Of a stretch of 64,000 nucleotides of DNA, positions 1 to 64,000 are shown in pieces (positions within the stretch are counted from its first letter, which is position 1; each line of letters begins with the position of its first letter). The notes beneath the pieces are model-generated. The model saw nothing but the letters and a program-made list of their open reading frames with translations, had not been told where the DNA came from and searched no databases. A program made the translations under genes and the position numbers. This DNA is from an uncultured Bacteroidia bacterium (GTDB taxonomy: Bacteria; Bacteroidota; Bacteroidia; Bacteroidales; UBA932): positions 50,817 through 114,816 of the forward strand of contig CACZUR010000002.1 in the NCBI GenBank assembly GCA_902784435.1. Direction: 5' to 3'.

Positions 1-111
1 AAGATAGAAATTTTTTTGTTTGTTAGCAATGCGCAGCGGGACTCGCCATGATTTTCCTGGCTGCTTTCTCTTAACCATCGGCAATGTGTGGGGTAAACGG
101 CACTCCACGCA

Positions 112-452
112 ACGTATTACGCGGAAAACGCCCAAAAGTGCGTAACAGGTTGCACGCCGATGCAACGTGTAACGCGAAAAACGCCCAAAAGTGCGTTATA
201 GGGTGCCGGCCGATGCAACGTGCAACGCGAAAAACGCCCAAAAGTGCGTTACAGGGTGCCGGCCGATGCAACGTGCAACGTGAAAAACGCCCAAAAGTGC
301 GTTATAGGGTGCCGGCCGATGCAACGTGTAACGCGAAAAACGCCCAAAAGTGCGTTATAGGGTGCCGGCCGATGCAACGTGTTACGCGAAAAACGCCCAA
401 AAGTGCGTTACAGGGTGCCGGCCGATGCAACGTGCAACGTGAAAAACGCCAA
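112..452. repeat. 53-bp tandem repeat array (locus 1 of 2)
   Basis: The word ACGCCCAAAAGTGCGT recurs, sometimes with changes, at 128, 181, 234, 287, 340 and 393, and a partial copy starts at 446. The spacing is exactly 53 bp each time. Each unit also holds GGCCGATGCAACGTG and a short inverted pair of the type TGTAACGC / GCGTTACA. A diverged copy of the same family lies at 19501-19680. Because 53 is not a multiple of 3, the plus strand stays open through the array in shifting frames; I do not regard this as coding. Bases 1-111 and 453-528 show no gene I can support. Confidence 0.93.
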
Positions 453-528
453 TAGTCCCGATGAACAACTCTTTTTGGAAATGCTGTCCGGAAAATAAAA
501 GAGATGCCCGCACAATATAACGGCGTTA

Positions 529-566
529 TTGCATCTTTCAGGTTTCAAAGGATTTCAGTACATTTG
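529..566 (+). promoter_or_regulatory. Bacteroidota-type promoter of the oxidoreductase gene
   Basis: TACATTTG at 559-566 fits the -7 consensus TAnnTTTG, and a TTG at 529-531 lies near the -33 position. The chosen start codon is only 4 nt beyond the -7 box, so the transcript would be leaderless. Confidence 0.55.
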
Positions 567-569
567 CAC

Positions 570-1526
570 ATGATGAATATCGGAATTATCGGGGCCGGCC
601 ACATCGCAGAAAAGGCCGCCCGCACCCTGAACGGGATGGACGACATGCGCTGTCTGGCTATCGGCTCGCGCTCGCAGGGGAAGGCGCAGGCCTTTGCCGA
701 ACGCTTCGGCATCCCGCGTGCCTATGGCTCCTACGAAGCCCTGCTGCAGGATCCGGACATCGGCCTGGTGTACATTGCCACGCCGCATTCCTGCCACTTC
801 GAGAATGCGAAGGATGCCATCCTGGCCGGGAAGCCCTGCCTGGTGGAGAAATCGTTCATGATGAATGCCGTGGAGACGGCCGCCATTCTGGCCCTGGCGC
901 GGGAGAAAGGCGTTTTTGTGGCCGAAGCCATCTGGCCCCGCTACATGCCGGTGCGTGAGAAAGTGCGGGAGGTCATCGCCTCCGGGGTTATCGGCAAGCC
1001 GGTCATGCTGACGGCTTCGCTGGCCTATAACGTGTCGGACAAGGAACGCATCCTGCGGCCGGAAATGGGCGGGGGTGCGCTGCTGGACCTGGGCGTGTAC
1101 CTGCTCAACTTCGTGCGCATGTACTGCGACAGTCCCATCCGGGACCTGAGCACTTCCTGCATCCGGAGCGCCACGGGAGTAGACGCGTCGGAGGTCATCA
1201 CCTGCATCCACGAGGACGGGACCCTTTCCACGGTGCAGGCATCGGCCTTTTCCCAAGGCGCCAACGAAGGAGTCATTGCCGGCACCACGGGCTACCTGGT
1301 GTTTGACGACCTGATCAATCCCACCAGCCTTCGCATTTGCCGGAAACGGCATATCGTAGAACGCGTGGTGGAACTGCCGCCGCAGATTACCGGCTTCGAA
1401 TACCAGTTCCGCGCCTGCGCCGACGCCCTCCGCGCCGGAGCCCTGGAGGCCCCCCAGATGCCCCACGCGGAAATCCTGTACGTGATGCACCTGATGGACC
1501 GGCTCCGCGCAGAATGGGGCCTATAG
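570..1526 (+). CDS. Gfo/Idh/MocA family oxidoreductase
   Basis: About 318 aa. It is a predicted NAD(P)-dependent oxidoreductase acting on a sugar, inositol or dihydrodiol-like substrate. The N-terminal Rossmann fold is clear (NIGIIGAGHIAEKAARTL). It is followed by the family's catalytic-region signature (LVEKSFMMNA, a variant of the usual EKP) and a GGGALLDLGVY segment in the C-terminal domain. An in-frame ATG exists at 504, but it adds 22 residues of non-conserved sequence; I prefer the ATG at 570 (or 573) because the Rossmann strand begins there and a TAnnTTTG box sits just upstream. The stop codon overlaps the stop of the convergent kinase gene within the palindrome CTATAG. The substrate cannot be told from sequence. 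Confidence 0.88.
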   Translation: MMNIGIIGAGHIAEKAARTLNGMDDMRCLAIGSRSQGKAQAFAERFGIPRAYGSYEALLQDPDIGLVYIATPHSCHFENAKDAILAGKPCLVEKSFMMNAVETAAILALAREKGVFVAEAIWPRYMPVREKVREVIASGVIGKPVMLTASLAYNVSDKERILRPEMGGGALLDLGVYLLNFVRMYCDSPIRDLSTSCIRSATGVDASEVITCIHEDGTLSTVQASAFSQGANEGVIAGTTGYLVFDDLINPTSLRICRKRHIVERVVELPPQITGFEYQFRACADALRAGALEAPQMPHAEILYVMHLMDRLRAEWGL

Positions 1527-3197
1527 CGTCTGGCCGCCCACGAACTCCCGCAGGATGGAGGTGGGCGGGATGGCGTCTATCTCCGAGGGCTGCAGCGGAA
1601 CGATGAAAGAGAGGAACTTGAGCAGGCGCACAGCCTCTGCGAAGGCCGGGGAGGACGGCTGGATGCGGCGCAGCAGGGGTTCGGCATAGTAGCGCAGCAG
1701 CGGCAGTTCATACAGCAGGGCCGTGTTGAACTGGGCATCGGCATTTTCCTGGAAGGGGAAGATGTAGCCGTTTTCACCGCGGCGCACGGAGGGCCAGCGC
1801 AGCAGCGTTTCCTCCGGGGAGATGCCCCTCACGCGGTTGTCGCGCACCATGCGGCGCAGCAGGCGGTTGTCCGTGGTGGAGATGCAGCAGTTTTCGTCCA
1901 GTTTCAGGGAGGTGAGGGCCGATGCATAAATGCGGAAGATGCGGCTCTGGTCCACCGAAGGGACCATGGCAGGGTCCAGGGCGTGGATGCCTTCCATGAC
2001 CAGTATATCATTATCCTCCAGGTGCATCATCTTGCCCTCGAAGAAGGGACGTCCCTGCTTGAAATCGTAGCGGGGCAGTTCCACTTCCCCGCCGGCAAGC
2101 AGCGTATTCAGCTGGTTCCCCAGCAGTTCCAGGTCCATGGCCTCCAGGGCTTCGAAGTCGTAGTTGCCTTCGCTGTCCCTGGGCGTACGTTCCCGCGACA
2201 CGAAATAATTGTCCAGTTCGATGACCTTCGGGTTCATCTCCACAATTTTCAGCTGCTGGGCCAGACGCAGTGACGAAGAGGTTTTCCCGCTGGAGGAAGG
2301 ACCGGCCAGGAACACGATTTTCACATGGTCCTTCTGGGCCGATATCTTGTCGGCCAGGTCTGCGAAGCCGCGCTCCTGACGGGCCTCGCACAGGTTGATG
2401 AGCTCGATGGCGCCGCCGTCCATGAGCCGGCGGTTCAGGGCGCCCACGCTCACCACGCCGGTGGCCTTGCACCAGTGGCCGTACTCCTTCAGGGTGACGG
2501 TAAGTTTCTTCTGTTTCTGGCGCGGGATGCAGCGGGTGATGTCCTCGTCCGAGGGGTACTGGATGCAGAATCCGTGGTGGAAAGGCATGAGGTCGAACAC
2601 CTTCAGGAAACCGGTGTCCGGCACCAGCGGACCATAGAAATTATCCACCACCCCGTCCAGGCAGCCTACCGTGCAGAAGTAGTTTCCCAGGGAATGCTGC
2701 AAGCCGGCCTTCAGGGGCTGATTCTGTCGCACGAAAAGGGCCTCGGCATCGGCCGACAGCATCTTCACCTGCTTGAAAGGCAGCTTCAGCTCTACCAGGC
2801 GGCGCATCTCCTCGCGGAGGGCCATGATGTCCTCGTCGGCCACATGCTCGCCGCGGAACTTGCAATACAGGCCGCTGGGCAGCGAGTGGTTGATCTTGAA
2901 GATTTTCTCCGGGTACAGGGTACGGGCGGCCCGCTGGGCCAGGAAGCTGAGCGAGCGCAGGTACGTACGCCGGCCTTCCGGGTGGTTGTAGCCGATGAAT
3001 TCCACCTGGTGCGGGTAGAACATGGGATAGTTCAGGTCTACCAGCTGATGGTCTACCAGGGCGGCCAGCACCGGATATTTCTTGCCGGTCTTGGGGTCCG
3101 TCACGCTTTCCGGCGCCACGGTGGAAATCTGGGCGCCCAGGGGCAGGTAATAAGGTTTACCGTCGTTAATGCAGTTAAGGAGGATTCTTTCTTCCAT
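1521..3197 (-). CDS. Nucleoside (uridine-type) kinase with long N-terminal region
   Basis: 558 aa. The C-terminal half is a P-loop kinase of the uridine kinase/phosphoribulokinase family: Walker A GPSSSGKTS at about residues 299-307, followed by LDNYF and the DYDF-like segment NYDFEAL. The N-terminal ~280 residues resemble the TGS/threonyl-tRNA-synthetase-like region known from long Bacteroidota nucleoside kinases. It probably phosphorylates uridine/cytidine or a related nucleoside in the cytoplasm. Its start lies 5 bp after the stop of the GH97 gene, so it is the last cistron of the alpha-glucan operon, which is an odd neighbourhood for nucleotide salvage. Function is inferred from family, not from substrate residues. 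Confidence 0.8.
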   Translation of the reverse strand: MEERILLNCINDGKPYYLPLGAQISTVAPESVTDPKTGKKYPVLAALVDHQLVDLNYPMFYPHQVEFIGYNHPEGRRTYLRSLSFLAQRAARTLYPEKIFKINHSLPSGLYCKFRGEHVADEDIMALREEMRRLVELKLPFKQVKMLSADAEALFVRQNQPLKAGLQHSLGNYFCTVGCLDGVVDNFYGPLVPDTGFLKVFDLMPFHHGFCIQYPSDEDITRCIPRQKQKKLTVTLKEYGHWCKATGVVSVGALNRRLMDGGAIELINLCEARQERGFADLADKISAQKDHVKIVFLAGPSSSGKTSSSLRLAQQLKIVEMNPKVIELDNYFVSRERTPRDSEGNYDFEALEAMDLELLGNQLNTLLAGGEVELPRYDFKQGRPFFEGKMMHLEDNDILVMEGIHALDPAMVPSVDQSRIFRIYASALTSLKLDENCCISTTDNRLLRRMVRDNRVRGISPEETLLRWPSVRRGENGYIFPFQENADAQFNTALLYELPLLRYYAEPLLRRIQPSSPAFAEAVRLLKFLSFIVPLQPSEIDAIPPTSILREFVGGQTL

Positions 3198-3202
3198 GGC
3201 AC

Positions 3203-5548
<2,346 letters not shown>

Positions 5549-5558
5549 TTATTTACAC

Positions 5559-5592
5559 AATTTCCTCCCGTCATTTTAGCCGGGAGGAAATT
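5559..5592. other. Intercistronic stem-loop in the alpha-glucan operon
   Basis: TTTCCTCCCG at 5561-5570 pairs perfectly with CGGGAGGAAA at 5581-5590. The stem extends to 12 bp, with a 10-nt loop. No U-tract follows in the minus-strand direction, so an mRNA-processing or stabilising hairpin fits better than a full terminator. Confidence 0.6.
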
Positions 5593-5629
5593 TCATATCT
5601 CCCTTATAATCAATCAATTAACGAAAACA

Positions 5630-7612
5630 CTACCGTGCAAAGGCCACCACCAGGGCGCTCTTGGGCGCTACCACCACCCCGTTTTGCAGGGTGACGTCCG
5701 CGCCGCTCAGGACATCCTTGCCCTGCACCGGGCCCTGCACGAATTCTGCGTAATGGTCCCAGTCCAGGCTGCGGTTTTCCTCCGTGTTGTTGATGTATAC
5801 GAACACGGCCTCGGTGTCCGTGTAGCGGAAGAAGGCATAGGTGTTGTCCGTGATGTTGCTGGCGCCCACATTGGCGCGGGACAGGAAGTGCAGCGTCTTG
5901 CCTTCCTGCAGGGCCTTGCTGCCCTTGCGCCACTGCATGAGGGTGCGGGTGTAGTCGTGCAGGTCCCGGGCCGATGCATACAGGGCCGGGGCCGAAGCGC
6001 GGCCCTCTTCGCTGAACAGGTCTGTGTTGTCACCCTCCCAGCCGCCCGGGAAGTCGATGCGCTTGGCGCCGTCGTGCGAAGGGCAGTCCTTGCGCTCCAG
6101 GAACATCATCTCGTCGCCGTAGTACAGCTGCGGAATGCCGCGCAGGGTGGCCAGCAGCGTGATGGCCAGCTTCATGCGGCGGGGATCCCGGCGCAGGATG
6201 TCGCCGGTACGGGCGTGGTCGTGGTTGGCGAAGAAAGTGAGCATGTGGCTCAGGTCCTTGTATACGAAATCCTGGCCCAGCACGGTGTAGATGCGGGTCA
6301 TGCCCTCGTCCCACCACACCTGGTCTTCGCACAGGGCGGTGATGATGGCGTGCTCCAGCGGGAAATCCATGATGGTGGGCAGGTTGGAGTTGAACCCGTC
6401 CGGATTGGGATTGTCCTTCTGCCAGTAGGCCACCTGCGGGATGTTGTAGTCCCAGCACTCGCCAACGATGTTCATCTGGGGGTATTCCTCCAGCACGGCC
6501 TTGCACCAGCGGCTCATGGGGCCGGGCTCGTTATACGGATAGGTGTCTACCCGCAGACCGTCCAGCCCGGCGTATTCTATCCACCAGACGGCCCACTGCT
6601 GGAAGTACTTGAGCACAAAGGGATTGTCCAGGTTCATGTCCGGCATGGAGGGAACGAACCAGCCGCTCTCCTGACGGTCCCTGTCCACCTGGGCGGCGTT
6701 GGGGTCCATGTACACGGAGAACAGGGCGTTCATCTGCATGTAGGGCTCGTTCACATGATACCAGTCCTTGAAGGGAGGGTCTTCCATCCACCAGTGGGCC
6801 GTACCGCAGTGGTTGGTGACGATGTCCATGATCACCTTCAAGCCCTTCTTGTGGGATTCCTCCACGAAGGTCTTGTACAGGGCATTGTCTCCGAAGCGCG
6901 GGTCTATGTGATAGTAGTCTGCGCAGGCATAGCCGTGGTAGCTCTCATAGGGCTGGTTGTCCAGCAGCAGGGGCGTACACCAGATGGCGGTGGCGCCCAG
7001 GTCGGCCACATAGTCCAGGTGATTGATCATGCCCTGGATGTCGCCGCCGTGGCGGGCCACAGGGTCCTGCCGGTCCACGGCGTCCGGGGTGGCGGGCACC
7101 TTCCACGGACGGGCCGATCCGTCTATATATTCCCCGCCCTGCCATGCGCTGTCGTTGTCCTGGAAGGCCGACGAGAAGCGGTCCGGCATGATGAGGTAGA
7201 TGAGGTCGGCGGTAGTGTAGCTCCCGCGCTGGGCGCTCCCGGCCGCACGCTCCTGCAGCAGATAGGGATATTTGAAGGACTGTCCGTCCTTGGAAAACAC
7301 GAAATAATACGTGCCGGGCTTGGCCTTGGGCACCACCTCCACGTCTACGAACAGGTAGTTGGGGCTGTCTCCAGGATGCACGGCCTTTACCCGGAGGCCG
7401 CTGCCGGACACCGCCACGTCACAGGCCCCGATGCCGGGCCCCTGCACCAGCAGCTGCAGGTCTGTTTTCATGCCCGTCCACCAGCTCAGGGGCTCTACAC
7501 GGGCAATCTGAGAAGGAGTTGCCTCCGCCACGGAGGAAGGGTCTACGGCTGCGGGACCGTTACAGGCGGCCACCGCCAGAAGGGCTGTCAGCGCCCAAAA
7601 AGCTTTTCTCAT
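5630..7612 (-). CDS. GH13 cyclomaltodextrinase/neopullulanase-type lipoprotein
   Basis: 660 aa, lipoprotein signal (LLAVAAC). The N-terminal ~130 residues match the cyclomaltodextrinase N domain (segment PLSWWTGMKTDLQLLVQG). The GH13 barrel follows, with nucleophile D356 in DGLRVDTYP, acid/base E385 in IVGECWD and transition-state D465 in FFANHDHA. The C-terminal part has the small beta domain. It likely hydrolyses cyclodextrins, pullulan or maltodextrins at the cell surface or in the periplasm. Its ATG overlaps the stop of the upstream amylase gene by 4 bp, so the two are translationally coupled. With the GH13 and GH97 neighbours it forms a Sus-like saccharification set, but no SusC/SusD is adjacent. 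Confidence 0.92.
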   Translation of the reverse strand: MRKAFWALTALLAVAACNGPAAVDPSSVAEATPSQIARVEPLSWWTGMKTDLQLLVQGPGIGACDVAVSGSGLRVKAVHPGDSPNYLFVDVEVVPKAKPGTYYFVFSKDGQSFKYPYLLQERAAGSAQRGSYTTADLIYLIMPDRFSSAFQDNDSAWQGGEYIDGSARPWKVPATPDAVDRQDPVARHGGDIQGMINHLDYVADLGATAIWCTPLLLDNQPYESYHGYACADYYHIDPRFGDNALYKTFVEESHKKGLKVIMDIVTNHCGTAHWWMEDPPFKDWYHVNEPYMQMNALFSVYMDPNAAQVDRDRQESGWFVPSMPDMNLDNPFVLKYFQQWAVWWIEYAGLDGLRVDTYPYNEPGPMSRWCKAVLEEYPQMNIVGECWDYNIPQVAYWQKDNPNPDGFNSNLPTIMDFPLEHAIITALCEDQVWWDEGMTRIYTVLGQDFVYKDLSHMLTFFANHDHARTGDILRRDPRRMKLAITLLATLRGIPQLYYGDEMMFLERKDCPSHDGAKRIDFPGGWEGDNTDLFSEEGRASAPALYASARDLHDYTRTLMQWRKGSKALQEGKTLHFLSRANVGASNITDNTYAFFRYTDTEAVFVYINNTEENRSLDWDHYAEFVQGPVQGKDVLSGADVTLQNGVVVAPKSALVVAFAR

Positions 7613-9027
7613 TTCACTCGGATTAAGACCTTATAATCGCCGGGAGCCAGGGTGATGTCATACGGGGTTTTGATGATGTTTCCGCTGAACACGTCCTTGT
7701 ATTCGCCGTTCAGGTTGAGGGTCATGGTAACAGGCTCGGATTCCAGGTTCAGGAAAGGCTGGGCCACGGCGGCAGCGGCCGGGCGGTTGTCGTTGCCCTC
7801 GGCCACGGCCACGGGCTCCTGCTTGACAGGCGTGCCGAAGTTGGCCAGGACGATGACCATGTTGTCCTTCACCTGACGGTGGAAGGCCACCCAGCCTTCC
7901 GGAGCTTCCCACCAGACGATGTCTCCGCCGCGTTCGCCGGCCGCCAGCGCGGGATTGTTGTGCTTAAGGTCTACCAGGGTTTTCCAGAAAGTGGTGTACG
8001 CATTGGCGCTCCAGTCCGTGATGGGGTCTTTCTCGAAGAATTCCAGCCGGCGGGACAGGCCGATCTCCTGGCCGGTATAGATGAGCGGCTGGGAGCCGGG
8101 AAGGGTGAAGCACAGCACGGCGCAGGCATCGGCCGCGGCGCCTTCCCGTTCGAATTCCGTACCCGCCCAGGAGTTTTCGTCGTGGTTGGAGGTGAAGGTG
8201 AGGCGGAAGGCCTCCTTGGGGAAGCGGGCCGCGTCACGGGCCACATAGTCTTTCAGGTCCTGGACCGTCTTGCTGCCCTGGGCCAGGCCGTTCAGGAGGT
8301 GATGCAGCTCCCAGGCATAGTTGGCATCGAAGGTGACCAGCGGGTCTGCCAGGTTGTCCCGCTCGGCCTCGGCCAGCAGGTAGGCGTCCGGATAGTCCTT
8401 GTTCATCTTGGGCAGGATGCCATACCAGAACTCGGCAGGGACTTCCCCGGCGGCGTCGCAGCGGAAACCGTCCACGCCCTTTTCCAGCCAGAAACGCATG
8501 GCATCGTCCTGGGCCCACCACACTTCCTGGTTTTCGTAGTTCAGGGAACGGGTGTCTGTCCAGTCGTATTCCCAGATGGCGTTGCCCAGGGAATCCCGCT
8601 CGTAGAAGTCGGCCGGTTTTTCACTCATCCACACATTGTCCGGGGCGGTCTGGTTGGCCACCCAGTCCAGGATTACCTTGAAGCCCAGTTTGTGGGCGGC
8701 GTCCAGCAGGCTCTGGAAATCTTCCATGGTGCCGAACTCCGGATTCACTTTCTTGTAGTCCGAGATGGCATAGTAGGAGCCCAGGGTGCCCTTGCGCCCC
8801 TCGGTGCCGATCTGATACATGGGCATGAGCCAGAGAACGTCTACGCCCAGGTCTTTGAGGCGGGGCAGCTGGGCCTCCACGCCCTTGAACGTGCCTTCCG
8901 GGGAGAACTGGCGGATGTTCACTTCATAGACCACGGAGCTGTAGGTCCACTCCGGATGATACTGTACTTTTTTGTTGCAGGCGGCCAGGGCCAGCACTGC
9001 AAGAACTGCGATGAGAATCCGTTTCAT
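7609..9027 (-). CDS. GH13 alpha-amylase-family lipoprotein
   Basis: 472 aa, lipoprotein signal (VLALAAC). It is a compact GH13 enzyme: WLMPM near the start of the barrel, nucleophile D191 (GFRCDAAG), acid/base E220 (LLAEAER), third acid D283 (SNHDENS) and a short C-terminal beta domain. It is expected to cleave alpha-1,4-glucan or maltooligosaccharides. It is the first gene of the operon amylase, cyclomaltodextrinase, GH97, kinase. I could not assign a convincing -7 box in the 198-bp divergent gap upstream. Confidence 0.9.
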   Translation of the reverse strand: MKRILIAVLAVLALAACNKKVQYHPEWTYSSVVYEVNIRQFSPEGTFKGVEAQLPRLKDLGVDVLWLMPMYQIGTEGRKGTLGSYYAISDYKKVNPEFGTMEDFQSLLDAAHKLGFKVILDWVANQTAPDNVWMSEKPADFYERDSLGNAIWEYDWTDTRSLNYENQEVWWAQDDAMRFWLEKGVDGFRCDAAGEVPAEFWYGILPKMNKDYPDAYLLAEAERDNLADPLVTFDANYAWELHHLLNGLAQGSKTVQDLKDYVARDAARFPKEAFRLTFTSNHDENSWAGTEFEREGAAADACAVLCFTLPGSQPLIYTGQEIGLSRRLEFFEKDPITDWSANAYTTFWKTLVDLKHNNPALAAGERGGDIVWWEAPEGWVAFHRQVKDNMVIVLANFGTPVKQEPVAVAEGNDNRPAAAAVAQPFLNLESEPVTMTLNLNGEYKDVFSGNIIKTPYDITLAPGDYKVLIRVK

Positions 9028-9138
9028 ATCTAAATGGTTATTAGTTTTTCGTTAATCATACAATAATACGCATTTTTTGGCGCAAACACAAGGGGGCGGG
9101 GTTTTTTCCGGACCAGTGGCACAATCCGGGGGACGAAA

Positions 9139-9170
9139 TTTGCCAAATGCAACAAAATAGCCTATCTTTG
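9139..9170 (+). promoter_or_regulatory. Promoter of the 9226 lipoprotein gene
   Basis: TTTG at 9139-9142 and TATCTTTG at 9163-9170 are separated by 20 nt, which matches the Bacteroidota -33/-7 arrangement closely. The predicted transcription start falls at or just before the (TA)8 tract. Confidence 0.75.
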
Positions 9171-9174
9171 CATC

Positions 9175-9190
9175 TATATATATATATATA
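9175..9190. repeat. (TA)8 dinucleotide repeat in a promoter/leader
   Basis: Eight uninterrupted TA units begin 5 bp after the -7 box. Length change by slippage could alter the start site or leader of the downstream lipoprotein gene. Confidence 0.9.
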
Positions 9191-9225
9191 AGATTCGAGC
9201 AAGCAATTTTATTATTCTCAGCCAT

Positions 9226-10479
9226 ATGAAAAAACTGTATCTGATCCTTTGCGCCGGCATCCTCGCCCTCGCCGCCGTATCCTGCGGCAAAGACGTTCCG
9301 CCCGCAAAGCCCATGACGGCCCCGGAAGTCAAGCAGAAACTGGCCGATACGGCCGTAGACGCCCTCAAGGAAGTAGATCCCAACCTCTGGAAAGACTGGG
9401 GCCAGTCCGGCCTCAAGCTTGTCAACGCCCTCCGAAAGGTAGAGGAAGGGAATCTGGATGATCTGGGCGATGACCTGGAGGCTGTGATGCGGAGCGTTGT
9501 CACCAAGGACAAGAAGACCACCGTCACCCTCCTTCTGAAACTCTCCCAGTTCAAAGGCGACATCACCGTCGTGGACGACGCTTTCCAGTACACCAAGAGC
9601 AACAATCCGCTCAACCTCACCTATGTGTTCGAAGGCAAGACCTACAAGGCCCAGCTGGAGAGCTCCGGCGAAAGCGGGGACGGCATCCTCCTCAGAGAGA
9701 GTGAGCATGAAGTCTTTGGCAGCGAGGAAGAAAGCGAAGTCCGGATTATCAAGCTGGTGGCTCCCGCCAAGGCGGCCATCCATGTAACGGAGAACGGCAA
9801 ACTGTTCCTGGACGCCGTGATCAACCCCGTCATCGAGGACAAGAACAAAAACGGTATCCTGGACGACACCGATGCCATCAAGGGCACCGCCACCATCCAG
9901 ATCCCGGGTTACAGCCTGGCCCTGAACAGCCTGTCCATCAGTGACGAAGGCGTCACCGCCGCCCTGGATCTTTCCCATGACAGCAAGAAGGTTCTCTCCG
10001 TAGAGGCCGATGTGGAGATGGACCTGTTCATCGAGCGGGTCAAGGCCGCCCTGGACGAGACCACCGTCAACACCAAACCGGACGACATCACCGGCACGGT
10101 CAGCATCCTGGGCGGCGCCGCCCTCCTCAAGGCCGATATAGATATGGGAGACCTGCAGAATGCCGAGACGCATTATGCCACCGAGGCCGAGGCCAGGAAA
10201 GTAGCCGCCGTCTTCACCAAGAACGCCAAGGCAGACCTTTACTTCGACAACAACCCCACCGTCCAGGCCAGCCTGTGCTTCCTGGTGGAGCAGGACGACA
10301 AAGAGCTTTGGGAGATTGTTCCCGGCTTGCACCTGTATGACGGATCGGCCGATGTCCCCATCGTCGAATTCTTTGACCTGACCGAAGATGTGTGGAAGCC
10401 CGTCACCGGAGAATTCGCCTCTTTCATGAGCAAGATTTCCAAGTATTTCGGGGACCTGCTGCCCAAAAAGATGCTGTAA
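9226..10479 (+). CDS. Lipoprotein of unknown function
   Basis: 417 aa beginning with a clear lipoprotein signal (ILALAAVSC, Cys about 21). The rest is hydrophilic, alternating short beta-like and helical stretches, rich in Asp and Lys, with no catalytic motif I recognise. One segment (DKNKNGILDDTDA) looks like an EF-hand or dockerin-type Ca-binding loop, but it occurs only once. Bacteroidales genomes hold many such single-copy lipoproteins; I do not assign a function. It has its own promoter carrying a (TA)8 tract and a strong terminator immediately downstream, so it is probably monocistronic. Confidence 0.85.
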   Translation: MKKLYLILCAGILALAAVSCGKDVPPAKPMTAPEVKQKLADTAVDALKEVDPNLWKDWGQSGLKLVNALRKVEEGNLDDLGDDLEAVMRSVVTKDKKTTVTLLLKLSQFKGDITVVDDAFQYTKSNNPLNLTYVFEGKTYKAQLESSGESGDGILLRESEHEVFGSEEESEVRIIKLVAPAKAAIHVTENGKLFLDAVINPVIEDKNKNGILDDTDAIKGTATIQIPGYSLALNSLSISDEGVTAALDLSHDSKKVLSVEADVEMDLFIERVKAALDETTVNTKPDDITGTVSILGGAALLKADIDMGDLQNAETHYATEAEARKVAAVFTKNAKADLYFDNNPTVQASLCFLVEQDDKELWEIVPGLHLYDGSADVPIVEFFDLTEDVWKPVTGEFASFMSKISKYFGDLLPKKML

Positions 10480-10508
10480 TAGTCCCGGCATTCCCCGTTC
10501 ATCACAAG

Positions 10509-10534
10509 CCCGGTCTTCGCAGACCGGGTTTTTT
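10509..10534 (+). terminator. Intrinsic terminator after the 9226 lipoprotein gene
   Basis: CCCGGTCT (10509-10516) and AGACCGGG (10521-10528) form a perfect 8-bp stem with a TCGC loop, followed by six T. Confidence 0.93.
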
Positions 10535-10547
10535 CGTGTTTTTTTCT

Positions 10548-10555
10548 TACCTTTG
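10548..10555 (+). promoter_or_regulatory. -7 promoter element of lysS
   Basis: TACCTTTG matches TAnnTTTG, 26 bp before the lysS ATG and directly after the upstream terminator. No clear -33 TTTG is visible because the area is a T-rich tract. Confidence 0.6.
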
Positions 10556-10581
10556 TGCTTTTAAGAGCAAATCCGATCATT

Positions 10582-12096
10582 ATGGCATATTATGAACTGA
10601 ACGAGCAGGAGCTCGGAAGACGGGAATCGCTGACCAAACTGCGCGAACTGGGCATCAACCCCTACCCCGCACCGCTGTATCCTGTCAACACCACCACCCA
10701 GGCCATCGCCGACGGCTACAAACCCGAGGAAGGCAACTTCCAGGACGTGTGCATCGCCGGCCGCATCATGAGCCGCCGCATCATGGGCGCCGCCTCCTTC
10801 ATGGAACTGCAGGACCCCGCCGGCCGCATCCAGGTCTATGTGAAGCGGGACGAAATCTGCCCCGGTGAGGACAAAACCCTGTACAACACCGTATTCAAGA
10901 AACTCCTGGACATCGGCGACATCGTGGGCATCAAGGGCTTCGCCTTCTTTACCCAGACCGGCCAGCTGTCGGTCCACGCCAAGGAGCTCACCGTCCTGAG
11001 CAAGTCCCTGCGCGTGCTGCCCATCGTGAAGACAGATGCCGACGGCACCGTGCACGACAGTTTCGAAGACCCGGAGCTGCGGTATCGGCAAAGGTACGTG
11101 GACCTGGTGGTGAACCCGTCCGTGAAAGAGACCTTCGTCAAGCGTACGCTTATCATCAATACCATGCGGGAGTGCTTTAACGAGGAAGGCTGCCTGGAGG
11201 TGGAAACCCCCATCCTGCAGCCCATTCCGGGCGGCGCCACGGCCCGCCCCTTCGTCACGCACCACAATGCGCTGGACGTGGACATGTACATGCGCATCGC
11301 CAATGAGCTGTACCTGAAACGCCTCATCGTGGGCGGCTTCTCCGGCGTATACGAGTTTGCCAAGAACTTCCGCAACGAGGGCATGGACAAAACCCACAAT
11401 CCGGAGTTCACCTGCGTAGAGATGTACATCGCCTACAAGGACTACCTGTGGATGATGGAATTCACCGAGAAAATGCTCCAGCGGGTGGCCCAGGCCACCG
11501 GCGGCGTGGTCAAGACCATCGGCGGGAACGAGATTTCCTTCCAGGGTCCTTTCCGCCGCCTGCGCATCCTGGACGCCATCCGGGAGTATGCCGGCGTGGA
11601 TGTGAAGGGCATGGACGAAGCCCGGCTGCGGGAGGTTTGCAAGCAGCTGAACGTGGAGGTCACTCCGGAAATGGGTGTCGGGAAACTCATCGACGCCATC
11701 TTCGGGGAGTACTGCGAAAAGAACCTCATCCAGCCCACCTTCGTGATTGACTATCCCGTGGAGATGAGCCCCCTGACCAAGCGCTGCCGCTACGACGACA
11801 CCCTCACCGAGCGTTTCGAGCTCTTCGTGAACGGCAAGGAGCTGGCCAACGCGTATTCTGAGCTCAACGACCCCGTAGACCAGCTGGACCGCTTCGAGGA
11901 GCAGGCCGCCCTCAAGAGCAAAGGCGACGACGAAGCCATGTACGTAGACTACGACTTTGTCCGCGCCCTGGAATACGGCATGCCGCCCACCAGCGGTATC
12001 GGCATCGGCATCGACCGCCTGACCATGTTCATGACCGGCGCCGAAACCATCCAGGACGTCCTGTTCTTCCCCACCATGCGGCCGGAGAAGTTCTAG
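10582..12096 (+). CDS. lysS: Lysyl-tRNA synthetase, class II
   Basis: 504 aa. It charges tRNA-Lys in the cytoplasm. An N-terminal OB-fold anticodon-binding domain (about residues 60-170) precedes the class II catalytic core: motif 2 region [15 protein letters not shown] and motif 3 [11 protein letters not shown] near the C-terminus. Length matches the ~505-aa bacterial form. An upstream in-frame TTG at 10555 would add nine non-conserved residues and overlaps the -7 box, so the ATG at 10582 is used. Confidence 0.97.
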
Positions 12097-12098
12097 AG

Positions 12099-12164
12099 AT
12101 TTCCGAGCCGTCGCTTGCGCCCCCCTCCCTCTTATGATGCCAAGGGTGGCACGGGTTCGGAAAT
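12099..12164. other. Imperfect inverted repeat between lysS and the RNA methyltransferase gene
   Basis: ATTTCCGAGCC at 12099-12109 is nearly complementary to GGGTTCGGAAAT at 12153-12164. No T-run follows; it may be a weak attenuator or chance. Confidence 0.35.
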
Positions 12165-12179
12165 ACTAAACAAACATAG

Positions 12180-13181
12180 ATGAGAACGGAGACCATCACA
12201 TCGGCCCAGAATCCGAAGATCCGGAATCTGTTTCTGCTGCAGGAGAAATCCAAGGCGCGGCGGGAGCAGGGGCTGTTTGTGGTGGAAGGCGCCCGGGAGC
12301 TGCAGCACTGCCTGGAAGGCGGCTACAAGGTCCGGACGCTCTTCGTCTGCCCGGAGATCACAGGGACATCTGCCCTTGACTCTGCAGGAATTTATTTTTC
12401 GGGACGGTGCCCGAAAAACCAAATTCCTGCGCCGTCCTGCCTTCGTCACCCCGCGCTCGCAGATGTCCCTGCCATGCCGCACGAAGTTTCCCCTGCCATG
12501 CCGAGCGAAGTCTCCCCTGCCATGCCGAGCGAAGTCTCCCCTGCCATGCCGAGCGAAGTCTCCCCTGCGATGCCAAGCGATGCGAGTGTATCTCCTTCTA
12601 GCGACGTGCTCGTTATCGAACTCCCGGAGCAGCTGTACCGGAAGGTGGCGTACCGGGAGAGCACGGAGGGCATCATCGCAGAGGTGGAATACAAGTGCCT
12701 GACACTGGAAGACTTGCGCCTTCCGGAGAACCCGCTCATCGTGGTGCTGGAGAGCGTGGAGAAACCCGGCAACCTGGGGGCGGTGCTGCGCAGTGCAGAC
12801 GCGGCCGGGGCCGATGCCGTTTTCATCGGCGACCCGCTCACGGACCTCTACAATCCCAACCTCATCCGGGCTTCCATCGGCGCGGTGTTTACCGTTCCGG
12901 TGGTGGGGGCGCCATCGGCCCGTCTCATTGACTGGCTGAAGGCGCGCTGCATCCGCATCCTGACGGCGCAGCTGCAGGATTCGGCCCTGTATTACGACGT
13001 GGACATGCGCCGGGGCACGGCCCTCGTGATGGGCACCGAAAGCACCGGCCTCACTCCCCAGTGGCGCGCCGCGGCCGATGCCCACATCCGCATCCCCATG
13101 CTGGGCCGCCTGGACAGCCTCAACGTCTCCGTCTCCGCCGCCATCCTCCTGTTCGAAGCCGTTCGGCAGCGGCAGGGGTAG
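12180..13181 (+). CDS. SpoU/TrmH-family RNA 2'-O-methyltransferase with an 80-residue insertion
   Basis: 333 aa. The C-terminal SPOUT domain is intact: motif 1 EKPGNLGAVLRSADAAG, then a RASIGAVF segment, motif 2 ALVMGTESTGL and motif 3 LDSLNVSVSAAILLFE. It should 2'-O-methylate a ribose in rRNA or tRNA using AdoMet. The N-terminal SpoU substrate-binding domain (about residues 5-60 and 141-170) is split by residues ~61-140, encoded by a palindrome-rich segment and five 24-bp repeats (peptide unit SPAMPSEV). Usual relatives are about 245-270 aa, so the extra length equals the insertion. The frame is preserved and the gene looks functional. It starts 83 bp after lysS. Confidence 0.9.
   Translation: MRTETITSAQNPKIRNLFLLQEKSKARREQGLFVVEGARELQHCLEGGYKVRTLFVCPEITGTSALDSAGIYFSGRCPKNQIPAPSCLRHPALADVPAMPHEVSPAMPSEVSPAMPSEVSPAMPSEVSPAMPSDASVSPSSDVLVIELPEQLYRKVAYRESTEGIIAEVEYKCLTLEDLRLPENPLIVVLESVEKPGNLGAVLRSADAAGADAVFIGDPLTDLYNPNLIRASIGAVFTVPVVGAPSARLIDWLKARCIRILTAQLQDSALYYDVDMRRGTALVMGTESTGLTPQWRAAADAHIRIPMLGRLDSLNVSVSAAILLFEAVRQRQG
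12361..12600. repeat. Repeat insertion inside the RNA methyltransferase gene
   Basis: The outer arms CAGGGACATCTGC (12361-12373) and GCAGATGTCCCTG (12459-12471) are perfect inverted repeats. Between them lies a second hairpin: GCAGGAATTT (12384-12393) with AAATTCCTGC (12421-12430), and TTTTTCGGG (12395-12403) with CCCGAAAAA (12410-12418). Five 24-bp direct repeats follow, with ATGCC words at 12474, 12498, 12522, 12546 and 12570. The whole block is translated in frame. Confidence 0.88.
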
Positions 13182-13219
13182 GCCTTCTGCATGCCCGGGG
13201 AAACGCCGCCCTGGCCGCT

Positions 13220-13623
13220 GTACATACCAGGTATGTACACGAAATCGCCCTTCCACGGCGTTCTGGCTGCACATACCTCCCCGGAAACACTACCCTACAC
13301 GCCGTACATACCAGGTATGTACACAGAAACGGCCTCCTACGGCATTCCAGCTGTACATACCTACCCGGAAACACTACCCTACACGCCTTACATACCAGGT
13401 ATGTACACAAAAACGGCCTCCTACGGCATTCTGGCTGTACATACCTCCCCGGAAATACTACCCTACATGCTGTACATACCAGGTATGTACACAAAAACGC
13501 CATCCTACGGCACGCCAGCTGTACATACCTCCACCGAAACACCGCCCTGCACGCCTTACATACCAGGTATGTACACAGAAACGGCCTCCTACGGCATTCC
13601 AGCTGTACATACCAGGTATGGAC
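13220..13623. repeat. 84-bp palindromic tandem array (locus 1 of 2)
   Basis: The 19-bp palindrome GTACATACCAGGTATGTAC begins at 13220, 13304, 13388, 13472 and 13556, a spacing of exactly 84 bp; two copies carry one mismatch at the first base. A half-site GTACATACCTCCCC (or close variant) lies 49 bp into each unit. In the last unit this half-site is extended to a near-full palindrome at 13605. The array begins 38 bp after the RNA methyltransferase stop. Since 84 is divisible by 3, most frames on both strands stay open; this is not evidence of coding. Confidence 0.95.
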
Positions 13624-13633
13624 GGGACATTTT

Positions 13634-13689
13634 GGGGAAGGTCCCCTTGGGATTTGGGAAAGGTGTCTTTTTTGCCAGGGACCTTCCCC
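13634..13689. other. Long inverted repeat adjoining the 84-bp array (locus 1)
   Basis: GGGGAAGGTCCC (13634-13645) and GGGACCTTCCCC (13678-13689) are perfect 12-bp complements separated by 32 nt. The arms contain the CCTTCCCC core of the 22-bp array that follows. It could act as a bidirectional terminator for the two convergent operons. Confidence 0.75.
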
Positions 13690-13756
13690 ACGGAAATGCA
13701 GCTAGAGTGGCCTAGAACGCCAATTCAGCGGGGAAGGTCCCGCCCATAAAAACAGA

Positions 13757-13822
13757 CCTTCCCCATACGGGACTCGGACCTTCCCCATTTCTAGCCAGGA
13801 CCTTCCCCATCAGCAAGTTGAA
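13757..13822. repeat. 22-bp array, constant 10-mer plus variable 12-mer (locus 1)
   Basis: CCTTCCCCAT occurs at 13757, 13779 and 13801, each followed by a different 12-nt stretch (ACGGGACTCGGA, TTCTAGCCAGGA, CAGCAAGTTGAA). Degenerate C-rich sequence continues to 13908 with a run of nine C at 13878-13886. No gene is seen in 13823-13908. Confidence 0.85.
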
Positions 13823-13908
13823 ACACCACCTATAGAGCAGACAGAGCCCCTCATAGCAACCCCTATACCACAAACAGCCCCCCCCCATACCACAGACAGA
13901 ACCGCCCC

Positions 13909-15210
13909 CTATAGCTGGTCGTAGGCCACCAGGGCCTGGGAGATGCGCTGCTGGAGGTCGGCAAGGGTGTAGAGGCCGTCGGCGTTGGCGTTAAGCCCTT
14001 TCAGCTTGAGCTTCACGGCCATGGGCGGCTGGGTGTAGGAGAAGGTGGTCTCGGCACGGAGCTGGCTGGCCGATGCATAGACCAGGAGGAGGTCTGCGTA
14101 GCGGAGGCCATCGGCACCGGTGAAGCGTTCGAAGATGAGCTTGCAGCCGATGGGGGTGCGCTTCTCGATGGAGCCGGGGAGATCCTCCACCTGGACATCC
14201 AGCGCCGACAGGACGCTGAGGATGTTGGAATCGTGGCCGCAGAGGAAGCTGAAGATGCGTTTTTCGTTCTGCATTTCGCTCAGGAGGGTCTGCAGCAGGG
14301 GGTGGGCCACATTCAACGACACGGAAGGGGCGCTGAACAGGATGTCCTCGTAGCGCTGGGTGATGGAGGTGATGCTGACCCAGTCCTCCTCCGTAAGGGT
14401 TTTGCCGAAGGCCGCCTTCTTGGCATCCGGCTCTTCGTAATACTGCAGCGCGAGGGCATCCGACAGCGAGCAGGCCATCTTGAGGCCGCCGCTGAGGGCG
14501 GGCTCCGCATTGAGCTTGAAACTCACGGACGACGGGAACTGGCTGAACGAAGAGGTATCCGGATAGGCCGGCGAATGCGTGATGTCAATCACGCTTTCCA
14601 GCAGCTGGAAGGAGGCCGATGCACCCGCATTCAGGTCTTCTCCGAAACGGGTCCGGATCTCCTGCCGGGCCTGGTTCACAAAACCCTCTGACAGCTTGGT
14701 AATCTGAGGGTTGAACACCGGGTCCATGGTATCGAAGGCCACATTCATCTCTACCCGGGGAGTCAAACCCGGCAGCAGGGCGTCGGCAAAAGTGCGGGCC
14801 GTGAGCTGGCAGCGCTGCTTGGCGTTGGCGTAGAAGCGGAAAGAGGATTGGTCGGCCGAATAACGGGAGAGGAAATCCTTCTTCTCCAGCCACTCCCGGA
14901 AGAAACCGCCCATCCGGCTTTCCAGCCTTTCCCCCTTGGCCGTGAGGGTGCTGGGAGCGCCTTCCCATTGGAACCACTGGTACTCACTGTTGGTGAGACG
15001 GGTCAGGACCGACTGCTTGCTCACCAGCGGAGAGCGGATGTTGTGCCGGCTCAGGATGACCAGCTGGTCCAGCGCATAGTTTTGTTGGAATCCGTCCGGA
15101 CGGGAAACCCATTCCGTGGACCCGCCAGGCAGCGGTTCCGGGTTGTGATTGGGCTGGCACCCAAACACCATCAGGGCGAGCAGCCCCAGAAGCAATAATC
15201 TGTTTTTCAT
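13909..15210 (-). CDS. Histidine-type phosphatase (phytase/MINPP-like), lipoprotein
   Basis: 433 aa, lipoprotein signal (LLALMVFGC). The histidine acid phosphatase hallmarks are both present, in variant form: SRHNIRSPL near residue 50 (usual RHGxRxP, here Asn for Gly) and CGHDSN (the HD motif) in the C-terminal third. It likely removes phosphate from inositol phosphates or sugar phosphates outside the inner membrane. The Asn substitution beside the nucleophilic His is unusual and could affect activity. It is the last gene of an operon after the small export protein (stop and start nearly abut). A second member of this fold occurs at 26049-28193. Confidence 0.85.
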   Translation of the reverse strand: MKNRLLLLGLLALMVFGCQPNHNPEPLPGGSTEWVSRPDGFQQNYALDQLVILSRHNIRSPLVSKQSVLTRLTNSEYQWFQWEGAPSTLTAKGERLESRMGGFFREWLEKKDFLSRYSADQSSFRFYANAKQRCQLTARTFADALLPGLTPRVEMNVAFDTMDPVFNPQITKLSEGFVNQARQEIRTRFGEDLNAGASASFQLLESVIDITHSPAYPDTSSFSQFPSSVSFKLNAEPALSGGLKMACSLSDALALQYYEEPDAKKAAFGKTLTEEDWVSITSITQRYEDILFSAPSVSLNVAHPLLQTLLSEMQNEKRIFSFLCGHDSNILSVLSALDVQVEDLPGSIEKRTPIGCKLIFERFTGADGLRYADLLLVYASASQLRAETTFSYTQPPMAVKLKLKGLNANADGLYTLADLQQRISQALVAYDQL

Positions 15211-15684
15211 TTATTTAGCCAATTGTATGGCGCCGAAGACGCCCAGCGAGGCGGCCAGCATGATGGCGCCGGCCAGCAGTACGCCCAGCAGCACGTATAA
15301 GACGCTCTTTTTGAAATCCATGTTTAAGATACTGGCGGCCAGGGTACCCGTCCAGGCACCGGTGCCGGGCAGCGGAATGCCCACAAACAGCAACAGGGCC
15401 CAGTACAATCCCCTGCCGGCCTTGGCTTCCAGTTTACGGCCGCCCTTCTCCCCTTTTTCCAGGCACCAGGTAAAGAAGCCGCCGATCACCTTTTTGTCCT
15501 TGCCCCATTCCAAAATGCGACGGGCGAAGAGGAAGATGAACGGAACGGGCAGCATATTGCCCACCACCGAAATGATGATGGACGGAACGATGGGAAGCCC
15601 CAGGCCCACGGCCACCGGGATGGCGCCGCGAAGCTCGATGAGCGGCACCATGGAAATGAGGAAGATCCAGAGGTATTTTTTCAT
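15211..15684 (-). CDS. Small multi-drug export family membrane protein (COG2426)
   Basis: 157 aa with about four hydrophobic segments. It has the family features ELRGAIPVAVGLGLP near the N-terminus and IPLPGTGAWTGTLAA in the second half. The family is named for export but has no well-established substrate; it resembles half-size DedA-like membrane proteins with a re-entrant loop. The gene begins 6 bp after the PfkB kinase stop and ends directly before the phosphatase start. Confidence 0.85.
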   Translation of the reverse strand: MKKYLWIFLISMVPLIELRGAIPVAVGLGLPIVPSIIISVVGNMLPVPFIFLFARRILEWGKDKKVIGGFFTWCLEKGEKGGRKLEAKAGRGLYWALLLFVGIPLPGTGAWTGTLAASILNMDFKKSVLYVLLGVLLAGAIMLAASLGVFGAIQLAK

Positions 15685-15690
15685 AGGAGT

Positions 15691-16689
15691 CTAGGCGGGT
15701 TGGTTGGCGGCGATGAGGGCGCGGATCTCTTCCTTGGCCTCCCGCCAGCGGGGGATGTCAATTTTGGTGCCAATCACCTCCACCACCTTGGCGGCGATGA
15801 TGGAGCCGATCTCTCCGCACACGCGCAGCGGCATGCCCAGCGAATGGGCGTAGAGGAAGCCGGCGGCATAGGTGTCTCCCGCGCCGGTGGCGTCGATGGG
15901 CTTGGCAGGCCAGGGTTCGATGAAATGGTATTCGTTTCCGGACTTGACCATGGAGCCGGCCTTCCCCACTTTCACCACGGCAATCTTGCAGTGGCGGGAC
16001 AGTTCGTTGATGGCTTCCTGAGGCTCCATCTTGGTGAAGGCCTTGGCCTCCGATTCGTTGGCAAACACGATGTCTACGTAATTCTCTACCAGATTGTGGA
16101 AGAAAGCGTCGTTGGATTCCACCACGTTGTAAGAGGCCATGTCGATGGAGATGATGCATCCTGCGGCCTTGGCCAGCCGGGCGGCCTTGGAGATAAGCTC
16201 CTGGTTCTGAACCAGGTATCCCTCTATATGGAAGTAGTCGTAGCCTTCGAAGAAAGAAGGGTCCAGGTCCTCCGGGCCCAGTTCCAGCGTGGCGCCCATA
16301 TAGTCGGCAAAGGTGCGCTCCGCGTTGGCGCCGGTGATGAACACCATGCATCGGCCCGAAGACTTCCGGCTATAGAGCATCTGGGCCTTCACGCCGTACT
16401 GCTCCATGGTGCTTTTGAACAGGTTGCCCAGGTCGTCGTTGCCGATTTTCCCGAGGAAGCCGGAGTTCATGCCGAAAATGGCGGTGCAGGTGATGGTATT
16501 GGCCGCGCTGCCGCCGGGGACGTATTTGACGCCGTACTCCTTGAGGGCTTCCCAGATGCGGTCGCCGGTTTCCATGTCCACGTGCTGCATGCTGCCCAGC
16601 GGAAGATGGAATTTGCGGAGGAGGGTGTCGTCCGGAAGGACGGCCAGGATGTCGGTGAGGGCGTTGCCGATGCCCAGGATGGATTTCAT
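15691..16689 (-). CDS. PfkB-family sugar/nucleoside kinase (adenosine-kinase-like)
   Basis: 332 aa. It has an N-terminal GNALTDI start, a PGGSAANT segment (the PfkB di-glycine switch), GKIGNDDLG, and the C-terminal PfkB signature DATGAGDTYAAGF with the catalytic Asp. Sequence style is closest to the Bacteroidota adenosine-kinase-like group, but ribokinase or fructokinase activity is not excluded. It heads a three-gene minus-strand operon and has a divergent promoter region shared with the UPF0104 gene. Confidence 0.88.
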   Translation of the reverse strand: MKSILGIGNALTDILAVLPDDTLLRKFHLPLGSMQHVDMETGDRIWEALKEYGVKYVPGGSAANTITCTAIFGMNSGFLGKIGNDDLGNLFKSTMEQYGVKAQMLYSRKSSGRCMVFITGANAERTFADYMGATLELGPEDLDPSFFEGYDYFHIEGYLVQNQELISKAARLAKAAGCIISIDMASYNVVESNDAFFHNLVENYVDIVFANESEAKAFTKMEPQEAINELSRHCKIAVVKVGKAGSMVKSGNEYHFIEPWPAKPIDATGAGDTYAAGFLYAHSLGMPLRVCGEIGSIIAAKVVEVIGTKIDIPRWREAKEEIRALIAANQPA

Positions 16690-16709
16690 AGGCGAAGTCT
16701 TTTAACTGA

Positions 16710-16717
16710 CAAAAATA
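16710..16717 (-). promoter_or_regulatory. -7 element of the PfkB kinase operon
   Basis: On the minus strand TATTTTTG matches TAnnTTTG, 20 bp before the kinase ATG. No -33 element of the right spacing is evident. Confidence 0.55.
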
Positions 16718-16740
16718 GCCAAAATTTGCCAATTTTCCAT

Positions 16741-16748
16741 TACCTTTG
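16741..16748 (+). promoter_or_regulatory. -7 element of the UPF0104-aroE operon
   Basis: TACCTTTG ends 7 nt before the ATG at 16756, leaving almost no leader. Confidence 0.6.
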
Positions 16749-16755
16749 TAGGCCG

Positions 16756-17757
16756 ATGGACAAGAAAGCCAAAAATATCCTCCGTTACCTGTTCTGGGCC
16801 GCCGTCTCGGTGGTGCTGGTGTATTTCTGCCTCCGCGCCATCAACTGGGCGCAGTTCCTGGAGGCCCTGCGGCAGTGCCGCTGGGAATGGGTGGCGATGG
16901 CCATGGTCTTCGGCATGGCCGGCATGCTGTCCAGGGGCCTGCGCTGGCACATGCTCATGGAGCCCTTCGACCACTCCCTTTCCCGGAGGGCCGTCATCGA
17001 CTCCAACAACATCGGCCAGGCCGTGAACCTGGTGCTGCCGCGCATCGGCGACGTCATGAAACTGGGCTACATCCTCAAGCATTCCGCCAAGGGGAAAGAG
17101 GGGAAACACCTGGTCAGCTTCGACAAATCCCTGGGCACCGTCATCACGGAACGCGTGTGGGATGCCATTGTGGTGGCCCTGATGTCCGTGGTGCTGCTGG
17201 TCGTGAAGTGGGATACCTTCGGGGCCTTCCTGCGGGGCGGCCTCAGCGGCGTGGGCGCCGGCATCTGGTGGTCGCTGGTGGGGCTCGCGGCGCTGGCCAT
17301 CGGCCTGCTGGTCCTCACCTACCTGCTTCGGCGCAAGGGCGGGCTCTGGAGCCGTATCTGGGGCTACATCCACGGCTTCCTGCAGGGGATGATCTCTTTT
17401 CGGCAAATGAAGCGCCCGGGGCTTTTCCTCCTGCATACCGTCCTCATCTGGGGCTTTTACTGGCTCACCAGCGCCTGCATCATCTGGGCGCTGCAGGACA
17501 TGGAGGCCTTCTCCTCCCTGAACTGGGCCGATGCCTTCTTCCTCATGATCGCCGGTGCCATCAGCTCGCTGCTGCCGGTGCCGGGCGGCTTCGGGGCCTA
17601 TCACGGCGTGGTGGCGGGGACACTCCTGAGCATCTGGAACATTCCCATGGGCGTGGGCATGATCTACGCCACCTTAAACCACGAATCCCAGGTACTTGCA
17701 CAGGCGCTGTACGGCCTGTTCTCCTACGTCCGGGAAACTTTTTTCCGCAAGCGGTGA
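16756..17757 (+). CDS. Lysylphosphatidylglycerol synthase TM-region family protein (UPF0104)
   Basis: 333 aa integral membrane protein with about eight hydrophobic segments. It shows the family features SRGLRWHMLM, VNLVLPRIGDVMKLGY and LLPVPGGFGAYHGVV. The family is related to the flippase part of MprF and to AglD; in Bacteroidota its role is unknown, possibly lipid or isoprenoid-linked sugar translocation. An in-frame open stretch runs far upstream, but it is the antisense shadow of the PfkB gene. The ATG at 16756 starts the conserved sequence and follows a -7 box. Its stop overlaps the GTG start of aroE (GTGA). Confidence 0.87.
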   Translation: MDKKAKNILRYLFWAAVSVVLVYFCLRAINWAQFLEALRQCRWEWVAMAMVFGMAGMLSRGLRWHMLMEPFDHSLSRRAVIDSNNIGQAVNLVLPRIGDVMKLGYILKHSAKGKEGKHLVSFDKSLGTVITERVWDAIVVALMSVVLLVVKWDTFGAFLRGGLSGVGAGIWWSLVGLAALAIGLLVLTYLLRRKGGLWSRIWGYIHGFLQGMISFRQMKRPGLFLLHTVLIWGFYWLTSACIIWALQDMEAFSSLNWADAFFLMIAGAISSLLPVPGGFGAYHGVVAGTLLSIWNIPMGVGMIYATLNHESQVLAQALYGLFSYVRETFFRKR

Positions 17758-18608
17758 AGCGCTTCGGCATCATAGGGAATCCCGTGGCGGGCTCCATGAG
17801 TCCCGTCCTTTTCGGCGCCGCCTATGAGGGCCGATACCCCTACGACCTCATCGACCGCCCCACGTTCCAGGAGGCCTGGCAGGCATTCCTGGACGGCTAC
17901 GACGGCGTCAACGTCACGGCCCCTTACAAGCAGGACGCCTGCGCCGCCGTGGACTGGCTGTCGGAGGGAGCCCGCCTGAGCGGCGCCGTGAACCTGGTCG
18001 TCCGCCGGGACGGCCTCCTGCGGGGCTACAACACCGATATCGCAGGGGTGGAAGAGGCCCTTCGCGAAAGCGGCCATGCCTTTGCCGAGGCCCTTTGCGA
18101 AAGCGGCCACGCCTTTGCCGAGGCCCTGGTCGTGGGCACCGGCGGCGCCGCCCGGGCCGCCATCGTGGCCGCCCTGCGGCTGGGCTGCGCCGTCACCGTC
18201 ATCGGCCGCTCCCCCGAAAAAGTGGCGGCGCTGGCCGCACGCTTCGCCTGCCAAGGGATGGTCCTGCAGGCCGATGCTCCCTTAGAAGCTTCCCCTGACG
18301 TCTCCCAAGGTCCGGGAACGCCTGCGGTCGCTGATGAAAAGGCCGATGCTCCCTTAGGCGTTCCCGGACCTTCGTATCGGCCGTCGCTGGTCATTTATAC
18401 GCTGCCGGGGTCGGCGCCGGTGCCGGCGGGGCTGCCGCTGGAAGAGGCGGTGGTGCTGGAGGCGGAGTACAAGCGGCCGAGGCTGGTATCGGCCCCCTGC
18501 AAAGCCTATATCAGCGGCCGCCGATGGCTGCTGTGGCAGGCCGTTGCCGGTTACAGCCTGTTCACCGGGGAGGAGCCGTCCCTGGAGAAAATCTTGCGGG
18601 CACTGTAG
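17754..18608 (+). CDS. aroE: Shikimate dehydrogenase with two in-frame repeat expansions
   Basis: 284 aa from a GTG that overlaps the upstream stop. It reduces 3-dehydroshikimate to shikimate with NADPH. Visible motifs: substrate-binding SMSP near residue 14, NVTAPYKQDA with the catalytic Lys at about 65, NTD near 90, dinucleotide motif VVGTGGAARA and IGRSPEK, and a C-terminal LLWQAVAGYSLFTG. Bacteroidota AroE is usually about 245-250 aa. The surplus comes from an 11-residue duplication (EALxESGHAFA, residues ~101-122) and a ~38-residue insertion at ~171-209 encoded by a palindromic element. Both keep the frame and spare the motifs. Confidence 0.93.
   Translation: MKRFGIIGNPVAGSMSPVLFGAAYEGRYPYDLIDRPTFQEAWQAFLDGYDGVNVTAPYKQDACAAVDWLSEGARLSGAVNLVVRRDGLLRGYNTDIAGVEEALRESGHAFAEALCESGHAFAEALVVGTGGAARAAIVAALRLGCAVTVIGRSPEKVAALAARFACQGMVLQADAPLEASPDVSQGPGTPAVADEKADAPLGVPGPSYRPSLVIYTLPGSAPVPAGLPLEEAVVLEAEYKRPRLVSAPCKAYISGRRWLLWQAVAGYSLFTGEEPSLEKILRAL
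18054..18122. repeat. 33-bp tandem duplication inside aroE
   Basis: Near-identical 33-bp units start at 18054 and 18087, and a third copy begins (GAGGCCCT) at 18120. They encode an exact 11-residue repeat with one Arg/Cys difference. The repeat lies just before the dinucleotide-binding motif. Confidence 0.93.
18307..18372. repeat. In-frame palindromic element inside aroE
   Basis: AAGGTCCGGGAACGCCT (18307-18323) and AGGCGTTCCCGGACCTT (18356-18372) are a perfect 17-bp inverted repeat around a 32-nt loop (18324-18355). The loop contains GCGGTCGCT at its start and GGCCGATGCTCCCTT at its end. A second copy of the loop's 3' part, AGGCCGATGCTCCCTTAG, lies just upstream at 18269-18286. The same loop occurs inside cysS at 22269-22300. 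Confidence 0.92.
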
Positions 18609-18675
18609 CAGAATTCCACAAAAAATAGTAACTTGCCACTGCGTTTTACAGGCGCCGTTTTAAATTCGTTGTAAT

Positions 18676-19425
18676 ATGTCACTGAACAAAGTAATGCTTA
18701 TCGGTAACGTTGGAAATGACCCCGAAGTACGTTACCTTGAATCCAATCCCCAGAATCCCAATGCCAATGTGAAGGTGGCCTCGTTCCGTCTGGCCACATC
18801 GGAACGGTACCGTGACCGCAACGGAGAGCAGCGGGAAAACACAGAATGGCACAACATCGTAGTCTGGCGCGGCAACGCAGATGTCGTGGAAAAATTCGTG
18901 CACAAAGGCACGCAGCTCTATATCGAAGGTAAGCTCCGCACCCGCCAGTGGACGGATCAGACCGGAAACAAACGCTACACCACCGAGGTGGTGGCCGACA
19001 CCCTCCAGCTCCTGGGCCGCCGCCCGGACGGTCAGGGAGACGCCGCCCCGCAGGGCGGCTACGGCCCGGGCCAATCCGGCAGCGGTTACCAGGGCGGTTA
19101 TCAGGGCCCGGGGTACCAGGGCGGCCAGGGCGGCTTCGGCCCGGCCCAATCCGGTGGCGGCTATCAGGGCCCGGGATACCAGGGTGGCTATGGCCAGTCG
19201 CAGCCCAATGCCAGTCCGAGCGGCCAGCCGGCACAGCTCAACGGCTACCAGGGTGCTCAGGGAGGCCAGCCTGCACAGCCCCAGGGTAATAGCGGCCCGG
19301 TCCAACAGCCTGGTTCGGGCTTCGGCCAGCAGCCCGCGCATGCCCAGCAGTCCGGACCGGCCGTGAACCCCGAATACCAAGGTCCCCTTCCTGCCGCCGA
19401 GCCCTCCGACGACCTCCCGTTCTAA
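18676..19425 (+). CDS. ssb: Single-stranded DNA-binding protein with long Gly/Gln-rich tail
   Basis: 249 aa. The N-terminal ~115 residues form a canonical SSB OB-fold (LNKVMLIGNVGNDPEVRY, EWHNIVVWR, LYIEGKLRTRQW). The C-terminus ends in DDLPF, the acidic tip that binds replication and repair partners. The ~130-residue linker between them is rich in Gly, Gln, Tyr and Pro and carries repeats of the type GYQGPGYQGG. It is longer than that of most bacterial SSBs (about 150-180 aa in total). It binds ssDNA during replication and recombination. It is transcribed in the same direction as aroE, 67 bp downstream, followed by a strong hairpin. Confidence 0.96.
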   Translation: MSLNKVMLIGNVGNDPEVRYLESNPQNPNANVKVASFRLATSERYRDRNGEQRENTEWHNIVVWRGNADVVEKFVHKGTQLYIEGKLRTRQWTDQTGNKRYTTEVVADTLQLLGRRPDGQGDAAPQGGYGPGQSGSGYQGGYQGPGYQGGQGGFGPAQSGGGYQGPGYQGGYGQSQPNASPSGQPAQLNGYQGAQGGQPAQPQGNSGPVQQPGSGFGQQPAHAQQSGPAVNPEYQGPLPAAEPSDDLPF

Positions 19426-19460
19426 CACTTGACCCAGGAACCATCCCTCACCTACAACGA

Positions 19461-19491
19461 ATAACGCACTTTCTCAACGAAAGTGCGTTAT
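19461..19491 (+). terminator. Hairpin downstream of ssb
   Basis: ATAACGCACTTTC (19461-19473) pairs perfectly with GAAAGTGCGTTAT (19479-19491), loop TCAAC. A short T-containing stretch follows but no strong T-run. The right arm shares AAGTGCGTTA with the 53-bp repeat that starts directly after it. Confidence 0.7.
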
Positions 19492-19500
19492 TGCTTGTTG

Positions 19501-19680
19501 CCCCGTGCAACGTGTTACGCACAAAACGCCCAAAAGCGCGTTACAGGGTGCAGCCCCATGCAACGTGTTACGCACAAAACGCCCAAAAGTGCGTAATAGG
19601 GTGTAGCTCCATGCAACGTATTACGCGAAAAACGCCCAAAAGCGCGTTACAGGGTGCAGCCCCATGCAACACAATCCAGG
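19501..19680. repeat. 53-bp tandem repeat array (locus 2 of 2)
   Basis: ACGCCCAAAAGYGCGT recurs at 19526, 19579 and 19632, 53 bp apart, with GTGCAGCCCCATGCAACGTG replacing the GGTGCCGGCCGATGCAACGTG of locus 1. About 3.3 units are present. Confidence 0.92.
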
Positions 19681-19772
19681 GCTAAAGCCAGCATGGGGGA
19701 GATTGGGTGTCGGTAGCGGAGTGGGGCCGATGGCGCCTGGCGCGGAAGTGGCTATGAATGAGAAAGTTACGT

Positions 19773-19801
19773 AAAAACCGGTGCACAAAAAAGTGCACCG
19801 G
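19773..19801 (-). terminator. Intrinsic terminator of the cysS-xth-aldolase operon
   Basis: CCGGTGCAC (19778-19786) and GTGCACCGG (19793-19801) form a perfect 9-bp stem. Read on the minus strand it is followed by five T. It lies 254 bp past the aldolase stop, beyond the minisatellite. Confidence 0.8.
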
Positions 19802-19889
19802 AGAATCAGGAAGTGATTGTAATTCAGCCATTTACGCGCCAGGACAGCAAAGGGCCGAAGCCACACAGGTAACAGGTCGAACCCAAGCC

Positions 19890-20075
19890 ACCGATGCCAC
19901 CGATGCCGACGAAGCACGCCAACCAAGCCAACCAAGCCGGCGGAGTACGCCGAGCAGAAGCCGACGAAGCCATACAGGAGGGCGGCGAAGCCCTACAGCA
20001 GGCCGCCGAAGCCCCACAGGAGCCGCCGAAGCCCTACAGGGAGCCGGCGAAGCCCTACAGGAGGGCGGTGAGGGC
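19890..20075. repeat. Degenerate minisatellite at the 3' end of the aldolase gene
   Basis: Words of the form GCCGAAGCCCTACAGG recur about every 21-30 bp (for example near 19967, 19988, 20009, 20030 and 20051), preceded by CGATGCC and CCAAGCC repeats. The last copy contains the stop codon of the aldolase gene, so the repeat looks like tandem duplication of the gene's own 3' end. The rest of 19681-19890 shows no gene; it holds the terminator at 19773-19801. Confidence 0.75.
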
Positions 20076-21077
20076 GGCGATTTGGGCGGGGGTGGTGGCC
20101 CAGCTGGTGGCGAAGCGGGTGACGGCGCGGCCGTCCGGCAGGCGCTCCCAGACTTCGTAGGCCACGTGGCCATCCAGGCGGGCCATGGCGGCGGGGTCCA
20201 GGAGGATAAACTGCTGATTGGTAGGTGAATCCAGGAACAGCTGGTAACCCTTGGACACAAACAGGGCCTTCAGTTCCATGGCGCGGTCGATGGCGTTCTG
20301 GGCAATCTGGAAGTACAGCCCGTCCGTAAACAGGACATCGAACTGGATGCCCATGAGGCGGCCCTTGGCCAGCAGGGCGCCGTGCTGCTTGACGGTGGTG
20401 AAGAAGTGGGAAGGAGCGCCGTGGGTGAAGACCACGGCCTCGCCGCACAGGGCGCCCACTTTGGTGCCGCCGATGGTGAATACATCGCACAGGGCGGCCA
20501 GTTCCGGGAGCGTGAGATCGCAGGCGGGACTCATGAGGCCGTACCCCAGGCGGGCGCCGTCTACAAACAAGGGTAGCCGATAGCGGTCGCACACGGCCCG
20601 GATGGCCTGGAGTTCGGCCTTGGAGTACAGCGTACCATATTCCGTGGGGAAGGAAAGGTACACCAGGCCGGGGAAGACCATGTGGTCATAGGATTCATCG
20701 GCATAGAAGCCTTCCAGGAAAGCCTGCAACTCCCCGGCGTCCATCTTGCCCTCGTGGGGCGGCAGGCACAGCACTTTGTGGCCGGTGTATTCCACGGCGC
20801 CGGCTTCGTGGATGGCGATGTGCCCCGTATGCACCGCCACCGCGCCCTCATAGGAACGGAGCAGGGAGGCAATGACGGTGGAATTGGTCTGGGTGCCGCC
20901 GGAGATGAAGAAGACATCGGCCCCGGGGCAGCCCACGGACTCGCGGATGCGCTCGCGGGCACTGGCGCAGAAACTGTCGTGGCCGTAACCGGGCTCCTGC
21001 TGCAGATTGGTTCTCACAAGGGCGTCCAGGATGGCCGGATGCGCGCCCTCGTTGTAGTCACAGGTAAAGGAAAGCAT
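20055..21077 (-). CDS. Threonine aldolase / beta-eliminating lyase family PLP enzyme
   Basis: 340 aa, fold type I PLP enzyme. It has YGHD near residue 33, FFISGGTQTNS, FVDGARLGYG with the PLP-binding Asp, and the probable Schiff-base Lys in IGGTKVGALCGEAVV (about residue 228). Low-specificity L-threonine aldolase is the likeliest activity (Thr or allo-Thr to Gly plus acetaldehyde), though other beta-eliminating lyases share these motifs. It is the last gene of the cysS-xth-aldolase operon, 4 bp after xth. Its 3' end merges into a minisatellite. Confidence 0.87.
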   Translation of the reverse strand: MLSFTCDYNEGAHPAILDALVRTNLQQEPGYGHDSFCASARERIRESVGCPGADVFFISGGTQTNSTVIASLLRSYEGAVAVHTGHIAIHEAGAVEYTGHKVLCLPPHEGKMDAGELQAFLEGFYADESYDHMVFPGLVYLSFPTEYGTLYSKAELQAIRAVCDRYRLPLFVDGARLGYGLMSPACDLTLPELAALCDVFTIGGTKVGALCGEAVVFTHGAPSHFFTTVKQHGALLAKGRLMGIQFDVLFTDGLYFQIAQNAIDRAMELKALFVSKGYQLFLDSPTNQQFILLDPAAMARLDGHVAYEVWERLPDGRAVTRFATSWATTPAQIAALTALL

Positions 21078-21081
21078 TTGA

Positions 21082-21828
21082 TTATAAGTTCGTTATCAGT
21101 TCTACCGGGCAATGGTCCGAGCCCAGGATCTGGTTCAGGATTTCGGTAGAAACGATGTTCTCCCGCAGGGCGTCGGACACCACGAAATAGTCGATGCGCC
21201 ACCCGGCGTTCCGCGCACGGGCGTTCATGCGGTAGCTCCACCAGGAATACTTCACCTCCGTGGGGTGCTGGAAGCGCCAGCTGTCCGTGAAGCCGGCCGC
21301 GAGCAGGGCCGAAAACTTCTCCCGTTCCTGGTCCGAAAAACCGGCGTTCTGGTGGTTAGTGGCAGGATTTTTCAGGTCGATTTCCTCATGCGCCACATTC
21401 AGGTCTCCGCAGAAAATGACCGGTTTCCCGAGGCCCAGCAGATAGGCCCGCAGGTCGTCTTCCCAGCGCATGCGGTAGTCCAGCCGCCGGAGGCCGTCCT
21501 GGGAATTGGGAACATAGGCGCAGACCAGGAAATACCGCTCGTACTCCAGGGTGATGAGCCGGCCCTCGTGGTCGTGCTCCTCCACCCCCATCCCGTAACG
21601 CACGGAAAGGGGCGTATGTTTCGTGTAAACGGCTGTGCCTGAATAGCCTTTCTTCTCTGCGTAGTTCCAGTACGACTGGTATCCGGGGAATTCCAGGTCC
21701 AGCTGGCCTTCCTGCAGCTTGGTTTCCTGCAGGCAGAAGAAATCGGCGTCCAACTCCGTGAAAATATCGGCGAAGCCCTTCCCCGCCACGGCCCTGAGGC
21801 CATTCACATTCCAGGAAATGTATTTCAT
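21082..21828 (-). CDS. xth: Exodeoxyribonuclease III / AP endonuclease
   Basis: 248 aa, usual length for ExoIII/ExoA. All catalytic motifs of the EEP fold are present: SWNVNGLRA, LQETKLQ (Mg-binding Glu), GDLNVAHEEIDL, WRIDYFVVS and the final SDHCPV (Asp-His). It cleaves at abasic sites and trims 3' ends during base excision repair. It starts 1 bp after the cysS stop and lies 4 bp before the aldolase start, so it is in the same operon. Confidence 0.96.
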   Translation of the reverse strand: MKYISWNVNGLRAVAGKGFADIFTELDADFFCLQETKLQEGQLDLEFPGYQSYWNYAEKKGYSGTAVYTKHTPLSVRYGMGVEEHDHEGRLITLEYERYFLVCAYVPNSQDGLRRLDYRMRWEDDLRAYLLGLGKPVIFCGDLNVAHEEIDLKNPATNHQNAGFSDQEREKFSALLAAGFTDSWRFQHPTEVKYSWWSYRMNARARNAGWRIDYFVVSDALRENIVSTEILNQILGSDHCPVELITNL

Positions 21829-21829
21829 A

Positions 21830-23377
21830 TTACTCCAATGTCCAGGTGGCGCCGTCCTTGGTGTCCTTGACGGCGATGCCGAAGGAGGCCAGGGTGTCGC
21901 GGATGCGGTCGCTTTCCGCCCAGTTCTTTTCCTCGCGGGCCTTCTTGCGGGCGTCCAGCACCAGGCCCATGACGCCTTCCAGGGCCTTTTCGGCCTTGCC
22001 GGAAGCGCCGGCTTCCTCGTCGCGGAGGCCCAGCACGCCGCCCACGATGTCGTCGAACAGCTTCTTCAGGGCCGATGCATCCGCTGCCGACAGCCCGCCG
22101 GCATTCACCAGCTTCACGGCCTCGAACAGATGGGCGATGGCCACCGGCGTATTCAGGTCGTCGCAGAGGGCGTCCATCACGTTTTCGTAAATGGCCGCCA
22201 CTGCCGGGGAGACCTTACTCCCGTCGGCAAAAATGAGGGCCGATGCCTCCTGGAGCAAGGTCTCCCCTGCGGTCGCTAAAGAGAAGGCCGATGCTCCCTT
22301 AGGGGCATCCCCCTCCGCGGCGCCACCCAGCGCACGCCAGGCCTGCAGCAGGCGGGCGAGGCCCTTTTCGGCGGCGGAGAGGGCTTCGTTGGAGAAGTCC
22401 AGGGTGCTGCGGTAGTGGGCCTGCAGGATGAAGAAGCGGATGGTCATGGGGCTGTAGGCCCTGTCCAGTTTGGGATGGTCTCCGGCGAAGAGCTGGGGCA
22501 GGGTGATGAAGTTGCCCAGGGACTTGCCCATCTTCTGGCCGTTGATGGTGATCATGTTGTTGTGTACCCAGTAGTGTACGCCCTGGGTGCCGCGGGAGGC
22601 GACGTTCTGGGCAATCTCGCACTCGTGGTGCGGGAACATCAGGTCCATGCCGCCGCCGTGGATGTCGAACTCCTCTCCCAGGTACTTCTCTCCCATCACG
22701 GAGCATTCCAGGTGCCAGCCGGGGAAGCCGTCGCCCCAGGGGCTGGGCCAGCGCATGATGTGCTGGGGTTCCGCCTTTTTCCAGATGGCGAAGTCGTAGG
22801 GGGCGCGTTTATCCCCCTGGCCGTCCAGCGAGCGGGTGCCTTCCAGCGTGGCTTCCAGCGTGCGGCCGCTCAGGACGCCGTAGTTGTGGTCCCGGTTGTA
22901 CTTCTGGACGTCAAAGTACACGGAGCCGTTGCTCTCGTAGGCATAACCGGCCGCCAGGATCTTTTTCACCACCTCTATTTGCTCGATGATGTGGCCGCTG
23001 GCGCGGGGCTCGATGGAGGGAGACTCCACGTTCAGGAGGCGCATGGCCTCGTGGTAGCGCTCCGTGTAGTACTGGACCACTTCCATGGGCTCCAGCTGTT
23101 CCAGGCGGGCTTTCTTGGCAATCTTGTCCTCCCCTTCGTCGGCGTCGTGCTCCAGGTGGCCCACATCCGTAATATTACGCACATAGCGCACCTTGTAACC
23201 CAGGTACTTCAGGAGGCGGAAGAGGATGTCGTAGGTGACGCCCGGACGGGCGTGGCCCAGATGGGCGTCCCCGTACACTGTGGGGCCGCACACATACATG
23301 CCCACCCGGCCTTCGTGGATGGGTTTGAACAGTTCCTTATTGCGGGAAAGGGTATTGGTCAGATACAGAGGTCTCAT
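21830..23377 (-). CDS. cysS: Cysteinyl-tRNA synthetase with an in-frame palindromic insertion
   Basis: 515 aa. Motifs: Zn-ligand Cys and HIGH in [17 protein letters not shown], the second Zn site [17 protein letters not shown], and KMSKS as KMGKS. It charges tRNA-Cys in the cytoplasm. Typical CysS has about 490 residues. The surplus (residues ~358-392, segment around [15 protein letters not shown]) lies between the catalytic core and the C-terminal helical bundle and is encoded by palindromic elements shared with aroE. A longer reading frame extends upstream antisense to folD; the ATG at 23377 begins the conserved sequence. First gene of a three-gene operon, divergent from folD. Confidence 0.95.
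22206..22305. repeat. Two palindromic elements inside cysS
   Basis: Element 1: GGGGAGACCTTACTCC (22206-22221) and GGAGCAAGGTCTCCCC (22252-22267) pair at 15 of 16 positions around a 30-nt loop containing GAGGGCCGATGCCTCC. Element 2: arms CCCCT (22264-22268) and AGGGG (22301-22305) enclose a 32-nt loop (22269-22300). That loop matches the aroE loop at 29 of 32 positions, with GCGGTCGCT at the start and GGCCGATGCTCCCTT at the end. Confidence 0.9.
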
Positions 23378-23398
23378 GCTTGTTTCGTCTAAATCGTA

Positions 23399-23406
23399 CA
23401 AAGATA
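23399..23406 (-). promoter_or_regulatory. -7 element of the cysS operon
   Basis: TATCTTTG on the minus strand fits TAnnTTTG, 21 bp upstream of the cysS ATG. Confidence 0.6.
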
Positions 23407-23422
23407 CGCATTTTTTGCGTAT
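23404..23422. promoter_or_regulatory. Palindrome in the cysS/folD divergent promoter
   Basis: ATACGCATTTTTTGCGTAT: 7-bp perfect arms around T5, overlapping the cysS -7 box and ending 9 bp before the folD ATG. It could be an operator for both genes. Confidence 0.45.
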
Positions 23423-23431
23423 ATTCGCGCT

Positions 23432-24280
23432 ATGAAACTCATCGACGGAAAACAGATATCGGCCTCGCTGAAGGAGGCCCTGAAGGAGCAGGTGGCCACG
23501 TTCCCGGCCCGGTACGGCCGCGTGCCGCATCTGGTGGTGGTGCGCGTGGGGGAAGACCCCGCCAGCGTAGTGTATGTGCGCAACAAGGCCAAGGCCTGCG
23601 AGGCCTGCGGCATCCGCAACACCACCATCGTCCTGGACGAAACCATCCCGGAGGAGGCGCTGCTGGACAAAATCCATGCACTGAATGCCGACGACAGCGT
23701 AGACGGCATCCTGGTGCAGCTTCCGCTCCCGAAACACCTGTCCGAGGCCAAGGTCATCGAGACCATCGCCCGGGAGAAGGACGTGGACGGCTTCCACCCC
23801 TACAACGTGGCCGGGCTGTGGCAGAAGACCCCGCACATGAGCCCCTGCACGCCCAAAGGCATCATGAAGCTGCTGGAGGCCGAGGGCATCGACCCCAAGG
23901 GGAAACGTGCCGTGGTCATCGGCCGGAGCAACATCGTCGGTCTCCCGGTGGCCAAGATGCTGCTGGACGCCAACGCCACCGTCACCCTGTGCCACACGCG
24001 CACGGTGAATCTCCCGGAGGTAACCCGCCAGGCCGATATCCTGGTGGTGGCCGCCGGCCGCGCCAAGATGGTCACCGCCGACATGGTGGCCGACGGCTGC
24101 ATCGTGGTGGACGTGGGCATGGACCGGGACCCGGACACGGGCAAACTCTGCGGCGACGTAGACTTTGACGCTGTGGCGCCGAAGGCCGGCGCCATTACGC
24201 CGGTTCCCGGCGGCGTGGGCCCCATGACCATCGCCTGCCTCATGGAAAACACCGTGGAATGCTTCCTGCAGCGGCAATAA
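23432..24280 (+). CDS. folD: Bifunctional methylene-THF dehydrogenase / methenyl-THF cyclohydrolase
   Basis: 282 aa, usual FolD length. Motifs: [14 protein letters not shown] with the catalytic Lys (about residue 54), VQLPLPKHL, the NADP-binding [15 protein letters not shown] and the C-terminal signature [17 protein letters not shown]. It interconverts 5,10-methylene-THF and 10-formyl-THF for purine and one-carbon metabolism. It is divergent from cysS across 54 bp and is followed after 11 bp by a double-domain hydrolase gene. Confidence 0.97.
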
Positions 24281-24291
24281 ACACCCTTCCT

Positions 24292-26046
24292 ATGCATACC
24301 CTCCCCCACAAAACGATGGCCGTGCTGCTTGCCGTGGCACTGGCCTGGACGGCCTGGCAGCCCGGAGCCCGGGCACAGGAAAAAGAATATCTGTGGCCGT
24401 CGGCCCTACTGATGCCCGATGCACAGCCGCACCAGATTGCGGCCATGCGGGACAAGGCACAGGCGCCGGACTTCCGGCCGGAAGACAACCGCATCGCGCA
24501 CCTGGAATGGTACCCGGCACCGGAGCACCCCAACGGCGGATGCATGATCCTGATTTCCGGCGGGTCCTACACCAGCTGCTACGACGTAAAGCCCGTGCGG
24601 CAATGGAAAGAGACCTACACCGCCCTGGGGTATCAGTGCGTAAACCTGGTGTACCGCACGCCCCGGCCGGAGGGCATTCCCCTGTACCAGACGGCCTGGG
24701 AAGACGGCCAGCGGGCCGTGCGCGTGGTCCGGAGCCAGGCGGAGCGGAGGGGCTTCGACCCGGAGCGCATCGGCACGGTGTCCATGAGCGCCGGCAGCCA
24801 CCTGGCCCTGCTGCTGGCCACCAGCTCCCAGACGCGGGCCTACCAGCCCATAGACGCCGTGGACAGCCTTTCCGCCCACCTGAACTGGGCGGTGGTGCAT
24901 GCCCCGGCCTATGTAACCACGGACGCAGAAACAGGTACCCGGGCCACCCGGGACGGTTATGGCGCCGACGTGAAACTCAGCTCCGTCTTCCGCTTCGACG
25001 CAGGCACCTGCCCCATGGTGCTGCTGCACGGCGGGCAGGACCCCTACTCCCCCAACGGTTCCACGCTGGTGTACCGGCAGTTACGCCGGATGGGCATTCC
25101 GGCCGAAGTGCACCTGTACCCGGACAAGGGCCACGGGGTGTTTGGGACGGAACGCGCCGTAGAGTTCCTGCGGCAGATGGGCTTCCTGGGCACCCTGCAG
25201 CCGGAAGTGGCCCTGATGGACCGCTTCACGTCGGACCGGGACCGCTGCCTGTACAAGGTGGAGCCGCTGTGGCCGGAGGGAAAGATGCCGGATGCGCGGG
25301 AAAACCAGTGCCAGCCCTATTTGGAATGGCATTTTCCGCAGCACAAGACCACGGACGCCATCCAGATTGTATATGCCGGCGGCGCCTACCAGTTCAACCG
25401 TCCGGAAGACTTTGAAGTAACCCCCATCCGGCGCTACCTGAACGAAAAAGGCATGACGGTGGTCACCATGAAATACCGCACGCCGCGCCCCGAAGGCCTG
25501 GCCAAGCACACCACGGCCTGGCAGGACCTGCAGCGGGCCATCCGGCTGGTACGCAGCCAGGCGGCCGCCTACGGCCTGGACCCGCAGCGGATAGGCATCA
25601 TGGGCAGCTCGGCCGGCGGACACCTGACGCTGATGGGCGTCACGTCGTCCCGCCACCAGGCCTACCTCCCCGTCGACGAATCCGACAAACTCCCCTGCAA
25701 CGTGCAGTGGGGCGTGGCCATTTACCCGGCCTATTCCCTCACGGACGGCCTGGACGGCCACAACGCCCACGGCGGCAACGAGGACACGGATGTCCTGGCC
25801 CCGGAGTTCTCCTGGGACCTGGACACGGCGCCCCTGCTGATGATTCACGGCGACGCCGACGGCTATGCCGCCATGGCCTCGGTGAAAATCTGGGAAAAGC
25901 AGCGTTCCATGGGCATCCAGAGCCAGCTTCACACCCTGGCCACCCGAAAACACTGCTTCCAGCGCACGGCATCGCCGGACACTGGAAGCTATACCTGGAT
26001 GGACCGTATCTGGGAATTCCTGACGGCCAAAGGCTTTAACAAGTAA
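24292..26046 (+). CDS. Secreted alpha/beta hydrolase with two tandem esterase domains
   Basis: 584 aa with an N-terminal signal peptide ending near GARA-QEKEY. Two homologous alpha/beta-hydrolase domains follow (about residues 60-330 and 340-584). Domain 1 has the nucleophile elbow VSMSAGSH and a late GHGVFG His; domain 2 has GIMGSSAGGH, an HGDADGY acid segment and the late His in RKHCFQ. Both carry the segment YRTPRPEG, showing an internal duplication. The style is that of BD-FAE/acetyl-xylan-esterase-like hydrolases, so deacylation of a glycan is plausible. It follows folD by 11 bp and ends 2 bp from a convergent stop. An upstream in-frame start (24259) overlaps folD and would disrupt the signal peptide. 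Confidence 0.83.
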   Translation: MHTLPHKTMAVLLAVALAWTAWQPGARAQEKEYLWPSALLMPDAQPHQIAAMRDKAQAPDFRPEDNRIAHLEWYPAPEHPNGGCMILISGGSYTSCYDVKPVRQWKETYTALGYQCVNLVYRTPRPEGIPLYQTAWEDGQRAVRVVRSQAERRGFDPERIGTVSMSAGSHLALLLATSSQTRAYQPIDAVDSLSAHLNWAVVHAPAYVTTDAETGTRATRDGYGADVKLSSVFRFDAGTCPMVLLHGGQDPYSPNGSTLVYRQLRRMGIPAEVHLYPDKGHGVFGTERAVEFLRQMGFLGTLQPEVALMDRFTSDRDRCLYKVEPLWPEGKMPDARENQCQPYLEWHFPQHKTTDAIQIVYAGGAYQFNRPEDFEVTPIRRYLNEKGMTVVTMKYRTPRPEGLAKHTTAWQDLQRAIRLVRSQAAAYGLDPQRIGIMGSSAGGHLTLMGVTSSRHQAYLPVDESDKLPCNVQWGVAIYPAYSLTDGLDGHNAHGGNEDTDVLAPEFSWDLDTAPLLMIHGDADGYAAMASVKIWEKQRSMGIQSQLHTLATRKHCFQRTASPDTGSYTWMDRIWEFLTAKGFNK

Positions 26047-26048
26047 GG

Positions 26049-28193
26049 CTACTCCCTGACCAGATAGAGGAAAGAGTACAGGCCCCGCTCGCCGGCGTGG
26101 TCGTAGCGGTTGTTGCCCGTGGGATAGTTCACCACGTGGGTCTCCGGGTCTCCCTGGCCTTCCACGCAAAGGGTGGAAGAGCCGCCGCCGTCGAAGTTGA
26201 TGGCGTCGCGGGGATGGAAGTTGGCCTCGATGAACTGCGTGAGCTCCCGGGCCGACATGCCCTCGGAAATGCCGTCCCGACGGCCGTCCACCACGATCAT
26301 GAGCAGGTGGTTGTCGTCGGTGATGGCCACCGCCGTACGGGGATGGCGCACGCCCTGGTGGCGGATGGCATCCTCGTAGTTGAACTTGTTCATCTCCGCC
26401 TCCGAGTAGAAGCCCGCGAAGGACAGGCCCACGGGGTTGTGGTTCTCGATGAGCATGGGGGCGCTGGTGTAGATGTTGGGCATGGCCGATGCGGCATAGA
26501 AGGCCCGCAGCTGGTCCCGCGTGCGGCCCTTGCCCTCAAAGGCGATGCTGGGCTTGCCGAAGGAATCCACATAAAACGCCGCTTCGCTCTTCCAGTTGGG
26601 CACGCCAGTAGTCATGACGGTGTTGTTGGGCATGTTGATGATATACTCCCCGTCCGCTTTCAGGACCACGGAAGTGGGCTCGTAGGCCGCGTTCATGGCA
26701 ATGACGGCACCCTTCTCCTTGAAAATCTGGGAAGTGACCTTTTTCACCGGCGGGGCGCTGATCCCGAACTTCAGGGCATAACCCGGAACGGACATGTCCC
26801 AGTCGGCCACAAACACCTGCTGGGCGCTGCCGGTAACGGGGTCCTTGCCAAAGAAATGGCGGTATACCAGGCCCGGGCCGATGTCCGTGGATGTCCAGGA
26901 GCCTTCCGCAGGCCGATACACGAACTTGGCCAGGCGGGCGGCCAGATGCGCTTTCACATCGGCCCACTTATAATAGGGGCCGCTCACGGGCTCCAGCTGG
27001 CCCACGCGGGCTTCCTCACCGTTCAGGAGCACCTTCACCAGCGTGTCGCCGCTGCCCTTCCGGGGCTGGTAGAACACGAACTGCAGGTTGGTGCCCATGG
27101 GCGAACGGAAGGTCTGGAACCAGTACACCAGGTCGTCGTTGGACTGGGGCACCGTCCCGAAGCCGTCGATGTCCATGAGCATGAGGAGGCTCATCATCAC
27201 GTGGTCGTGGCCGAAGCGGAGGTGGGCGCCGCGCTTCCCCGCCGACAGGGAGGCATCGGCCTTTGCCACGATGTCGTCCACGATGGAGGCATTGGGCTGC
27301 TGGTAGGGATAATACTCCCGGAAACGCTCGTAATTGTCTATCTCCCAGAGTTTTGCATATTCCTCATGGGTGAGCAGGCCGCTCACGTCGATACGCACGT
27401 CCTGCGGCAGGCTGTTCATGCCGCCCACGAACATGTAAATGTTGAAGAAGGCGTCGTAGGGATTGTTCAGCCCCAGGGCCGATGCCGGATCCTTGAACAG
27501 GCGGGAAAGCACCTGCTCATACTCCGGGAAATGCCGAAGGAAAAAGTCCTCGGAGCTTTCCTTGTAGGGCAGCTTGATGTCCGGGCCCTTGTACTTGAAG
27601 GGGTTGCTGCCCGAATTGGGCCGTGTGGCCTGGGCGTCCGTGAGGCCCTGGTGGGCATACAGACGGGTGAGCGGAGCCTCCCGGGAAACGGAGGCGCAGA
27701 AGGCGTTCATGCTGATGATGGACCGCACCGAGGGGCTGGAGCAGGCGTCTACCTCACTCCCTTTCCCAAAGGCCGACGGATAATTCCGGACCATGGTGCG
27801 CGCGATCTCCTGGTGCTGTTCCCAGCCCAGCGGGGTCAGGTCTCCCACGCGGTAGCGCACGTTGTCCCAGAAAGGCTGGCAAAGGGCCAGGAGCCTTTCG
27901 CCGAAAGGCGTGAGGTTTCCGGCCTTCTGCCCGTCGGAGAGCATGTTCAGCAGCACCGTATAGGCCTTGTCCGTGTAGGCGTAGCGGGACCCGTGGCGGC
28001 CGTAATGGCTCACGTAAACGGCCTCGTAGCCCTTGGGGGCCGGGGTGAGGGCCTTGGGGGAAAGGTCAATGACACAGTCCAGGCCGGAGCATTTGTTCCA
28101 GGAAGAGAGGACCTCTTCCCGCACCCCGGTGCGCTGAGCGAATACGCTGCAGCCCACGAGCAGGAGAAGACCGGCTAAAAAAGCTTTTTTCAT
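26049..28193 (-). CDS. Histidine phosphatase fused to a phosphodiester glycosidase (NAGPA/DUF2233)
   Basis: 714 aa with an N-terminal secretion signal (LLLLVGCSVFAQ, lipoprotein or type I). Residues ~30-390 form a histidine phosphatase: HYGRHGSRYAY (RHGxR) and the HD motif in RFGHDHVMM. Residues ~400-714 form an NAGPA-type phosphodiester glycosidase: IAMNAAYE, STSAPMLI-like TSAPMLIENHNPVG, RTAVAITDDNHLLMIVVDGR, and INFDGGGSSTLCV near residue 665. The pairing suggests one protein removing a sugar from a phosphodiester and then releasing the exposed phosphate. It is the last gene of the MFS-GH97-fusion group, 12 bp after the GH97 stop. Confidence 0.88.
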   Translation of the reverse strand: MKKAFLAGLLLLVGCSVFAQRTGVREEVLSSWNKCSGLDCVIDLSPKALTPAPKGYEAVYVSHYGRHGSRYAYTDKAYTVLLNMLSDGQKAGNLTPFGERLLALCQPFWDNVRYRVGDLTPLGWEQHQEIARTMVRNYPSAFGKGSEVDACSSPSVRSIISMNAFCASVSREAPLTRLYAHQGLTDAQATRPNSGSNPFKYKGPDIKLPYKESSEDFFLRHFPEYEQVLSRLFKDPASALGLNNPYDAFFNIYMFVGGMNSLPQDVRIDVSGLLTHEEYAKLWEIDNYERFREYYPYQQPNASIVDDIVAKADASLSAGKRGAHLRFGHDHVMMSLLMLMDIDGFGTVPQSNDDLVYWFQTFRSPMGTNLQFVFYQPRKGSGDTLVKVLLNGEEARVGQLEPVSGPYYKWADVKAHLAARLAKFVYRPAEGSWTSTDIGPGLVYRHFFGKDPVTGSAQQVFVADWDMSVPGYALKFGISAPPVKKVTSQIFKEKGAVIAMNAAYEPTSVVLKADGEYIINMPNNTVMTTGVPNWKSEAAFYVDSFGKPSIAFEGKGRTRDQLRAFYAASAMPNIYTSAPMLIENHNPVGLSFAGFYSEAEMNKFNYEDAIRHQGVRHPRTAVAITDDNHLLMIVVDGRRDGISEGMSARELTQFIEANFHPRDAINFDGGGSSTLCVEGQGDPETHVVNYPTGNNRYDHAGERGLYSFLYLVRE

Positions 28194-28205
28194 ATTGGTC
28201 AGTTT

Positions 28206-30212
28206 TTATTTTCCCGGGCGGATAACGGCCGCCCAGCCGCCTCCGGGAGCCATTTTCAGGCTCACATTGCCGTTGGAGGGGAAGGCAAGATTCTCCCGTT
28301 TGTAGTCGCGTGCGGCCCGGTGGGCATTGGCTCCGTCGCGGAACACTTCCATGACGGCGCCGTCGGCCTGGATAAAGGACAGGTCCAGGGTCATTTCCCG
28401 GGCGTTCCAGTCTGTCATGGCGCCCACATACCAGGTGTCGCCCTTGCGGCGGGCCAGGGCCAGGTATTCGCCGGCCTTGCCTTCCAGGGCCACCGTCTGG
28501 TCCCAGGTGGTGGGAACGCCGGCAATGAAGGCCAGGCATTCCGGCTCCTGCAGGTAGTTGGAGGGAGAATCGCACAGCATGGTCAGGGGCGCGTCAAAGA
28601 TCACGTACTGGGCCAGCTGGCGGCAGCGGGTGCCCTGGGACATGGCCTCGGAGTACACGCCGCGGAAATTGGCCTTGGTAGCGTTTCGCATGGCGCCCTG
28701 GGTATAGTCCGCCGGACCTGCCACCAGACGCACGAAGGGGATGCTCACCTCGTAAGTGACCAGGTCTTCCTGGAATCCGTTCTGCCACTTGGCATTCTCC
28801 AGGCCGAAGACCCCTTCGTAGTTAATCACATTGGGCCAGGTGCGGTGCAGGCCGGAAGGCTTGAAGGCGCCGTGGAAATCCACCATCAGGTGGTACCGGG
28901 CGGCGGTTTCCGCGGCCCGGCGGTAGAAGTCGGTCATGGGTTGGTCGTCCCGGTCCATGAAGTCTATCTTGAAGCCTTTTACGCCCAGGGCCGAATATTC
29001 CCGGCAGGCGCGTTCCATGTCCCGCTCGAAGGCCCAGTAGCCGGCCCAGAGGATGAGGCCCACGCCCTTTTCCTGCGCATACTTGCACAGCAGGGGAAGG
29101 TCTATCTCCGGGACCACCTGGAACAGGTCGGCTTTCCCGTTCACGGCCCAGCCTTCGTCCAGGATCACGTATTCGATGCCGCTGCGGGCCGCAAAATCAA
29201 TGTAATACTTGTACGTGTCGTTGTTGATGCCGGCCTCGAAGTCCACGCCGTAGAGGTTCCAGTCGTTCCACCAGTCCCAGGCCACCTTGCCGGGTTTCAC
29301 CCAGCTGAAATCGGCCTCCGGGGAAGGCTCCTTGCCCAGCAGCCAGGGAAGGTCGCAGGTCAGGAGCTCCTTGTCCTCCGCCGCCACGATCACGATGCGC
29401 CAGGGAAAGGCCTCGCGGGCATCGGCCCTGGCGATGAAGGGTTCGCGGGAAGTGACCAGGCCCTGGAGCATGTTGTGGCCGCCCTGGACAATTTCCTTGG
29501 GACAGGGGGCGAAAACCGCTTCCAGCGTGCTGTCCTTGTCCTGGTTCCACAGGTACATGCCCGGATAGTGCAGGAGATTGCTCTCGGTGATGCACACTTT
29601 CATGCCGCCGGGGGCTTCCAGCGTAACGGGCAGGAAGGCCAGGCGGTCCTTCTCCCACCGGTCGATACCGGTGTGGGCATAGGTGGCCTCGAAGGACGTG
29701 GAGAACTGGCATTCTACGTTATCCGCCGACTTCCGGGCATAGGGGATGAAGGCCGGGAAGGCCGACGGGAAGCAGAACTGCGCCTGCTCCGAAACAACCT
29801 TGAACGGCGCTTTCCGGCCCGCCACGAAGCGGTAGGCCGCGCCGTCGTCATAGGCGCGGAACTCTACGGAATAGCCCTGGCAGCGCAGTTCCAGCTGGTT
29901 GTAGTGGTCCCGCACCTGCGCCTGCCGGTAAACGGCGGGCACGACGGTGCGGTCCACGCTGCTGCGCACGGCCTTTTTCACCTTTGCCGCGCCCAGGACC
30001 GTACCGTCGTCCAGGGTCATGGACAGGGCCGACGGTTCCAGCACCGTCACGCCCTGCCGGGACACGGACCACCGCAGGGCAGCGCCCGCCGTAATCTGCA
30101 CCTGAAGATCCCCGGAGGGAGAAGTGAGCACATACGTCTTGTCCGCCGCCCGGAGGCCGGCACCCAGGAAAAGGACGGAAAGCACCGTCAGGAAGAGTTG
30201 TTTCAGTGTCAT
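28206..30212 (-). CDS. GH97 glycoside hydrolase, retaining (alpha-galactosidase-like) type
   Basis: 668 aa, type I signal peptide (FLGAGLRA-A). It has GH97 architecture but differs from the SusB-like enzyme at 3203: the barrel carries GFKIDFMDRDD, with D417 at the place of the catalytic nucleophile of retaining GH97 enzymes (Asp415 in the characterised Bacteroides alpha-galactosidase, as I recall). The HHE/NAHE glutamates are absent (VDFHGAFKPSG instead). An alpha-galactosidase or related retaining activity is likely. It lies between the organophosphate transporter and the phosphatase-glycosidase fusion, with its own -7 box. Confidence 0.9.
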   Translation of the reverse strand: MTLKQLFLTVLSVLFLGAGLRAADKTYVLTSPSGDLQVQITAGAALRWSVSRQGVTVLEPSALSMTLDDGTVLGAAKVKKAVRSSVDRTVVPAVYRQAQVRDHYNQLELRCQGYSVEFRAYDDGAAYRFVAGRKAPFKVVSEQAQFCFPSAFPAFIPYARKSADNVECQFSTSFEATYAHTGIDRWEKDRLAFLPVTLEAPGGMKVCITESNLLHYPGMYLWNQDKDSTLEAVFAPCPKEIVQGGHNMLQGLVTSREPFIARADAREAFPWRIVIVAAEDKELLTCDLPWLLGKEPSPEADFSWVKPGKVAWDWWNDWNLYGVDFEAGINNDTYKYYIDFAARSGIEYVILDEGWAVNGKADLFQVVPEIDLPLLCKYAQEKGVGLILWAGYWAFERDMERACREYSALGVKGFKIDFMDRDDQPMTDFYRRAAETAARYHLMVDFHGAFKPSGLHRTWPNVINYEGVFGLENAKWQNGFQEDLVTYEVSIPFVRLVAGPADYTQGAMRNATKANFRGVYSEAMSQGTRCRQLAQYVIFDAPLTMLCDSPSNYLQEPECLAFIAGVPTTWDQTVALEGKAGEYLALARRKGDTWYVGAMTDWNAREMTLDLSFIQADGAVMEVFRDGANAHRAARDYKRENLAFPSNGNVSLKMAPGGGWAAVIRPGK

Positions 30213-30251
30213 ACGTGTTAGTTTATTGTCTAAAAAAGCTTATCAAATTAT

Positions 30252-30259
30252 CAAAGATA
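30252..30259 (-). promoter_or_regulatory. -7 element upstream of the retaining GH97 gene
   Basis: TATCTTTG on the minus strand, 40 bp before the GH97 ATG and just past the MFS stop. It suggests the GH97-fusion pair can be transcribed apart from the transporter. Confidence 0.55.
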
Positions 30260-30266
30260 CACAATT

Positions 30267-31646
30267 TTAGTCAATAACCTGCTTTTTCCGTTTCCAGTTC
30301 AGGACGGGCAGGAGGAAGGAGATAATGGCAGCACCCAGCCAGAAAATACCGGCATAGGTGAAGTCGTGCACCCCGTCCACGATGCTGTTGTCCAGCAGCA
30401 CGCCGGTAATGACGTTCTGCAGACCGGCGGCGGCATAGGAGGCCAGTCCCATGATGCCCAGCGCGGCGCCGGTGGCCTCGCGCGGCACCAGGTCGATGGC
30501 CATGAGGCCGCCCACGAAGCTGATGAGGACGCCGATGGCGATGCCGAACAGAATCATGGCCAGGATGTTCACCCACTTGGCCGGACCGCCGAACAGGAAC
30601 AGGGCCATGGCCACCGCCTCCAGGATACCGGCCACGAAGGCCGGATACTTGCGGTCTCCTTTGAAGAGCACATCCGACAGCCAGCCGGACACCACCGTGC
30701 CGATGATCCCGAAGATGGGATTGACGCCGATGATGGCGGCGGCGCTGGCCAGGTCATAGCCCTTGGCCTCCTGCAGGAAGATGGTCCCCCACTCGTTGAT
30801 GGCGTAGCGGCTCATGTACATGAACGCACTGGCCGCCGCCAGGATCCAGACGCCGGGATTCTTGATCACGGCCGCCTGCATGCGCTTGGTCTGGGCCTGC
30901 TTCTGCTCGGGGGTGAGTTCCTCTTTCTCTTCGGCCTCCCCGGCCAGCACTTCGATGGGCGGAAGGCCCTTGGACTCCGGCGTATCGTGCAGGAACAGGA
31001 GGATAAGCGCGATGCCCAGCACACCGGCCAGCGCGGCGCCGAAGAAGCCCCACTTCCAGCCGAAAGCGGCCACCAGCATGCCCACGAACACGAAGGAAAG
31101 GCCTTCGCCAATGTTATGGGAGCTGCTGAAGAAGCCGTAGAAGGTACCGCGGATGCGCAGCGGGAACCAGCGCGACAGCGAGATGATGGCCGGCGGCGCG
31201 CCCATGGACTGGGCCGCACCGTTGACGGCCCAGCAGATGGCGAAGACGATGAACAGCGCCGAATTGGCGATGCCGCCGTTGAGCGCGCTCACGCCCAGGA
31301 TGCCCATGACGAAGTTCATGAGTACCGACACGGCCAGTCCCGTGGCCATGAAGCGCTTGATGTTGGAGCTGTCGGCCAGGAAACCGCTGATGAACTTGCA
31401 GATGGCGTAGGCCCAGTACAGGCAGGCGCCGATGATACCCAGCTGGGTGGCATTCAGCAGCCCCGCGTCGATGAGCGGCTGCTTCATCACGCCCATGGAC
31501 AGACGGCACACATAGTACAGGGCATAACCCAGCGTGGCCGACAGGAAAGCCTGCATCCTGAGACGCTTGTACGTTTTGTCCACCTTGTCGGCCGGAACCA
31601 TCTTCGTTGACGGGGCCGATGTCTTATAAAAATTTGCTAATCCCAT
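30267..31646 (-). CDS. MFS organophosphate:phosphate antiporter (GlpT/UhpT family)
   Basis: 459 aa with about 12 membrane segments. It matches the organophosphate:Pi antiporter family: YALYYVCRLSMGVMKQPLI in the first segments, FISGFLADSSNIKRFM after TM2, RWFPLRIRGTFYG, a charged central loop, and NEWGTIFLQEAKGYDLASA in the second half. Such proteins import glycerol-3-phosphate, hexose-6-phosphate or similar phosphorylated compounds in exchange for Pi across the inner membrane. Its location, with phosphatases and phosphodiester glycosidases on both sides, supports a sugar-phosphate substrate. The PUL operon terminator lies upstream. Confidence 0.87.
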   Translation of the reverse strand: MGLANFYKTSAPSTKMVPADKVDKTYKRLRMQAFLSATLGYALYYVCRLSMGVMKQPLIDAGLLNATQLGIIGACLYWAYAICKFISGFLADSSNIKRFMATGLAVSVLMNFVMGILGVSALNGGIANSALFIVFAICWAVNGAAQSMGAPPAIISLSRWFPLRIRGTFYGFFSSSHNIGEGLSFVFVGMLVAAFGWKWGFFGAALAGVLGIALILLFLHDTPESKGLPPIEVLAGEAEEKEELTPEQKQAQTKRMQAAVIKNPGVWILAAASAFMYMSRYAINEWGTIFLQEAKGYDLASAAAIIGVNPIFGIIGTVVSGWLSDVLFKGDRKYPAFVAGILEAVAMALFLFGGPAKWVNILAMILFGIAIGVLISFVGGLMAIDLVPREATGAALGIMGLASYAAAGLQNVITGVLLDNSIVDGVHDFTYAGIFWLGAAIISFLLPVLNWKRKKQVID

Positions 31647-31673
31647 GGTTCAAATGAGGCACGGAGGGTTATT

Positions 31674-31689
31674 GCCGCCCGCGGGCGGC
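31674..31689. promoter_or_regulatory. 16-bp perfect palindrome upstream of the transporter gene
   Basis: GCCGCCCGCGGGCGGC lies between the MFS start codon (28 bp away) and the PUL terminator. It is either a candidate operator or a GC-rich secondary hairpin extending the terminator. Confidence 0.4.
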
Positions 31690-31695
31690 TGAATG

Positions 31696-31727
31696 AAAAC
31701 CGGGGTCCGAGCCCTCTCGGACCCCGG
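31696..31727 (-). terminator. Intrinsic terminator of the SusCD/GLUG lipoprotein operon
   Basis: CCGGGGTCCGAG (31700-31711) and CTCGGACCCCGG (31716-31727) form a perfect 12-bp stem, followed on the minus strand by TTTT. It lies 19 bp past the last lipoprotein stop. Confidence 0.9.
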
Positions 31728-31746
31728 GAATAAGAGCCGGAATGAA

Positions 31747-34092
31747 CTACTTCAGGGTAGGAACACTGCCGGAGAGATCCCAGATGCTGCCGTCCCAGCC
31801 CAGGGTTGTGGCCTGGCTGGAGATGGAGCCGGAGGTGCCTACGTAGTTGCCGGTGATGCCGGTAATGTCATTTCCTCCATCCTTGCCGATGAAGGGAAGC
31901 GTATTGTTCCAGGCAATGCATTTCGTTACAGAGGAGCCGCCGACCGTTACACCACCGATAAAGGCGCCCACACTGTCGGAAGAGCCGCTGACGGTGCCAT
32001 TGGAGAAGCAATTCTTGGCATTTGCGGGGATGTTGCCTCCTAATCTGCTATTCCCAATAAAGCCACCAATATTCGCATATGCCCCGCCGACAACCGTAGC
32101 TGAGGAGTAACAGTCGTTTATCGACTGGTTCTCAAAATAGGCCACAAAGCCACCGGCATTATCCTTATTGGCCGTAATAGTGGTAGATTCCACATAGCAT
32201 TTGCTTGCCGTGCCATACGTTCCGGCAAAGCCGGCACTGTTAATGCCACCGGAAATGGTGGAATTGACCACATGGCAGGAAACAAAGTTATTGGGAGTGG
32301 CATTGCTGCCGGCATCCCCGACGAAACCACCGACACGTCCCGAGTTAGGAGCATCAATATGGACTCCATCCACATAACAATTGGTAATAGTTACACCTGC
32401 ACCACCGGCTATGCGGCCGATAAAGCCCGCAACAGGCGAATTGGTATTGCTTCTGCCGGCAGTAACGTTACCGCCCAGGAAAGCGCAGTTTTCAATGGTC
32501 GGCGCCACAGCCGCTCCAATCTGACCGATAAAACCTCCCGTATAATAACTGCCCGCATTATCGATGTCTGCCGTAGCGGTACAATTCTGGATGGTTGCGG
32601 CGGAGCTGATATTGCCGATAAATCCGGCCACAGAGCAACCGGTATAGCTGGTGGTCGTCTGCTCAATGGAATTGGTACCCGTCACATGACAATTGATGAC
32701 AGAAGAGCCGGCTGTAGCCAGAACGCCGGCAAACATTCCTGCATTTCTGGTATTTTTGGCCGCCGTCGCCGTAAGAGTGGAATTGCTGACCGTTATACCG
32801 CTGCACTGGGCGACCAGGTCGACCTCATCTACCGTAGTTCCGATATAACCGGCCACGACACCGGCATTGTTGCTGCCAGCCGTTATCGAAGCGTGATCGA
32901 AGGTCACATCTTTCATCTGTCCATATGCCACACCGAGGAAACTGGGATAGCCATGATTCACAGTCTGATCCAGCTCCGGGTCATAATGGTCGGTGTCTAC
33001 CGTCAGATAGGAAATGGTATGGTTACCACCGTCAAAATTGATCTGGTTTTTGTACGGGGATTCGTAGTTGAGCGGAATCCAATCTACTCCGGTCATGTCG
33101 ATATCGTCCACGACCTTGAAGTAAATCATTTTCTTGCTCACCATTTCATAGTACATCTGGGCCATCTGGTGCTGGTCGGCAATCAGATAAGGATTGGACG
33201 AGGTGCCGATGTCCGTATTGTTGGCATTGGCATACTTGTCGATGTTCTTGCAGTTGAGGCTCAGGCTGTTCACCTGACCGGCCTTGATGGTCATGGCCGG
33301 CAGTTCACGGTAGGCGGTGTACTTGTCATACTCCTTGTCCGACACCTGGAAACTCACCAGCAACTGGGTTCCGGCGACAATGGCCTGCTCTCCGGGGAGA
33401 TTGGCATAGATGGTGAGTGCGCCCAATTCGTGGCCATTGCTGGAATCGGCAATATTCACCTTGAGCTGGTTGGAGCCGGCAAAAATATTGTCACTGGCCT
33501 TGAAGATGACAGCCGTTACATCGCCGCTCATCAGGTCGGGTTCGCTGTCCGGCAGAGCCGCCCGCAGGCGCAGTACGGAAGAAGCCGTAAATGTGGCGCC
33601 ATTGGCGTCGGCCCAGTCCTGGGAGAATTCAAAGCTGGTATAGTCGGTTACACCGGAAAGGGTAGCGACGAAATTCAGGTGACCGGTGTCACCGTCGCAA
33701 GCCTGGGTCTGCTCTGCATAGGAACCCGCTGCCTCGTCAATGGAAATGATATAGGAGGCCGCCGGCTTCGGGGCCGTTCCCTTGAAGGTGGCAGTCACAT
33801 TCCCGGCGCCGGATTCCAGCGTGAAGGTCTGCGTGTTGGTAGGGTCGGAGGCATCGGTGACGGTAATCGTTTCATCACCCACCCAATAGAGCTCCAGTTT
33901 GTCATTGTAATCGGACTCGGAGAACTCTACTTTGGTAAAGCCATCTGCCGGGAACGAAGCGGAAATGATAATCTGCTCACCGGCAGACTCCTGGGCGGGT
34001 TCCACCTCGGGACCAGCCACCTCTTTGGCGCAAGATGCGATGAGTGAAAGAGCGGCAACGGATGCCAGCGCATAAATGAAATTCTTTCTCAT
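31747..34092 (-). CDS. Fimbrillin-like / GLUG-repeat surface lipoprotein
   Basis: 781 aa, lipoprotein signal (LSLIASC). The N-terminal ~270 residues are fimbrillin-like (ITVTDASD style strands, FPADGFTKVEF). The rest is a beta-helix-like run of GLUG-type repeats with the pattern GGFIGxxxxxxxIxNCxxxxxxI. The C-terminal cap is LGWDGSIWDLSGSVPTLK, a motif shared with the other lipoproteins of this operon. Role inferred: surface binding or adhesion, possibly glycan capture. It is the last gene of the PUL operon and is preceded by a 51-codon ORF. Confidence 0.85.
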   Translation of the reverse strand: MRKNFIYALASVAALSLIASCAKEVAGPEVEPAQESAGEQIIISASFPADGFTKVEFSESDYNDKLELYWVGDETITVTDASDPTNTQTFTLESGAGNVTATFKGTAPKPAASYIISIDEAAGSYAEQTQACDGDTGHLNFVATLSGVTDYTSFEFSQDWADANGATFTASSVLRLRAALPDSEPDLMSGDVTAVIFKASDNIFAGSNQLKVNIADSSNGHELGALTIYANLPGEQAIVAGTQLLVSFQVSDKEYDKYTAYRELPAMTIKAGQVNSLSLNCKNIDKYANANNTDIGTSSNPYLIADQHQMAQMYYEMVSKKMIYFKVVDDIDMTGVDWIPLNYESPYKNQINFDGGNHTISYLTVDTDHYDPELDQTVNHGYPSFLGVAYGQMKDVTFDHASITAGSNNAGVVAGYIGTTVDEVDLVAQCSGITVSNSTLTATAAKNTRNAGMFAGVLATAGSSVINCHVTGTNSIEQTTTSYTGCSVAGFIGNISSAATIQNCTATADIDNAGSYYTGGFIGQIGAAVAPTIENCAFLGGNVTAGRSNTNSPVAGFIGRIAGGAGVTITNCYVDGVHIDAPNSGRVGGFVGDAGSNATPNNFVSCHVVNSTISGGINSAGFAGTYGTASKCYVESTTITANKDNAGGFVAYFENQSINDCYSSATVVGGAYANIGGFIGNSRLGGNIPANAKNCFSNGTVSGSSDSVGAFIGGVTVGGSSVTKCIAWNNTLPFIGKDGGNDITGITGNYVGTSGSISSQATTLGWDGSIWDLSGSVPTLK

Positions 34093-34110
34093 AATTCTTT
34101 CCTCCTCCCA

Positions 34111-34266
34111 TTAAAGAATACCGGACAGTTCGTCCAGCAAATCGTTGTTTTCAAATGCACCCAGGCCACCGTCTCCCTGAGACTGGGCGATGCACTGCTC
34201 GAGCGCCAGCTCGAGCACGTCTGTCAGCGGCGTCGTGTACGCCTGTTTGATTTCGTTTTTGTTCAT
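34111..34266 (-). CDS. Small peptide 3 (51 aa) preceding a GLUG lipoprotein
   Basis: A short ORF starting MNKNEIKQAYTTPLTDVLE and ending NNDLLDELSGIL. It fits between two lipoprotein genes (13 bp and 18 bp gaps), with purine-rich sequence before the start. The pattern Y-x-x-P-x-x-x-V-x-E in the first 20 residues is shared with the ORFs at 36807 and 40742. Very similar short ORFs are common in Bacteroidales, with no established function. No signal peptide. Confidence 0.72.
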   Translation of the reverse strand: MNKNEIKQAYTTPLTDVLELALEQCIAQSQGDGGLGAFENNDLLDELSGIL

Positions 34267-34279
34267 ACTAAAGATATGG

Positions 34280-36790
34280 TTAGAATATTAGTTTCGGCAA
34301 ATCTTCTGTGAAATTCCAGACACCACTGCTCCAGCCAAGGGTGGTGGACGCAAGCTGAGACAGCGTTTTTCCTGTTTCAACCTTTCCATGGTAAGAATAC
34401 TGAGGTCTATTCGGCTGACCGCTGGCAATGCTTACAGCCGTTGTTTCGGCCAAAGTACCATCGGAAATGCTTTTTACTACGAGCGGATGAGTGGAAGACT
34501 CAACATTCGGATGTTGATAATCCGAACTCGGCACCCACCATGCTGTAAGAGTCATAGAAGGGTTACGATAATTATCGGCAAGGGTACAAATGGGGAATGC
34601 TACACCAACTACGCTTCCTGTACTCCAGTTTCCCGAGTTAATATTTGATGCTGTAACGGAGCTGTTCCATGCTGCGCATTTCTGTACTGTAACACCAGCT
34701 GCGCTAATAAAACCGATTAATCCGCCGGCACCAAAACTCGAGCTGACCACATTGCCGCTGGAATAACTATTGCTGACCGTTACTTTTGTCACATTGTTCA
34801 ACACTTCGCCTATTAAACCACCGACATAAGAATTCGCTGTAACAGTTCCGCTCGCATAACTATTCTCGATAGTGAATGTCTTGCTTGTGCCCAGGGCACC
34901 AACCAGTCCCCCGACCTGACGATAATTACCTGTCACATCTCCTGTCGCATAACACTTAGAAATTGTGCCCCCAACCATATATCCCACCAGACCGCCAAGA
35001 TATGAACCAGCCTGATTTATGGACACATTCGTATGGCACTTGGAAAGACTGGCACCATTGTCTAAATAGCCAACGAACCCACCCATGCCTACGGTTGTAG
35101 TGTTTGTCGTATTATCCGAACTAATCGTAGATCCATCAACATAAGAGTTCTCTATTATGCCAACGCAAACCCCAACAAAACTACCGACATTTATGGTCGT
35201 TGCTTTAACGCTTCCTCCGACAACACTGCCGTTCTCAATCCGTGCCGTTTTTTGCAATTGCCCTGCGAACCCGCCAACTCTATTATCTCCACTCACCGTG
35301 GCATTGATTACTGAACATGAGGAAAAAACCGATGTGGTCGCTGAAGTTGAGGCGACAAAACCGCCGGAATATCTTCCGGAAGCCGTAACAGTTCCATCGG
35401 AATAAGTACATGTATTCGCCGACACTTTCGCATTGGCGAAACCGATTACGCCACCGGCAAGACTGCCAGACACAGTCGTATTCGTAACGTCGCAGTTGGT
35501 CATAGTAAGCATCGTTGCCCCCTCAACATCATCAATCTCACCAATCAAACCACCACTATAGCTTGTCGACGTTACTGTACCCCCAACGACATCCACATTC
35601 GTAACAGTACTTGCAGCCGTCGTAATTGTATTTGCAAGAATGCCGGTAATAGAAGATCCTCCATTAACTTTAGCATCTTCAATTGTCAGATTAACAATAG
35701 TACCATTTAAATCGTTAAATAGAGAAGCACCTAAATTACTGATTTTCTTCCCGTTACCATCAAAGTTAACTACGTTAGTGAACGGGGTTGGATTCAGCGG
35801 AGTCCAGGAGACTTTGTCCATATCCACATCGTCAACCAACTTGAAGTATCTGGTGGCATCGGGTTCAAGTTTATCGGCAACAGCAAGCAACTGGTACTTG
35901 TCGGCAATCAGATAGGCTTTGTCAGCGGTAGTGCCGTTACAAGAAGTCAGACCGGCATGGGTGTCACTCTGCGATGCATTAATCTGCAAGTGATTGAGGC
36001 AACCGCTGGCGAAAGATTTTCCGTCAGGGAACTCGACATAACGCGTGTATACGGTATGATCGTCATTTGAAGAATTGAATTTCACCAAAAGCGTAGTTCC
36101 GTCAGGGATGGCCTTGTTTCCGGAAGGAAGTGTGGCATAGAGATTCAAGACATCGCCGGCTGCGCCACTGGCATCAGTGAGATTGATGGTAAGTGTGTTG
36201 CCGCTGAAGAAGATGTTGTTGCTGGCTATTAACTCTACGGAAGTAATAGTTGTCGCCACATCTGTCGGGAGCTTGGCCTTAAGACCCAGCACACTGGAAA
36301 CATCCGTAAAAACGAGGGCGCCAAGGTCGGTAACACTGTTTGCCTGAGCCACATATTTTATATGTCCCGTAGACCCCTCGGAGGCCTGCGTCTGAGTAGC
36401 AGCGAGAACAGCTTCGTCACCCTGGTGAAGCACACAGATGTCGTAAAAAGAAGCCGCAACAGGTGTGCCGGTGAAAACGCCCTCTTTGGAACCGATACCA
36501 CCGACCAAATTAAAATCAGAATAACTGCCGTGGTCTTCGTGGTTGTAAACGCGGAGCTTGTCTGTCGACTCCCATGTCAAAACCATCTTCGGATGGTTGG
36601 CGCCATCGACGCCAGGCGTGAAGGCCACCTTGGTCAGGGCGTCGGTCAGCGTGGCCGAAATGGTAATGGGCTTTCCGGATTTAGACGGATTGCTGGTTCC
36701 CTGATTCAAATCGAGATTCGCTTTGCTGCAGGAGAAAAGCAGGAGAACGGAACCAATAATTACGAATGCATGTGTAATAACTTGTTTCAT
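34280..36790 (-). CDS. Fimbrillin-like / GLUG-repeat surface lipoprotein, AT-rich
   Basis: 836 aa from the ATG at 36790, which gives a clean lipoprotein signal (SVLLLFSC). The longer frame upstream (to 36877) overlaps the small ORF at 36807 and is not used. The N-terminal half is fimbrillin-like (ITISATLTDALTKVAFTPG). GLUG-like repeats from about residue 380 show GGLIGEI, GGFVASTS and GGLVGYMVGGTISKCYATG patterns. The C-terminal cap is LGWSSGVWNFTEDLPKLIF. Base composition is visibly more AT-rich than the flanking genes, suggesting later arrival or relaxed codon use. Confidence 0.83.
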   Translation of the reverse strand: MKQVITHAFVIIGSVLLLFSCSKANLDLNQGTSNPSKSGKPITISATLTDALTKVAFTPGVDGANHPKMVLTWESTDKLRVYNHEDHGSYSDFNLVGGIGSKEGVFTGTPVAASFYDICVLHQGDEAVLAATQTQASEGSTGHIKYVAQANSVTDLGALVFTDVSSVLGLKAKLPTDVATTITSVELIASNNIFFSGNTLTINLTDASGAAGDVLNLYATLPSGNKAIPDGTTLLVKFNSSNDDHTVYTRYVEFPDGKSFASGCLNHLQINASQSDTHAGLTSCNGTTADKAYLIADKYQLLAVADKLEPDATRYFKLVDDVDMDKVSWTPLNPTPFTNVVNFDGNGKKISNLGASLFNDLNGTIVNLTIEDAKVNGGSSITGILANTITTAASTVTNVDVVGGTVTSTSYSGGLIGEIDDVEGATMLTMTNCDVTNTTVSGSLAGGVIGFANAKVSANTCTYSDGTVTASGRYSGGFVASTSATTSVFSSCSVINATVSGDNRVGGFAGQLQKTARIENGSVVGGSVKATTINVGSFVGVCVGIIENSYVDGSTISSDNTTNTTTVGMGGFVGYLDNGASLSKCHTNVSINQAGSYLGGLVGYMVGGTISKCYATGDVTGNYRQVGGLVGALGTSKTFTIENSYASGTVTANSYVGGLIGEVLNNVTKVTVSNSYSSGNVVSSSFGAGGLIGFISAAGVTVQKCAAWNSSVTASNINSGNWSTGSVVGVAFPICTLADNYRNPSMTLTAWWVPSSDYQHPNVESSTHPLVVKSISDGTLAETTAVSIASGQPNRPQYSYHGKVETGKTLSQLASTTLGWSSGVWNFTEDLPKLIF

Positions 36791-36806
36791 TTTATTGCTC
36801 TCCCGA

Positions 36807-36983
36807 TTAAAAATCTTCACTAACAATACCGTTGTAATCCATATCCTGCAAACCGTTAAGGTTGGGATAGGTGTCAAAAGGATCCGTCGCCAGAATCACA
36901 CGCAGACTGGCACAAATCAAACTCTCTGTACTCACCCCCACAACAGTGGTCACGGGTGGCTGATACACTTTTTTTTCGTTCAT
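36807..36983 (-). CDS. Small peptide 2 (58 aa) preceding a GLUG lipoprotein
   Basis: Begins MNEKKVYQPPVTTVVGVSTE, continues with SLICASLRVIL, and ends DMDYNGIVSEDF. It is the clearest member of the Y-x-x-P-x-x-x-V-x-x-x-x-x-E-x-L-I-C-A-S pattern seen in short Bacteroidales ORFs. It lies 16 bp before the lipoprotein ATG at 36790 and 32 bp after the SGNH protein stop. Function unknown. Confidence 0.75.
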   Translation of the reverse strand: MNEKKVYQPPVTTVVGVSTESLICASLRVILATDPFDTYPNLNGLQDMDYNGIVSEDF

Positions 36984-37015
36984 AATGCTATTATATTATT
37001 TGGTATTATCATTCT

Positions 37016-40000
37016 CTATAATAATCCGTCAATAATGGGCTTGATGATCCCTTCCATCACCGTATAGGCATCCGGACCGGGATGGAGGTCGTCGTACAGC
37101 TTGTAGCAGTCCTTGAGACCGTGGTCGATATCGGTTTCTACCGCCGCTTCGGAAGCGTCGCGGGCGACGAGGGCGCTCCAGTAGTCGCAGTAGGTGTAGC
37201 CTTCGCTGGCGCAAAGCGTCTGGTACCGGCTATTCATTTCCTCAATATGGACACTCTTCCAACCCACGCCAGTATAGTTACGGTTATTGGGTGTAATAGA
37301 GCATACCACTACCTTGATACCTTCGGCCTTGGCCGCAGCCGCCATATAGGCAATATTGTCGTAAATGGTCTCGTAACTCGCGCCCTGGGCAATGTCGTTG
37401 GTTCCGCCCATGACCACAAACACCTTGGGGTTCAGGGCCAATACATCCTTGGCAAAACGATCACGCATCTGCGTGGTATTCTGGCCACTGATACCTTTGT
37501 CAATGTATCCGTTGGAGGAGAAGAATCCGGGATGGAAGTAGATGGTAATGTTCTCGCCACTGGCCGTCATATAACTCGGCAGCGGGTCATTACCCAAAAC
37601 GCCATGTGTAGCTTCCTGAATGCTGCTTCTGGTTTCCTTGCGGCTCACGCGTCCCCACTGCCAGGTGATGCTGTCGCCCACGAAGATGGCCGGAATGCGA
37701 GCACTTCCCGGTTTGAGCACCGGCTGGGCGTTATCCAGATTCCAGACAGCCGTGGACCAGCCCGACTGTGTGCCGGCCTGGTTGGAGATTGTTCCGGACG
37801 TCCCGGCATAATTGTTCTCAAGAGTGGCCCCAACGGTATTGGCACCATAGAAAGGCAGGCTGGCATGCCAGCCGATACAGTTGGAAATGCTGCCTGCGGC
37901 ATTTGCAAAGCGTGCAACGAAAGCGGCGCGGTTGGTAGCGCTCCCGTTCTGAGTCCCGGAACTGTAGCAGTTCTGGATGCTTCCCTGGTACATAAGACCG
38001 GCGAAACCGCCTACGTCGGCATAGGAGCCTCCGTTAACGGAGGCCGTCGTGTAACAATGGCTGATGTCACTGTTCTGGACATATGCACCGAAGCCGGCAG
38101 CCTGAGCGTTATATGCGGTAACCGCTCCGCCCTCCACATAGCATTGAGACACGTCTTCGTACACTACACCCACAAAACCGCCGGTATTAATTGCGCCGGA
38201 CACTTCCGTTCCAGTCACATAACACTGAGTGGTCGAAACACTATTCCCTCCTGCGGAGTTGCCGCCCAACTGGCCGGCGAAACCGCCGGTGCGGCCGGCA
38301 CTGGAGGCAGCGATGGTGGCATTGGTAACGTAGCAGCCATTAAAGCCTACGGCCGTAACAGCCGTACCCACAAAGCCGCCCACGCGCACACTGTTATTGC
38401 TCTTGGTGTCGGTAACCGTGCCATTGTCGTAATGACAGCCGACGAACGAGGCATTCTCTGCATAACCGGCAAAACCGGCCGTATGGTTGGCATTGTTGGT
38501 CACATTGCCGCTGGCACTGCAGTTGGTGAAGGTGGCGGCGCCGGCCACCTTGCCGGCAAAGCCGCCTGTGTTCTCTCCGGTGTTGCTCACCGTAGCTGCG
38601 GAAGAGCAGTCTTTATAGGTGTCCGGCACAACCGACCAGCCCACAAAACCACCCACACTGTTAGCCTTGCCGGTGACTTTGGTGGTATTGTCTACCACGC
38701 AGCCCTGGAAGTTGGAACCCGAATGATAGGTGCAACCCACGAAGCCGCCCACATTCTGGACGGCAGCATTGGTGACGCTGACCGTAGTACCGGTCACGGA
38801 GCAATTGATATAGGACAAGGCCTGCATGGAATAGCCCACGAAACCGCCCGTATGGATGGAACCATTGGCGCTGGCGAGGTTCTGCGACACCGTCGTGTTC
38901 TGCACATGGCAGTCGGTGAAAATGGACGGCACGTCATATGAGGTATTGGTACCATATCCCAGGAAACCGCCCACATGGCTGATGCCGGATACATCGACCT
39001 TGGTTACGCGGCAACCCGTATAATGGGCCGCCTTGTCTCCGTAGCCCACGAAACCGCCGACCTCCGCCTTTCCGGAAATACTGATGGAAGGGCCTTCTAC
39101 ATAGCAATCCTGGAAAGTGGGCGCACCAGCAGGAGTAGAATAGCCAATGAAACCGCCCACCTCAACCTTGGTATCGCCACTGGGCGTCACATTGGAAGAA
39201 AGGGTTACGGGGCCCTCTACATAGCAATGGTCAAAGGTGGGATTGATGGTGGTGCAGCCCACAAAGCCGCCCAGGCCGGTAGTGGCGCCCGGCTCTGTGT
39301 TGTGTGCCAACGTGAAGTTACGGGTATAACATTCCCGGAGGGTAGCCACCTGCTGGCGGACCATACCGGCAAATTCTCCCACATGGGATTTGGCCGTTAC
39401 CGTGGTGTTCTCTACCGAGCAGCGCAAGAGCGTACCGGTGGTGTTGATTTCCCCGGCGAAACCGCCGGCCCAGGTGGAGCCGGTACCCGTCACCTTAGAA
39501 TTGATCACATGGACATCGGTGCAGTTGCCCACCACGCCGCTGGTCCCGATGAAGCCGCCCACGACGCCAATTTTGGAAGAATGACTGACGGTAGCGTTAT
39601 CGAAGGTGACGTCATGGAGATGACCGTTGAGAACGCCGGCAAAACTGGCGTAATTGGCACCGGAAGAACTCAGATTGGCAATGGTGTGGCCGTCTCCGTC
39701 AAAATCCATGGCCTTGCTGAAGCCGGACGCGATATTCAGCGGCGTCCAGTTGCCAATGGAGGAGGCATCGATGTCTTCCAGCAGACGGAAACTGTTGGAA
39801 GAATTGTTCACCATGACATTGTGCATATTGTTCAGCTGCCGTGCATTGGCAATAAGGTAAGGATTCGCCGCAGAGCCGTCACCGGACACGAAGTCCTGGG
39901 CCGTCAGACCGTCGATGGGATGGGACGCGCTGCCGAAGGAGTTCTGCTTGCCCTGCGTCACTTTCTTGGCACCGCCGCTGATGATAAGGGTACGGCTGTA

Positions 40001-40729
40001 GGCCTCATTGTCGGACGCCAACACATAAAGGGGAATCTGGCTGCCGTCGGGCAGGTCGATGTCTTCCCAAGGGAGCATCATATAGGCCGTGAGCACCTGG
40101 GCAGAAGCCGACACGTTCACATTCTGGAGCGGCAGGCTGTAGTTCTTCCCGCCCAGACCGACACCTACGCTCTTCAGGGTGGTTACGCCATCCGGGAGCT
40201 GCGTCACAATTTTTACGGCTGCGCCCTGCTTGAAGGAACCGCTGTGGGAGGCAGCCCAGCTGGCGGTGAAAGCGATATCCGTGTAGGTATCCACGCCGCT
40301 CAGGAGGGCCTTGTAACGCAGATGCGAAGTGCTGCCGTTGCCGTCCTGGGCAGGGGTTGCCGTGTCGTTTTGGGCTTCCTCCACACTGGTATAGGTACCG
40401 GGGCACAGGATGTCGAAGCTGCTGCCGGAAACGGCCGAGCCGGTGAATTCGGCCACGTGGTCCGAAATCAGGTTGGAGAGGGTGAACACCTCCGACTGGC
40501 TGGAGCCGATGACCAGGATCTTGTCACCGTCCTTCCAGGCCAGGTGGAGTTTGTTATTCTCCGTATCGGCCGTGATATCCACCTTGGAGAAGGGCTCTTC
40601 CGGCATGCTGACCCGGATGGTCACCTGCTCCTTGGCAGGTTCTGTATTGGGCTGCAAAGCCTCCGGCTCCTCCCGGACGCAGGACGCCAGGAGGAGGAAC
40701 AGGGCTGTAAGCATAAATGTTCTTTTCAT
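37016..40729 (-). CDS. Giant GLUG-repeat lipoprotein with C-terminal SGNH/GDSL esterase
   Basis: 1237 aa, lipoprotein signal (ALFLLLASC). Fimbrillin-like N-terminus (~25-270), then a long series of GLUG-like units (~300-985; repeated GGFVGYSxxxxxxYxxCxVxxxTV), the cap SGWSTAVWNLDNAQPVLK, then an SGNH hydrolase (~1010-1237). Catalytic elements: Ser1020 in FVGDSITW, the GQN Gly region, GGTNDIAQG, and Asp1213/His1216 in DDLHPG. It likely removes O-acyl groups from a captured glycan at the cell surface. It is preceded by a 47-codon ORF. The hydrolase sits directly after the usual C-terminal cap, as an added module. Confidence 0.88.
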   Translation of the reverse strand: MKRTFMLTALFLLLASCVREEPEALQPNTEPAKEQVTIRVSMPEEPFSKVDITADTENNKLHLAWKDGDKILVIGSSQSEVFTLSNLISDHVAEFTGSAVSGSSFDILCPGTYTSVEEAQNDTATPAQDGNGSTSHLRYKALLSGVDTYTDIAFTASWAASHSGSFKQGAAVKIVTQLPDGVTTLKSVGVGLGGKNYSLPLQNVNVSASAQVLTAYMMLPWEDIDLPDGSQIPLYVLASDNEAYSRTLIISGGAKKVTQGKQNSFGSASHPIDGLTAQDFVSGDGSAANPYLIANARQLNNMHNVMVNNSSNSFRLLEDIDASSIGNWTPLNIASGFSKAMDFDGDGHTIANLSSSGANYASFAGVLNGHLHDVTFDNATVSHSSKIGVVGGFIGTSGVVGNCTDVHVINSKVTGTGSTWAGGFAGEINTTGTLLRCSVENTTVTAKSHVGEFAGMVRQQVATLRECYTRNFTLAHNTEPGATTGLGGFVGCTTINPTFDHCYVEGPVTLSSNVTPSGDTKVEVGGFIGYSTPAGAPTFQDCYVEGPSISISGKAEVGGFVGYGDKAAHYTGCRVTKVDVSGISHVGGFLGYGTNTSYDVPSIFTDCHVQNTTVSQNLASANGSIHTGGFVGYSMQALSYINCSVTGTTVSVTNAAVQNVGGFVGCTYHSGSNFQGCVVDNTTKVTGKANSVGGFVGWSVVPDTYKDCSSAATVSNTGENTGGFAGKVAGAATFTNCSASGNVTNNANHTAGFAGYAENASFVGCHYDNGTVTDTKSNNSVRVGGFVGTAVTAVGFNGCYVTNATIAASSAGRTGGFAGQLGGNSAGGNSVSTTQCYVTGTEVSGAINTGGFVGVVYEDVSQCYVEGGAVTAYNAQAAGFGAYVQNSDISHCYTTASVNGGSYADVGGFAGLMYQGSIQNCYSSGTQNGSATNRAAFVARFANAAGSISNCIGWHASLPFYGANTVGATLENNYAGTSGTISNQAGTQSGWSTAVWNLDNAQPVLKPGSARIPAIFVGDSITWQWGRVSRKETRSSIQEATHGVLGNDPLPSYMTASGENITIYFHPGFFSSNGYIDKGISGQNTTQMRDRFAKDVLALNPKVFVVMGGTNDIAQGASYETIYDNIAYMAAAAKAEGIKVVVCSITPNNRNYTGVGWKSVHIEEMNSRYQTLCASEGYTYCDYWSALVARDASEAAVETDIDHGLKDCYKLYDDLHPGPDAYTVMEGIIKPIIDGLL

Positions 40730-40741
40730 GGCTCGTTTGGT

Positions 40742-40885
40742 TTATCCGCCGAAAATGGGATTGTCGCCGTAATCCTCCAGGGAAGACACATTCTGAAGGG
40801 TTGAATTCTCGGTAACAAGTTCTACCAGTTCCACCTGGGGAACCACATACTCATTTTTCACTTTCATGGTATTATCAATGTTCAT
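40742..40885 (-). CDS. Small peptide 1 (47 aa) preceding a GLUG lipoprotein
   Basis: Begins MNIDNTMKVKNEYVVPQVEL and ends LEDYGDNPIFGG. A second ATG at codon 7 would give MKVKNEYVVPQVEL, also plausible. It shares the Y-x-x-P-x-x-x-L-V-x-x-x-x-E core with the ORFs at 36807 and 34111. It lies 12 bp before the giant lipoprotein gene and 23 bp after the preceding stop. Confidence 0.72.
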   Translation of the reverse strand: MNIDNTMKVKNEYVVPQVELVELVTENSTLQNVSSLEDYGDNPIFGG

Positions 40886-40908
40886 ATTTTTACGCTTTTA
40901 AGTTCATT

Positions 40909-43900
40909 TTATTCGGCAGGGACAATCACGATGAAGGTATCGCGGGCACGCTCTCCGTAGTGGTCATGAACAGTACCATTATTGGCATTGTCCCAAGGAT
41001 AGTTGACCACGTTGGTATCGGATGCACCCTGGCCTTTTACGCACATGGTGGAGGAACCGCCGCCGTCCAGATTCAGGGCATACTGCGGATTAAAGTACTT
41101 GACCAGAAACTGGGTAACCCAATATGCGCTCATACCTACGCCACCCTTGGTGCCGGAATAACGGCCGTCGCAGACAAACAGCAGCAGGTGATTGTCGGCG
41201 TTGAGGGCAACCGCCGTACGGGGATATTTGCTGGTCTGGTGGGTATTCGGCGCCTCCGAAGGCTCGCCCGTCACCTTGGGATACCAGGTCTTGAACTGAC
41301 GTCCCACCTGGTTGTAATCCTGGATGAGCATAGGGGCGCTGGAGAGGAAGCCAGGCTTGTCCTCGACACAGAACTGGTAGAACATCCGTTCTTCTGCAAT
41401 GGACTTGACAGGCGGGTTGCCGGCACTGCCGGGAGCCTTGTCCGGGTCGTAACCGTCAAAGGCTATCTGGACGCCGCGTTCACCGTCGAAATAAACGGTG
41501 CCCTGGCTCTTCCAGTTGGGAACGCCCGTGTCCGTAATGGTGTTGTTGGGCATCAGAGACCTGACAAGGCCCGAAGAGTATTGCACCACATTCTCTTCAT
41601 TGACATTATCCAAAACATTATTGGCAGCATCTTCGTCCATCTTTGTCCAGGAGTATTGTGTATTCACCTTGATGGCGATGGACCCGCTCTCGTAACCGGC
41701 ATTGATGGCCGCAAAGGCTCCGGTCGCATTAAATATCTGGGAACAAACGGCCGTAGGAGAGGAATGGACCAGCTTGACCTTGTAGGCCGGATTGTTCAAA
41801 TCCACATCCACGATGTAGACCTCCTGGCGCTCCTTCTCATAATCGTCGCTGCCGGTATAGCTGCTATAAGAGCTCTTGTTGTCGTAGTGGTAATAGGTGA
41901 TGCCGGACGCTATGTTGGTTACCGTCCAGCCGTTTCCGGCCGAAGGATACTTGGGACCATCACCGGCGCTGCCGGCCGGAACGGCACTGGCGCCGCTGGC
42001 GATATTCTCGGTGGGAAGGACACCCGTGAGCACAGGCACGGGACCGGAAAGATCCCAGACATCCGTATCCCAGCCCAGGGAAGCCGCGGCAGCGGAGAGC
42101 GTACCGTTGAAAGCCTTTCCATGATAAGGATAGTGATAATTCTTACCGGAATAGGAGTTGACCACCAGAGGAGTGGAAGCGCTGGAATTCTCCTGGTCAT
42201 AAGGATTCCAGGACGTATAATCTGTAAAATCGAGATCGGCTTTGCGGAGGCAGTTGGCCAGGGTGCTGTGCGTGGAAATGTATCCCGCTATGGCGCCTGA
42301 GCTATAATGGTCTGCATCGGAATCCGTCGCATGGGAAGTGATTTGGTCATTCCACGCGATACAACCCTGGATAATATTATAGGCCCGGGTATTCGTGGGA
42401 TGGTTGGCATTGGATTTGTCACTTGTATTCTTGTCCAAATTGCAGTGACCGGCTATGCCACCCATCGCATACGTGTTAAGGACACTCATGGTGGAATAGC
42501 AGTTGATGATGGCGGTGTGCATGTTGATGAGGCCGCCGCAGATGCCGCCGGTTCGCTGGCCGTTCAGGTTACCGCCATGAGAAGAATCGCCTCCGATGAC
42601 ACCGGAAGTCCAGCAATTGCGCACCGTAGAGCCGGCAGCGACGTCATAGCCGAACAATCCGCCGGAATAAGCCTTGGGGCTTCTGATATTCATATCATAG
42701 GCCGAGCAGGACTCCACAAGGCAAGTGTGGATACGGCCGATCATGCCGCCTACCGGTCCGTTCCCGTCGGCGCCAGAAAGGCTCGTGGAATAAGTAATAC
42801 TGCCGTTTACATGGACATTGTAGACATGGGCCATTTTTCCGCTATAACCACAGAAACCGGCCAAAATACCGGTAGGCCTGCCATAGGTATTGGTTACGCT
42901 GGCATTGGTGAACTTGAGGTTGTATACTTCTCCGTAAAGCACACCGAAGAAACCGGTCTGGGGGTTCTTATTGGTGGAATTTGTCGTGAGGGAGAAATGG
43001 TCGATGGTATGGCCGTCACCGTCCAGGTTCACGGCATAATCGTAAGGATTGTCCTTGTTGAGCGGCACCCAGGCCTTGCTGGCCAGATAGGAAGCCATGT
43101 CGATATCGTTCAGGAGGCGGAAGTACTTCTTGACACCATGCTCTAGCACGCCGGAGGCATGCATGTTGTCCAGCTGCTTGGCATTGGCAATGAGCCAGGG
43201 GCTTTCGGCGGTACCCTTACCGCCGGCAAAGAGCTGCTCGGTGAAACCGTCCGTAATCTTGATGCTATTCTGCATGCCTCCCTTGAGTGTAGCGGCGGCC
43301 GGGAGGGACTTGGTAGCCGCATAGCAGGTGCCGTCCTGGTCCAGGACGCTCACCGTGAATTCCGCTCCGGCTGCAAGGGCAACGTCGTCCCAGCTGCCCT
43401 GGGCATAGGCCGTAAGGACATGCTCGGAGCTAAGGTCCACGTTACTGATGTTCACGGACACATCCGGTCCCAGACCGGTAAGCGTCACCTTCTTGGGAGC
43501 CGTTACGGCATCAGGCAGGGTGAGGACGAGCTTCACGATGCCGCCGCGCTTGAGCGTAATGCCGTTGGTGGTGGCCCAGTCGGAGGTGAAAGCGATGTCT
43601 CCGGCATCCAGCAGGGCCTTGGGCACATTCTCCAGCAGGGCCGTGAACACCAGATGGGCGGTGCTGCCGTTGCCGTCCTGCGTCAGGTCGGGATTGCCGG
43701 CGACAGCCTCCTCTACACTGGCATAGGAACCGGGGGCCAGGATGTCGTAATAATCACCCGATACGGCAGGGCCGGAGAACTCGGCACTGTGGTCCGTGAA
43801 ACCGGCCTGGATGTCGTAAGCGGCATGCTGGGCGGGGCTGGCATGGTTGATTACACGCAGCTGGTCTCCTTCCATCCATTTCAGGTGCAGGCCCGTGCCC

Positions 43901-44070
43901 TCGTCCGGAACGGTGAAACCGGCCTTGGTAAAAGGCTTTTCCGGAATGGAAACGCGGATGGTCACGGTGGGGACCGTCACCTCCATGTGCTCATTCTCCC
44001 GGATACAGGCTGTACAGGCAAGCGTCGCCGCCAGCGCCAGGAGGGAAATCTTTAGAACAGTCTTTTTCAT
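40909..44070 (-). CDS. GLUG-repeat lipoprotein with C-terminal phosphodiester glycosidase
   Basis: 1053 aa, lipoprotein signal near residue 20 (two Cys: LACTAC). Fimbrillin-like N-terminus, GLUG-like repeats (~310-640), and the cap LGWDTDVWDLSGPVPVL at about 670-690. After a short linker comes an NAGPA/DUF2233 domain (~710-1053): FAAINAGYE, SSAPMLIQDYNQVG, RTAVALNADNHLLLFVCDGR and NLDGGGSSTMCV (Asp at 1002). The family splits sugar-phosphodiester bonds, as in removal of GlcNAc from GlcNAc-P-mannose. The protein joins a glycan-binding scaffold to this activity. It follows the free NAGPA gene by 37 bp. Confidence 0.88.
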   Translation of the reverse strand: MKKTVLKISLLALAATLACTACIRENEHMEVTVPTVTIRVSIPEKPFTKAGFTVPDEGTGLHLKWMEGDQLRVINHASPAQHAAYDIQAGFTDHSAEFSGPAVSGDYYDILAPGSYASVEEAVAGNPDLTQDGNGSTAHLVFTALLENVPKALLDAGDIAFTSDWATTNGITLKRGGIVKLVLTLPDAVTAPKKVTLTGLGPDVSVNISNVDLSSEHVLTAYAQGSWDDVALAAGAEFTVSVLDQDGTCYAATKSLPAAATLKGGMQNSIKITDGFTEQLFAGGKGTAESPWLIANAKQLDNMHASGVLEHGVKKYFRLLNDIDMASYLASKAWVPLNKDNPYDYAVNLDGDGHTIDHFSLTTNSTNKNPQTGFFGVLYGEVYNLKFTNASVTNTYGRPTGILAGFCGYSGKMAHVYNVHVNGSITYSTSLSGADGNGPVGGMIGRIHTCLVESCSAYDMNIRSPKAYSGGLFGYDVAAGSTVRNCWTSGVIGGDSSHGGNLNGQRTGGICGGLINMHTAIINCYSTMSVLNTYAMGGIAGHCNLDKNTSDKSNANHPTNTRAYNIIQGCIAWNDQITSHATDSDADHYSSGAIAGYISTHSTLANCLRKADLDFTDYTSWNPYDQENSSASTPLVVNSYSGKNYHYPYHGKAFNGTLSAAAASLGWDTDVWDLSGPVPVLTGVLPTENIASGASAVPAGSAGDGPKYPSAGNGWTVTNIASGITYYHYDNKSSYSSYTGSDDYEKERQEVYIVDVDLNNPAYKVKLVHSSPTAVCSQIFNATGAFAAINAGYESGSIAIKVNTQYSWTKMDEDAANNVLDNVNEENVVQYSSGLVRSLMPNNTITDTGVPNWKSQGTVYFDGERGVQIAFDGYDPDKAPGSAGNPPVKSIAEERMFYQFCVEDKPGFLSSAPMLIQDYNQVGRQFKTWYPKVTGEPSEAPNTHQTSKYPRTAVALNADNHLLLFVCDGRYSGTKGGVGMSAYWVTQFLVKYFNPQYALNLDGGGSSTMCVKGQGASDTNVVNYPWDNANNGTVHDHYGERARDTFIVIVPAE

Positions 44071-44107
44071 TTTCTGCTTGTTAAGTTATCTTTGTTTCTA
44101 TTCTTCA

Positions 44108-45211
44108 CTACTTCTTCACTACGTAAAAGAAGGTGTCGCGCGGACGCTCGCCGGCATGGTCGGGTCCGCCGCTTTCCTTGGCCGCACCGTTCTTGGCCTC
44201 GGTGCGGTTGTCACAGGGATAGTTGACCACGAAGGTCTCCGGGTCTCCCTGGCCCCGTACGCACATGGTGGAGGAACCGCCTCCATCCAGGTTGATGGCG
44301 CTCTGGGGATTGAAGTTCTTCACCAGGAACTTGGTCAAGTTGGCGGCCGAAATACCCCGGGAAATGCCTTCCCGGCGCCCGTCCACCACGATGAACAGCA
44401 GGTGGTTGTCTTCCGTCTTGGCCAGGGCCGTCCGGGGATTGGTGTCGGAGGCCTGGTGCCGGAACGGGTTCTCGGAGCAGTCCGGACCCGAGGAGGCCAG
44501 GGGATGCAGGGCGCAGAAAGTCTCCCCCACCGGCTCGAAGTCGTCGATGAGCATGGGGGCGCTGGTGATGAAGGTCCTTTCCTCCTTGGCGCGGGTACGG
44601 TACGTGCTGCGCCATTCGGCCAGGTTCATGTCCCGGCCCGTGAATTCGATGCGCACGTCGCGTTCCTGGTCCATATAGATGGCGGCCTCGCTCTTCCACT
44701 GGGGAACGCCCGTAGTGCCCACTTCGTCGGCCGTGATGGTGGAGATGACCGAGCCGTTCACCTTCAGGTACAGCGCGGCCTTTTCGTAGCCGCCGTTGAT
44801 GCAGGCGATGGCGCCGGTTCCCTTGAGCACCTTGGACGCGGTGCTGTTGCTGCTGTAGTAACCCAGCTTCACCGCATAGGAAGTGTTGGTCAGGTCGATC
44901 TCCGTGATGAAGATGCGCTGATTGGTTCCGGTAATGGACTCCTTCCCGTCGAAGGCATAATAGATGATGCCCTCTTCGATGGGGGTTACCGTCCAGCCGC
45001 CACCCTCCGTAGGGCGCACAATCTTTCCCCGGTTCACGTCCCAGGGTTTGGGCGTGTCGTCGCCGGTGTTGCCATTGCCGTTATTGCCATTATTATTGGT
45101 CTGGCCGTTATCCGGCGGCGGAGGGACGGAACTGCCGCCCCCATCCCCCTTGGTGCAGGCAAGCACCAGGGGGAACAGGACCAGCAGTAAATATAAACGC
45201 TTGAATTTCAT
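44108..45211 (-). CDS. Free phosphodiester glycosidase lipoprotein (NAGPA/DUF2233)
   Basis: 367 aa, lipoprotein signal (LVLAC). A Gly/Asn-rich linker (~25-50) is followed by a complete NAGPA domain: AIACINGGYE, ITSAPMLIDDFEPVG, RTALAKTEDNHLLFIVVDGRR and INLDGGGSSTMCVRGQGDPE. It closely resembles the C-terminal domains of 40909-44070 and 26049-28193. Probable role: release of sugars from phosphodiester linkages at the cell surface. It sits 2 bp after the stop of the GLUG lipoprotein at 45214 and is co-transcribed with it. Confidence 0.9.
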   Translation of the reverse strand: MKFKRLYLLLVLFPLVLACTKGDGGGSSVPPPPDNGQTNNNGNNGNGNTGDDTPKPWDVNRGKIVRPTEGGGWTVTPIEEGIIYYAFDGKESITGTNQRIFITEIDLTNTSYAVKLGYYSSNSTASKVLKGTGAIACINGGYEKAALYLKVNGSVISTITADEVGTTGVPQWKSEAAIYMDQERDVRIEFTGRDMNLAEWRSTYRTRAKEERTFITSAPMLIDDFEPVGETFCALHPLASSGPDCSENPFRHQASDTNPRTALAKTEDNHLLFIVVDGRREGISRGISAANLTKFLVKNFNPQSAINLDGGGSSTMCVRGQGDPETFVVNYPCDNRTEAKNGAAKESGGPDHAGERPRDTFFYVVKK

Positions 45212-45213
45212 GC

Positions 45214-47439
45214 TTATTTGAGTTTAGCGGAGAAGTCCCAGATAGCGGGATCCCAACCCAGGATAGCCGCCTGGTAGGAGATGGTCCCTTCGGTGCCGCA
45301 GTAGTTGCCGCTCACGTCGCATCCGGTCTTGATCTTGCCGGCGAAGGGCAGGGTGCTGCTCCAGCCGATGCAGGCGTTGATGTGGGTGGTATTGTTGGCG
45401 TCGGCATTGCCGACGAAGGCACCCAGAGTGGCGGTGTTGGTGCCGCTTACCTCGCCTGCGCTATAGCAATACTGGACCGTAACGTTGCCCTTGCAGATGC
45501 CGATGAAACCGCCGATGGCAGCAAGGTTGCCGCCCTCCACATCCATGGTGGAGAAGCAGTTCTTGATGACGGCTTTTTCCGGATAACCGGCAAAACCGCC
45601 GCAGTTGGCTGCCGAAGCCGTGATGGAACCACCGTCTACATAGCACTGGTAAATGCCGCCGCCGGGAACCAGGTCGGAGGTGTTGGCGTAATCCACGCCC
45701 ACGAAACCGGCCGAGTTTTGACCCGCCTCGATGGTGGCATCCTTCACATAGCACTTGAAGAAGGTATTGCCCAGGTCGGCCTGGCCCACGAAGCCGCCGA
45801 TGCGCTGGCCCGCGGACATCTTCAGGGTGGCCTCCTTCACATAACAGCCAGTGAACGTGGCGCCCAGGTCGTTGACCTTGGCTGCGTATCCCACGAAACC
45901 ACCGCTCTGGTTGTTGCCGGAGGCCGAAATCGTGAGGGTGCCGCCTTCGTACCAGCAGTCCGTAAAGACGGGCGTTTCCGTCTTGCCCACGAAGCCGCCC
46001 ACGTGCTTGGTACCGCTTACCGTGGCATTGGAAGAGCAGCCCGTGACGGTGCCCTGCTGGATATATCCGGCAAAACCGCCGGCATATTCGGCGCCGGTGA
46101 CAGTGCCGCCCAGTACGTGCGTGTCGGAAATGGTATTGTCACCGGTAGCCACCTGGCCCACCACGGGACCCACGTGCCGGTCGGCGCTAATGGTGGCGTT
46201 TTTCACCACCACGCCGGAAATGACGTTGGCCGTAAAGTTATCCGCGGTTCCCATGTAACCGGCCACCACACCGGCCTTGTTGTTGCCTGCAGCAATGTTG
46301 GCGTTGGTGAAGGTGACGTCTTTGATGGTGCCGTACAGCACGCCCGCGAAGCTGGGATAGGCCACATCTTCCCCGACCGTCAGGTTGTACAGGGTGTGGC
46401 CGTCGCCGTCGAAGGACAGGAACTTGTCGAAGGGTTCTGCGTTGTTCAGGGGTTTCCACTCCATGCCGGCCATGTCGATATCGGCCACCAGCTTGAAGTA
46501 GCGCATTTCCTTGGACACCAGGTCTTCCCGCATGATGGACAGCTGCTTGGCAGTCTTGATCTGCCAGGGGTTCTCCTGGGTGCCGTCGCCGTCGGCGTAG
46601 CGGCCGCCGGTAGCCCAGACAGAGGCATCGGCCACGGTGATCTTGTTCACGAAGCCGCTCTTGATGGTCTTGTCCGCGGCGGGGGTGATGTCGTATACCC
46701 AGTTGAATTCGCCGGCATTCACGCTCAGCGTCAGGGGCGTTTCGGCAGGAATGACATCATCGAACCAGGAGGTGTTCATCCAGGCGATGATGGTCTTGTC
46801 GGCGCCCAGTTCCCCTTCGCCGATGGATATGGCCAGTTCGTCGGAGAGGGCCTCGGCCGCATTGCCGCTATGGAACACGGGCTCGCCGGCCTTCAGGGAG
46901 ATGCGGCTGACCGCGACGGTCTCTTCCGGCAGGGTGAGTTGGAAACGGAGTACGCCGCACTGGCGCAGGGTTCCGCTTTCAGAGCTGAAACTGAACTGCT
47001 TATAGTCCGACAGACCCTCCAGGGCGGCAAAGTACTTCAGGTGCGCCTTGCTGTCCAGACCGGTTTGCATCTGCTCCGAGAGGGAAATGCCTTCCAGGGC
47101 CTTGATGGACGTATAGCTGCCAGGATACAGGATGGTGTAGCTATCTCCGGTGATTAACTTGCCGATGAAAGAGGCTTCCTTGGGGCCGAAACCGTTGCGG
47201 ATGTCAAACACCGATACGTTGTCGCCGGACAGGACGGCCACCTGGTCGCCTGCCTGCCAGTTCCAGTCTATGCCGGTTTCGGCATCCACGGCCTCTACCT
47301 TGGTGGGGCCGGGAATGGTGGCGCTGATGGTGACAAGCGGCTCCGGAGCCGGCAGCTCGGAGCGGAATTCCTTCATGCAGGAAAACAGCGCGAAAGGAAG
47401 TACAGCAATGCTGAGGAAAGTATGGATTCTTGTTTTCAT
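45214..47439 (-). CDS. Fimbrillin-like / GLUG-repeat surface lipoprotein
   Basis: 741 aa, lipoprotein signal (LPFALFSC). N-terminal fimbrillin-like domain (VTISATIPGPTKVEAVDAE, IDWNWQAGDQVAVL); GLUG-type repeats from about residue 330 (GGFVGKTETPVFTDCWYEG and similar). The C-terminus ends directly in the cap LGWDPAIWDFSAKLK with no enzyme module. Likely a surface glycan-binding or structural component of the locus. Its start is 12 bp after the stop of the gene at 47452. Confidence 0.85.
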   Translation of the reverse strand: MKTRIHTFLSIAVLPFALFSCMKEFRSELPAPEPLVTISATIPGPTKVEAVDAETGIDWNWQAGDQVAVLSGDNVSVFDIRNGFGPKEASFIGKLITGDSYTILYPGSYTSIKALEGISLSEQMQTGLDSKAHLKYFAALEGLSDYKQFSFSSESGTLRQCGVLRFQLTLPEETVAVSRISLKAGEPVFHSGNAAEALSDELAISIGEGELGADKTIIAWMNTSWFDDVIPAETPLTLSVNAGEFNWVYDITPAADKTIKSGFVNKITVADASVWATGGRYADGDGTQENPWQIKTAKQLSIMREDLVSKEMRYFKLVADIDMAGMEWKPLNNAEPFDKFLSFDGDGHTLYNLTVGEDVAYPSFAGVLYGTIKDVTFTNANIAAGNNKAGVVAGYMGTADNFTANVISGVVVKNATISADRHVGPVVGQVATGDNTISDTHVLGGTVTGAEYAGGFAGYIQQGTVTGCSSNATVSGTKHVGGFVGKTETPVFTDCWYEGGTLTISASGNNQSGGFVGYAAKVNDLGATFTGCYVKEATLKMSAGQRIGGFVGQADLGNTFFKCYVKDATIEAGQNSAGFVGVDYANTSDLVPGGGIYQCYVDGGSITASAANCGGFAGYPEKAVIKNCFSTMDVEGGNLAAIGGFIGICKGNVTVQYCYSAGEVSGTNTATLGAFVGNADANNTTHINACIGWSSTLPFAGKIKTGCDVSGNYCGTEGTISYQAAILGWDPAIWDFSAKLK

Positions 47440-47451
47440 GGCTGTCTCTCT

Positions 47452-49242
47452 TTAAAGTTCATTTTCACCAAATCCGGGAAGCTGGCCGTCTGTCGTGACA
47501 TCCGGCACAGGACCCACCTGGGCATCTTTGCGGATGGTGGGAACGTCGCCGCTGAAGTTCCAGATGGAAGTGCTCCAGCCCAGGCTCTGGGCTACCTGCG
47601 TGAGGGTGGCGCCGACAGGGGCGGCCTTGCCGTGGTAGGGATAGTTGTAGTTGGAACCTTCAATCTTCTGGATCATCAGCGGAGCGGCAGCAGAGGAGTT
47701 CTCCTGGTCATAGAGCAGGAAGGCGTCGCAGTAGTCGCGGAAGTCCAGGTCCGCCCTGCGGTAGCAGTTCTCGTAGGTGTTGTGCGTGGCGCCGAAGGCC
47801 ACGATGGCGCCGGACGAGTAGAAATTGGCGTTGTCCCAATTGTTTTCGCCGGAGATGTAGGTACGGGTCTTGATGAGGTCCTGCCAGGCGATGCAGCCGC
47901 TGACCACGTTGCCGGGCATGCGGGTGTCCACCTGGTCACCCTTATCCTGGTTGGCGTGGCCCACGATACCGCCTACGCTGCGTACGGCGGCAAATTCAAC
48001 CTCGTCGGTGGGGTCGCCGTTCTCATCTTTCTTGTAGGACCACATCTGCGCGGTGCAGTAGCTGTTCACCACGGAATCGCCGTCACCGTTGATACCGCCG
48101 ATGATACCGCCCACGCGCTGGTCGCCGCGGATGATGCCGGACACCCAGCAATTGGCAATCTGGACTTTCTTGCTGTAGCCCACCAGGCCGCCCACGTAGT
48201 TCTTGAGCGAGTACACCTCCACGTCGGCCGACGAGGCTTCGATGGTGGCGTTGCCGGCGCAGCCGAACATACCGCCGATACCGGTCTTGTTGCCGGTCAT
48301 GGTCACCTTGCCCTGCACGTGCACGCGGGCTACATCGGCATGCTTGTCGCCGGTGCCGCCGTAGCCGCCCAGGATGCCGCAGCCGGAGTCGGCGCCGCAT
48401 ACGATGACGGCGTTGGTGAAGGTGACGTCGTGGCAATAACCGTTGAGCACCCCGAAGAAGCTGGGATAGGTGCCGAAGTCGGTGATGTGGAAGTTGTCGA
48501 TGGTGTAGCCGCCGCCGTCGAAGTCGATGGCCAGGTCATAAGGGCTGTTGAAGTTGAGCGGGGTCCAGTCGTCTACCGAAGCCATGTCGATGTCGTTCAT
48601 CATCTTGAAGTACACCTTTTCTTCGGCGCTCAGCTTGTCCTTCATGGCCTTGATGTCCGCCGCGGTACGCAGCTGATAGGGATATTCCATGGAGCCGTCG
48701 CCGCCCTCGGGACCCACGTTGGTCTGGATGACGGTGATGTAGGAAACGGAGTTGGGGGCCAGCTCCCAGTTGTCGGTGCCTTCCACCTTGTCGATGGTCA
48801 GGGGCAGCACATACAGGGTATTGTCCTCCAGGCCGGCCGCCGTAATACGGACCTTGGCCGAGGTGGAGGCGGTGTTGTAGCGGGCCAGCATCATGTCGTT
48901 GCTCACGAAGGAGTAGGCCGACGAAGGCAGCAGCTCGGCGGGGCCATCGGCCTGGGAGGCATTGTAGGCGTCGAGGGCGTCGGGATCTATTTTCAGGGAA
49001 GCCTTCACGGTGATGTCGGAGACCGCTCCTTCCTGGGCGCGGACCTTCAGTTCCACGGTCCGGCTTTTCCCGGGCATCAGCTGCAGCGTTTCTTCGGCGC
49101 CGATGGCCTCGGTGTAGAAGATGCCCTTCATCGTAGACACGGCGGGTTCGTTGCCCTTTCCTTTCCCGGCCTCTTTCTTACACGCAGAGAGGGCAAGGAG
49201 GGAGAGCCCGCACAGGAAAATATAGAATAAGGTCTTTTTCAT
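47452..49242 (-). CDS. DUF1735-like plus GLUG-repeat lipoprotein
   Basis: 596 aa, lipoprotein signal (SLLALSAC). Residues ~35-160 match the DUF1735/BT_3987-like domain (YNASQADGPAELLPSSAYSF, then LYVLPLTIDKV), which usually occurs in SusE/F-type or glycan-binding surface proteins directly downstream of SusD. GLUG-like repeats follow (GGIVGHANQD, GGLVGYSKKVQIANCWVSG), then the cap LGWSTSIWNFSGDVPTI. Its position 13 bp after the susD-like stop fits a surface glycan-binding protein, the SusE/F equivalent of this locus. Confidence 0.87.
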   Translation of the reverse strand: MKKTLFYIFLCGLSLLALSACKKEAGKGKGNEPAVSTMKGIFYTEAIGAEETLQLMPGKSRTVELKVRAQEGAVSDITVKASLKIDPDALDAYNASQADGPAELLPSSAYSFVSNDMMLARYNTASTSAKVRITAAGLEDNTLYVLPLTIDKVEGTDNWELAPNSVSYITVIQTNVGPEGGDGSMEYPYQLRTAADIKAMKDKLSAEEKVYFKMMNDIDMASVDDWTPLNFNSPYDLAIDFDGGGYTIDNFHITDFGTYPSFFGVLNGYCHDVTFTNAVIVCGADSGCGILGGYGGTGDKHADVARVHVQGKVTMTGNKTGIGGMFGCAGNATIEASSADVEVYSLKNYVGGLVGYSKKVQIANCWVSGIIRGDQRVGGIIGGINGDGDSVVNSYCTAQMWSYKKDENGDPTDEVEFAAVRSVGGIVGHANQDKGDQVDTRMPGNVVSGCIAWQDLIKTRTYISGENNWDNANFYSSGAIVAFGATHNTYENCYRRADLDFRDYCDAFLLYDQENSSAAAPLMIQKIEGSNYNYPYHGKAAPVGATLTQVAQSLGWSTSIWNFSGDVPTIRKDAQVGPVPDVTTDGQLPGFGENEL

Positions 49243-49255
49243 GGTGCAGAATGGT

Positions 49256-51043
49256 TTAGAAGGATAAGCCGTCTTTCCAGCCGGGGTTCTGGGTGAGTAC
49301 GCCGCCGGTCAGGTTGCGGTCGTCGGTAGGGATGGGATAGAGGTAGTCTTTGTTCTCGTCCCAGCTGCGGTCTACCTGGCTGTGCAGCCAGATGAAGCCG
49401 GCATTGCCCTGGGAAAGGATCACGTCCTCGCCCAGCTTCTTGGCGGAAGCCGCCGAAGAGGTGGCCTTGTCGGTGAAGATTTCGAAGTCGGGGGTGCCGC
49501 TGTCGTCCACGTCATAGACGCCTGCGCCGGGGAAGTAAACCCCGTAGAAGGGAGCTTCGAACACTTTCCCTTCCTTCCAGCGCATGAGGTCGTAGTAGCG
49601 GAAGCCTTCCTGGCACAGCTCGATGGCACGCTCGCGGCGGATCTCCAGGATCACGCCCTTGTTGGCGTCGGCCATGAGCACCGGGCACTGATAACCGCCG
49701 TAGGCCGGATCGGTGAGGAAGGGATCCGGATTGGCGTTGGCGTCGGCGAGGCTCAGGGCGGGTATGCCGGCGCGCTTGCGCAGCTGGTTGATGCTCATGT
49801 CCAGGTCGGCCTGCGAGAGGGTGCCCTCATCGGCCAGGGCCTCGGCGTAGTTCAGATACACTTCGCCCGCGCGCATGATAATCAGGTCTACGTCGCAGCC
49901 GTTGTAGGCATCCTGTTCCAGCGTGGTCACGTACTTGTCGGGATGATAGCCGGAGAAACTCACCTTGTAGTCCGGGGCGGTGAGGGTGGTTTCCCCCATG
50001 CGCTTGTAACCCGGGGTGCGGATGCTGGCGGCCAGACGGGGATCGCGGCCCGCGGTCTCCTGCTGGAAGGTCATGGTTTCCCAGCCGGCGATGTCCGTGA
50101 AGCGGGTGCCGTCCTTCATGAGGTAGCTGGCAATGAGTTTCTTGTTCACGGTGGGGCAGCCCATGGAACCCACGGTCATGGTGTTGCCGGCGCTGTGCAT
50201 CACGCCATAGGCCTTGTTGTAGTTGCGGCCGATGATGACCTCGTCCATGAGCTCCGTGACTTTCTGGGAGTGGAACAGCTCGAAGTAGCTGGGGTGCAGG
50301 CCGTAGCCGCTGCTCTGGATGAATTCTTTGGACACCTTGGCGCACTCCTGCAGATACCAGGTGTAAGGCTTGGCATCGGCCGGAAGCGTGGAGAGGAACA
50401 CATCGCCCGCATGATACTTGCGGAAGGTGCCTTCAAACAGCAGGAAACGGGATTTCAGGGCCATGGCGGTCCATTTGGTCACCTCGTAGGCGCTCTTGGC
50501 GGAAGGCAGGTTCGCGATGGCGAAATCGATGTCCTCGATCATCTTGTCCATGATGAATTCCCGGCTGTCGCGGGGACGGTTCAGCTGCTCGGTGTCGGTG
50601 GAGCCCAGGGTTTTGTCGTACCACGGGACATCGCCGAAACGCTTGACCTTTTCGAAATAGAAGTATGCGCGGAAGAAGCGGGCCAGGGCCTCGTATTTGA
50701 CGCGGGCGGCCTCGTCCTTGCAGTGCGGAAGGTCTTCCAGCAGGGTGTTGATGTTGCGCAGGGCGCCCCAGCTCCAACCGCTGCCGCTGGCGGGAACGGT
50801 GCGTTTGCCCATGCCCTCGTTGGACATGTTGTTCTGGGTATAATGGTCGTCGTTGGCTACGTACAGGTCGGAGCCGGGGAAATTGCCGTAGAAGACGATG
50901 GCGAAGGCCTTGAGTTCACTCTCACTCTTGAAGAAAGTGTCCTCGGTGAGCCGGTCCTTGGGAACGGCGTCCAGAAGGTCGTCACAGCCGGTGAAGGCGA
51001 AGGAGGCGAGAACCATCAGTATGGGAATCAGTATCTTTTTCAT
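49256..51043 (-). CDS. SusD/RagB-type nutrient-binding outer-membrane lipoprotein
   Basis: 595 aa, lipoprotein signal (SFAFTGC). Typical SusD features: AVPKDRLTEDTFF near the N-terminus, ARFFRAYFYFEKVKRFGDVPW in the TPR region, YLNYAEALADEG, and a C-terminal YPIPTDDRNLTGGVLTQNPGW. It forms the lid of the SusC transporter and binds the target glycan. It starts 21 bp after the SusC stop. The glycan cannot be told from sequence. Confidence 0.96.
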   Translation of the reverse strand: MKKILIPILMVLASFAFTGCDDLLDAVPKDRLTEDTFFKSESELKAFAIVFYGNFPGSDLYVANDDHYTQNNMSNEGMGKRTVPASGSGWSWGALRNINTLLEDLPHCKDEAARVKYEALARFFRAYFYFEKVKRFGDVPWYDKTLGSTDTEQLNRPRDSREFIMDKMIEDIDFAIANLPSAKSAYEVTKWTAMALKSRFLLFEGTFRKYHAGDVFLSTLPADAKPYTWYLQECAKVSKEFIQSSGYGLHPSYFELFHSQKVTELMDEVIIGRNYNKAYGVMHSAGNTMTVGSMGCPTVNKKLIASYLMKDGTRFTDIAGWETMTFQQETAGRDPRLAASIRTPGYKRMGETTLTAPDYKVSFSGYHPDKYVTTLEQDAYNGCDVDLIIMRAGEVYLNYAEALADEGTLSQADLDMSINQLRKRAGIPALSLADANANPDPFLTDPAYGGYQCPVLMADANKGVILEIRRERAIELCQEGFRYYDLMRWKEGKVFEAPFYGVYFPGAGVYDVDDSGTPDFEIFTDKATSSAASAKKLGEDVILSQGNAGFIWLHSQVDRSWDENKDYLYPIPTDDRNLTGGVLTQNPGWKDGLSF

Positions 51044-51064
51044 AACTCGTTCACGCTTAAATGT

Positions 51065-54000
51065 TTATTTCTTGGGCGCACTGCCAAGGGTGATGTCGAT
51101 GCCGAAGGTGAAGCTCTTCTGCCAGGGATACAGGCGCAGGTTGCCGCCGGTCATGGCCATTTCCGGGTCTACGAATTTGCCGTGCAGGCCGGGGGCGAAG
51201 TAGAAGAGGTTTTCTCCGGAGAAGTATACGCGCAGCTTCTGGATGGAAGCCTTGCGGGTGAGTTTCTCGGGCAGGGTGTAGCCGAAGGTGAGGTTCTTCA
51301 GGCGCAGGTAGCCGATGTTCTGGAGATAGCGGTCGTTGGCAACGCCCAGTGGACGCGCTTCGTTCATGGCCACATAGCCGCGCGGACGCGGGTAGTAGGC
51401 GTTGGGGTTCTCCTCGCTCCAGCAGTCATTCAGGAAGTCCCGGGGAATGAAGGTCTGGTAGGGACGGGCATACAGGAACCAGAAGGAACGGGCGTCGGCG
51501 GCCGGATACCAGTCCATCTTGCCGATGCCCTGGAAGAAGACGGCCAGGTCGAAGCCGTTCCAGGAGGCATTCAGGTTGATACCGTAGTTGAAGCGGGGCT
51601 TGTTGTTGCCGATGATCTGCCAGTCACCGCTGTCCCCCACTCTTTCCGCGCCCTTGTTGATGGCGCCGTCACCGTCCAGGTCGGCGAATTTCATGTCGCC
51701 GGCGAACAGGCCGTTGGGGAAAATCTGGGCGTCGTTCACCTTGGACTGGTCCACCGCATAGTTCTTGGCTTCCTCGTCGGTGGCGAAGAGCCCGTCTATG
51801 TGGTAACCCCAGATGTCGCCGTAGCGCATGCCTTCCCAATAGTTCTTGGCGAAGAGCTTGTCGGGATTGTTGAAGCGGGTGATGTGCGAAACATAGTCGC
51901 TGAACACCACGCTGGCACCGTAATGGAAGGGCTTATTGCCCAGTTTGAAGGAGTCTCTCCAGCCCAGAGTGAATTCGTAACCCTTGGTGCGCAGGTCGGC
52001 CACGTTCTCCTGCGGGGAGGAAGCGCCGTACACGGCAGGCAGGGGTTCGCCGGCGGTGAGCATGTCCTTGGTGTCGCGGATATAGCCTTCGAAGCTGAAT
52101 TCCAGGCGGTTGCCCAGGAAGGCCAGGTCTATGCCCAGGTTGCTCTGGATGGAGCGTTCCCAGGTGAGACCGGAAGAAACCGGGGCGCTCAGGGTGGCCT
52201 GGGCGGGGTTGGCGCCGCCCAGCAGATTGCTGGACTTGCCGCTGGTAGAGACGGTGCGGATGGCAGGATAGTAGGCGCTCATCTGCTGGTTGCCCAGCTG
52301 ACCGTAGGAGAAGCGGATCTTGGCGTTGTCCCACCAGGTCTTCAGGGGTTTGAAGAAGGGCTCTTCGGAGATTCTCCAACCCACGGAGGCCGACGGGGAG
52401 AATACCCAGCGGTGACCGCGCAGGAAGCGGGACGACCCGTCGTAACGGCCGTTCAACTCCAGCAGATAGCGGCCCTTATAGTCGTAATTGATACGGGCGA
52501 AGTAACCGGCCAGCTTGTATTCGTTCTGGCCGCCGGAAGTTTCCATGCGCTTGTTGGAGAGGCCTTCCTCGGGATAGTTCTCCGTGGCGCCCACCAGGTT
52601 CTGGTCGTTCAGCTCCGTAGAGTACAGGTTGTAGCCCTTGGCGCCCAGGTCCTTGATCCAGCGGGTTTCGTAGTTCACACCGCCCATGACCTTGAGGTTG
52701 TGGGCATCGGCCCAGGTGTTCTCGTAGGTGGCATACAGGTTATAGGCCTGATAGATGTTGGTGTTGGCGCTTTCCGAGAGCACATCCAGGAAGGGATCCT
52801 TGGCGTTGAAGGGAAGGATTTCACCGGGATTCAGGGAATAGCTGCCGGCCACGGCACGGTTCATATAGCGGTTGTACTTGAGCGTGTAGGTGTAGTCCCC
52901 TTTCACGGTGAGGCCCTTGAAGGGCTTGATGGTGAAGTCCAGGGTTTCGCTCAGGTTGTCCACGTTGTCCTGGTTGAAGTGGTCGCCGGCCAGCGCCATC
53001 AGGAGGCCGTCCATGAGCTGGTAGCTGTTGTATTTGGTAAAGTACAGCGTGCTGCCGTCCGGGTTGGTGGCCGGGTAGCTGGCCAGGGCGTGTACGGTAC
53101 TCTTGGCAAAGTTGTTGTTGATGCCGCTCTGACCGGGATAGAAGTAACCGCTGTTGAAGTAACTGGTATTGGAACCAATTCTGAGCCAGTCTGTTACGTC
53201 AAAGGAAATCTTGGCACGCAAGTTCACTCGCTGGTAGTTGTCCGGCTTCTCCCTGAACATGCCCTGCTCGTAGGTGTAGCCGCCGGAAACCAGGTAGTTG
53301 AGCGAATTGGTGGCGCCGCTCATGGTGACCATGTGGCTGGTGGTGGGCTTGATGTCGTTGTACAGCACGTGGTACCAGTCCGTGTTGGCATAGTAGTTAT
53401 ACACATCCTTGCCGTTTTCCTGGGAAATGACCACCCAGGGACGGGCCGGATTCTCCACCACATCGTCGCGGCGGGCCCAGAGTTCCTGCATATCGGCCTC
53501 CGAGTAATTGGCATACTTGGTGCCGGGGCTGTAGGTAGCCCAGAACAGGTTGTTCAGGTATACCGAGTCGTAGCCGCGGGTTTCGTAGTCCGTGGAGGTG
53601 GTGGGGGCGGTTACGCCGAAGCGGCCGCTGTAGGTGACCTTGGCGCGGCCGTCGTTCTCCTTGGTACCGCTCTTGGTGGTGACCAGGATCACACCGGCCG
53701 AACCACGGGCGCCGTAAATGGCGGCCGCGGCTGCGTCCTTGATCACGGAGATGTTATCCACATCCACCGGGTTTACGTACTGGATATCGCCTTCCACGCC
53801 GTCGATGAGGACCAGCGGGCTGCCGCCGTTGATGGAGTTCCAACCGCGGATGTTCAGCGAGGCGGCCTGGCCGGGACGGCCGGAACCGGAGGTGACGTTC
53901 AGGCCCGGGACTGTACCCTGCAGCATGTGGCCCACGTCCAGGGCGGTACGGTCCTGGAGGCTTTCGGCCTTCACCACCGACACGGCGCCGGTGAGGTTGG

Positions 54001-54343
54001 CCTTTTTCTGGGTGCCGTAACCCACGGCCACGGCATCTTCCAGCACAAAGCTGTCTTCTTCCAGGATGATGTTTACCTGACGCCGGCCGTTAACCCTTTC
54101 CTGTACGGTCTTGTAACCCAGGCAGGAGATTTCCAGCACGGCATTGGGAGAGACGGAAATGGTGAATCTTCCGTCCAGGTCCGTCACAGCGTTGGCTCCT
54201 TCCGACTGGACCACGGCGCCCACGACGGGGCCTATGTTGTCCAGAACGGTGCCACTCACTGTCTGCTTTTGGGCATAGGCGCCAAAAGATACTGCCATAC
54301 TTAACAGTATGGACAGCAAAGTGAACAGTTTTTTGTGCAACAT
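51065..54343 (-). CDS. SusC/RagA-type TonB-dependent outer-membrane transporter
   Basis: 1092 aa. Signal peptide (AVSFGAYA-Q), carboxypeptidase-D regulatory-like domain (~27-105; VSGTVLDNIGPVVGAVVQ), TonB-box-like DAVAVGYGTQKK, plug domain with LDVGHMLQGTVPGLNV and LVLIDGVEGDI, then a 22-strand barrel ending FTFGIDITLG. It imports oligosaccharides with TonB energy. There is no FecR/anti-sigma signalling domain, consistent with control by the divergent TPR regulator. It is the first gene of a transcription unit that seems to run to the terminator at 31696. Its leader carries a ten-C tract. Confidence 0.96.
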   Translation of the reverse strand: MLHKKLFTLLSILLSMAVSFGAYAQKQTVSGTVLDNIGPVVGAVVQSEGANAVTDLDGRFTISVSPNAVLEISCLGYKTVQERVNGRRQVNIILEEDSFVLEDAVAVGYGTQKKANLTGAVSVVKAESLQDRTALDVGHMLQGTVPGLNVTSGSGRPGQAASLNIRGWNSINGGSPLVLIDGVEGDIQYVNPVDVDNISVIKDAAAAAIYGARGSAGVILVTTKSGTKENDGRAKVTYSGRFGVTAPTTSTDYETRGYDSVYLNNLFWATYSPGTKYANYSEADMQELWARRDDVVENPARPWVVISQENGKDVYNYYANTDWYHVLYNDIKPTTSHMVTMSGATNSLNYLVSGGYTYEQGMFREKPDNYQRVNLRAKISFDVTDWLRIGSNTSYFNSGYFYPGQSGINNNFAKSTVHALASYPATNPDGSTLYFTKYNSYQLMDGLLMALAGDHFNQDNVDNLSETLDFTIKPFKGLTVKGDYTYTLKYNRYMNRAVAGSYSLNPGEILPFNAKDPFLDVLSESANTNIYQAYNLYATYENTWADAHNLKVMGGVNYETRWIKDLGAKGYNLYSTELNDQNLVGATENYPEEGLSNKRMETSGGQNEYKLAGYFARINYDYKGRYLLELNGRYDGSSRFLRGHRWVFSPSASVGWRISEEPFFKPLKTWWDNAKIRFSYGQLGNQQMSAYYPAIRTVSTSGKSSNLLGGANPAQATLSAPVSSGLTWERSIQSNLGIDLAFLGNRLEFSFEGYIRDTKDMLTAGEPLPAVYGASSPQENVADLRTKGYEFTLGWRDSFKLGNKPFHYGASVVFSDYVSHITRFNNPDKLFAKNYWEGMRYGDIWGYHIDGLFATDEEAKNYAVDQSKVNDAQIFPNGLFAGDMKFADLDGDGAINKGAERVGDSGDWQIIGNNKPRFNYGINLNASWNGFDLAVFFQGIGKMDWYPAADARSFWFLYARPYQTFIPRDFLNDCWSEENPNAYYPRPRGYVAMNEARPLGVANDRYLQNIGYLRLKNLTFGYTLPEKLTRKASIQKLRVYFSGENLFYFAPGLHGKFVDPEMAMTGGNLRLYPWQKSFTFGIDITLGSAPKK

Positions 54344-54442
54344 ATGATTAATTTTAGTGTTTAGTTTTGTCGGTTATTAAACAAACAAATTTCGATTTTT
54401 GTTATTTCAAATAAAAGAGGGAATGGTAGATTAGTAGTGTCA

Positions 54443-54452
54443 CCCCCCCCCC
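54443..54452. repeat. Ten-C homopolymer in the SusC leader
   Basis: Ten consecutive C on the plus strand (ten G in the transcript) lie between the predicted -7 box (54479-54486) and the SusC ATG (54343). Such tracts are prone to slippage. Confidence 0.9.
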
Positions 54453-54478
54453 TGCTAAAAGTTTAACTAATTGATTTT

Positions 54479-54486
54479 CAAATATA
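54479..54486 (-). promoter_or_regulatory. -7 element of the SusC operon
   Basis: TATATTTG on the minus strand fits TAnnTTTG. It implies a leader of about 130 nt before the SusC ATG that contains the G10 tract. A TTG at 54505-54503 is a weak -33 candidate with short spacing. Confidence 0.5.
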
Positions 54487-54550
54487 TTACAACTTCTCGA
54501 AACAAGCATTTTAGTAGATGCCTGGTATAGGATTTTTCACGGAAAATGAA

Positions 54551-54558
54551 TATTTTTG
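54551..54558 (+). promoter_or_regulatory. -7 element of the TPR regulator gene
   Basis: TATTTTTG, 9 nt before the ATG at 54568. Confidence 0.5.
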
Positions 54559-54567
54559 TACCGGACA

Positions 54568-56211
54568 ATGCGTAAAACCATGAAAATAGCTTTTCCGAAA
54601 ATAGCCTTGTTTGTCCTAATTGCCATTCTGTTTCCGTCCTGTTTCCCGCAGTGGCAGGACAGACACCCCTACATGAAAGCCCTGGACCAGCTGGACGAGG
54701 TCCTGGCCCTGGAAAACGAATTCAATACACAAGTCTCTTCGCGTACCAGCAAAATGCGGCAGTTGCTGGACCAGGCAGAAACTCCATATCAGCAGTTTCT
54801 CATCTGCAACAACCTCTTCGAAGAATACCTGCGCTTCAATGCAGATTCGGCCCTCATCTATGCCTACCGCAAGGAACAGATTGCCCTGAGTCTGGGAAAC
54901 CGTGAGCTGCTCCGCGACGCACGGCTGGGTTTTGCGCGTCGGTACATCATGTCCGGCATGTATTACAAGGCCAAGGAGAAGCTGGATGCCATCGAGCATC
55001 CGGAAGACATGTCCGCGCAGCAAAAGGCCTTGTACTATCAATCCTACAACTCCCTGTATCACGGGCTGGTGCTCACGGTCAAGGACAGCGTGCTGAGGGC
55101 CGGTTACCAGGAACAGGAGGCGCTATTCCGGCAGCTGAGTTTCGACACCATGCACCCGGACATGCTGGATTATTATACGGTGAATGCCTCCCTGCTTATG
55201 GACGAGGGCAAGCACGCAAAGGCCCGTGAAATGCTGGAGAAGTTTGAGAAAAGCCGGGACCAGAGCTTTGACAACCAGGCCATCATCCACTACTGGATTG
55301 CCAAAACGTACCGGGCAGAGGGGAACCTGGACAAGGCCCTGGAGGAATTCGCCGTCAGCGCCCGGTACGACTGCATCGGCCCATATAAAGCCTCGCGTTC
55401 CCTGATGCAGACGGCTAAGCTTCTCCTGGAGAAAGGGCAGATCGTAAAGGCCTACCAATACATTACGCGCAATTACCGGGATGCCATCGAGGCCGATGCA
55501 CGCATCTGCCTGGACGAGATTGCGGACTTCATGCCGGAGATTATCAGCAGCCACGAAATGCAGGAGAAAAAGCGCATCCGGCAGCTCACCGTCACGCTGT
55601 CCGTGATCCTGCTGCTGCTGGCGGTGAGCATCCTCGCGCTGGTCATAGTGCAGCAGCTGCAGAGACGCATTGCCAAAAACAACCAGGAAATCCAGCAGAT
55701 GAACGCGTCCCTGGCCCAAAACGTGGACAAGCTGAAGGAGGCCAACAACATCAAGGATTCCTATCTGGGACGCTACCTGTACATGTTTTCCAGCCACATC
55801 AACAGCCTGGAGCGCTACCGCTCGTCCATCCGCAGCGTGGCCAAATCCATGAACCTGCAGGAGATTCTGCAGGCCCTGCGCTCGGACGAGTTCATCGACC
55901 ATGAAAGGGAGGTTCTGTACGAGGAATTCGACCACACTTTCCTGGGTGTGTTCCCGCATTTCGTACAGGAGCTCAATGCGCTGCTGGAGGAGGACAAGCG
56001 CATCGGCACGGGCCTGCCGGAAGGGAAACTGACCAATGAACTGCGCATTTTCGCGCTCATCCGCTTGGGGGTGAAGGAGTCGGGGCAGATTGCCAGCTTC
56101 CTCAAAAAATCGCCTTCCACCATCTACAATTACCGCGTGAAACTGCGCAACGCCTGCCTCTGGGGCAGCGAAGCCTTCGAAGAAAAACTCATGGAAATCG
56201 GGAAAGTGTAA
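54568..56211 (+). CDS. TPR / DUF6377 membrane-anchored regulator of the PUL
   Basis: About 547 aa. N-terminal hydrophobic segment with a lipobox-like LFPSC, TPR-like helical repeats (~40-340), one transmembrane helix (~350-375; TLSVILLLLAVSILALVIV), a coiled coil, then a C-terminal domain with a helix-turn-helix-like end (LGVKESGQIASFLKKSPSTIYNYRVKLRNA). This architecture is that of DUF6377 proteins, predicted one-protein sensor-regulators next to SusC/D pairs. It likely senses the released sugar in the periplasm and controls the divergent operon 212 bp away. ATG 54568 is chosen; ATG 54580 is an alternative, and an in-frame TTG at 54556 overlaps the promoter. Confidence 0.83.
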   Translation: MRKTMKIAFPKIALFVLIAILFPSCFPQWQDRHPYMKALDQLDEVLALENEFNTQVSSRTSKMRQLLDQAETPYQQFLICNNLFEEYLRFNADSALIYAYRKEQIALSLGNRELLRDARLGFARRYIMSGMYYKAKEKLDAIEHPEDMSAQQKALYYQSYNSLYHGLVLTVKDSVLRAGYQEQEALFRQLSFDTMHPDMLDYYTVNASLLMDEGKHAKAREMLEKFEKSRDQSFDNQAIIHYWIAKTYRAEGNLDKALEEFAVSARYDCIGPYKASRSLMQTAKLLLEKGQIVKAYQYITRNYRDAIEADARICLDEIADFMPEIISSHEMQEKKRIRQLTVTLSVILLLLAVSILALVIVQQLQRRIAKNNQEIQQMNASLAQNVDKLKEANNIKDSYLGRYLYMFSSHINSLERYRSSIRSVAKSMNLQEILQALRSDEFIDHEREVLYEEFDHTFLGVFPHFVQELNALLEEDKRIGTGLPEGKLTNELRIFALIRLGVKESGQIASFLKKSPSTIYNYRVKLRNACLWGSEAFEEKLMEIGKV

Positions 56212-56214
56212 GCG

Positions 56215-57057
56215 CTACTGGCAGTAGTACTGGCACAGTCCGTCGATGGGGGCCTGCAGGAAACGGGAGATGCGGATACCGGCCTTCTCGCACAGGGGGC
56301 GGAAGATGTCCTGGCAGGCCCAGCCGAAGCCGCCCACAATGCCCAGCGGGAAGGAGGCGGTGTCGTAATGCCGGAGGGAGCGGTCTATGAAGGCCTGGAA
56401 GTTCCTTTCTATCAGGTCCTTGGCGTAGGGATGGGCGTAGTGGCCCAGGACGAAGGGCGCCAGGCTGCCCAGGTATTTGGACGGGGCGCCGCTACGGTAC
56501 ACGTTTTCCACAATGCCGGCATAGGAGGCATCGAAGCCCCGGGCGAAATCGGCCGCGATGCTTTCCGGCACCAGCCCCTTGATCAGGTCTGACAGGAACA
56601 GTTTGCCCAGGGCAGCGGCACTGCCGTCGTCCCCCAGCACGTAGCCGCCGGAATAGACGCGCTGATTGACGAAGGTGCCGTCGAAGAAACAGGTGTTGGA
56701 GCCCGTTCCCATGATGGCCACAATGCCCTTGCTATGGCCGCAGACGCCCCTGGCGGCGCCCATGAGGTCGTTCTGGACATCGATCTCTCTTATTTGGGAG
56801 ATGCGCCTTATGTAGTCTTTCAGCCGGGCGGAAATTTCCTCCGTGACCACGCCGGCGGTGTACAGATACAGGCCGTCGGCCTGCTCCAGGCCTTCGGAGC
56901 GGAGGGCCTGGGCCAGGGTGTCCTCAATGGCCTCCAGTTGCATGGTGGACACGTTGGTGCCAGGGCGGTGGAACTGCTTTATCGGCCGGCCGTCCCTTTC
57001 CAGCACGCGCCAGTCGCTCTTGGTGGCGCCGCTCTCTATGATGACGATCTGTCCCAT
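56215..57057 (-). CDS. BadF/BadG/BcrA/BcrD-family kinase, N-acetylglucosamine-kinase-like
   Basis: 280 aa. ASKHA fold: IIESGATKSDWRV (phosphate 1; usual DGGGTKT replaced by ESGATKS as in Bacteroidota GlcNAc-kinase-like proteins), GARGVCGHSKGIVAIMGTGSNTCFFDG (phosphate 2 and sugar region) and GGYVLGDDGSAAALG. It probably phosphorylates GlcNAc or a related amino sugar in the cytoplasm. The frame extends upstream, but the ATG at 57057 begins the fold and overlaps the EEP stop (TGATG). Free GlcNAc is the product expected from NAGPA-type cleavage, so it fits the neighbouring locus. Confidence 0.85.
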   Translation of the reverse strand: MGQIVIIESGATKSDWRVLERDGRPIKQFHRPGTNVSTMQLEAIEDTLAQALRSEGLEQADGLYLYTAGVVTEEISARLKDYIRRISQIREIDVQNDLMGAARGVCGHSKGIVAIMGTGSNTCFFDGTFVNQRVYSGGYVLGDDGSAAALGKLFLSDLIKGLVPESIAADFARGFDASYAGIVENVYRSGAPSKYLGSLAPFVLGHYAHPYAKDLIERNFQAFIDRSLRHYDTASFPLGIVGGFGWACQDIFRPLCEKAGIRISRFLQAPIDGLCQYYCQ

Positions 57058-57836
57058 CAGAACTTCACGGAAACCACGATAGGCAGATGGTCCGACAGGT
57101 CTTCGGTCCCTTCGGTGAGCACGCGGGAGCGGAGCACCTCCACGGGGGCGGCATCCTTGAAAGCGAAAATATAGTCTATGCAGTGGTGGGGGTTCTTGGA
57201 CGAATGGGTGAAGGGTTCGCCGGAGAGGAGGGTCCATTCCGTCTTGGCCAGGCCGATGACTTCGCTGTCCGGGGTAGAATTGAAGTCTCCGCACAGGAAA
57301 ACCGGTTTGGCGCTGCCGCCGTACACCTTGCCGAACCACTCGTTCACCACGCGCATCTGCTCCAGGGCAGCAGCTTTGCTGCGGTGGTCCAGGTGCACCG
57401 AGGCGAAGACGCAGTCCCCGGTCTCGGCCACGGCCACGCTGCGGGGCTCGGAGCCATCGCCCTTGGGAAGCGGAATCTTGTATCGGCTTACGATTTTACT
57501 GTCCGACACCACGCCGTTGCCATAGGCGCCTCCCGCGTAGGGGAAGGCCGATGCAAACACGTACTGCCAGCCGCCCAGTTCCCGGGCCAGTTCCTTGATC
57601 TGATACTCGCTGTGCCGGCGGTTGCAGCTGTCCAGCTCGTTCAGGGCCACCAGCGAGGCATCCTGCGCCAGGATGAGCCGGGCCACCTGGGCCGTGCTGT
57701 TTTCCTCGTACTTGGAGAAGACGCCCACGTTGTAGGACATGAGGGTAAGGGTCTTGGAAGGTTTGCCGCCGTTGCAGGCGCCCAGGATGATGCATGCCGC
57801 AACAGGCAGCAGTGCAAGGCAGAATTGTGTTTTCAT
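57057..57836 (-). CDS. Endonuclease/exonuclease/phosphatase-family lipoprotein
   Basis: About 259 aa from the ATG at 57836, with a lipoprotein signal (CIILGAC). EEP fold motifs: LMSYNVGVF, VALNELDSCN (metal Glu), HLDHRS, FLCGDFNSTPDS, HHCIDYIFAF and the terminal LSDHLPIVV. Secreted members hydrolyse phosphodiesters or phosphate esters; substrates range from nucleic acids to sphingomyelin and phosphoinositides, so the target is open. It is coupled to the downstream kinase by overlapping stop and start. An in-frame TTG at 57842 lies inside the -7 box and is not used. Confidence 0.86.
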   Translation of the reverse strand: MKTQFCLALLPVAACIILGACNGGKPSKTLTLMSYNVGVFSKYEENSTAQVARLILAQDASLVALNELDSCNRRHSEYQIKELARELGGWQYVFASAFPYAGGAYGNGVVSDSKIVSRYKIPLPKGDGSEPRSVAVAETGDCVFASVHLDHRSKAAALEQMRVVNEWFGKVYGGSAKPVFLCGDFNSTPDSEVIGLAKTEWTLLSGEPFTHSSKNPHHCIDYIFAFKDAAPVEVLRSRVLTEGTEDLSDHLPIVVSVKF

Positions 57837-57839
57837 ATC

Positions 57840-57847
57840 CAAAATTA
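57840..57847 (-). promoter_or_regulatory. -7 element of the EEP-kinase operon (leaderless)
   Basis: TAATTTTG on the minus strand. The ATG at 57836 is 4 nt away, the same spacing as for the oxidoreductase gene at 570. Confidence 0.6.
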
Positions 57848-57850
57848 CGC

Positions 57851-57864
57851 ATTTCCGCGGAAAT
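57851..57864. promoter_or_regulatory. 14-bp palindrome between two divergent promoters
   Basis: ATTTCCGCGGAAAT is perfectly self-complementary. It lies between the minus-strand -7 box (57840-57847) and the plus-strand -7 box (57880-57887), where a regulator could act on both. Confidence 0.5.
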
Positions 57865-57879
57865 AAAAGAAATAATCCG

Positions 57880-57887
57880 TAATTTTG
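57880..57887 (+). promoter_or_regulatory. -7 element of the 57938 lipoprotein gene
   Basis: TAATTTTG fits TAnnTTTG. The ATG lies 50 bp downstream. Confidence 0.6.
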
Positions 57888-57937
57888 TGGAACACTTTTT
57901 GAGAAACACGTTTTGAAACCCTAAAAACAGACGAGAT

Positions 57938-58432
57938 ATGAAAACGAAAAGAATCCTCCTGCTCATTCTGGCCGCCGCTGCCGTGCTGGCCACCGGATGC
58001 ACCAAGAAGTACTATACGGAAGAATACATTACCCAGCAAACCATCGTGCAGGGCACAGAGATGACCTTCGTAGACTTCGAGGTAGAGCAGAAGAACTGGG
58101 CCCCCATGGAAGTGGACAACGGCAACACCGACGAAGGCTTCTTCCAGGTTATCCTGAACCTGCCCGACGATGTTACCAAAGCCATGAAGGACGACTGCTC
58201 CGTCCAGGTAGACCGCCGCTACTTCGAAGGCAACGAAGTTACCGCCACTCCCCTCCCCACCATCCGGGTAGAAAAGGACGCGAACGACAACTACTTCACC
58301 ACCTTCGTAGACTATGAGTGGCGGAAAGGCACCATCTACATCTACGTCACCACCTCGGACCTGTTCATCGGCGAGGGTCAGGATCTAATCGTCCCTCCGG
58401 CCATGAATTTCCGCGTCATCATTTCCCAGTAA
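57938..58432 (+). CDS. Small lipoprotein of unknown function
   Basis: 164 aa, lipoprotein signal (VLATGC). The mature part is acidic and beta-rich (VDFEVEQKNW, FQVILNLPDDV, TFVDYEWRKGTIYIYVTTSD), with no recognised catalytic motif. The pattern fits a compact beta-sandwich lipoprotein typical of Bacteroidales. It is monocistronic, followed by a short hairpin and repeats. I cannot name a function. Confidence 0.83.
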   Translation: MKTKRILLLILAAAAVLATGCTKKYYTEEYITQQTIVQGTEMTFVDFEVEQKNWAPMEVDNGNTDEGFFQVILNLPDDVTKAMKDDCSVQVDRRYFEGNEVTATPLPTIRVEKDANDNYFTTFVDYEWRKGTIYIYVTTSDLFIGEGQDLIVPPAMNFRVIISQ

Positions 58433-58435
58433 ATC

Positions 58436-58453
58436 GGGAAGAAACGTCTTCCC
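58436..58453 (+). terminator. Short hairpin after the 57938 lipoprotein gene
   Basis: GGGAAGA (58436-58442) and TCTTCCC (58447-58453) pair around AACG, 4 bp past the stop. There is no T-run. Confidence 0.45.
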
Positions 58454-58467
58454 ATGCCGGCCCGGGG

Positions 58468-58546
58468 GATACGGGCGGAGATTCCTTCTCCAGTGATACG
58501 GAAGGACATCCCTCCCTCCGGCGATACGGGCGGAGATTCCTTCTCC
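58468..58546. repeat. Direct repeats downstream of the 57938 gene
   Basis: Identical 24-bp words beginning GATACGGGCGGAGATT occur at 58468-58491 and 58523-58546. A degenerate third copy (GATACGGAAGGACATC) lies at 58495, giving a period near 27-28 bp. Confidence 0.85.
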
Positions 58547-58553
58547 GAGCACA

Positions 58554-58590
58554 AAAGGGTCCTGTCGATATCGGCGGGACCCTTTCTTTC
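58554..58590 (+). terminator. Probable terminator hairpin
   Basis: AAAGGGTCC (58554-58562) and GGACCCTTT (58577-58585) pair perfectly across a 14-nt loop, followed by the weakly T-rich CTTTC. Confidence 0.6.
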
Positions 58591-58669
58591 GCCAGTCAGT
58601 TGCACATACCTACCCCAGAAATGCCACCCCCACCAGCAGGACCTTCCTAGAAACGCTGTCCTGCCCGCG

Positions 58670-59072
58670 GTACATACCAGGTATGTACACGAAAACGGCC
58701 TCCTACGGCACTCCAGCTGTACATACCTCCCCGGAAACACTGCCCCACACACAGTACATACCAGGTATGTACACGAAAACGGCCTCCTACGGCACTCTGG
58801 ATGTACATACCTCCCCGGAAACACTGCCACACACGCCGTACATACCAGGCATGTACACGAAAACGCCCTCCTACGGCACTCTGGATGTACATACCTCCCT
58901 GGAAACACCGTCCGACCCGCGGTACATACCAGGTATGTACACGAAAACGCCCTCCTACGGCACTCCAGCTGTACATACCTCCCCGGAAATGCCGCCCCAC
59001 ACGCGGTACATACCAGGTATGTACACGAAAACAGCCTCCTACGACACTCCAGCTGTTCATACCTCCCTGGGA
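58670..59072. repeat. 84-bp palindromic tandem array (locus 2 of 2)
   Basis: GTACATACCAGGTATGTAC begins at 58670, 58754, 58838 (one mismatch), 58922 and 59006, exactly 84 bp apart, with the half-site GTACATACCTCCC or a variant 49 bp into each unit. The first array lies at 13220-13623. Here too the frames stay open on both strands; I do not call a gene. Confidence 0.95.
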
Positions 59073-59116
59073 ATGCCGTACTGACGACGCACGAACTGGT
59101 ATGGATAGAACGTTTT

Positions 59117-59173
59117 GGGGAAGGTCCCCTTGGGATTTGGGAAAGGTGTCTATTTTTGCCAGGGACCTTCCTC
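59117..59173. other. Long inverted repeat adjoining the 84-bp array (locus 2)
   Basis: GGGGAAGGTCCC (59117-59128) and GGGACCTTCCTC (59162-59173) pair at 11 of 12 positions. The whole stretch up to about 59296 is closely similar to 13626-13810. Confidence 0.75.
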
Positions 59174-59240
59174 ACGGAAACGCAGCCAGAGTGGCCTGGA
59201 ACGCCAATTCAATGGGGAAGGTCCTGCCCCCAAAAACAGA

Positions 59241-59438
59241 CCTTCCCCATACGGGACTCGAACCTTCCCCATTTCTAGCCAGGACCTTCCCCATGTTGGC
59301 CTACCACCTTCCCCATATGAGACATAGACCCTCACCATATGAGACATAGACCCTCACCATATGAGACATAGACCCTCACCATATGAGACATAGACCCTCA
59401 CCATTTCTAGCCAAGACCTTCCCCAAACGAAGGGGGCG
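59241..59438. repeat. 22-bp array, constant 10-mer plus variable 12-mer (locus 2)
   Basis: Nine units start at 59241, 59263, 59285, 59307, 59329, 59351, 59373, 59395 and 59417, all 22 bp apart. The constant part is CCTTCCCCAT, drifting to CCCTCACCAT in units 5-8. The 12-nt parts are ACGGGACTCGAA, TTCTAGCCAGGA, GTTGGCCTACCA, ATGAGACATAGA (four times), TTCTAGCCAAGA and ACGAAGGGGGCG. The first two match locus 1 in the same order. Confidence 0.9.
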
Positions 59439-59464
59439 CTAACACAGGTTAGGGCTGGATGCAC

Positions 59465-59500
59465 AAAAAAAAGCGTTCCGGCACAAAGGTACCGGAACGC
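59465..59500 (-). terminator. Intrinsic terminator of the rpoC operon
   Basis: GCGTTCCGG (59473-59481) and CCGGAACGC (59492-59500) form a perfect 9-bp stem. On the minus strand it is followed by eight T (59465-59472). It lies 193 bp beyond the rpoC stop, with the 22-bp C-type repeats in between. Confidence 0.92.
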
Positions 59501-59515
59501 CATCTGTATTAACAC

Positions 59516-59692
59516 CCTGCCACAGGGCAACCGACATCCTGGGAACAGAGCCATTGCCATCCTGCCAAAAGGCAACTGACAACCTGCGACAGAGCCATTG
59601 CCGTCCTGCCAAAAGGGACTGGCTCCTGCCACAGGGCAACCGACATCCCGCCGCAGGACAACTGACGCGTCCTGCCACAGGCAGGGGGCGGC
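59516..59692. repeat. Degenerate ~22-bp periodic repeat between rpoC and its terminator
   Basis: CCTGCC-like words recur near 59516, 59538, 59561, 59583, 59605, 59625, 59648 and 59671, a step of 20-23 bp, often continuing AnAGGGCAACCGACAT. This block would be transcribed as the 3' UTR of rpoC. Confidence 0.7.
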
Positions 59693-62600
59693 CTACAGTT
59701 CGTTCATCATTTCCATGGCGTCGGTCTTGGAACCGACCACGATGTCCTGATAACGGCTGAGACCGGTGCCGGCAGGAATCAAGTGACCGCAAATCACGTT
59801 TTCCTTCAGGCCTTCCAGATAGTCTACGCGGGCACGGATGGCGGCCTCGGACAGCACCTTGGTCGTTTCCTGGAAGGAAGCGGCGCTGATGAAGGAGCCG
59901 GTCTTCAGTGCGGCACGGGTGATACCCTGGAGTACCTGGGAACCAGTAGCGGGACGGGCCGGACGGGCAACCACCAGTTTGGCACCCTGACGCTCCAGCG
60001 AAGCGTTTTCGCTGCGCAGGTCGCGGGCACTGATGATGTCGCCTTCCTCGTAGCGGACGCTATCACCGTGATCTTCCACATAGAACTTGCCGAAGATCTC
60101 GTCGTTGCGGTCCATGAACTCCCACTTGTCCACCAGTTCTTCCTGGAGGAATTCGGTGTCGCCGGGGTCGTTGATCTGCACCTTGCGCATCATCTGACGA
60201 ACGATGATCTCGAAGTGCTTGTCGTTGATCTTCACACCCTGGAGACGGTACACGGCCTGAATCTCGTTCACGATGTATTCCTGTGCCTTCACAGGTCCCA
60301 GGATGTTCAGGATGTCGGTAGGCGAAGTGCCGCCGTCGGACAGACGGGTACCGGCCTTCACATAGTCGTTCTCCTGGACCAGGATCTGCTTGGTCATGGG
60401 AACCTCGTAACGGCATTCCTTGCCGGAGCGGTTCTTGATCACGATTTCACGTTTACCGCGCTTCACCTTGCCCATGATGACCTCACCGTTGATTTCGGAG
60501 AGGATGGCAGGGTTGGACGGGGTACGTGCCTCGAAGAGTTCCGTCACACGCGGCAGACCGCCGGTGATATCGGACGCCTTGCCGATAGCGCGGGGGATCT
60601 TGATGATGACGTCGCCCACCTTCACGGTGTCTCCGTCGTTCATCATGATGTGCGCGCCCACGGGCAGGTTGTACTGGCGAAGGACCACGCCTTCCCCGTT
60701 CACGATGAGCATGGCAGGGCTCTTGGTCTTGTCCTTGCTCTCGATGATGACCTTGTCCGTATTGGTGGCGAATTCGTCGGCGCTCTCCTCACGGTAAGTG
60801 CTGCCTTCTATCATGTTCTCGAAGCGGACGATACCGTCGGCCTCCACGATGGTGGTGGCGTTGTAGGCATCCCATTCGCAGATGAGGTCCTTGGGCTTGA
60901 CCGTGTCTCCGTCCTTGAAGTACAGGGTGGAGCCGTAAGGGATATCGTACTGGGAATAGGTCATACCGGTGCGCTCGTCCACGATGCGGAGTTCCGTCAT
61001 GCGGGACACTACGACCTGGTTCACGCTGCCGTCCTCGTTGATACGGTCGATGGTGCGCAGTTCCTCGAACTGGAGCTTACCTTCGTACTTGGAGACGATG
61101 GTGTTGTCGGCCACGGAACCGGAAGCGGTACCACCCACGTGGAAGGTACGCAGGGTAAGCTGAGTACCCGGCTCGCCGATGGACTGGGCGGCGATAACGC
61201 CCACCACTTCACCGGTTTCCACCATGCGGGAGGTAGCCAGGTTGCGGCCATAGCACTTGGCGCACACGCCCTTGCGGGATTCGCAGGTGAGCACGCTGCG
61301 GATTTCCACCTGCTCGATGGGCAGGGAGTCGATGAGGGCAGCGGTGTCCTCGCGGATCTCCTCGCCGGCGGCGATGATGAGTTCGCCGGTGAGCGGGTTG
61401 TGGATGTCGTGCACGGAAGTACGGCCCAGGATGCGTTCACCCAGGGATTCCACCACCTCGTCCTTGTTCTTGATGGCCGTGGCGATGAGGCCGCGAAGGG
61501 TTCCGCAGTCTTCCTCGGTGATGATCACGTCGTGGGACACGTCCACCAGACGGCGGGTCAGGTAACCGGCATCGGCCGTCTTCAGGGCGGTGTCGGCCAG
61601 ACCCTTACGGGCACCGTGCGTAGAGATGAAGTACTCCAGCACGGACATGCCTTCCTTCAGGTTGGACACGATGGGGTTCTCGATGATTTCCGCACCGGCG
61701 GCGCCGCTCTTCTGGGGCTTGGCCATGAGGCCGCGCATGCCGCACAGCTGCTTGATCTGCTGGGCGGAACCACGGGCACCGGAATCCAGCATCATGTACA
61801 CCGGGTTGAAGCCCTGCTGGTCCGCAGAGATTTGCTTCTTCACGATGGCGGTGAGCTGGTTGTCGATGCTGGTCCACAGGTCGATAACCTTGTTGTAGCG
61901 CTCGTTGTTGGTGATGAAACCCATGGAGAAGTTGGCCTTGATGGCATCTACCTCCGAGTAACCCTTCTCGATGAGGGCGGTCTTCTCCTCGGGGATGAGG
62001 ACATCGCCCAGGTTGAAGGAGATACCCGCACGGAAGGCCTGGTCGTAACCCAGATTCTTGATGTCGTCCAGGAACTGGGCGGTACGGGTTACGCCGGTGT
62101 GCTTGATCACGTCGGTGATGACGCTGCGCAGGGCCTTCTTGCCCAGGACGTCGTTCACGTAAGGCACTTCCTCCGGGATGTACTGGTTCACGATGATGCG
62201 GCCGGCGGTGGTTTCCACCATCTCGTAGCCCTTGCTCAGATCCTGCTTGTCCTTGGGCAGGCGGACCTTGATGGGGGCGTGCATGTCGATCTTCTTCTCG
62301 TCGAAGGCGATGATCACTTCCTCGGGGCCGTAGAATCTGAGCTTGGAACCCTTGGCACCGGGACGCTCCTTGGTGATGTAGTACAGACCCAGCACCATGT
62401 CCTGGGAAGGAACGGTGATAGGAGAGCCGTTGGCCGGGTTCAGGATGTTGTGGGAACCCAGCATCAGGAGCTGTGCCTCCATGATGGCGGCATTGCCCAG
62501 GGGCAGGTGGATGGCCATCTGGTCACCGTCGAAGTCTGCGTTGAAGGCCGTACAGGCCAGCGGATGCAGCTGGATGGCCTTGCCCTCGATCATGCGGGGC

Positions 62601-63988
62601 TGGAAGGCCTGGATACCCAGACGGTGCAGGGTAGGTGCACGGTTCAGCAGCACGGGATGACCCTTCATCACGTTCTCCAGGATGTCCCAGATAACGGGGT
62701 CGCGGCGGTCTACGATCTTCTTGGCGCTCTTGACAGTCTTGACGATGCCGCGCTCGATGAGCTTGCGGATCACGAAAGGCTTGTAGAGCTCTGCAGCCAT
62801 GAATTTCGGGAGACCGCACTCGTGCATGTTCAGCTCCGGACCTACGACGATAACCGAGCGGGCCGAATAGTCCACGCGCTTACCCAGGAGGTTCTGACGG
62901 AAGCGGCCCTGCTTGCCCTTGAGGGAATCGGACAGGGACTTCAGCGCCCTGTTGGATTCGCTCTTGACGGCAGAGCTCTTCTTGGAGTTGTCGAAGAGGC
63001 TGTCCACGGCTTCCTGGAGCATGCGCTTTTCGTTGCGCAGGATCACCTCGGGAGCCTGGATCTGGATGAGCTTCTTCAGACGGTTGTTACGGATGATAAC
63101 ACGGCGATAGAGGTCGTTGAGGTCGCTGGTGGCGAATCGGCCGCCATCCAGCGGAACCAGCGGACGAAGATCCGGCGGGGTGACGGGAATCACCTTCATG
63201 ATCATCCACTCCGGACGGTTCACATCCTTGGACTCCTGGAACCACTTGACCACGGACAGGCGCTTGAGGATTTCGGTCTTGCGCTGCTGGGAGCTTTCTG
63301 CACGCATTTCGCGGCGCAGGCTGCGGCCCAGTTCCTCCACGTCAATTTCCTTGAGCAGGTCGTAGATGCCCTCGGCGCCCATCTTGGCCACCAGGTTCAT
63401 CCCGTCTTCCCAGACAAGGCCTTCCTCCACCTTCTTGCGGCGGATTTCGGCCAGACGCTCCTGTGCGGTGAAATATTCATCCTCCGACAGCAGGGCCATC
63501 TTCTCCAGGCGCATATCCTCCGGAACCTCGTCCGTGCCCAGCAGACCGGGATCCACCACGATGTACTTTTCGTAGTAGATGACGGACTCCAGCTTCTTGG
63601 ACGGGACACCCAGGAGGGCGCTGATCTTGTTGGGAGCGCTCTTGAAGTACCAGATATGAGCTACCGGAACGGTGAGGGTGATGTGACCCATGCGCTCGCG
63701 GCGGACCTTCTTCTCCGTCACTTCCACGCCGCAGCGGTCGCACACGATTCCGCGGTAGCGGATTCTCTTGTACTTGCCGCAGTAGCACTCGTAGTCCTTG
63801 GTGGGACCGAAGATCTTCTCGCAGAACAGACCTTCACGCTCCGGCTTGTAAGTCCTGTAGTTCACCGTTTCCGGCTTCAGGACCTCGCCGCAGGAACGCT
63901 CGGTGATGTCTTCCGGAGAAGCGAGCGAAATGGAAATGCGGGAGAAATTGCTCTTTACCTTGTTTTCCTTATTGTTAAAAGCAGGCAT
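59693..63988 (-). CDS. rpoC: DNA-directed RNA polymerase subunit beta'
   Basis: 1431 aa, complete, usual length for Bacteroidota beta'. Zn-binding [20 protein letters not shown] near residue 68, the active-site [14 protein letters not shown] with the Mg-binding Asp triad, and the second Zn site [16 protein letters not shown] near residue 900. It forms the catalytic cleft of RNA polymerase with RpoB, whose gene should lie just beyond the right edge. The start ATG at 63988 ([13 protein letters not shown]) is 12 bp from the window end. Confidence 0.98.
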
Positions 63989-64000
63989 ATTCGTTACTTT

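Follow-up and report, generated by a model that had tools for sequence, protein, structure and literature searches.

Palindromes that lie in frame within coding sequence are best known from Rickettsia. The Rickettsia palindromic elements (RPEs) are presented in PMC2229807 and PMC10969869 as dispersed palindromes that occur in frame within unrelated protein-coding genes, with a length given as 105-146 bp (PMC2229807) or, in reviews, as about 150 bp (PMC2229807/PMC10969869). Translation of the insert is reported for one Rickettsia gene (PMC2229807), RPE-4 and RPE-6 are described as CGTC-tagged (PMC3733652), and RPE arms are stated to lose identity over time (PMC6649704). REP hairpins are mentioned as sometimes intragenic (PMC3733652). 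The account in PMC6649704 includes two mitochondrial cases, namely coding palindromes with matching arms within genes of Nematomorpha, for which template switching is proposed, and the byp elements of yeast, palindromic insertions in coding genes that are left untranslated by bypassing. Template switching is credited with homogenising arms and inverting spacers (PMC8604942, PMC8794818).

The window analysed here is a stretch of 64,000 nucleotides from an uncultured member of the Bacteroidia, the genome of which is hereinafter designated G000. The aroE gene in this window, encoding a shikimate dehydrogenase, contains a hairpin with a total length of 66 nt (18307-18372; Table 1). Consistent with the preliminary description, a perfect 17-bp inverted repeat encloses a 32-nt loop, and this loop is identical at 29 of 32 positions to a loop in cysS. 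Folded as DNA, the hairpin reaches −22.6 kcal/mol, compared with a mean of −9.9 for shuffled sequences (z = −6.0; 0 of 200 shuffles as good). The best PDB matches of AroE are shikimate dehydrogenases, and the matches stop shortly before the insertion.

Table 1. Features of the aroE and cysS copies of the element (window positions).
Feature	Position	Strand	Basis or remark
aroE (shikimate dehydrogenase), host of the element	17754..18608	+	ORF and Pfam PF08501 N-terminal match; start codon inferred
Element half copy (3' half of loop, AGGCCGATGCTCCCTTA), aroE, just upstream of hairpin	18268..18284	+	sequence
aroE hairpin, left arm	18307..18323	+	inverted-repeat finding
Conserved 32-nt loop, aroE hairpin	18324..18355	+	sequence and pattern search
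18-nt family core CTGATGAAAAGGCCGATG in aroE loop	18331..18348	+	core search
aroE hairpin, right arm	18356..18372	+	inverted-repeat finding
cysS, host of two element copies	21830..23377	-	ORF and Pfam; start codon inferred
Neighbouring longer cysS hairpin, core CAAAAATGAGGGCCGATG at 22228-22245	22197..22276	+	repeat finder and core search
cysS copy, 32-nt loop	22269..22300	+	flush arms only 5 bp (22264-22268 / 22301-22305)

Partial or tandem copies like the half copy in aroE are also found at L014, L016 and L019; these loci and L062 contain tandem, half or double copies within one gene, which is consistent with slippage at the hairpin. Upstream of the element, aroE contains a tandem duplication, EALRESGHAFAEALCESGHAFAEAL (about 18052-18125). 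The outer end of the aroE arm, AAGGTCC, is also present in GGGGAAGGTCC-type inverted repeats at 13633-13808 and 59212-59294, and arrays of the palindrome GTACATACCAGGTATGTAC occupy 13219-13625 and 58670-59024, where many of the neighbouring copies are separated by about 65 nt.

The preliminary description further stated that the arms differ between the two genes and remain self-complementary. This is true of the aroE arms, whereas the flush arms of the cysS loop are short and pair at 11 of 25 flanking positions overall. The long arms nearby (22197-22229 and 22244-22276) belong to a second, adjoining copy and are not the arms of this loop. The cysS site lies between protein domains. In an alignment of the 30 best of 114 matching genomes of the genus (G000 among them) plus Tb.RUG.143, inspected by eye, CysS of near relatives has hairpins at the site, several with other loops, and CysS of more distant relatives has no long hairpin there.

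Pattern searches, with the reversed pattern as control, show that the element is dispersed. The search pattern proposed in the preliminary description gives 10 exact copies in G000 and none for the reversed control; a looser pattern gives 22 matches and none. The 18-nt core CTRAWRRRARGGCCGATG, with up to one mismatch, is found 39 times in G000 (1 reversed) and 17 times in G077 (0 reversed). At least one core match is present in 70 of the 200 genomes searched (G000 counted), a clear excess over the control being confined to G000 and G077, with at most five matches in every other genome. The element is thus frequent in two related ruminant-gut MAGs and not in most of 120 genomes of the same genus. 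G028 has five core matches (2 reversed), of which the three fetched are all hairpins, one with a gapped stem that falls under the ungapped pairing threshold. G057 has four (0 reversed), and the one match checked in G034 is no hairpin. In contigs of GTDB genomes, a scan that may omit records near the genome of the window, the exact 26-base pattern of the 32-nt class (defined below) gives 31 stretches, all in Bacteroidales MAGs of ruminant origin or of the Tb.RUG series: Tb.RUG.143, RGIG7856 (corresponding to G077), RGIG9187, RGIG5940 and Red_deer_4_mag_41. The named carriers are MAGs from species far apart. No match was obtained with the exact pattern in viral contigs, or by blastn with the 32-nt loop in plasmids and phages. 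In Tb.RUG.143, 13 of 15 hairpins have one identical core, found with a search pattern narrower than that used for G000 yet permitting other variants at the positions in question. In the window and 20 further stretches (464 kb in all), there are 12 perfect hairpins with arms of at least 14 bp; six lie within ORFs of at least 150 codons, and three of these six belong to the core family.

Elements fall into two classes, with arms flush either to the 18-nt core or to the 32-nt loop. In the 32-nt loop the inner bases are conserved (for example, TCGGTCG ... CTCCCTC). The median distance from the 18-nt core to the stem end is about 24 nt (range 11-34), giving hairpins of about 40-88 nt, typically near 68 nt. 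Pairing was scored at 116 sites with a loose core (at most two mismatches), drawn from loci in G034 and seven carrier genomes. At 70 sites, 38 of the 60 in G000 among them, at least 15 of the 25 flanking positions are paired, the 99.9% point of the chance level being 14/25 (from 200,000 random positions in such loci, elements included). The 46 sites under the threshold comprise many chance matches to the loose core, some copies whose core is intact but whose stem is imperfect or gapped, and a small number of tandem or half copies. Specifically, L009 (11/25) and L120 (13/25) have an intact core and poor ungapped arms, and L115:151 is a chance core match in a low-complexity alanine-rich linker. 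In 36 copies of the 32-nt class, selected by pairing, stem positions 8 to 25 are paired at 64 to 97%, and the third-codon-position columns 11, 14, 17 and 20 hold only 0.07-0.62 bits. Without selection by pairing, 83.2% of stem cells are paired in 48 copies, versus 68.9% after shuffling and 46-59% in slid controls. In these unselected copies 16 of 21 pairs are changed on both sides, a proportion reached by 6 of 500 shuffles; the other four pairing measures were reached by 0 of 500.

Hosts named by Pfam include CysS, AroE, IleS, MetG, Mur ligase, methionyl-tRNA formyltransferase, UvrA and ATP synthase gamma, and further MiaA, FolP, an RnfB-like Fe-S protein, KdtA and RmlD. An unambiguous ORF of at least 150 codons could be assigned to 52 of the 70 hairpin copies (themselves selected by pairing), and 46 of the 52 share a codon register that places the core's first base at a second codon position. 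At least L125 and L152 among the six off-register copies are neighbouring ORFs picked by length; the RsmF copy is in a different register. The 46 same-register copies comprise 32 in sense and 14 in antisense orientation, and in both orientations the reading frame is open through the insert. With this register, the two arms of the stem pair third codon positions with each other, so the stem can drift without much change to the protein. A link of orientation to replication was considered and rejected: local GC skew, weak here, is positive on the element strand in 23 of 39 copies, which gives no signal.

The arms diverge far more than the core. In 31 same-orientation pairs, orthologous arms differ at 10.8 of 26 positions (42%), a value inflated by the different-place, chance-core and tandem pairs kept among the 37 divergence pairs, and orthologous cores differ at 1.87 of 18 (10%). 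The 37 pairs were chosen by flank similarity and include L014/L131 and L066/L114 (different places of one gene), L115:151 and the tandems L016 and L019. Four-fold sites of such genes differ by 39% (14 pairs, three of them with a wrong ORF, L152 or L156, contributing 31 of about 2,400 sites), and the arms therefore diverge at about the neutral rate. Non-orthologous cores of different genomes differ at 2.43 of 18 positions, as against 1.87 for orthologous ones, indicating that some orthologue signal is kept and that homogenisation of the loop is incomplete. Within genomes, cores differ at 0.57 (Tb.RUG.143), 1.81 (G077) and 2.82 (G000) of 18 positions, and arms at 11.5 of 26. Arms at unrelated loci have a common consensus, E-G-D-T/A-P ... 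G-V/A-S-P-S.

Mismatches in the stems are asymmetric. In the 70 copies selected by pairing, A.C mismatches exceed G.T mismatches on the strand defined by the loop, with 41:3 in the 48 copies of the 32-nt kind and 26:5 in the 22 others, where independence predicts 59% and 54% A.C, respectively. Because the excess is seen in sense (51:3) and antisense (15:4) copies, it is not tied to the mRNA. A fold adopted by the opposite strand, whether single-stranded DNA or RNA, would be compatible with it.

Comparison between species defines where the element is shared and where it is missing. The species compared with G000 were G077, Tb.RUG.143, G028, RGIG9187, RGIG5940 and the red-deer MAG. At 15 sites of G000, or 16 with IleS, the corresponding unaligned stretch of an orthologue in another genome also holds a core; since these stretches measure 33 to about 550 nt, an identical place is not proved for every site. 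The pair of L066 with Tb.RUG.143 was dropped from this comparison because the core match (L133:5424) is no hairpin (7/25), and that of L057 with G077 was left out of the count. Tb.RUG.143 has a half copy at one of the L014 places. Five of the 16 common sites have at least one comparison in which the other species carries the loop the opposite way round, although for four of them the copy in that species (L120, L124, L149, L155) falls short of the threshold for ungapped pairing. In seven comparisons with a core-free orthologue G000 is longer, by 63, 90, 105, 114, 117, 123 and 138 nt, all multiples of three; these differences include any other changes, and that of 114 spans two neighbouring G000 copies. 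In MiaA (L061) the aligned G077 sequence has no core and nearly equal length (−6 nt).

The preliminary description had named one alternative, that AroE and CysS orthologues all carry these residues as ordinary conserved sequence. For AroE this was not borne out: none of the 19 aligned relatives has them, Tb.RUG.143, G077 and G028 included (25 genomes matched; G000 and 19 others were aligned, and five weaker ones left out). AroE of G069 and G115 has other extra residues at this place, and the AroE of G000 exceeds that of G077 by 105, or by 147 when a longer stretch is compared. In IleS, aligned for the G077 locus and the top 30 of 116 genomes with a match, G028 and G037 have no insert, and G019 has a hairpin with a different loop. 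At the aminotransferase site, G077 is element-free and reads CCGGAAGGCGAAGC where the left arm of G000 is CCGGAGGGAGATGC. The flanks at element-free sites are too diverged for a target-site duplication, as expected of a MITE, to be read.

Other loops occur in hairpins of this genus. A second family (B), with the loop GTCGCTTYGCGACCCTGTNCGGGNAAATG first met in the CysS linker, is found with up to three mismatches in 15 of 122 genus genomes (0 reversed). The 30 copies of family B that were read lie in either orientation, mostly within long ORFs, and most have loop ends like those of the first family (A), with GTCGCT on one side and ATGCTCC or a similar form on the other. The A.C asymmetry is absent from family B (13:10 in the 22 of 30 copies with at least 15/24 paired). 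Matches to a third variant core, GTGTCGATG, come from 8 of the 122 genomes, chiefly G089 and G069. The loop of family B (L221-L250) contains a small hairpin of its own, with paired changes from GTCGC..GCGAC to GTTGC..GCAAC. Composite or paired REP-like hairpins stand beside RAYT genes at L278 (RAYT ORF 1592-2566 and downstream), L284 and L297-L326, and several such RAYT-adjacent pairs are joined by an A-rich ...GGCC... linker.

Ordinary conserved coding sequence, or an assembly artefact, is hardly credible as the origin of the element. Genes of this kind do contain low-complexity alanine-rich linkers (e.g., L115:151), but the loop is conserved at the nucleotide level, orthologues without the element exist, and MAGs of several ruminant hosts and from several projects contain the same element. 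Selection for a functional hairpin in the host mRNAs, for pausing, stability or regulation, would account for stems that remain largely paired across neutral divergence and for the position of the CysS site between domains. It is nevertheless very unlikely, given that copies are in both orientations (32 sense, 14 antisense), that orientation differs between species at some sites, that mismatches in the mRNA show no preference for G-U (18 of the tolerated kind and 55 others), and that the host genes are unrelated and the insert is missing in most relatives examined. Structure at the mRNA level was rejected on the mismatch asymmetry, which is in the wrong direction. Known RNA families were searched with cmscan at 10 loci; all hits were below the gathering score (MIR949 at two loci, isrG at one) and are taken as chance matches to GC-rich hairpins.

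If the element were of REP type and mobilised by a RAYT/TnpA-REP (HUH, Y1) transposase that works on hairpins of single-stranded DNA, this would explain why the mismatch asymmetry is bound to one strand of the element. RAYT genes are over the cut-off in 80 of 122 genus genomes, G000 has three matches, two of which are listed over the cut-off, and AAAAAAGGCCGAT, which resembles the family core, lies beside a RAYT of G000 (L278, in a composite hairpin) and one of G019 (L284). We consider this origin unlikely, however: in 140 stem-end windows GTAG (2 versus 2.7 expected) and CTAC (2 versus 2.6) show no excess, CGTC (5 versus 4.5) and GACG (8 versus 4.6) are taken to show none, RAYTs are common in genomes without the family, and orientation does not track GC skew. 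The motif GGCCGAT occurs 11 times in 60 flanks of at most 350 bp at 30 RAYT loci, which is below the G000 background of about 0.36 per 350 bp; with RAYTs widespread in the genus and this motif not enriched beside them, no mobiliser was found. It is likewise improbable that the loop alone is mobile and that insertion copies one target flank in inverted form, so that the arms are host sequence. In its favour, arm divergence among loci and orthologues is close to the neutral rate, loop variants show some specificity to the genome, and the element-free aminotransferase sequence of G077 resembles the left arm of G000. Against this, arms share a consensus across unrelated loci, their within-genome difference of 11.5/26 is less than expected of unrelated sequences, and L066 exceeds its G077 counterpart by 90 nt, more than a loop plus one arm, although other changes may contribute. 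More tentatively, many hairpin loops may be rewritten from one source per genome in a homing-like manner while the stems evolve freely under template switching. If so, sister species can differ in the loop family found at one site (the CysS linker, for instance) and still retain the hairpin itself.

We favour an RPE-like mobile palindromic family in which the arms are kept complementary by template switching and the loop is conserved or homogenised within a genome, and assign this reading a probability of about 0.6. Template switching is proposed because neutral drift with pairing maintained and inversion of the loop are its reported products; both the stem changes on two sides and the inverted spacers by which it can be recognised are found here. 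The excess of A.C over G.T in family A counts against it, as plain template switching predicts no such asymmetry. Further points against the favoured reading are the negative search for a mobiliser, the poor ungapped arms of some copies with an intact core, the weak partner stems at four of the five inverted sites, the incomplete homogenisation of the loop, and the near-equal length of the core-free G077 sequence at L061. Template switching does not suffice for conservation of the loop, which calls for continued copying from some source or for a loop-binding factor. The form that spreads would be a folded single strand transported by a trans-acting enzyme, and after insertion the stem would drift at the neutral rate. 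Template switching during replication would then copy one arm onto the other, thereby maintaining complementarity, and sometimes flip the loop. The loop may stay uniform within a genome through continued copying from a lineage-specific source or through constraint by a binding factor, and the host proteins presumably tolerate the hydrophilic linker that the element encodes in either orientation. The proposal of an intragenic palindromic element class with a conserved loop and variable, complementary arms thus gains support from genome-wide copies, in-frame placement, element-free orthologues and covariation. That the class is undescribed in Bacteroidota agrees with the open-licence literature, in which, judged by titles and the starts of abstracts, no description of such elements in Bacteroidales was found. 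The weak cysS arms qualify the proposal.

If palindromes also lengthen proteins in gut Bacteroidales, the process would not be confined to bacteria with an intracellular life. A loop that is conserved next to stems that drift neutrally yet stay largely paired, in genes whose orthologues are known, offers a natural test bed of whether template switching keeps hairpins without selection on each stem. Inserts within housekeeping genes (by Pfam domain CysS, IleS, MetG, a Mur ligase and UvrA, among others) show where proteins tolerate new linkers.

Compared with the systems described so far, the byp elements as portrayed in PMC6649704 are left untranslated, whereas the frame of the Bacteroidales element, as read from the DNA, is open through the insert in both orientations. 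Unlike the Nematomorpha palindromes, as that source describes them, it is a dispersed bacterial family with a common loop. With REP/BIME sequences, in the features given for them in PMC3733652, it shares short hairpin DNA that is sometimes intragenic and RAYTs in the same genome. It differs from them in its long conserved loop, variable arms and mainly intragenic location, in having no GTAG or CGTC excess at the stem ends, and in having no demonstrated link to RAYTs. The host is a member of the Bacteroidales and not Rickettsia, and the hairpins, at about 40-88 nt, are shorter than the 105-146 bp quoted for RPEs (PMC2229807). Nor do the stem ends show the CGTC excess that the tag of RPE-4 and RPE-6 in PMC3733652 would suggest, and the arms drift yet stay largely complementary, whereas those of RPEs are stated to lose identity (PMC6649704). 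In the following described features the two are alike: both are palindromic, hairpin-forming, dispersed and in frame within conserved protein genes. The best explanation is that these are putatively mobile, protein-coding short palindromes of the same general kind as RPEs, carried by a small clade of Bacteroidales from the ruminant gut.
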